A stretch of DNA of 20,330 nucleotides, from positions 1 through 20,330 of IMG/VR virus record IMGVR_UViG_3300032607_000113, one strand, 5' to 3'. The stretch's first letter is position 1. Every line of letters starts with the position of its first letter. Below the pieces are notes generated by a model that saw only the letters and a list, made by a program, of their open reading frames with translations, searched no databases and was not told the DNA's origin. The DNA comes from a virus. Shown one piece after another: positions 1 through 20,330 of this stretch. Made by a program: the position numbers and the translations under genes.

Positions 1-65
1 ACAGTGCTTGGTGCACCTGTTGGTCCTGTGTAACCTGTTGTTCCTGTGTAAACTGTTGGTCCTGT
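1..65 (-). pseudogene. in-frame collagen-repeat remnant beyond the stop
   Basis: Translating the minus strand past the TAA at 66-68 in the same frame gives more collagen triplets with no further stop: [17 protein letters not shown] and then GAPST, which matches a unit before the stop. One obligatory Gly is replaced by Val (GTT for GGT) and one usual Pro by Thr, changes not seen in the intact repeats. This looks like a former C-terminal extension that is decaying, or a place where a base error interrupted a longer gene. It runs off the left edge, so its full length is unknown. Confidence 0.7.
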
Positions 66-722
66 TTAACCAGTAGGTCCTGTAACAGTGCTTGGTGCTC
101 CAGTTGGTCCAGTAGGACCTGTTACTGTGCTTGGTGCACCAGTAGGTCCTGTTGGACCAGTAGAACCAGTTGGTCCTGTAACTGTGCTTTCTGCACCAGT
201 CGGTCCTGTTGGTCCTATTCCACCAACTTGACCTGTAGGTCCTGTTGGTCCAGTTCCACCAAGAAATCCTGCAGTACCTGATGGACCTGTTGCACCTGTT
301 GGTCCAGTTACTGACGGACCTGTCCAACCTGTAGGTCCTGTATAACCAGTTGGACCAGTAGAACCAATACCATCAACACCAGAAGGACCTGTTGCACCTG
401 TTGGACCTGGAACACCAGTTGGACCAGTAGGTCCAGTGGCTCCAGTTGAACCAACGCCATCAGCACCAGAAGGTCCTGTTGGTCCTTGTGGTCCTGAAAA
501 ACCGCGAAGTCCTGTAGGTCCTGTAACACCTGTAACACCTGTTGAACCAGTTGCTCCAGTAGGTCCTGTTGCACCTGTAGCAGAAGCATTACCTGCTGGA
601 CCTGTATAACCAGTTGGTCCAGTTGGACCTGTATAACCAGTTGGTCCGCGTAGTCCTGAAACTCCAGGAAGAAGTGAGGGGTCAATTTCAGGGTACTTAG
701 GGCTGTTTGGATTAATAGCCAT
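66..722 (-). CDS. collagen-like fibre protein, truncated by an in-frame stop
   Basis: This 218-residue protein has a short non-repetitive N-terminus (about residues 1-20, ending [10 protein letters not shown]) followed by Gly-X-Y triplets to its end, mostly of the GPT/GAT/GYT type. Such repeats form collagen triple helices and, in phages, are typical of tail or head fibres; that role is inferred. Two related longer units are visible ([12 protein letters not shown] near residue 82 and [12 protein letters not shown] near 112), and [11 protein letters not shown] recurs near the end, so the gene grew by internal duplication. The ATG overlaps the stop of the upstream connector-like gene in a TAATG junction, so translation is probably coupled. 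The stop is a TAA where neighbouring repeats have a Tyr codon, and the repeat continues in frame to the window edge. The true gene may be longer, or it may have recently lost its C-terminal trimerisation or receptor-binding part. Confidence 0.9.
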
Positions 723-1780
723 TATGTAGTCACCTCACGCACTGTAAATAGTTTGCCAGCCTTGTATGTTTCAATGTGTCCGTCCGAGTCATAAACAAAC
801 TGAACATCCCAATACATACGCTGTGCAAGTCTTTTTGTTTGGTCATACGTCAAACTTAAAGTAATAGTATGACTGGTTGTTGAACCTACCGCAGTAGAAA
901 CTGTTACCGTAAATGGCATGTGGCTTTGTAAGACTCCTGCTTTCCAGCGAACATTTGCAACGACACCTTTAGTCGTGAGGTCACCGACATACGGCAAGGA
1001 GTAGGTGAAAGCCACATCTTGGTAAGCGGTGAGTTCCACAGAGTCATAAGGGTGTTCTGAGGGTTTGTCTGCGTATGTTGGTCGTGGGAGTTCAATTCGT
1101 TCTGGATATGAGTAATCGTCAACCTCCTGTGGTCGGTATACGGGTATGTAGTGGTTTGTTGTTTTAGAGATACGTCGAAGAGTAAATACTTCAATTCCAT
1201 ACATACCAATACCAAGTAGTACGCAGAGTTCACGGTACTGTTCTTTACGTGCATTGAGCATGTCCATTAATTGGCGATAACGCTCTGCACGAGGAATCAT
1301 TACACCATCGGGGGCAGAAATATTAATATCAAATGAAGCATCAGTAGCAAGTGTGTAAAGAGCGTGTGTTGTCGCTAAAATGGCTACTGGGTAAGTCTCA
1401 ACTGGTGGTAGGTTAGTAATTGTTTGGCTTCTACCTAGTGAATCAGTACGGTTATTTGAGTGCTGTAAAAAAGCAGCATCAACAAACTGGTGAATTTCTG
1501 GTGTTGTGAAATAGCGGAAGTAATCTCCAGAAACAAGAATTTGAACACCGTCTAAAGGAACAGTGTTACTAACTAAAACGCCTGTTGCTTCTTCTATAGA
1601 ACATGTGGATGAGACATCTACTCCGTCAAAACTTACATACAGAGTGTCTGCATTTACAGGAGCGTAATGAAGGGTAAACCTGTTTGTAGTTCCATCAGCC
1701 ACAAATTGCATGACGAAGGACTTAGATATGTCACCAAGTTCTGACCGAACTAAATCAGTTAGATTGGCTACTGTGGTCAC
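722..1780 (-). CDS. virion structural protein, probable connector with C-terminal Ig-like domain
   Basis: The 352-residue product has three visible parts. Residues 20-100 look like a beta-sandwich (hydrophobic-alternating strands around [10 protein letters not shown]). Residues 130-200 are mainly helical ([19 protein letters not shown], then [12 protein letters not shown]). The C-terminus, about 255-352, resembles the BppU-type Ig domain of phage baseplate or fibre proteins ([12 protein letters not shown], then [11 protein letters not shown]). Its place after the capsid gene and before the fibre gene suggests a head-tail connector or a fibre-attachment protein. The start is GTG, chosen because GGAGG lies four bases upstream and no better start exists. 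It ends in a one-base overlap with the fibre gene. The family is not firmly recognised; the structural role rests on position and the C-terminal pattern. Confidence 0.65.
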
Positions 1781-1852
1781 TTATCCTCCATGCTAAAAGT
1801 CTTTGTGCTAATACTCGCAAACTAAATGAATTTAGTACGCACAAAAGGGGTA

Positions 1853-1888
1853 CGTCCCTCTGGGAGGAGGGCGAAAACCAGAGGGACG
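1853..1888 (-). terminator. stem-loop, possible weak terminator
   Basis: There is a perfect 11-bp inverted repeat, CGTCCCTCTGG at 1853-1863 and its complement at 1878-1888, with a 14-base loop. It lies just after the stop of the 123-residue gene and before the connector gene. No uninterrupted T-run follows on the minus strand (TACCCCTTTT), so it may instead be an RNA-processing or stabilising hairpin. Confidence 0.45.
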
Positions 1889-1906
1889 AACCGACTTATT
1901 GACGAC

Positions 1907-2278
1907 TTAGTTTGGTCGCCAAATGTAACCTAGATTTTCCAAGTAAGAAGCAAGTTCACGAGGTACTGAGTACTTAACTCCTGCTTTAAAAGAGTATACG
2001 TTTCCTACTCCGAACGTCATTTCTTCAATATCAGTAATTGTACGAATAATTACCTTATCGTTTGAAAGTGATACGCCTACTTCTTGGATTTCATCTAGAA
2101 CAAGTGGTTGGTCTGGCTTCTTTGGGTCGAATACATCTCGCTCCAAAGACTCTGTTTCTAACTGGTTAGCGATTGAGATTTCTTCTTTACGCTTACGGAG
2201 TTCTTCCGCATTAGCCTTTTGTGCTTTTTCCTTTGCAACGCCTGTTGCGTCTAAAGGACTTGTTGGTGTGTTTGCCAC
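1907..2278 (-). CDS. small phage head-region protein of unknown function
   Basis: The 123-residue protein begins with a charged helical stretch (about 12-45, rich in Lys/Glu/Ala) and ends in a compact beta-rich domain containing VYSFKAGVKYSVP and SYLENLGYIW. That ending recalls small proteins encoded next to capsid genes in actinophages, where a basic 'FKAG..Y.VP...A..L...G' pattern recurs; I cannot name a family. GTG is taken as the start because AAGGAG lies about ten bases upstream. The gene stands alone between two strong hairpins, directly downstream of the capsid terminator, so it may be read at a lower level than the capsid gene. A head-completion or decoration role is possible but not shown. 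Confidence 0.7.
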   Translation of the reverse strand: MANTPTSPLDATGVAKEKAQKANAEELRKRKEEISIANQLETESLERDVFDPKKPDQPLVLDEIQEVGVSLSNDKVIIRTITDIEEMTFGVGNVYSFKAGVKYSVPRELASYLENLGYIWRPN

Positions 2279-2318
2279 GATGTTTATTCTCCTTGTGTTT
2301 AGGTTAACTTTAAAAAAT

Positions 2319-2357
2319 GTAAAGGGGCCTCAAAGAAGGGGTATGAGGCCCCTTTAC
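2319..2357 (-). terminator. strong intrinsic terminator after the capsid gene
   Basis: The repeat GTAAAGGGGCCTCA at 2319-2332 pairs perfectly over 14 bases with 2344-2357, with an 11-base loop. On the minus strand the stem is followed at once by ATTTTTTAAA. It begins nine bases after the capsid stop codon. This is a textbook Rho-independent terminator and would cap the abundant capsid transcript. Confidence 0.9.
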
Positions 2358-2365
2358 AGGTACTA

Positions 2366-3499
2366 CTAGTTTGTGTAGACCTTGCAAATTGCCTGGTCTG
2401 TGATTACGCCAAGACCCCAAATTGCGTACCATGCAAGAGCGTGTTCACGACCGAAGTCAAGAACTCCACCATCACGTAGTTCAACTGGGAGTGAGATTGC
2501 GTGACCAAATGCGTTGTCACCAATCATGATTGATTCGTAAACTTCAGCAGCGTTTCCTGTTGCTGATGTTAGGTAACCTGCTTCTGCTGTGTAAGAAGCA
2601 GACTCTGGGTTTCCACCTGAACCTGGGGCGGTGTTAGCCTTTACAGGAACAACACCCTGGTCTGCTGGAGCACCAGCAAAACTTGATGTGGTGTATGAAG
2701 CGTTAACTGCCAACTTCTTAACCTGTGTTGTTTCGATGAATACTACGTCGTATAGACGACCGATTTCACCTAGCATGAAGTTTCCTGGAGCAGCGTACTT
2801 TGTAACTTCGATGAACTCTGGGTTCGAACGAATGTCACGTGACTGCTTAGGATGGATGAACTGAACGTATGTCTCACCTAAGCGAGGGATGTTCTTTGAT
2901 GCAAGTGTTAGTGCTGCATCCTTGATAGAGCCAGGTGTCAACTTGTGGTTTCCATCTAGGTCTGAAATTGCTGTTCCAGCAGTTCCTTCAGCGTATGTGT
3001 TGAAGGTTGTTGAGGCTGATAGACCTGAACGGTCATAACCAAATACTGCAGATGTTGCAGCACTTAGTGTGTTGCGAGCCTGTAGGTCTAGGTACTGTGC
3101 CATGTGGCGACCTAGAAGACGGGAAGCAGAAGCCATAACGTCATCGAATGATGCGTTAAGAAGTAGTTCAGAAACTGCTACTGCGTAGCCGTGCTCTGCA
3201 ACTGTAATTGCAATCTGCTCTGCTGTTAGAGCGTTTGTTGTAAGACGTACACCTTCTGTAAGTGGTGCTGGGTCTACAGCAAAGTTCTTGTAACGAAGGA
3301 AGTTCACACGAAGACCTGGTGCTACACCAAGTTCAGTCTTCTTAACTGCGAATTGTTCGAAACGAAGAATTGGCATTGCCTGGAACAAAATCTCTTTTGA
3401 CCAGATGGTTTGAATTGCATTGTTAAGCGTTGTGTTAGTACCGCTATACGCGGTAGGTGCTGCAGCCAACTGGCTGGAGCCTGTAATCGCTGATGCCAT
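2366..3499 (-). CDS. major capsid protein, N4-gp56-like HK97 fold
   Basis: The 377-residue product matches the N4-gp56 family of major capsid proteins: an N-terminal segment with WSKEILFQAMPILRFEQF (about 33-50), a basic stretch followed by the APLTEG loop (about 78-83), a helical region with GRHMAQYLDLQARNTL (about 129-144), and a C-terminal region with ESIMIGDNAFG. The length is usual for this family and no fusion or break is visible. AAAGG lies about eleven bases before the ATG. It sits just after the scaffold-like gene and before a strong terminator, the expected place for the most highly expressed late gene. The protein forms the icosahedral shell. The family assignment comes from remembered motif patterns rather than an alignment. 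Confidence 0.9.
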   Translation of the reverse strand: MASAITGSSQLAAAPTAYSGTNTTLNNAIQTIWSKEILFQAMPILRFEQFAVKKTELGVAPGLRVNFLRYKNFAVDPAPLTEGVRLTTNALTAEQIAITVAEHGYAVAVSELLLNASFDDVMASASRLLGRHMAQYLDLQARNTLSAATSAVFGYDRSGLSASTTFNTYAEGTAGTAISDLDGNHKLTPGSIKDAALTLASKNIPRLGETYVQFIHPKQSRDIRSNPEFIEVTKYAAPGNFMLGEIGRLYDVVFIETTQVKKLAVNASYTTSSFAGAPADQGVVPVKANTAPGSGGNPESASYTAEAGYLTSATGNAAEVYESIMIGDNAFGHAISLPVELRDGGVLDFGREHALAWYAIWGLGVITDQAICKVYTN

Positions 3500-3544
3500 T
3501 TATGGCACAACCTTTCTATAGTTGTTGTTGTTAGGTTAATTAAA

Positions 3545-4300
3545 TTACCCGAACAGTCCTCGCCCACGATTACCTGCTGCTTCGCCAAGTAATTTGGCTC
3601 TTTGCTTCGCATAATCCGCCAATGACATATCCCGAATTGCTTCGGGTGAGTACGAACGTTGTTCCGAGTCGTTATCGAGAGGTCCTGATGCTGGAGCAGT
3701 TATACGTGCTCCCGCCATTTCTCTACGTGCACTGGTCATAGCCTGTGCTGCAGAGTCGAGAATACGAACAGACTTGTCTTTCAGATTAGCAATGCTCTGT
3801 TCAATCTCATCGCTATTGTTTCCTTCAATCAAATCAATGAGTTCAGGAATGATGTTATCTCGTTCCTGTTCAAGGCGTTGTTGACGGTAGTTATTTAGTT
3901 CTTGAAAATTGCGTTCTTGGTCAAGTAGTGCAAATGCACGTTCTCTTTCAAGACGCTCTGCGTCTAGTTGAGACTGAAATTCTTTTTCCTTCTTTTCCAA
4001 GAGGGAACGAACATCCATCTCATCTTCCAATTTTTTCTGTTCTTCTAAAACAGACTGTTGACGAGAACGGTCTTCTTCCGCTGCACGGTCATCACGCTCC
4101 TTCTTCAGGTTTGCAAGTTCGTCTTTCAACTTTTCAAGTTGTGGATATAACTTCGCCTTCTCTTGTTCACGAGCACGAACAATGTCGTCTTGTGAAAACC
4201 CAAGAGTGTTAGGCACAGTCTCCTCTAAACTTACAGATTCCATGATGGGAGCAGCAACAATTGGAGTTGCTACATCAACGTTTACTTCAGTGTTTTCCAT
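3545..4300 (-). CDS. scaffold-like coiled-coil protein
   Basis: The 251-residue product has an acidic N-terminus (residues 1-38) followed by a long charged coiled coil (about 40-155) dense in Glu, Lys, Arg, Leu and Gln, for example YPQLEKLKDELANLKKERDD. The C-terminal part ends in a Gly/Arg-rich tail (RGRGLFG). Composition, length and position between portal and capsid genes are typical of an internal capsid scaffold that guides shell assembly and is then removed. No protease motif is visible. The start codon lies inside a small palindrome and its ribosome site is weak: AAAGGA is about 20 bases upstream. Control of scaffold dose by RNA structure is therefore conceivable. Confidence 0.8.
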   Translation of the reverse strand: MENTEVNVDVATPIVAAPIMESVSLEETVPNTLGFSQDDIVRAREQEKAKLYPQLEKLKDELANLKKERDDRAAEEDRSRQQSVLEEQKKLEDEMDVRSLLEKKEKEFQSQLDAERLERERAFALLDQERNFQELNNYRQQRLEQERDNIIPELIDLIEGNNSDEIEQSIANLKDKSVRILDSAAQAMTSARREMAGARITAPASGPLDNDSEQRSYSPEAIRDMSLADYAKQRAKLLGEAAGNRGRGLFG

Positions 4301-4426
4301 AGTGATTCACTATTCCGTTTCCTTTATCATTGTCCGAATACAGGTTTCCCTGTGTGTCCCGCTTTTAAAAGCCAATTTCACACGGTTTTAAGGTGTTTGT
4401 CTGGCTAAATCAGATATTTAATCTGA
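4300..4426 (-). other. palindrome-rich leader between portal and scaffold genes
   Basis: Four short inverted repeats crowd this 130-base spacer. TAGTGA-T-TCACTA at 4300-4312 overlaps the scaffold start codon. ACAGG and CCTGT at 4340-4353 enclose GAAA on the minus strand, a GNRA-type tetraloop. GCTTTTAAAAGC at 4361-4372 is a perfect palindrome. TCAGAT and ATCTGA at 4410-4426 follow the portal stop and precede TTT, so this one may be a weak terminator. I find no convincing promoter hexamer pair. Confidence 0.5.
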
Positions 4427-4430
4427 AATT

Positions 4431-6170
4431 TTAGGTGTCTCTATCAACGGCTCTTCTTTGCGGAATTTTAGTTCCGTAAGCCTCTGTTACTAAACGAGTA
4501 CGTAGTTCTGACTCCTGCATGTTTGCAGCCATTGCACCCTCTTGATTTGCAGGGTTTTCAATGTTTTCTGGAGTTGGAGCACCATCAACCTGGTCTCCCA
4601 TTACATCTCCATCACCAAGTACGGTTGGTTGTAGAGGTATAGCACCTTCGCCACCAGGACCTGGAATCATGCCTGTTAAGTCTTGAATCTCTTTCTGAAT
4701 CTGTGTCTTTAATAAAGTCATGGCTCCGTCAGACAGAGCATCGTCACGAAGTTCTGAACGAATCTCCTGCAACTTCTCCTCTGGGAACTCTTCGCCAAGT
4801 TGACGCAAAGCACCTTCTTTAGACTCAAGTCCCATACCAAGTTTAGTTTGAATTTCGTTAAGAACAATGAGTTTATCTAAAGGCAACGGTGATGGGAACT
4901 GAACATGGTTTTGATAAGTCAGTGGGTCATTAATATCCAGTTTAACTAGTTGTTCTGGCTTAATAGGACCATCTTCATCAGGATTGTAAACAAAAGTCTC
5001 TGGCTCTTTTACTGCTAGGTTCAGAAGAATTAGTTCATTGATTTTCTCTATCCCGATACCGTATTGAGCAACCTTTTGTGAATAGCGATTCATCAATGGC
5101 TGATACTGAATAGAAAGAGCAACACCTGATGTGTTGGAGATTGCTTGAACTTGTCCCAATGCGGTTTCTGGAATGTTCATCATTTCGTGCATAGAACGCT
5201 TTAGAAGTTCTAGGTACTTAAGTGCTCCTTCAATACCAGAGGCTCCGCCTTCAAGGTTAAACACTTGAGCGTCTTTAGGTAAGCCTCCCCATACTTTCTT
5301 TGCACCTTTTTCTAAGTTAGATGCTTTAGCACCAACAATGACTGTCACAGGAGAAGCGTGATAGTTAATGATGTCTGCTACGTCTGTGGAAATTTCATTG
5401 TATGCACGGTTAATAGTGATGATGTCGTGACAATCTGCAAGACCCCAAGGAGAACCAGCAACAGGAACATTTGCAATATGTACGATTGGAATAGTGCCCA
5501 GAGGATTAGGGCGAGAGTCAATTAATTCATCGTTAATGTATTCTTCAATGATGTCGTCAGTAAGAATCTCTGTGTATGTAAAGACTTGTCGAGTACCTTC
5601 TAAAGAAGTTCCCCAAAAACGATACTTCTGTTTAAATCTAAGTAAGCGGTTTCTATCGTGTGGGTGAAACTCAGGAAATGCAAAAGCAGAGTTCATAGGC
5701 AAAATGCGAACACGACCTGGATGAATACGACCAATAGCGTCGGTCCATGCTTCTTCGTAAGCGACCTTTACAAAACAATCGCCAGTAATTCCACCTTGCT
5801 GTGCCATCTCAAGTAGCACACGCATTTTGTCATTATCTACTTCCCAAACACGTTGTAGACGGTCTGGAATGATTGCTTCCGTTGCTTTGGGAGAACGGAA
5901 GTAAATCCCCTTACCAAATGTAAATCGTGCTAAGTAATCATTGAATGCTCTGTAATAGTTAACTGCAATTTGTGCTTCGCCTGATTCGCGACGATAACCC
6001 CAATGGTGACCAAGATACATTGCCCAGTTAAGTGAGTAACGATTTAATCGTGGACCATGTACTTCAAATTCTTCATCTGCTAATTCAACAAGTCCTAAAG
6101 GAGAAATAGAGATGGTTAAGTCAGATGACGCAGCCCTATAACTAGGAGGCGAGAAATCTACAAAACTCAT
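4431..6170 (-). CDS. portal protein
   Basis: The 579-residue protein resembles SPP1 gp6-type portals, the dodecameric ring at one capsid vertex through which DNA enters and leaves. Visible hallmarks are the early YYRAFNDYLARFTFGKGIYF stretch, the wing-like segment with GDCFVKVAYEE and RVRILPMNSAFAFPEF, a middle region with PIVHIANVPVAGSPWGLADC, a helical stem with EMMNIPETALGQV and SGVALSIQYQPLMNRY, and an acidic, Gly/Pro-rich C-terminal tail from about residue 480. The length fits the family. It lies upstream of the scaffold and capsid genes in transcript order. The start follows an AGGG a few bases upstream. The C-terminal tail ends with a basic segment that may face the tail connector. Confidence 0.92.
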   Translation of the reverse strand: MSFVDFSPPSYRAASSDLTISISPLGLVELADEEFEVHGPRLNRYSLNWAMYLGHHWGYRRESGEAQIAVNYYRAFNDYLARFTFGKGIYFRSPKATEAIIPDRLQRVWEVDNDKMRVLLEMAQQGGITGDCFVKVAYEEAWTDAIGRIHPGRVRILPMNSAFAFPEFHPHDRNRLLRFKQKYRFWGTSLEGTRQVFTYTEILTDDIIEEYINDELIDSRPNPLGTIPIVHIANVPVAGSPWGLADCHDIITINRAYNEISTDVADIINYHASPVTVIVGAKASNLEKGAKKVWGGLPKDAQVFNLEGGASGIEGALKYLELLKRSMHEMMNIPETALGQVQAISNTSGVALSIQYQPLMNRYSQKVAQYGIGIEKINELILLNLAVKEPETFVYNPDEDGPIKPEQLVKLDINDPLTYQNHVQFPSPLPLDKLIVLNEIQTKLGMGLESKEGALRQLGEEFPEEKLQEIRSELRDDALSDGAMTLLKTQIQKEIQDLTGMIPGPGGEGAIPLQPTVLGDGDVMGDQVDGAPTPENIENPANQEGAMAANMQESELRTRLVTEAYGTKIPQRRAVDRDT

Positions 6171-6182
6171 GTATTTACCCTA

Positions 6183-6446
6183 CTACTTCTTACGCTTGTC
6201 TTTGGCTTTTTTAACAGGTTTTTTTGCGTTTTCTGTTTTTTCTTTACGTGTCTTATTAAATTGTTTTTCCTGCAATTTTTGTCGTTGCACAACTGGGTCG
6301 TTACTATCTATAAATTTTCCACCTGATTGGACGTATCTTTCGTGCACCCAGTGACTTGCAGCAGGGTTTGGGTACGTTGAGTACTTTGCCTTTGCTTGAG
6401 CAATTACCATCGCCCATAATTTTTCATTTCCAGGTTTCTGAGCCAC
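6183..6446 (-). CDS. small basic protein, DUF5872-like
   Basis: The 87-residue product has an N-terminal conserved block containing LWAMVIAQAKAKYSTYPNP, ASHWVHERYVQSGG and an aromatic core, followed by a very basic Lys-rich tail (from about residue 55). The first block is like the small viral and phage DUF5872 family as I remember it; its function is not established. The basic tail suggests nucleic acid binding or packaging with DNA (inference). GTG is the start, with AAAGGA six bases upstream. The gene ends 13 bases before the portal start, so the two are probably cotranscribed. Confidence 0.7.
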   Translation of the reverse strand: MAQKPGNEKLWAMVIAQAKAKYSTYPNPAASHWVHERYVQSGGKFIDSNDPVVQRQKLQEKQFNKTRKEKTENAKKPVKKAKDKRKK

Positions 6447-6471
6447 TTGAATCCTTTACAGAATGCTTGTT

Positions 6472-6494
6472 CCCCCTAGGACAATCCTAGGGGG
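6472..6494 (-). other. very stable stem-loop between small genes
   Basis: CCCCCTAGGA at 6472-6481 pairs perfectly with TCCTAGGGGG at 6485-6494 around a three-base loop. It follows the stop of the 131-residue gene and precedes the DUF5872-like gene. No T-run follows in either direction, so it is more likely an mRNA processing or stabilising element, or a leaky terminator, than a full intrinsic terminator. Confidence 0.5.
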
Positions 6495-6514
6495 TTCAAG
6501 GGGTTATAACTTAA

Positions 6515-6910
6515 TTAGTCGTTTACGACAGTTGGTGAAACACGTTGTGTGCGTCCACCTGAGCGAACAGCAACTTCAACGATTTGTTCTGCGTAATCTG
6601 TGTATGAACCATGTGAGAACTCATTCAAGAATGTTGGAGCCTCTGTCCATGCTGCAGAACCTACGTGTGCACGTTCCTGCATTGTCTCCTGTGCTGACTT
6701 CTGCCATACAGGTGCATTGCGGTTTGGACGACCTGGAGCAACTGCTGAACCTTGTGCAATGCCCTTTTCAAAATCATTTGGTACATCTGTATCTGTTGCA
6801 ATACCTTCTTCAAAACGAAGTGGACCACGACGTGTTGCGTTTCCTGCTTCTTTCATTTCGTAAACATTTGTTCCTTTTTCTGGGAACATAGGGTTTGGTG
6901 CTAGTGTCAT
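6515..6910 (-). CDS. hypothetical phage protein, packaging region
   Basis: The 131-residue protein is rich in Gly, Pro, Arg and Asn and lacks membrane segments or Cys motifs. It contains GNATRRGPLRFEEG and later HGSYTDYAEQIVEVAVRSGG, which looks like a short ordered C-terminal region after a disordered front. AAGGAG lies six bases before the ATG, a strong ribosome site. It lies between the large terminase and the portal genes in transcript order. I do not recognise the family; a minor virion protein is likely from context. Confidence 0.65.
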   Translation of the reverse strand: MTLAPNPMFPEKGTNVYEMKEAGNATRRGPLRFEEGIATDTDVPNDFEKGIAQGSAVAPGRPNRNAPVWQKSAQETMQERAHVGSAAWTEAPTFLNEFSHGSYTDYAEQIVEVAVRSGGRTQRVSPTVVND

Positions 6911-6937
6911 TATGACTCCTTATAAGGTTAGTAAAGC

Positions 6938-6990
6938 GGAATGGCCTATTCCAGGTATGAGTGTGTCGGATTTTTTAAAATAAAACCCGA
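6938..6990 (-). other. two short stem-loops after the terminase gene
   Basis: The 91-base spacer between terminase and the 131-residue gene holds two imperfect hairpins. TCGG at 6966-6969 with CCGA at 6987-6990 is extended by a T-run/A-run pairing across one mismatch. GGAAT at 6938-6942 pairs with ATTCC at 6948-6952. The first could act as a weak terminator after terminase; neither is strong. Confidence 0.3.
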
Positions 6991-7001
6991 TTAACTCACT
7001 A

Positions 7002-8600
7002 CTAATTTTTACTGTAAAAAGGGCTGCTTGTAAGGACAACCTCTGGCATAACTAGGTCTTTTGTGAGGGAGCAAGCAATAGCCAAAGAGTCCACGTAGTC
7101 ATCATGGGCATACGACTCATCAGGAGCAGCCACCATAAAGTTAGGGCCTTTGTACTGAACTTCTGCATCCACCATTTGTTGATAGAAACGCTTCCAGGTT
7201 CTAAGGCGACGTGTTTTTGCATGAGCGGGATAACCAAGCATTTTTCTTTGGATAAGTGCTTGTAGGTGTTTAAATCTAGCCGATTGTTCTGTAGAACTAG
7301 ATGTTATAGGAGCAACCTCTGCTCTTGGTAATAACAACTTTAAACGTTGGGCTACAGCATCTCCAACTCCGTTAGCGTCAACACCAACAGCCAAGACATC
7401 GTAGTTAGCAAGGAAAGCCACAATTTGGTAATACTGCTCTTCCCAATCATCGCCTTGAATTTCTAACCAATTTAAAACGCGATGTTCAAAGTAACCAAAC
7501 TCATCTGGCCTATCCCAGTCAACCCACACAACAGTAACAACTGTCGAGTCTAATTTACGAGCAGGGTCAATACCAACAACAACTGGGGTCTGGTGCCATA
7601 CCTTCACAAGTTCCTGAGAGGTATCTCCTAAGTCATCCATAACTCCAGAGGTAATAAACATTCCTCGCTCAAGGAGCCACTTGCAGCAATACGACATTTG
7701 GAACTCGTCTGAGTCCTCACCAATACGGAGCATCTCTTTCTTAATAAACTTTTGATAATTGTCATTGAACTTAGATACTTCTTTATAATCCCATTGGAAG
7801 TGGTTTTGTCTTGCTGCACGTGTGGTTTGACGACGCTTGTTCAATTGTATAGCACGATAAAAATTGTTCTTACTTGTTGTTGGAGTGCCTGTTTTAACCA
7901 TAGTTCCTGCATAGTATGCAAGCATTGGAGAGATTGATTTAGACACTACAAAGTCATCTGCTTCTTGACACTCGTCAATAACAATCAAATGGAAAGACTT
8001 AGACTCAATCTTTGCACGAGGGTTAGCAGTCATCATTGTGATTGTTGAGCCAGACTTCTTAAGTTTAATCATTCGTGTAACTCCACCAATACGTGCAGCA
8101 GAATCATCAATTTCTGGGTCTCCAAGAATTTCTAATGCACGTTCAGAAGTAAGGCGAGTTACTGTACGACCAAACAAAGTTTCAGCCTGTCCTTCAGTTG
8201 GTGCAAACAATCCAACCCATAATCCATCTTTAAACTTACCAAGCAAATCAGGATACAACTTAGCAAGTCGGGGTAATAAAATCATTAACGTTGCCACTGT
8301 ATCTGCAACAGTTTCAGATTTACCTGACTGACGTGCTGCTAATGCAGTTATCTCTTCACCGTCATTAATAATTACAGACTCAATAACACGACGTGCTAAT
8401 GGCTTTTGATATGGGTGTAAATCATGACCAACAAGAACAACAAGAAAGTCCATAATTTTATCTATGAGTTTTTCAACAAACTGTTGAGAAAGTTCGTCTA
8501 AGTCATCTTCAACTTCAAGAGGTGGCTGTTCTTCATCGTCACTTGCGTAAAGTTCGGGATTAATTTCCTCAAACTTTTCATCGTCAAAATCTATATTCAT
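7002..8600 (-). CDS. terL: terminase large subunit
   Basis: The 532-residue protein is the packaging motor ATPase and nuclease. The ATPase domain shows a Walker A-type loop RQSGKS (residues 90-95) and a Walker B segment LIVIDE (205-210), followed by a coupling-type segment with TGTPTTSKNNFYR (about 238-249). The nuclease domain carries the expected acidic set: Asp345 in VVGIDPA, Asp408 in VGVDANG, and Asp500/Asp501/Asp504 in AHDDYVDSLA. The first 40 residues are an unusually acidic leader. Length and motif spacing are normal, so the gene looks intact. AAGGA precedes the ATG. No small terminase subunit is clearly recognisable; the 76-residue helical protein just upstream is only a positional candidate. 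Confidence 0.97.
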   Translation of the reverse strand: MNIDFDDEKFEEINPELYASDDEEQPPLEVEDDLDELSQQFVEKLIDKIMDFLVVLVGHDLHPYQKPLARRVIESVIINDGEEITALAARQSGKSETVADTVATLMILLPRLAKLYPDLLGKFKDGLWVGLFAPTEGQAETLFGRTVTRLTSERALEILGDPEIDDSAARIGGVTRMIKLKKSGSTITMMTANPRAKIESKSFHLIVIDECQEADDFVVSKSISPMLAYYAGTMVKTGTPTTSKNNFYRAIQLNKRRQTTRAARQNHFQWDYKEVSKFNDNYQKFIKKEMLRIGEDSDEFQMSYCCKWLLERGMFITSGVMDDLGDTSQELVKVWHQTPVVVGIDPARKLDSTVVTVVWVDWDRPDEFGYFEHRVLNWLEIQGDDWEEQYYQIVAFLANYDVLAVGVDANGVGDAVAQRLKLLLPRAEVAPITSSSTEQSARFKHLQALIQRKMLGYPAHAKTRRLRTWKRFYQQMVDAEVQYKGPNFMVAAPDESYAHDDYVDSLAIACSLTKDLVMPEVVLTSSPFYSKN

Positions 8601-8620
8601 TTAGGTCCTTAAACAGAGAA

Positions 8621-8636
8621 GCCCACCGAAGTGGGC
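8621..8636 (-). other. UUCG-tetraloop hairpin before terminase
   Basis: On the minus strand GCCCAC-TTCG-GTGGGC forms a six-pair stem closed by the extra-stable C(UUCG)G tetraloop. It is followed by TTCTCTGTTT and then the terminase ribosome site. It could be a terminator for the upstream genes or an attenuator in the terminase leader. Confidence 0.55.
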
Positions 8637-8676
8637 CACCCCGTGTTCTTCAAGGGAGAGAAGTGAAGACGCGATA

Positions 8677-8682
8677 AGTATA
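8677..8682 (-). promoter_or_regulatory. possible -10 element upstream of terminase
   Basis: On the minus strand TATACT occurs in the 92-base gap before terminase, a good match to a sigma70-type -10 box. The -35 region is poor, so this is only a candidate. If used, its transcript would start upstream of the UUCG hairpin. Confidence 0.3.
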
Positions 8683-8692
8683 GCGGTAAAAG

Positions 8693-8923
8693 TCATCGAC
8701 GTTTCAGTTCCTTAATAATTTCTAGTAAGGCTTCTGCTCCTAATTCCGAATCCATTAATAACTCTTTATTAGATGACCTTTGCCATCCTGTTATTTCTTT
8801 GCCGATAATGTATAAAGCGTTTTCTGCCCAATTAACTAATTCAGGAGTTGCTAAGTTAGAGATACGCTTCTGTATCTTCGTCTGGGGCTGGTGTCCATCC
8901 CGCTTTTTCCGTAAAGTCATCAT
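8693..8923 (-). CDS. small helical protein upstream of terminase
   Basis: The 76-residue product has a basic N-terminus and a helical body (PELVNWAENALYIIGKEITG, then LGAEALLEIIKELKRR). It overlaps the preceding gene by 68 bases in another frame, which is unusual here. The early start is nevertheless supported by GGAGGG nine bases upstream of a double ATG, and no later in-frame start has such a site. It is the gene immediately before large terminase in transcript order, so a small terminase-like DNA-binding role is possible. However, it is short for that family and no helix-turn-helix is evident. The function remains unknown. Confidence 0.65.
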   Translation of the reverse strand: MMTLRKKRDGHQPQTKIQKRISNLATPELVNWAENALYIIGKEITGWQRSSNKELLMDSELGAEALLEIIKELKRR

Positions 8924-9164
8924 AAGTTACATCCCTCCGTTTTAAAGCCGAGTTTAGTGCATCTTCTTCGTTTTTAGACCCCTGCCATTTGCCTACAACT
9001 AAAATGTATTTAAATGGGAGCCTAACCATAAGGGGTTCGCCAAAGCGGTATGGAGCAGTGATTTCTTGGGTCCAACCCTTTGTTTGTATCTTTTTATTCC
9101 AAATCAAGGGTTGACGAATAATTTGTATGAACCGTTGTGTTCCGATGTCGTAGACCTTTGGCAT
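8856..9164 (-). CDS. hypothetical protein
   Basis: The 102-residue protein has a mixed beta/alpha pattern: an N-terminal beta-rich half (IGTQRFIQIIRQPLIW, then GEPLMVRLPFKYILVVGKW) and an acidic C-terminus ending in PAPDEDTEAYL. No Cys pairs, signal peptide or membrane segment are visible. It starts three bases after the stop of the KTSC-domain gene without a clear ribosome site of its own, so it is probably translated by reinitiation. Its 3' end overlaps the next gene by 68 bases. I do not recognise the family. Confidence 0.65.
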   Translation of the reverse strand: MPKVYDIGTQRFIQIIRQPLIWNKKIQTKGWTQEITAPYRFGEPLMVRLPFKYILVVGKWQGSKNEEDALNSALKRRDVTYDDFTEKAGWTPAPDEDTEAYL

Positions 9165-9167
9165 TGT

Positions 9168-9986
9168 TTACCGTTTCTTTTTATTGCCTTTGCTGGACTT
9201 TAATGCTGTTGTAGTTTGTCTGTTTGCTTTTGACTTGGGGATTAACCCTTGCTTCTGTTTGTCACGACCTACCTTGCCACCAGTTTTAGTAGCACGGTTG
9301 TCATACTCAAAAAAGATTTGGTTAGTACGAGCAATACGATACAGGGTTTCACGAGCATAAGTAGGGACGCTGCCCATATCTGCAATGCCGTGTGGGTGGC
9401 TATCTAAATAGCGAAGAATAAAACGGCCCTTGGAGTAAGCAGCCTTAAATGAAGACCATGTGGTTGCTTTAACATCGTGGTAGTTATAAAAAGTACCATC
9501 ACGAAACACAACGGTTAATACTTCTCGTTTTCTGTCATAACCCGCAGCAACTGTACGTGGTCTTTTGTAATTCATTGACGAGGTTGGAATAATGCTTAAT
9601 GGTGCTGGTCCATCGGAGTAATCACGAGGGTCATCAGCAAAGTTTGTTCCTGCAGGTCCCTTAGATAAATCATAAGGGTCGTAATAATTTCCAGCCTTTT
9701 CATAATCTTGAAGACCTTCAGATAAGTCATCTTCTAAATCTTCATAGTCATCATGATAAATAGCCATGGCATCAAAGTATTCTGAGCCAGGTGCAACAGG
9801 GAGTGCTCCTGGTAAAGAGTTAAGAACATTAACCCTTGAATCCAGGAGACTCCCCATGCCTTGAACTTCTTTATTAGAAATTCCGTACATACCTGCTGTA
9901 GGGTCGAGATTGCTCATCAAATCTGATGCAGAGGGCATCGGTTGGGTCTGACGACCACCGCTACCAGCATTTCGTGCTACAGCCAT
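9168..9986 (-). CDS. KTSC-domain phage protein
   Basis: The 272-residue protein carries a KTSC-like domain at about residues 134-196, seen as AAGYDRKREVLTVVFRDG, a YNYHDV strand and then AAYSKGRFILRYL. KTSC domains are short beta-rich modules often attached to phage and nucleic acid enzymes; their function is not settled. In front is a disordered, very acidic stretch (about 78-92), and the C-terminus from residue 230 is strongly basic (KSSKGNKKKR). AAGGAG precedes the ATG by a few bases. In transcript order it lies after the surface-like protein gene and before the small genes leading to terminase. A virion-internal or packaging role would suit the charge pattern, but this is inference. Confidence 0.75.
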   Translation of the reverse strand: MAVARNAGSGGRQTQPMPSASDLMSNLDPTAGMYGISNKEVQGMGSLLDSRVNVLNSLPGALPVAPGSEYFDAMAIYHDDYEDLEDDLSEGLQDYEKAGNYYDPYDLSKGPAGTNFADDPRDYSDGPAPLSIIPTSSMNYKRPRTVAAGYDRKREVLTVVFRDGTFYNYHDVKATTWSSFKAAYSKGRFILRYLDSHPHGIADMGSVPTYARETLYRIARTNQIFFEYDNRATKTGGKVGRDKQKQGLIPKSKANRQTTTALKSSKGNKKKR

Positions 9987-10002
9987 TTAATTACTCCTTA
10001 GA

Positions 10003-10662
10003 TTACGCTGATGCTGCCCAAGGTGTAATTGTAACTGCTGCACCGACTGCTGTTGTTGCAGCACCGCCAGCAATTGTCTGTGACTTGATTGTTCCTGCTG
10101 CACCTGTTAGTGCTGTTCCAGGTGTGATAGCACCTGTGTTTGCAACAGTAAATCCTGTACCAGCGATAATAAGTGTGCTTCCTGAACCGCTAGTTACAGA
10201 GAAAGTACCAACAAGTGCTGCTGGAATACCTGTTCCTGCAATGATGGTGACCTTAGTTCCTACAGCCCATGTGGTTGTTCCACCAGCAACGGTTACAGTT
10301 GCTGCGGTTGTAGTTATTGCGTTAATGCCAGTTGGCTGTGTAGCCGTGTTTGTTGCACCTGCTGCAGTCGTAACTGTAAGACCTGAGTCCTTCATAACGT
10401 CATCAGCATTTGCTGTTGTCATACCAAGAACACTCTTAACTAGAACGTAGTCGGTTGGACCTGCTACGTCAGAACCTGGTGTGTTTGGTGTGTACTGTGG
10501 GTATCCATTCCAACCTGATTCTAGGTTGATGTGGTCGCCAAGTGATAGGTCTAAGCGGGTTGTACGAGAATCGTTGCCTTGTGGAGCAATGTTGCCCCAT
10601 ACAAAATCAACTGCGATTTCTCCTGCGGTGTCTAATTGAGCACCTGCGTTGTTTACTGCCAT
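10003..10662 (-). CDS. Thr/Ala/Gly-rich surface-like virion protein
   Basis: The 219-residue product has an ordered-looking N-terminal third (EIAVDFVWGNIAPQGNDSRT up to VLVKSVLGMTTANADD) followed by a low-complexity, beta-prone tail from about residue 95 made almost entirely of Thr, Ala, Gly, Val and Ile, with Ig-like strand periodicity (AVGTKVTIIAGTG, TLIIAGTGF). Such proteins are common as capsid decoration or fibre-associated proteins in tailed phages. GAGGAAA lies seven bases before the ATG. The opposite strand has a long open frame here only because of the biased codon use. The exact family is not recognised. Confidence 0.7.
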   Translation of the reverse strand: MAVNNAGAQLDTAGEIAVDFVWGNIAPQGNDSRTTRLDLSLGDHINLESGWNGYPQYTPNTPGSDVAGPTDYVLVKSVLGMTTANADDVMKDSGLTVTTAAGATNTATQPTGINAITTTAATVTVAGGTTTWAVGTKVTIIAGTGIPAALVGTFSVTSGSGSTLIIAGTGFTVANTGAITPGTALTGAAGTIKSQTIAGGAATTAVGAAVTITPWAASA

Positions 10663-10896
10663 TTATATTTCCTCACATGTGTGGTTGTTTAATTGCTCTC
10701 CGTATAACACATCGTCACAGTCGCGACATCTAAAAAGACGAACGGTATCGAATGCTTCATGTAAGGAGTCCGAATGGTCGTTACCGTATTCAACCTTGGG
10801 TCCAGCGAGGACTTCAGGTGGAAATGGTCCTACGGGTGAATGAGCATTTCCAGGGACGGGATGTCCCTGTACTGCAAATTTTCTTACAACTTTCAT
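10663..10896 (-). CDS. small protein with C2HC zinc-finger-like tail
   Basis: The 77-residue protein ends in Cys57-X2-Cys60-X11-His72-X-Cys74, a probable zinc-binding finger (FRCRDCDDVLYG at its start). The front half is Gly/Pro-rich and contains the non-globular PVGPFPPEVLAGPKVEYG. Its ATG overlaps the stop of the upstream gene (TGATG), so translation is coupled. It is followed immediately by the surface-like protein gene. Function unknown; nucleic acid or protein binding is the usual role of such fingers. Confidence 0.7.
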   Translation of the reverse strand: MKVVRKFAVQGHPVPGNAHSPVGPFPPEVLAGPKVEYGNDHSDSLHEAFDTVRLFRCRDCDDVLYGEQLNNHTCEEI

Positions 10897-11165
10897 CAGG
10901 CATCTGGCTGAACGTCAGAAACTTTTTTTACTTTCTTAACAGGAGCCTCTGGCTCTTCTACAGGAACCTCTGACTCTTTAACTCCAGAAAGGATTAAAGT
11001 TGCATCTCTAACCTCTGACTTAGAAGCATCGCTAATTTCTAAAAGACCCGCAATTTGACGGTCTCTTAAAAACGACGGCAAACAAACATTGCAATAATCC
11101 ACTTTAGATGCTGGACTTGGTGCATAGGTGTATTGAGCCGTATTTTCACAATTAACACATTTCAT
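10896..11165 (-). CDS. small zinc-ribbon protein
   Basis: The 89-residue protein has an N-terminal treble of Cys pairs: Cys3-X2-Cys6 and Cys25-X2-Cys28, a typical zinc ribbon spacing. A helix with FLRDRQIAGLLEISDAS follows, then an acidic Pro/Glu/Val/Lys-rich tail (about 65-85). AAGGAG precedes the ATG by six bases. It is the second of two adjacent small zinc-binding genes that share a stop/start overlap. No specific family is recognised. Confidence 0.7.
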   Translation of the reverse strand: MKCVNCENTAQYTYAPSPASKVDYCNVCLPSFLRDRQIAGLLEISDASKSEVRDATLILSGVKESEVPVEEPEAPVKKVKKVSDVQPDA

Positions 11166-11175
11166 AGTTTTCTCC

Positions 11176-11439
11176 TTAACAATCCCACTTGCGTAATGCT
11201 AGTGCTTTTCTAGTTGGTTTTCCGTTTCTTTCCATTGGTCCTGGCATTCCGCCCATACGTGCACAGAATGATTTACGACGTGATGCGTCTTTTGGAGAAC
11301 GTGCTGCTCTTTCTCTGGAGACAGGTGCCTTTAAATTAGAACCAGGGTTTTCTCTTTCATAAGATTTACGACCTGCTTCATTAAGACCACCTTTGGAATT
11401 TTTACCTTCCTTACGTTGCCATGCTGCTGACTTTGCCAT
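11176..11439 (-). CDS. DUF6321-like small basic phage protein
   Basis: The 87-residue protein contains the diagnostic-looking blocks AWQRKEGKNSKGGLNEAGRK, SYERENPGSNLKAPV and RRKSFCARMGGMPG. From memory these match DUF6321, a family frequent in aquatic phages and algal viruses with no known function. The protein is very basic (Lys/Arg throughout) and would bind nucleic acid or a polyanion. It starts two bases after the stop of the preceding gene, with only a weak AAGAAG ribosome site, and lies in the small-gene run before the zinc-ribbon gene. The family call is by motif memory. Confidence 0.75.
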   Translation of the reverse strand: MAKSAAWQRKEGKNSKGGLNEAGRKSYERENPGSNLKAPVSRERAARSPKDASRRKSFCARMGGMPGPMERNGKPTRKALALRKWDC

Positions 11440-11441
11440 AA

Positions 11442-12218
11442 TTACTTCTTACGAGGACGTGGAGCAGATTTTTTAGCAGTAGCCCTTTTAGCAGCAGCCT
11501 TTTTAGCAACTGGTGTTGGAGCCATTCCTTTGTTATCAGGATGGTCTGGGTTCTTCATAATTTTTCCACCAGGACCTTGAACTACTTTAGGAACAAATGC
11601 ACCTGCAGTTTGTGCAGGGGCTGTTGACGCAGCAGTTGCTTGTGGTGCTTCAGGAGCAGCAGGTGCTGGAGATTGGTTTTGTGCAGGTGCTGCTTCTGTG
11701 TAGGGATTGTACTTTGCTTGAATATCTCCTACTTTAAACTCACTTACTCTACCTCTTTTACCAATAGAGTTTACTGCACGAGTTTTTGCTCTTAACTCTG
11801 CAACGGTATTTGCACTAGATAATGCAGAAGTATTTAATTCATGATTTTGTTCAGAACCTAAACGTTCCATACCTTGTGCATGTCCTGTACGAAGTTTACG
11901 CATTTCAAATCTTTGTTGACCTGCTGCATCACGAGAACCTGTTTGTAATTTTTCTGTTTGCATAGATTGACGAACAGTAAGTTCACGACGTTGCATTCCT
12001 GATTCGTGTCTTTGTTTCATTCCTTGAAGGTCTTTGCTGTAACCGTGCTGACGTTCGTTACGAACACTTGACAATGCGTGGTTAGCAGCAAGGTAAGACA
12101 TGTCTCTACGACGGTCCTGAGCACCTTTAAACATGTTGTCAATGCCATCTGCAATCGGCTTTACAATGTTAGGCATTCCTCCTGGAGGAGCACCCATAGG
12201 AATCTGGTTCATAGTCAT
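11442..12218 (-). CDS. helical protein with histone H1-like basic tail
   Basis: The 258-residue product has three sections. Residues 1-35 are Gly/Pro/Met-rich. Residues 36-150 form a long charged helical region rich in Arg, Gln, Glu and Met, without heptad-strong hydrophobics (for example ERQHGYSKDLQGMKQRHESG). From about 175 to 205 is an Ala/Pro linker, and the last 30 residues are almost all Ala, Lys, Arg and Pro (KKAAAKRATAKKSAPRPRKK), much like an H1 tail or the bacterial histone-like AAK repeats. Such a tail predicts DNA binding. Candidates are an ejected internal virion protein or a DNA-condensing protein. AGGAG lies about eleven bases before the chosen ATG; a second ATG two codons later is also possible. 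Confidence 0.7.
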   Translation of the reverse strand: MTMNQIPMGAPPGGMPNIVKPIADGIDNMFKGAQDRRRDMSYLAANHALSSVRNERQHGYSKDLQGMKQRHESGMQRRELTVRQSMQTEKLQTGSRDAAGQQRFEMRKLRTGHAQGMERLGSEQNHELNTSALSSANTVAELRAKTRAVNSIGKRGRVSEFKVGDIQAKYNPYTEAAPAQNQSPAPAAPEAPQATAASTAPAQTAGAFVPKVVQGPGGKIMKNPDHPDNKGMAPTPVAKKAAAKRATAKKSAPRPRKK

Positions 12219-12232
12219 GGCTACAGTTTCTC

Positions 12233-12601
12233 CTAAAAATCTTTCTTTGTGGGGCTAATCTGTTTAATTGCTTCTAATAAAACAATCTGGTTTTGACTGC
12301 GGGTAATCTCAGCCTCTTCAAGTTTCTTTTCCAGTTTGTCCTGTCGTCGTTCTAGACGGTTAACCACGTCCTTGACCGATTTGCCACCATTATGGCTAAG
12401 TTCGCCATCTAACTTGTTAAGGCGAGCCATCACTCCTGGGACAGCGTCACGACCTGCTTCAGCGTCAGAACCTTCCCAGTCCAGAATAAACTTTGCCCAT
12501 CTTCCAAATAGTTTACTAACTTTTTTAAACAAGGGATACAAGACGGCACACCCTCCAAGGATAATTCCAATAATCATGGAAACGGTTTCTAGTGTGGTCA
12601 T
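12233..12601 (-). CDS. membrane-anchored coiled-coil protein, holin-like
   Basis: The 122-residue protein has one N-terminal membrane segment (about residues 7-26, MIIGIILGGCAVLYPLF) and then a soluble part ending in a coiled coil (about 75-110, RLERRQDKLEKKLEEAE). This layout resembles the DUF2746-type membrane proteins of actinophages and may be a holin or a holin partner. AAGGGA is seven bases before the ATG, and it begins 20 bases after the stop of the two-helix holin candidate. Together the two membrane genes suggest a split lysis-timing system, but only the topology is visible. Confidence 0.65.
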   Translation of the reverse strand: MTTLETVSMIIGIILGGCAVLYPLFKKVSKLFGRWAKFILDWEGSDAEAGRDAVPGVMARLNKLDGELSHNGGKSVKDVVNRLERRQDKLEKKLEEAEITRSQNQIVLLEAIKQISPTKKDF

Positions 12602-12620
12602 CTTGTATCCCTTAGATTAA

Positions 12621-12902
12621 TTACTTTTTGTTGGCTGACTTTTTAGCAGCGTCTGTAATTTTTTTAGATACTTCGCTTGCTGCTTTTTCTGCAACAAGTC
12701 CAAATGCTGGGTCTTTCTTATTAATGAAGCGAAGTGCTACAGGAACAAGTGAAGCCCAAAGTGCATTTGCAACAAGTAGCCATTCTCCTTGACCAAAGTC
12801 AAGTGGGCTTGCCAGGTTGCTTGTCTGTGCAACAATCATTACTGCGCCAACTACTTGACCAATAAGATTGCGTACGTAGGACTCAATCAGTGCTTTATTC
12901 AT
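12621..12902 (-). CDS. putative holin
   Basis: The 93-residue protein has two predicted membrane helices (about 12-29, VRNLIGQVVGAVMIVAQTS; and 41-58, LLVANALWASLVPVALRF) and a basic C-terminal tail ending in KKSANKK. The block FINKKDPAFG after the second helix is the same pattern seen in actinophage holins (an N-K/P-K-D-P-A-F-G ending, from memory). Holins form the inner-membrane lesions that release the endolysin. AAGGAGATATAA gives a strong ribosome site directly before the ATG. A short hairpin lies just in front of it. The endolysin gene lies about 1.3 kb upstream in transcript order, which is a looser linkage than usual. Confidence 0.7.
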   Translation of the reverse strand: MNKALIESYVRNLIGQVVGAVMIVAQTSNLASPLDFGQGEWLLVANALWASLVPVALRFINKKDPAFGLVAEKAASEVSKKITDAAKKSANKK

Positions 12903-12916
12903 TTATATCTCCTTAA

Positions 12917-12934
12917 CGTGTCCGAATTGACACG
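12917..12934 (-). promoter_or_regulatory. small hairpin next to the holin ribosome site
   Basis: CGTGTC at 12917-12922 pairs with GACACG at 12929-12934 around a six-base loop. The stem ends five bases before the GGAG of the holin ribosome site. The remaining roughly 100 bases up to the terminator show no convincing promoter pair. A role in holding the ribosome site open or recruiting a factor is possible but unproven. Confidence 0.35.
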
Positions 12935-13039
12935 CCAATAGTTTAGTCGTCTTCTCGGTTTCTAAGTGGAGTTTCGGTTTAGTTTTAAATTAAATAGCCA
13001 CGAATGATGCTTAGTAGGAACTAAGTTAAGCAAATAAAT

Positions 13040-13068
13040 AAGCCGTAGGCTGGTTAAACCTACGGCTT
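13040..13068 (-). terminator. bidirectional-type terminator after the lipoprotein gene
   Basis: AAGCCGTAGG at 13040-13049 pairs perfectly with CCTACGGCTT at 13059-13068 around a nine-base loop. The minus strand continues with ATTTATTTG and the plus strand with GTTTTAG, so it could work in either direction. It lies seven bases beyond the lipoprotein stop codon. Confidence 0.8.
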
Positions 13069-13075
13069 GTTTTAG

Positions 13076-13351
13076 TTAACCCTGTGGTGTTGGTAACGGA
13101 ATTGGTTCTGGTGTTGCAACGCTATCTTCACTCCATGGTTCTGGTAAATCTTGTGTTGCATTTGGGTCTTCAGTTGGTAGCGGATTTGGTGCTTGTGGTA
13201 TGTCTTTTAAAGAATCACTTGGAATAAGGATTGTTGGATTTTCAACGATGTTGTCGTGAATATCAAATGGACCAACAGGAGCGTTAACGCTGCATCCTGT
13301 TAGTAGTATGGAGGTTAGTCCTAGTGCTGCTAATTTCGGTGTTAGTAACAT
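13076..13351 (-). CDS. small phage lipoprotein, Pro-rich
   Basis: The 91-residue product begins with a signal peptide and lipobox: a hydrophobic stretch at about residues 7-17 followed by LTGC (17-20), so Cys20 would be lipid-modified and the mature chain of about 71 residues tethered outside the membrane. The mature part is Pro/Glu/Asp-rich and probably extended. Phage lipoproteins are known as superinfection-exclusion factors or, in Gram-negative hosts, as outer-membrane spanins; which applies here is unknown, and a spanin role is unlikely for an actinobacterial host. The gene stands alone, with its own promoter so close that the mRNA would start at the ATG, and no ribosome site is present. 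A terminator follows immediately. Independent expression would fit an exclusion or conversion gene better than a late lysis gene. Confidence 0.8.
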   Translation of the reverse strand: MLLTPKLAALGLTSILLTGCSVNAPVGPFDIHDNIVENPTILIPSDSLKDIPQAPNPLPTEDPNATQDLPEPWSEDSVATPEPIPLPTPQG

Positions 13352-13357
13352 GGCTTC

Positions 13358-13386
13358 AGCATAACCCTTAACCGAAAAAATGTTAA
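13358..13386 (-). promoter_or_regulatory. promoter for the lipoprotein gene, leaderless
   Basis: On the minus strand TTAACA (13386-13381) is separated by exactly 17 bases from TATGCT (13363-13358), a good -35/-10 pair. Six bases then separate the -10 from the lipoprotein ATG, so the expected transcript start coincides with the A of ATG. No ribosome site lies between, as expected for a leaderless mRNA. Confidence 0.7.
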
Positions 13387-13430
13387 GTCCCCAGAATAAA
13401 AACCTTTAAAGAAGGTGATAGGGTGTATTC

Positions 13431-13497
13431 ATACTTCTTTAGAAGTATAGCCTCTGGTCCCTCGGTACAAATGTACCTTTCGGGGAGGGACCAGGGG
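13431..13497 (-). terminator. double hairpin after the lysis-region operon
   Basis: A long stem pairs 13451-13463 (CCTCTGGTCCCTC) with 13485-13497 with one G-T pair, and an inner GGTAC-AAAT-GTACC stem at 13464-13477. Next to it ATACTTCT-TT-AGAAGTAT at 13431-13448 makes a second stem. It follows the stop of the Gly-rich 87-residue gene on the minus strand. The plus-strand side has CGTTTTAATT, the minus side lacks a clean T-run, so termination is likely but not ideal. Confidence 0.6.
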
Positions 13498-13501
13498 CGT
13501 T

Positions 13502-13765
13502 TTAATTAGAACCGCCGTCACCACCCATACCACCGTCACCACCAGGACCATAAGCAGAAGAGGTCTCTCCCATACCTGATACTGGTTCATTTACAGCAGC
13601 AGTCATATAGCCACCGTAACCACTGTACTGACTAATAGACATTGGGTACATTGCGGAATAAAAACCATTACCAACAAACCCTCTATCAGGATTCATTAGC
13701 CCTTGTCTACGAATGTTTTCTTCGTTAGCAACTGCATTAATAAATTGATTACTTAAAACGTTCAT
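13502..13765 (-). CDS. small Gly/Tyr-rich protein
   Basis: The 87-residue protein starts with a short helical segment (LSNQFINAVANEENIRRQGL) and then turns into a Gly/Tyr/Ser/Met-rich, probably disordered tail, with GGDGGMGGDGG at the end. There are no Cys motifs or membrane segments. The ATG overlaps the stop of the DUF7455-like gene by four bases (ATGA). It is the last gene before the double hairpin, so the end of an operon. A small virion-surface or adhesive protein is a guess only; the family is not recognised. Confidence 0.65.
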   Translation of the reverse strand: MNVLSNQFINAVANEENIRRQGLMNPDRGFVGNGFYSAMYPMSISQYSGYGGYMTAAVNEPVSGMGETSSAYGPGGDGGMGGDGGSN

Positions 13766-13944
13766 ACGGTTGCCAATGCTGGATGAAGAAGGTGTTCTGG
13801 GTCTTCAATGCTAATAGATTTATCTTTTAGAGCAGGACCAAATTCTTTTGAATGATGTCCGCAAAATAGTAACTCACCGTTAAGTAAAATGAAACGAACC
13901 ATAGCACTAGCAGTGCAACGGTCACAGCGGTCATTTGCGTTCAT
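13762..13944 (-). CDS. DUF7455-like small zinc-binding protein
   Basis: The 60-residue protein shows Cys7-X2-Cys10 in DRCDRCTASAMVRFIL and Cys28-Gly-His30-His31 in GELLFCGHH, the hallmark of DUF7455. That family is widespread in actinobacteria and their phages, with unknown function. It is a useful pointer to the host. The gene overlaps both neighbours by four bases (ATGA junctions with the HNH gene before and the Gly-rich gene after), so all three are translationally coupled. The full domain is present; no truncation is evident. Confidence 0.85.
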   Translation of the reverse strand: MNANDRCDRCTASAMVRFILLNGELLFCGHHSKEFGPALKDKSISIEDPEHLLHPALATV

Positions 13945-14231
13945 TTTTTCTTCTTTCTGTCGGTGTTACCCCTGGCGATGTTCTTACTAGCAGACATTAC
14001 ACGTAAATTGGAAGAAGAATCGTTTGAACGGTTGTTATCTTTATGGTCAACATGCTCATCTTTACCAAGTTTTCTACCTAGTTGTTTTTCTTTTTTGTCA
14101 CGGGCTTGGTTACTAGTTGTAGTGGTTTGCGTTTTTGGGTCGTAAGTAGTAACTACTTTACGTCCTTTGTTCTTACCGCTTTTAATTGTGTAAGGGCCGT
14201 ATGTGACTTTCTTTTTACTAGGTAGTGTCAT
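13941..14231 (-). CDS. HNH endonuclease, small
   Basis: The 96-residue protein ends in an HNH_3-like core: the block DEHVDHKDNNRSNDSSSNLR (about residues 58-77) supplies His60, Asp62, His63 and Asn residues of the metal-binding site, and a second Asn follows in SASKNIARGN. The N-terminal half is basic, with TYGPYTIKSGKNKGRKV and a Thr-rich linker, and could bind DNA. It may be a stand-alone homing-type nuclease, or a helper of packaging as in other phages with HNH proteins. It is placed between the endolysin and DUF7455 genes rather than beside terminase, which suggests a mobile or accessory origin. The ribosome site is weak. Confidence 0.82.
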   Translation of the reverse strand: MTLPSKKKVTYGPYTIKSGKNKGRKVVTTYDPKTQTTTTSNQARDKKEKQLGRKLGKDEHVDHKDNNRSNDSSSNLRVMSASKNIARGNTDRKKKK

Positions 14232-14242
14232 CGTCTACTTTC

Positions 14243-14791
14243 TTATTTACCGCAGCAACTGCAAACGGCTACTGGAGCAGCAGGTGCTGCACTCTTAAAC
14301 TTTGGACGACCGAAGCCTACAATGGAAATCATCTCTCCAGCCTTGTTCTTCTTAAATCCACGAAGTTTCTTTGAAACCTGTCCGCCATTTCTTTGGCTTC
14401 CTTTTTTATCTGGGCTTGTGTTTCCTTCGATGCACCAAACAGTTCCATCACCGTTATCTTTAATAACAATACCTACGTGAGAAATTCTGTTGACATCGTC
14501 TGATGGGAAATCAAAATACGCAATATCTCCTGGTTCTGGGTCAGCAATATCTGCGTCAATCCAAGAGTTTGCTTTCTTAAACGCTGCTGCTCCACCAGGT
14601 GTGTAAACAGTATTAGGAACCTTTACTCCTGCTTCATTTGCACACCAGTTTACGAAAGAACCGCACCATGGTTGAAAGTTAGCCTTTGTATAAGCACCGT
14701 ACTTTGTTTCATTATCTTTTGGACCTTCAATGGTTCCAAGTTCTGCTTTTGCAACTTCAATAAGTTTTGCAACTGTTCCCATGTCTGCCAT
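14243..14791 (-). CDS. CHAP-domain endolysin
   Basis: The 182-residue protein is a CHAP (NlpC/P60-clan) peptidoglycan hydrolase. The catalytic Cys43 sits in PWCGSFVNWC, the His105 in RISHVGIVI, and a third residue in IEGNTS (Glu122/Asn124). Such enzymes cut peptide cross-links or the amide bond in the cell wall. No separate wall-binding domain or signal peptide is present, so export must rely on a holin. The C-terminus is odd: an Ala/Pro linker followed by CSCCGK, a small Cys cluster that might bind metal, form disulfides or act as a wall anchor. The ATG overlaps the preceding gene's stop (TAATG), linking it to the small membrane protein upstream. Confidence 0.9.
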   Translation of the reverse strand: MADMGTVAKLIEVAKAELGTIEGPKDNETKYGAYTKANFQPWCGSFVNWCANEAGVKVPNTVYTPGGAAAFKKANSWIDADIADPEPGDIAYFDFPSDDVNRISHVGIVIKDNGDGTVWCIEGNTSPDKKGSQRNGGQVSKKLRGFKKNKAGEMISIVGFGRPKFKSAAPAAPVAVCSCCGK

Positions 14792-15168
14792 TAGTTCTTA
14801 TCCCAATCTTCGTCTACAGGTTGTTCTTCTGGAACCTGTCCATCTGGCTTTCCTAAAGTTGGTGCAATAGTTACTGCAACACCTGATTGATTTGCTTCAA
14901 CCTGTAGGTCTGCTGCTGTTTTAGAGTTAACATCAACTGCTGCAAATGCTGAGTTGATTTCGTCTAAGGAAAGTCTTCCATCATTCATGAAGCCACGAGC
15001 AAGTTTTTCAACAACTGCTGCCACTGCTGTAAGACCAGCGACTGTAACTGCGTTTACAAGCGTAATTCCAGCAATGGCTCCAGCACCAATAACTCCAAGA
15101 CCACTTGCAGCAAATACTGCAACGATTCGTAGGAGAATGTTCCCAAACATTCTAAATCCTTTTTTCAT
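14791..15168 (-). CDS. membrane protein upstream of endolysin, holin candidate
   Basis: With the start at 15168 the protein has 125 residues. Two hydrophobic helices (about 11-35 and 38-55, Ala/Gly/Val-rich) are followed by an acidic soluble tail. The segment MNDGRLSLDEINSAF (about 61-75) looks like a partial EF-hand loop. Its place directly before the endolysin, with a one-base stop/start overlap, makes it a holin candidate alongside the 93-residue protein. The start is not certain: 15168 has AAGGAG ten bases upstream, while an ATG at 15150 has AAAGGA six bases upstream and would begin one base after the upstream small gene's stop. An even earlier start at 15240 exists but has no ribosome site and overlaps that small gene. 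Confidence 0.7.
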   Translation of the reverse strand: MKKGFRMFGNILLRIVAVFAASGLGVIGAGAIAGITLVNAVTVAGLTAVAAVVEKLARGFMNDGRLSLDEINSAFAAVDVNSKTAADLQVEANQSGVAVTIAPTLGKPDGQVPEEQPVDEDWDKN

Positions 15169-15325
15169 TTTCAAATGACTCCTTAATCGCATTACGCTTC
15201 TTACTGGTTCTATCTCGATTACGATTAGTGCGACGGTCATTAAAAATAGCGGTTTGTTGATTCAGTTTATAGTTTCCAGGTGCACCAGCAGTTATATCAA
15301 CGGTAGTTGGTTTCTTCTTTGGCAC
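15152..15325 (-). CDS. small basic protein, 57 residues
   Basis: A GTG-initiated open frame runs from just after the Ntn hydrolase gene to the start of the membrane protein gene, filling an otherwise empty 150-base gap. The product begins VPKKKPTTVDITAGAPGNY and continues with a strongly basic part (NDRRTNRNRDRTSKKRN). The start is inferred: it lies 18 bases beyond the Ntn hydrolase stop, with a TAG immediately before it in frame and only a weak GTAGG-like ribosome site. It ends one base before the alternative ATG at 15150 of the membrane gene, consistent with tight operon packing. No family is recognised. Confidence 0.6.
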   Translation of the reverse strand: MPKKKPTTVDITAGAPGNYKLNQQTAIFNDRRTNRNRDRTSKKRNAIKESFENEKRI

Positions 15326-15343
15326 CTACAAATTGTAAAGCGT

Positions 15344-15889
15344 TTATTCGTATTTGTACTGCTCTTTTTTAATAAAGGGTCCAGAGGTGTAGGCATCTTG
15401 TGAAGCAGCAATCTTTAGAGCCTCTAACGGGGTTGCACCAGCCAATATTGCTCCTACTGCGTACTTGGCTCCAGAACCCACTGCGTAGATGCCATCGTCT
15501 CTGAGTCCTACAGACAAATCATCTTCAACGCTAAATAAGGTTCCCGCCACAGAAATTATGAAAGAGAACCTGGATTCACCATCTGTGCTCTCTTGCTCAA
15601 AACTAAAGCCATTATCGGTTAAACACTTACGCAAAGAGGGAACTACCTTTGCAATCATAAAATGATAAGGGTCTCGCAAGTCTCTTGCGGTAGGTGTTGG
15701 TGGGTCCCAGATGTGTTGTGCTACATCGCAAGGCATAGCCTCACCAGAACCAGCAATTAAAAACTCTCCACGCTTTGAAACTTTAACCATCTTAGAGTGG
15801 TTGTACTTACGTCCGTCACTACCAGTGGTTTGGTTATCGCAAAAGATGATGCTTTTTTCGTCATGCTGAACACCAACGATAGTAGTCAT
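15344..15889 (-). CDS. HslV/proteasome-beta-like Ntn hydrolase
   Basis: The 181-residue protein has the pattern of T1-family N-terminal nucleophile peptidases (proteasome beta, HslV). After removal of Met it begins TTIVGVQ, as HslV does, giving Thr1. The next conserved residues follow: Asp17 in IIFCDNQT and Lys32 in HSKMVKV, matching the Thr1/Asp17/Lys33 set, with a one-residue shift in the last. The C-terminal half has YAVGSGAKYAVGAILAG and then LEALKIAASQDAYTSG, the usual HslV/beta-subunit layout. No partner ATPase (HslU, Mpa) is in the window. A self-processing, virion or host-targeting protease is possible; assembly into a ring is inferred from the family. AAGGGA precedes the ATG. It lies in the same operon as the lysis genes. 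Confidence 0.9.
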   Translation of the reverse strand: MTTIVGVQHDEKSIIFCDNQTTGSDGRKYNHSKMVKVSKRGEFLIAGSGEAMPCDVAQHIWDPPTPTARDLRDPYHFMIAKVVPSLRKCLTDNGFSFEQESTDGESRFSFIISVAGTLFSVEDDLSVGLRDDGIYAVGSGAKYAVGAILAGATPLEALKIAASQDAYTSGPFIKKEQYKYE

Positions 15890-15910
15890 TTTTTCCCTTA
15901 GATTGGAGGA

Positions 15911-15938
15911 GGGTTAGAGATAAGTTTACCTCTAACCC
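15911..15938 (-). other. stem-loop in leader of the Ntn hydrolase gene
   Basis: GGGTTAGAG at 15911-15919 pairs perfectly with CTCTAACCC at 15930-15938, with a ten-base loop and further partial pairing outward. It lies between the 89-residue gene and the Ntn hydrolase start. The minus strand shows no T-run after the stem, so it may be an RNA-structural element rather than a terminator. The region also holds TTTTTATA, but no clear promoter pair is seen. Confidence 0.4.
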
Positions 15939-15960
15939 CCCTGTATAAAAAGGCTGAGTT

Positions 15961-16230
15961 TTAGCCCTTATAAGTTAAAGAACCTGCAAAAGCCGTTGGT
16001 TTCTGCAATTCATTAAGTTTGGTTGGTTCCATCTTTACACTCTTACGAGGGGTGTTTGCTTGAACTTCTGCTTTTAGCCAGCGTTTTGCAGCAGATGCGT
16101 TTTTCCAAGCAGATAAGGCTGTTACAACGTTATCGTCCTGGTCATTAGTTAATGTCCAAGTAGCAAGCCATGCTCCACCTTTTTCTGCGTTAAGCAAAAG
16201 GGTTGCTTTGAACTGATTATTTTTCTTCAC
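15961..16230 (-). CDS. hypothetical protein, small
   Basis: The 89-residue protein has a beta-rich front (FKATLLLNAEKGGAWLATWT) followed by a helical, basic segment (AWKNASAAKRWLKAEVQ) and a short tail. GTG is the start, with AAGGAG five bases before. It is the first minus-strand gene leftward from the divergent junction at 16231-16283, so it heads the transcript that continues to the Ntn hydrolase. The pattern of Trp and Ala with Lys recalls small DNA- or RNA-binding proteins, but no family is recognised. Confidence 0.65.
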   Translation of the reverse strand: MKKNNQFKATLLLNAEKGGAWLATWTLTNDQDDNVVTALSAWKNASAAKRWLKAEVQANTPRKSVKMEPTKLNELQKPTAFAGSLTYKG

Positions 16231-16265
16231 GGATTCTCCTTAGTTTGCGAAGTTATTGCCTACCT

Positions 16266-16277
16266 TATCATTAGAAT
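16266..16277 (+). promoter_or_regulatory. -10 element(s) for the plus-strand pair, leaderless
   Basis: TAGAAT at 16272-16277 ends exactly six bases before the ATG at 16284, the same spacing as in the lipoprotein promoter, so transcription would begin at the start codon. An overlapping TATCAT at 16266-16271 is the alternative; TTGCGA at 16245-16250 could serve as its -35 at a short 15-base spacing. No ribosome site precedes the ATG. The other strand of this 53-base region must hold the control signals for the leftward gene. Confidence 0.55.
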
Positions 16278-16283
16278 GCGGGC

Positions 16284-16490
16284 ATGGCGTTAAAAGACAT
16301 AGATTTTCGCGGAATTCCCACACATGAGTGCCCTGTGTGCCAGTCACGCCTATTCAAGGTCTTTGCGATGTTTGAGGATTACGACATAGCCCTATGGGGC
16401 GTAGATGCTGAGTGTGCCGAATGCAATGCCCTGGTCACGGTTCCATGCCCAGTTGACTCCCCAGAGTACAAGGTGATGAATGAAGATTAA
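16284..16490 (+). CDS. small zinc-ribbon protein, plus strand
   Basis: The 68-residue protein has Cys16-X2-Cys19 in HECPVCQSRLFK and Cys44-X2-Cys47 in DAECAECNALV, plus Cys55, forming a zinc ribbon of the rubredoxin-knuckle type. There is no membrane segment. It is one of the only two genes on this strand and would be read from its own leaderless promoter. Its end overlaps the start of the next gene by 11 bases, so the two form a small operon. Small proteins of this layout are frequent in aquatic phages; function unknown. Confidence 0.75.
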   Translation: MALKDIDFRGIPTHECPVCQSRLFKVFAMFEDYDIALWGVDAECAECNALVTVPCPVDSPEYKVMNED

Positions 16491-16764
16491 TGAGATTCCA
16501 CAAGTTACCCAACAGTTGTTCACGAAGGCTTATTGGACAAAGGTAAACATTATTGAGTTTTGGGCATTTAGTACAAAACTTGTCATCATCATTCCAGGAC
16601 TTCTTTTTGGTATTCAGTTCTGGTGGTTATACCTATTTGCCTTGGCTTCTAGCCTTGCATTAATTTTGACATCAACAATTAAAACACTTCCCACCATTAT
16701 TTACTTTAACGTTGTGTGGTGTTGCTTGGCTACGACTGCAATTTTGAAGCACTTCCTGGGTTAA
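16480..16764 (+). CDS. small membrane protein, plus strand
   Basis: The 94-residue protein is dominated by hydrophobic segments: about 25-48 (FWAFSTKLVIIIPGLLFG), 49-63 and 72-90, giving two or three membrane helices. It has no signal peptide or lipobox. AAGGTGA lies four bases before the ATG. It overlaps the preceding zinc-ribbon gene, so a shared membrane-linked function is plausible. Its 3' end overlaps the end of the oppositely oriented halogenase gene by 35 bases. Family unknown. Confidence 0.7.
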   Translation: MKINEIPQVTQQLFTKAYWTKVNIIEFWAFSTKLVIIIPGLLFGIQFWWLYLFALASSLALILTSTIKTLPTIIYFNVVWCCLATTAILKHFLG

Positions 16765-18226
16765 TTAAAAATTCTGGGTAATCCGTAATGTTATAAAACG
16801 GAGGATAGTCAAAGTAGCGTTTAAAATCTAGCGATGCTTGCTCTAACTTACCGTGACGTATAAGTTCTGCTTTAGCAACTTCTGGGTTAAGTTTTCCGAT
16901 ACCAGCAAGAACCCAATTCCATAATGGTGCTGATGTTCCTAAATAGTTTTGGTAGTACAAATAACTTGGAATATGGGTTTTGCAGTGTTCAAGCAAATCA
17001 GAAACAAAAGGAGTTAACGTTTCTCCTGTTTTAATGTATCTCCAAAACTCTGAGTCTTCCCTACCTCCTTGATAGTGAAGAACAATAAAGTCCTTAAAGT
17101 CATCAAACATGTTATTCATTTTTTTGTTAAATCGTTTTGCAGCCACTGGATTCATCGTGGACTCTTTATCTTCAGTTAAGAACTGAAAGATAAACTCTAA
17201 TAATTGAATGATGGTGGCATGAATAGAGGTAGCCTCTAATGGCTCAAGAAATGAACCAGCAAGACCAGTAGACAAACAGTTCTTAACCCAAAGGTTACCT
17301 GCACGTCCACCCTCAAACTTAATGTTTTTAATGGGGGTAATGCTGTGCCCTAACTTTTTCTCAATCTCTTGCTGTGCTTGGTCTTCAGTAAGGAACTCAC
17401 TGCTATACACGTAACCGTGTCCCATTCGGGTCTGTAAAGGAATACTCCACATCCATCCAGAAGACATAGCGGTTGCTTTTGTAAGTTGCTCAATTTTTTC
17501 GTTTTCGTCCATTTTGTAATCAACAATAAAAGGCATTGCTCTATCAGCAGGTAGGTTCTTTTTGTAGGACACCCATTTAGAACCAAGTTCTTTAGACAGC
17601 ACTCTTGCAAAGCCAGTGCAATCAATAAAGAAGTCTGCTTCTAGCGTTTGCCCATTGCTCAAGTTAAGGCTTTCAATTTCACCTTGTTGATTGAGGTTTA
17701 CCTTGTTAATTACAGCGTCAACTTTTTTAACGCCCTTATCCTCTTTCATAAGAAGATACTCAAAGTATTTTCCTACCTTATGCCCATCAAAGTGAAACCC
17801 AAACTCTCTTAGGGGAGCCTTACCGTGGTAATACCCCAAACCAATAGTAGAAGCCAAAGAGATGTGTTCTGTTGGGTAGTTAATCAAAGTGTGGTGAAAT
17901 TGATAGTCGGGGATGTCTGATGCGGTGTTTGAGCCATTTAAAGGTGCAAAGTAGTCCTTGTTAGTTGGAGACCAACCTTCATGCTTGATTCCGTACTTAA
18001 TAGTGGAGTCTGTGCGAACCATGAACTCTTCAATACTTGCACCGCCTTTTACAAGGCTGTCTGTAATTAAATGATAAAAGAGACCACTAGAGCCTTCACC
18101 AGCACCAATGATGCCAATTTCAGAAGACTCGATAAGGGTTATTTGATGAACGCCTTTATGGGCATTTGCAATTAGATAAGCAGCAACCCAACCCGCAGTT
18201 CCGCCACCAGCAATAACAATTTTCAT
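16730..18226 (-). CDS. flavin-dependent tryptophan-halogenase family protein
   Basis: The 498-residue protein has the full motif set of FAD-dependent halogenases (PrnA/RebH type). GGGTAGW at residues 7-13 is the dinucleotide-binding GxGxxG loop. A Lys at 77 in STIKYGIKHEGW aligns with the catalytic Lys79 of PrnA. WMWSIP at 258-263 is the WxWxIP motif that separates halogenases from monooxygenases. SFLEPLEATSIH at 325-336 matches the EPLES active-site segment. Length is normal, with no frameshift. These enzymes use FADH2, O2 and a halide to make HOX, which a Lys passes on to an aromatic substrate. No flavin reductase is present, so reduced flavin would come from the host. Cyanophages carry relatives, including VirX1, which iodinates small molecules. 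AAGGTG precedes the ATG. The substrate is unknown, and tryptophan should not be assumed. Confidence 0.93.
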   Translation of the reverse strand: MKIVIAGGGTAGWVAAYLIANAHKGVHQITLIESSEIGIIGAGEGSSGLFYHLITDSLVKGGASIEEFMVRTDSTIKYGIKHEGWSPTNKDYFAPLNGSNTASDIPDYQFHHTLINYPTEHISLASTIGLGYYHGKAPLREFGFHFDGHKVGKYFEYLLMKEDKGVKKVDAVINKVNLNQQGEIESLNLSNGQTLEADFFIDCTGFARVLSKELGSKWVSYKKNLPADRAMPFIVDYKMDENEKIEQLTKATAMSSGWMWSIPLQTRMGHGYVYSSEFLTEDQAQQEIEKKLGHSITPIKNIKFEGGRAGNLWVKNCLSTGLAGSFLEPLEATSIHATIIQLLEFIFQFLTEDKESTMNPVAAKRFNKKMNNMFDDFKDFIVLHYQGGREDSEFWRYIKTGETLTPFVSDLLEHCKTHIPSYLYYQNYLGTSAPLWNWVLAGIGKLNPEVAKAELIRHGKLEQASLDFKRYFDYPPFYNITDYPEFLINPGSASKLQS

Positions 18227-18277
18227 AAATACACCTTAACAGAAAAAAGGAACAGTTTTACGACATGCTCAGGTCCC

Positions 18278-18294
18278 CAGCCAACTGTGGGCTG
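18278..18294 (-). other. short hairpin in halogenase leader
   Basis: CAGCC at 18278-18282 pairs with GGCTG at 18290-18294 around a seven-base loop, in the 72-base gap between the ADP-ribosyltransferase stop and the halogenase start. On the minus strand a CCTTTTTTCTG run lies about 26 bases further on, too far for a classic terminator. It may attenuate read-through into the halogenase. Confidence 0.3.
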
Positions 18295-18298
18295 ACGA

Positions 18299-18718
18299 TT
18301 AAATGCGTCTTCCGCCGTCTCTACCGTTTTTAACGTAAGACTCTTTACTTGGGTCAAACTCAGGGAAACTTCTTTTAATTGCTCTGTGGTTATCTTCTTG
18401 TCCAAGTACTGAGGCTACTTGATGCTTAACTTTAAATTGACTACCAACAAAGATGGTTTTTTCTTCCGTAGGGTGTGGTTTGTATTCATCCATAGGCTCT
18501 ACTTCATAAACGTTACCGTGGTGTACGGGATACTCTCCACCAGGGTTTACACCAAAACCAGTACGTGCTCTCTCATGAGCATGAGCAAGAGCGTAGTTTA
18601 AATCAGTTGTAGCCCACGCTGTGCCGTGTTCTGTTCTCGGTTTAATGATGTCGCCAGGTTTAAGTGTCTCAATAGTCCCGTGGAACATTTGATGCGAGAG
18701 ATTATCGTGAGCACTCAT
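18299..18718 (-). CDS. Arr-like ADP-ribosyltransferase
   Basis: The 139-residue protein matches the small Arr (rifampin ADP-ribosyltransferase) fold. MFHGT at residues 11-15 gives the NAD-binding His13, and LKPGDIIKP follows as in Arr. AWATTDLNYALAHA (34-47) supplies Tyr42, 29 residues further, close to the His19-Tyr49 spacing of the Mycobacterium enzyme. GNVYEVEPMDEY (69-79) contains Asp77/Glu78, candidates for the third residue. After this the sequence departs from Arr, with FVGSQFKVKHQVASVLG and a basic tail. Phage relatives may modify host proteins rather than rifampin; the target is unknown. The ATG overlaps the stop of the upstream zinc-finger gene (ATGA). It lies directly before the halogenase in the transcript. 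Confidence 0.7.
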   Translation of the reverse strand: MSAHDNLSHQMFHGTIETLKPGDIIKPRTEHGTAWATTDLNYALAHAHERARTGFGVNPGGEYPVHHGNVYEVEPMDEYKPHPTEEKTIFVGSQFKVKHQVASVLGQEDNHRAIKRSFPEFDPSKESYVKNGRDGGRRI

Positions 18719-18927
18719 GCGTTGGTCTTCTCACATACGCACTTGCAGTTGTCGTCAAAGCAGCATGAACTGTCATACAACTCATGGTCGCATTTGATGC
18801 ACTTTGCCATTAAACGTTCCTTTGCCTTGTCGTGGTGCTTGATTTCGCACCCACGTGCAAGGTCTGGAACAACGTACTGTTTTCCACAGACTTTGCATTT
18901 CCACGCTTCATAACGAGAATCCTGCAC
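18715..18927 (-). CDS. Cys-rich zinc-finger protein
   Basis: The 70-residue protein has Cys11-X2-Cys14-X12-Cys27-X3-His31, a classical finger spacing with Cys in place of the first His, within WKCKVCGKQYVVPDLARG. A second cluster follows: Cys43-X2-Cys46, Cys55-Cys56, and Cys61/63/65 in DNCKCVCEK. It therefore may bind two or more zinc ions. GTG is the start, eight bases after the stop of the 32-residue finger gene, without a ribosome site; TAATTT just upstream may be a -10 for a leaderless mRNA. Its stop overlaps the ADP-ribosyltransferase start by four bases. Role unknown, probably nucleic acid or protein binding. Confidence 0.7.
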   Translation of the reverse strand: MQDSRYEAWKCKVCGKQYVVPDLARGCEIKHHDKAKERLMAKCIKCDHELYDSSCCFDDNCKCVCEKTNA

Positions 18928-18935
18928 AGATTAAA

Positions 18936-19034
18936 TTATGCACCGCCCGATGACTTATGTCTGGCTTTGCAATAACTCATTAAATGGGCAAAGGAATACT
19001 TCTTACCGCAGGTACAGGTGAACTGATTGGTCAC
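18936..19034 (-). CDS. 32-residue single zinc-finger protein
   Basis: A GTG at 19034 opens a 32-codon frame beginning MTNQFTCTCGKKYSFAHLMS. It encodes Cys7-X-Cys9-X12-Cys22-X3-His26, the same X12/X3 spacing and the same Cys-for-His swap as the following gene. Its start overlaps the stop of the preceding gene by four bases (GTGA), the usual coupled junction here, and it fills an otherwise empty 100-base gap. The whole protein is essentially one finger plus a short basic tail. It has no ribosome site of note. I take it as real because of the junction and motif together. Confidence 0.65.
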   Translation of the reverse strand: MTNQFTCTCGKKYSFAHLMSYCKARHKSSGGA

Positions 19035-19255
19035 GAGTTCCACAACTTCTCTTCAAGGGCCAGGATTGCTTCCATATCAAGAGGAGCCTTTAACTTCTTT
19101 TTAGCGGTGTCCCACTTCTTATCTAAGGACTGATGATACGGGGACTTAGAGTGCAGTGGTCTTTGGTCGTCCCATTGAGACTTCTTGTTGAGATGCTTGT
19201 TAGTCATCTGGGACTGCTCTTTGTTATATGAGTTCTTTACTGCTACAGCGTTCAT
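19031..19255 (-). CDS. small Lys-rich hypothetical protein
   Basis: The 74-residue protein is hydrophilic, rich in Lys, Gln, Ser and Asn, with a helical C-terminal half (WDTAKKKLKAPLDMEAILAL, then EEKLWNS). There are no Cys residues, in contrast with its neighbours. The ATG abuts the stop of the DUF5679-like gene with no gap and AAAGG lies about eight bases before. Its stop overlaps the next small gene. A second ATG at residue 17 is possible. No family recognised. Confidence 0.65.
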   Translation of the reverse strand: MNAVAVKNSYNKEQSQMTNKHLNKKSQWDDQRPLHSKSPYHQSLDKKWDTAKKKLKAPLDMEAILALEEKLWNS

Positions 19256-19540
19256 TTATACTGCCTTTCCTAGTATTCGATTTACTTTGGTGTTACAACG
19301 TGGACAGTTTCCCTGTGCCATACGGCGACCTGAGTCAGAGGTGCGAACAACTCCAGTGAACTCTACATTCTCCTTGCAGATAACACAGTAGGCACTTCCA
19401 CTCCAAGGACCACTATGGCGAGCAGTCTCTATAGCCATCTCTCGACGTTCGACCTCTGCTATTGGATTGTGGACTTCACAAGTCTTCATACAGGTGCATT
19501 TTGGTGGATTAAGTTTCTTCCATAATTTATGAATGTCCAA
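19256..19540 (-). CDS. DUF5679-like double zinc-binding protein
   Basis: The 94-residue protein has a small Cys cluster at the front (Cys15-X-Cys17-X3-Cys21, in PPKCTCMKTC) and a zinc-ribbon C-terminus: Cys52-X2-Cys55 in AYCVICKENVEF and Cys79-X2-Cys82 in GNCPRCNTKVNRIL. The second half follows the DUF5679 pattern (AYCVKCK..., then KG.CP.CGTK..RI), a family of short nucleic acid-associated proteins in bacteria, archaea and phages, known here only from memory. The start is TTG, with GGAG ten bases upstream. Its first 14 bases overlap the end of the tiny Cys-rich gene before it. Confidence 0.72.
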   Translation of the reverse strand: MDIHKLWKKLNPPKCTCMKTCEVHNPIAEVERREMAIETARHSGPWSGSAYCVICKENVEFTGVVRTSDSGRRMAQGNCPRCNTKVNRILGKAV

Positions 19541-19616
19541 GGTGTTCCATCTCCTCTAGACAAGGGTCACAGTGGCACTCTTTGAAGTCTGTGGCGACAC
19601 TAGTCATCTCAGTCAT
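19527..19616 (-). CDS. 29-residue Cys-rich miniprotein
   Basis: This frame begins MTEMTSVATDFKECHCDPC and contains Cys14-X-Cys16-X2-Cys19 followed by two His residues in EHLGH, enough for one zinc site. It starts eight bases inside the end of the previous gene, at a junction (GATGACTGA around the stop) like the one between the next two genes, and both products begin MTEMT. The frame ends 14 bases inside the TTG-started DUF5679-like gene. It also fills a gap that otherwise has no gene. Real expression is unproven. Confidence 0.55.
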   Translation of the reverse strand: MTEMTSVATDFKECHCDPCLEEMEHLGHS

Positions 19617-19863
19617 CTGATAACTGCTTCATTACGGCTCTAATGGTTGGACAAGGCCATGTTCCATCATCGCCGTCACAACCCATGCACATACAAGGCT
19701 CGTTTATCAACTCAGGGGATTCATCGTGCTTTTCTCCTTTACAGGGAGAATGCAACGTTATTACGGCATGGAGAGCGTCACACACCTTGTCGTGGAATAG
19801 TTCGAAGTTCCAAAGACCTTCAACCAGTTTTACTTGTAAGTCTTCATAAGTCATTTCAGTCAT
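19609..19863 (-). CDS. Cys-rich small protein, paralogue family member
   Basis: The 84-residue protein has a helical front (LQVKLVEGLWNFELFHDKVC, then ALHAVITLHSP) and a Cys-rich back with Cys57-X-Cys59-X2-Cys62 and Cys71 in TWPCPTIRAVMKQL. The ALxAVxxLHxP and PCPTIxAI blocks recur in the two genes further right, so it is a diverged paralogue of them. It starts eight bases inside the previous gene; an ATG three codons later is the alternative. A zinc site is likely. Function unknown. Confidence 0.68.
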   Translation of the reverse strand: MTEMTYEDLQVKLVEGLWNFELFHDKVCDALHAVITLHSPCKGEKHDESPELINEPCMCMGCDGDDGTWPCPTIRAVMKQLSDD

Positions 19864-20005
19864 CTTTCCACTTAATCACAATCTCATAGCCCAAGTCATA
19901 GGCAGCCTCTTGAGCCTGAAGAAACGTTACCTTTTCAAACATCGCCCATGCTAACTCTTCAAGGCTTAATTCTTTTGGTGCTACCCAACGTTTGGCTTTA
20001 TTCAT
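19856..20005 (-). CDS. 49-residue hypothetical protein
   Basis: I start this gene at the ATG at 20005, because AAGGAGTTGGG lies directly upstream and the stop of the previous gene overlaps it (ATGA). An earlier in-frame start at 20065 would lie inside the previous gene and has no such site. The product has a basic front (MNKAKRWVAPKEL), then a helical acidic body (SLEELAWAMFEKVTFLQAQE) and ends in KWKDD. It has no Cys, and it sits between two Cys-rich paralogues. No family is recognised. Confidence 0.65.
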   Translation of the reverse strand: MNKAKRWVAPKELSLEELAWAMFEKVTFLQAQEAAYDLGYEIVIKWKDD

Positions 20006-20193
20006 CCCAACTCCTTCTCGATGGCTTGGATTGTTTCGCAAAGGTATTGGTTGCATACACCGCAATGGTTGAACTCGTCAGGCTTATGCAACTCCACTAC
20101 TGCACGAAGGGCAATAAATCCCCATTCATAAGGTCCATACTCAGCACCTTTGATACATAAATCAAGGTCTTTAAGCAACTCATCGTGTGTCAT
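20002..20193 (-). CDS. Cys-rich small protein, paralogue of its neighbours
   Basis: The 63-residue protein (ATG at 20193, just after AAGGAGTTGGG, overlapping the previous stop by four bases) has a helical front (HDELLKDLDLC, then FIALRAVVELHKPDE) and Cys44-X2-Cys47 with Cys52 in FNHCGVCNQYLCETI. The block AVVELHKPD and the ending ETIQAIEKELG also occur in the partial gene at the right edge, so the two arose by tandem duplication. A longer in-frame start at 20292 would run through the preceding gene and is rejected. A zinc site is likely; role unknown. Confidence 0.7.
   Translation of the reverse strand: MTHDELLKDLDLCIKGAEYGPYEWGFIALRAVVELHKPDEFNHCGVCNQYLCETIQAIEKELG
20003..20035. repeat. gene-junction repeat, copy 1
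   Basis: CATCCCAACTCCTTCTC followed by a GCTTGGATTGTT block spans the 3' end of one Cys-rich gene plus the ribosome site and ATG of the next. The same unit, with a few substitutions, recurs at 20191-20223. It shows that gene end and next-gene ribosome site duplicated together. Confidence 0.8.
20077..20100. repeat. 24-bp direct repeat, copy 1
   Basis: GTCAGGCTTATGCAACTCCA followed by CTAC occurs here and at 20307-20330, 230 bp apart. It encodes the shared AVVELHKPD block of two tandem paralogues, so it marks a recent duplication rather than an independent element. Confidence 0.85.
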
Positions 20194-20330
20194 CCCAACT
20201 CCTTCTCTATTGCTTGGATTGTTGGGCAGGGGTAAGTAACTGGTACAGCATCGTAACAATCCTGAATAAAATCTCTTGAACAATAAGAACAAATCCCTTG
20301 AAGTATGTCAGGCTTATGCAACTCCACTAC
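20190..20330 (-). CDS. Cys-rich small protein, 5' part beyond the window
   Basis: The minus strand is open from the right edge to a TGA at 20190-20192 that overlaps the next ATG. The visible C-terminal 46 residues include VVELHKPD, CSYCSRD and YPCPTIQAIEKELG, matching the paralogues at 20002-20193 and 19609-19863. Cys residues again come in CxxC form, with another Cys between. The start and N-terminus lie outside the window. Confidence 0.75.
   Translation of the reverse strand, partial: VVELHKPDILQGICSYCSRDFIQDCYDAVPVTYPCPTIQAIEKELG
20191..20223. repeat. gene-junction repeat, copy 2
   Basis: This copy matches the unit at 20003-20035: the shared CATCCCAACTCCTTCTC and GCTTGGATTGTT blocks with two or three differences between them. 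It carries the end of the edge gene and the start of the 63-residue paralogue. Confidence 0.8.
20307..20330. repeat. 24-bp direct repeat, copy 2
   Basis: This is the second copy of the 24-bp repeat at 20077-20100, reaching the window edge. The match may continue beyond it. Confidence 0.85.

Follow-up and report, generated by a model that had tools for sequence, protein, structure and literature searches.

A 94-aa membrane ORF that carries no annotation, here called mem, is on sequence grounds a recurrent companion of viral flavin-dependent halogenases (FDHs), partly outside the phage family in which it was encountered, and this association is new. It lies beside a halogenase gene in a stretch of viral DNA of 20,330 nucleotides (positions 1 to 20,330 of IMG/VR record IMGVR_UViG_3300032607_000113), the whole of which is referred to here as the window (Table 1). 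The reading that we favour, with moderate confidence, is that the window encodes a working two-component FDH of PrnA fold from an actinophage, which acts with mem as its membrane partner and is fed FADH2 by the host.

Table 1. Features of the window referred to in the text, by position
Feature	Position	Strand	Basis or remark
Major capsid protein	2366..3499	-	59-61% to the BRock-type Streptomyces phages
Large terminase	7002..8600	-	52-53% to BRock-type Streptomyces phages
CHAP-domain endolysin	14243..14791	-	Profile match; positional control
HslV/proteasome-like Ntn hydrolase	15344..15889	-	phrog_1040; PF00227 below cut-off; flanking marker by synteny
68-aa ORF with paired cysteines, upstream of mem	16284..16490	+	11-nt overlap; not halogenase-specific
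mem, 94-aa predicted membrane protein	16480..16764	+	Helices 21-43, 48-64 and 71-93 predicted (weak model)
Flavin-dependent halogenase (FDH)	16730..18226	-	498 aa; PF04820, PHROG and PDB matches, model
E328-P-L-E331, active-site glutamate segment	17234..17245	-	Alignment
WMWSIP (WxWxIP motif), residues 258-263	17438..17455	-	Alignment
Catalytic Lys77 codon (= Lys79 of Thal)	17996..17998	-	Invariant in alignments

The halogenase gene and its substrate site

The FDH reading frame is uninterrupted from 18226 to 16730 on the minus strand, and the plus strand there is full of stops. A Shine-Dalgarno-like AAGGTG, recognised by eye, is found 5 nt ahead of the start (18232-18237, minus strand). The product matches the Pfam family PF04820, Trp_halogenase, with E=1.6e-94 and 317.8 bits (curated cut-off 21), PHROG 2928, 'tryptophan halogenase', with E=3.8e-101, and 30 distinct PDB sequences, mutants counted in. 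Its motifs are G7-x-G9-x-x-G12, K77, W258-M-W-S-I-P263 and F326-L-E328-P-L-E331, and FLEPLE (residues 326-331) satisfies the glutamate motif FX[DE]PX[EFL] given for FDHs (PMC8407142). K77 pairs with the RebH/Tar14 lysine in an alignment of PDB sequences, and corresponds to Lys79 of Thal and PrnA, which is essential in Thal (PMC7948982). K77 and E328 are invariant, and E331 nearly so, in a 43/43-row alignment of viral halogenases. A second alignment has K and E in the K77 and E328 columns in all of 81 viral proteins, and all three residues are kept in 55/55 halogenases from mem loci.

Relative to a 91%-identical enzyme encoded by contig G002, dN is 0.054 and dS 1.15, with 191/247 nucleotide differences at third codon positions, and by this comparison the gene is under purifying selection (dN/dS about 0.05). 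An AlphaFold model of the FDH has a pLDDT of 89.9 and a pTM of 0.90. When this was compared with known structures, the PrnA-type FDHs gave Z scores from 35.8 (VirX1) to 43.3 (SttH) over 447-479 residues, with PyrH (42.4), Xcc4156 (42.0), BrvH (40.8), PrnA (40.7) and MibH (38.2) in between.

The reading frame, family matches, motifs, dN/dS, model and AAGGTG together mark the gene as intact, far beyond chance, and from its sequence the enzyme is complete and probably active. The original prediction was largely borne out here. It had listed the GxGxxG loop, the Lys77 equivalent, WxWxIP and an EPLES-like segment as intact, and all were located in the 498-aa ORF; its span of 16730-18226 is exact, though the strand, which is minus, was left unstated; and its claim of a complete gene whose product should be active agrees with the PF04820 match, intact motifs and confident fold.

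Profiles from PHROG and Pfam, with which part of the window's ORFs were scanned, revealed no flavin reductase among these, and no photosynthesis gene was noticed in the window. The flavin reductase family PF01613 was likewise found in 0/10 other contigs carrying mem, while 13/14 control genomes have one, and we infer from this that the host supplies the FADH2.

FDHs have been divided by four substrate motifs, Trp1-Trp4, with Trp4 absent in group C, which includes BrvH, MibH, VirX1, KrmI and others (PMC8269204). In the PDB sequence alignment, read by eye, the window has GSSGLF where Tar14 has Trp1 (ATFSDI), APLNG at the position of Trp2 (HPFEQ) and NYLGTSAPL at that of Trp4 (YYHGLPPYS), so that Trp4 is unmatched. 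Residues 415-432 are coil in the window model, i.e. there is no helical lid there. The helical lid of Thal is missing from VirX1, giving a larger pocket (PMC7948982). As the Trp motifs are replaced and residues 415-432 are coil, we have not filed the enzyme as a tryptophan halogenase; by the published motifs it appears not to be a free-tryptophan halogenase, and free L-Trp is an unlikely substrate. The original prediction had proposed modelling the substrate pocket, and the site does look open in the model. Since the tryptophan-holding motif is also missing, free Trp is probably not what the enzyme acts on; a bulkier indole or phenol is the probable substrate, and this may be a Trp or Tyr residue within a peptide or protein.

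Host of the phage and relatives of the halogenase

Contig G001 (34,477 bases) is a 100% match to the window in halogenase, terminase and mem. The best matches of both the terminase and the capsid protein among phage records were the Streptomyces phages BRock, LuckySocke, Alone3, GiJojo and pSt2308, at the identities given in Table 1, and viral contigs contain at least 596 stretches that code for relatives of the window terminase. WhiB, which the authors of PMC10611076 describe as exclusive to actinobacteria and their phages, is present in 4/4 terminase relatives of >80 kb and in 5/21 contigs overall. It had no match in G001, which is partial, and Corynebacterium glutamicum was the only one of 14 control genomes to have it. 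A host among the actinobacteria as a group is well supported by these comparisons, because the capsid and terminase are closest to those of Streptomyces phages and the relatives of >80 kb carry WhiB. Both the actinobacterial host and the non-cyanobacterial look of the phage had been predicted.

The prediction that known viral members come from marine cyanophages was too narrow, as Pelagibacter phage HTVC008M and phage DSL-LC01 also carry annotated halogenases. Among 82 matching phage records, 71 are named Synechococcus, Cyanophage or Prochlorococcus, and the other 11 Campylobacter (4), Pelagibacter (2), Marine (2), Bacteriophage (2) or Actinomycetia (1); halogenases were found in many uncultured viral contigs as well. 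DSL-LC01 is a phage assembled from a Dishui Lake metagenome, with a predicted Actinomycetia host, and its halogenase has been discussed (PMC10611076). A halogenase in a phage other than a cyanophage is already known and not new. The literature searched, which took in few subscription journals, gave no actinobacteriophage halogenase besides the one in PMC10611076.

A comparison with PrnA, RebH, PyrH and VirX1 by phylogeny had also been proposed. In a tree from one FastTree run on 83/153 sequences (dereplicated by shared 4-mers), in which some deep nodes have low support, the window FDH lies outside the clade of VirX1, apart from both Syn10 enzymes, and is not grouped with RebH/Tar14. It groups with enzymes of five uncultured viral loci (L002, L003, L049, L005 and L008; support 0.999), and the cyanophage S-PM2/S-RIM44 enzymes are next to this group (0.84). 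Bacterial relatives occur in at least 590 stretches (6 relatives), with identities of 36% and less among the matches listed, and closer bacterial relatives may exist. Where viewed, the bacterial genes sit near TonB-receptor, SapC, cupin or DUF6445 genes.

The membrane ORF mem and its association with halogenases

mem lies tail-to-tail with the halogenase gene, with a 35-nt overlap, in both the window and G002. It is the most informative neighbour of the halogenase, and the original prediction was silent on it. mem had no Pfam or PHROG match, a search of PDB sequences at E up to 10 gave nothing, and tblastn (E up to 0.01) found no copy in 50,697 phage records and 72,556 plasmids. Pfam hits at E up to 1, namely MerC (0.11), DUF5592 (0.55) and SdpI (0.71), came from one of 10 members each and were rejected as chance. 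As there is no recognised family and the structural model is weak (pLDDT 65.4), hydropathy and helix prediction are the basis for the predicted membrane role of mem. Across 67 distinct copies many polar residues hardly vary, namely E26, T32, K33, Q46, S57 and S58, and further T66, K68, T69, N77, K90 and H91. From the sequences, this is more than an anchor alone would need.

A search of viral contigs for mem gave 544 related stretches, and the best 80 of the 544, those nearest the window protein, were kept. A halogenase HMM match (E<=1e-5) was found in 69/80 of these loci, exceeding 100 bits in 68/80, and in 40/45 of those with >=3 kb on both sides. Retaining one locus per identical mem protein left 60 loci, the window's contig and G002 included. 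In 51/60 of these distinct loci a halogenase of >100 bits is found <=8 kb from mem (53/60 when a halogenase beside any copy of an identical mem protein is accepted). The distance is <=150 nt in 34, <=1.5 kb in 8 more and <=8 kb in 9 more, leaving 9 with none. With the mem start taken that gives a length nearest 94 aa, all adjacent co-directional pairs (31/31) overlap, by 14 nt in 22, 11 in 6, 4 in 2 and 1 in 1; mem starts were chosen by length, and because the 14-nt geometry shared by 22/31 is inherited, these overlaps are not independent. Overlap is retained in 29/31 with the last start giving 80 aa and in 27/31 with ATG only.

Control sets of 80 loci each, spanning 890 and 966 kb (960 kb for mem), were assembled around relatives of the terminase and the endolysin. 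A halogenase was found in 1/80 terminase loci listed, the window's own contig, and in 0/80 endolysin loci listed, though three contigs with endolysin, halogenase and mem together (G001, G002 and G008) are outside the endolysin list, and the terminase list misses G002 and includes G008 and G012, which hold a halogenase beyond the flank. On these sequence counts the contrast between mem and controls stands, and the control rate is low, not zero.

The halogenases beside mem vary far more than mem does. Over 55 loci with different mem proteins, taking the nearest halogenase at any distance, median pairwise identity is 28.6% for the halogenases and 68% for mem, and in 591 of the 871 locus pairs whose halogenases are <35% identical, the mem proteins are >=60% identical. 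Contig G008 keeps the window's order of halogenase, mem, 68-aa ORF, 89-aa ORF, Ntn hydrolase, 149-aa ORF, endolysin and HNH; its mem and endolysin are 81% and 86% identical to those of the window and its halogenase, which is flanked by DUF6065-like genes, 29%. Similarly, G012 has a mem with 79% identity to that of the window, and the halogenase gene that this mem overlaps encodes an enzyme of 28% identity. In the tree, halogenases from mem loci are scattered, with at least three separate well-supported clades besides that of the window (0.92, 0.999 and 1.0), the second of which includes VirX1.

Two other neighbours were considered as partners. The 68-aa ORF was found in 5/80 mem loci and in 19/80 endolysin loci listed, none of which has a halogenase, and was rejected as a specific partner; it is a plain neighbour. 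DUF6065-like genes (phrog_7084) overlap halogenases in several phages, the Syn10 locus included. They are present in 35/60 mem loci but also in 21/80 listed endolysin loci that lack a halogenase, and were set aside as the partner, remaining a side observation. An HMM search found none in the window's contig or in G002. The possibility that DUF6065 is the phage counterpart of SapC was also discarded, as profile comparison gave no similarity (probability 0.1%).

The halogenase could instead be a solo auxiliary metabolic gene acting on a soluble host metabolite, with mem a hotspot gene or a partner of DUF6065, which we regard as possible but rather unlikely. Both genes are accessory and are located close to the lysis region, and the 68-aa ORF beside mem is a plain neighbour. 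When the neighbours of 35 dereplicated viral halogenase loci were clustered, mem was present in the flank examined in 9, including G002, and absent from that of the other 26, so many phage halogenases do without it. Of the 9/60 mem loci that have no halogenase of >100 bits in the flank, 7 have a DUF6065-like gene, so that mem may serve DUF6065 too or instead. Three of the nine (L196, L210 and L211) are flanked by about 8 kb on each side, the L211 contig has a halogenase elsewhere, and 2/9 share their mem protein with a halogenase-bearing locus.

Against a solo enzyme are the overlapping reading frames of neighbouring same-strand genes (29 to 31 of 31 pairs), the adjacency of mem and halogenase in both orientations, and the 80 endolysin loci listed, in which neither gene is found while DUF6065 is in 21. 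Further, the 21 contigs with the window terminase agree throughout, with both genes in G001, G008 and G012 and neither in the other 18, an agreement with a chance of 1 in 1330 if three were placed at random, though only 3/18 of the contigs without either gene are >80 kb and the others are partial, making absence weak. The window terminase was found in only 5/25 longer mem contigs, many of them partial; it had no match in the other 20, and of the 7 contigs over 85 kb 2 have it and 5 do not. The pair is thus not confined to one phage family. WhiB was found in 11/25 mem contigs, and in 6/7 of those over 85 kb.

Possible roles and comparison with known systems

Modification of virion proteins, e.g. 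tail-fibre aromatics, by the halogenase, with a glycosyltransferase and, in relatives, Fe(II)/2OG oxygenases as further members of a tailoring set, is an unlikely alternative. The fold match to MibH, a lanthipeptide Trp halogenase (Z 38.2), would suit such a role, as would the collagen-like tail proteins and glycosyltransferase encoded by G001, the stretch of about 7 kb in DSL-LC01 that contains halogenase, glycosyltransferase and collagen genes, and 2OG-oxygenase-like clusters in up to 14/35 viral halogenase loci. However, more than 15 kb separates the halogenase of G001 from its collagen and glycosyltransferase genes, a 2OG HMM had no match in the window's contig, and a membrane partner is left unexplained.

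It is very improbable that the FDH no longer halogenates and is now a flavin monooxygenase of another kind. A family name is no test of function, and the tunnel motif Fx.Px.Sx.G, in which the sole variants allowed are a charged residue at G (PMC8407142), is half kept in the window, where FLEPLEATS retains F and P and has S->A and G->S. However, Lys77, both glutamates and WxWxIP are intact, and the model is structurally farther from CndH and Bmp2 (Z 25.8 and 25.5) than from the PrnA-type FDHs (Z 36-43). Hardly credible is a phage holin or antiholin that adjoins the halogenase merely through lysis-cassette order: mem resembles one in its 94 aa and three predicted helices, and the window, G002 and G008 have it close to the CHAP endolysin gene, but no mem was found among the 80 related-endolysin loci listed (G001, G002 and G008 being outside that list), the polar residues E26, K33, K68, N77 and H91 are conserved, and the 149-aa ORF, directly adjacent to the endolysin gene and present in relatives without a halogenase, is a better holin candidate by position.

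In the reading that we favour, an FDH working with mem, the host's own flavin reductase would supply FADH2 to the phage enzyme. Hypohalous acid would be generated at the flavin and passed via the tunnel to Lys77, which would halogenate an electron-rich aromatic group. mem would place this chemistry at the host membrane, or serve it from there. Its job is probably general and not the recognition of one substrate, since mem changes little while distant halogenase subtypes alternate beside it; a substrate recogniser would vary with the halogenase subtype, and mem hardly does. Such a job could be to anchor the enzyme, to supply it with halide, to contain HOX that leaks or to move the product. A bolder version is put forward tentatively, in which the two genes form a membrane halogenation module: mem would serve interchangeable halogenases independently of substrate, by supplying halide or by handling hypohalous acid at the membrane, the enzyme would be exchanged repeatedly beside its constant partner, and the pair would move between phages that share no terminase.

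We know of no other case of a dedicated integral-membrane partner of an FDH. If the partnership is real, mem would place halogenation chemistry at the actinobacterial membrane. The natural role of phage halogenases, listed as auxiliary metabolic genes in two phage papers (one of them PMC10611076), has been assigned by analogy, and the substrates described for VirX1 are unnatural ones (PMC8407142). mem offers a testable handle on that role, namely whether it recruits, activates or feeds the enzyme. It also leads to a large collection of halogenases from uncultured phages for biocatalysis, some of them within the VirX1 clade and others not.

Among known systems, the Streptomyces phages BRock (Borockvirus), LuckySocke and their kin are related to the window in terminase and capsid, and BRock has terminase, portal and capsid in the window's order; the halogenase had no match in any Streptomyces phage record, BRock kin included. 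The DSL-LC01 halogenase (OQ999401), reported as homologous to tryptophan 7-halogenase (PMC10611076), is also a phage FDH; it comes from a lake phage for which an Actinomycetia host is predicted. However, it is 24% identical to the window enzyme and adjoins collagen and glycosyltransferase genes, and mem had no match in the 31-kb DSL-LC01 locus. PyrH, SttH, Tar14, RebH and PrnA are like the window enzyme in fold (Z about 38-43) and catalytic residues, but are 26-30% identical to it, and their Trp1, Trp2 and Trp4 are not kept in the window. BrvH, Xcc4156 and MibH (group C, PMC8269204) share the absence of Trp4 and the fold (Z 38-42) but are bacterial. VirX1, from cyanophage Syn10 (PDB 6QGM; PMC8407142), is likewise a phage-encoded PrnA fold with the conserved Lys and EPLE and without Trp4, and both enzymes probably have an open pocket. 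The two differ in phage host and are 23% identical over the structural alignment, where the Z of 35.8 is the lowest of the PrnA-type FDHs shown, and mem was not found in the 13-kb Syn10 locus. The VirX1 clade excludes the window enzyme but holds those of G008 and G012, both of which are accompanied by mem.

Tandem halogenase genes and motif-degenerate copies

Many contigs from uncultured viruses carry two or three tandem halogenase homologues (L009, L011, L012, L013, L014, L015, L024, L027, L028, L040, L043 and other loci), which are approximately 27–38 % identical to the window halogenase. In the tandem sets of L011, L015, L024, L027, L028 and L040, one copy has neither the second glutamate of the EPLE motif (EPLG) nor WxWxIP (WRFN), and is possibly a paralogue, or a subunit, without halogenating activity. 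EPLQ is found instead in cyanophages S-PM2 and S-RIM44, and in locus L008.

Features recorded in the window and in other halogenase loci
Feature	Location	Strand	Remarks
EPLG/WRFN copy	L011:6547-8004		
EPLG/WRFN copy	L015:6515-7993		
EPLG/WRFN copy	L024:6527-7996		
EPLG/WRFN copy	L027:6527-7996		
EPLG/WRFN copy	L028:6530-7999		
EPLG/WRFN copy	L040:6488-7999		
139-aa ORF, Arr-like	window 18299-18718	-	upstream of halogenase; Pfam and phrog_17296
HslV/proteasome-like Ntn hydrolase	window 15344-15889	-	close to endolysin
DUF6065-like uncharacterised protein	L164:9075-9863 (cyanophage Syn10)		gene overlaps halogenase

Other genes of the window's phage

The Pfam likeness of the 139-aa ORF to the rifampin ADP-ribosyltransferase Arr is below the cut-off (E=0.0045), and its PHROG match is a group without assigned function. 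In G002, a relative with a 91 %-identical halogenase, this position is occupied by a small ParB-like protein. The Ntn hydrolase is present in many relatives within the actinophage group. Putative tail genes at window 66-722 and in L062, the rest of the phage's contig G001, include those for a number of collagen-like (GPTGPTG) proteins, for a glycosyltransferase and for a protein of 834 aa that by eye looks fibrinogen-like.

Neighbours of halogenases in other phages and bacteria

Genes resembling Fe(II)/2-oxoglutarate oxygenases recur near phage halogenases, in up to 14 of the 35 viral halogenase loci, including L061 (HTVC008M) and L166 (P-SSM2). Cupin, DUF6445, SapC or TonB-receptor genes were also seen within the bacterial halogenase loci viewed.

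A DUF6065-like gene overlaps the phage halogenase gene in L019, L020, L031, L041, L049 and L158, as well as in Syn10; the L158 and Syn10 copies match phrog_7084. A literature search for 'DUF6065' found no paper. Judged by its length of 530 aa, the overlapped Syn10 halogenase is probably VirX1.
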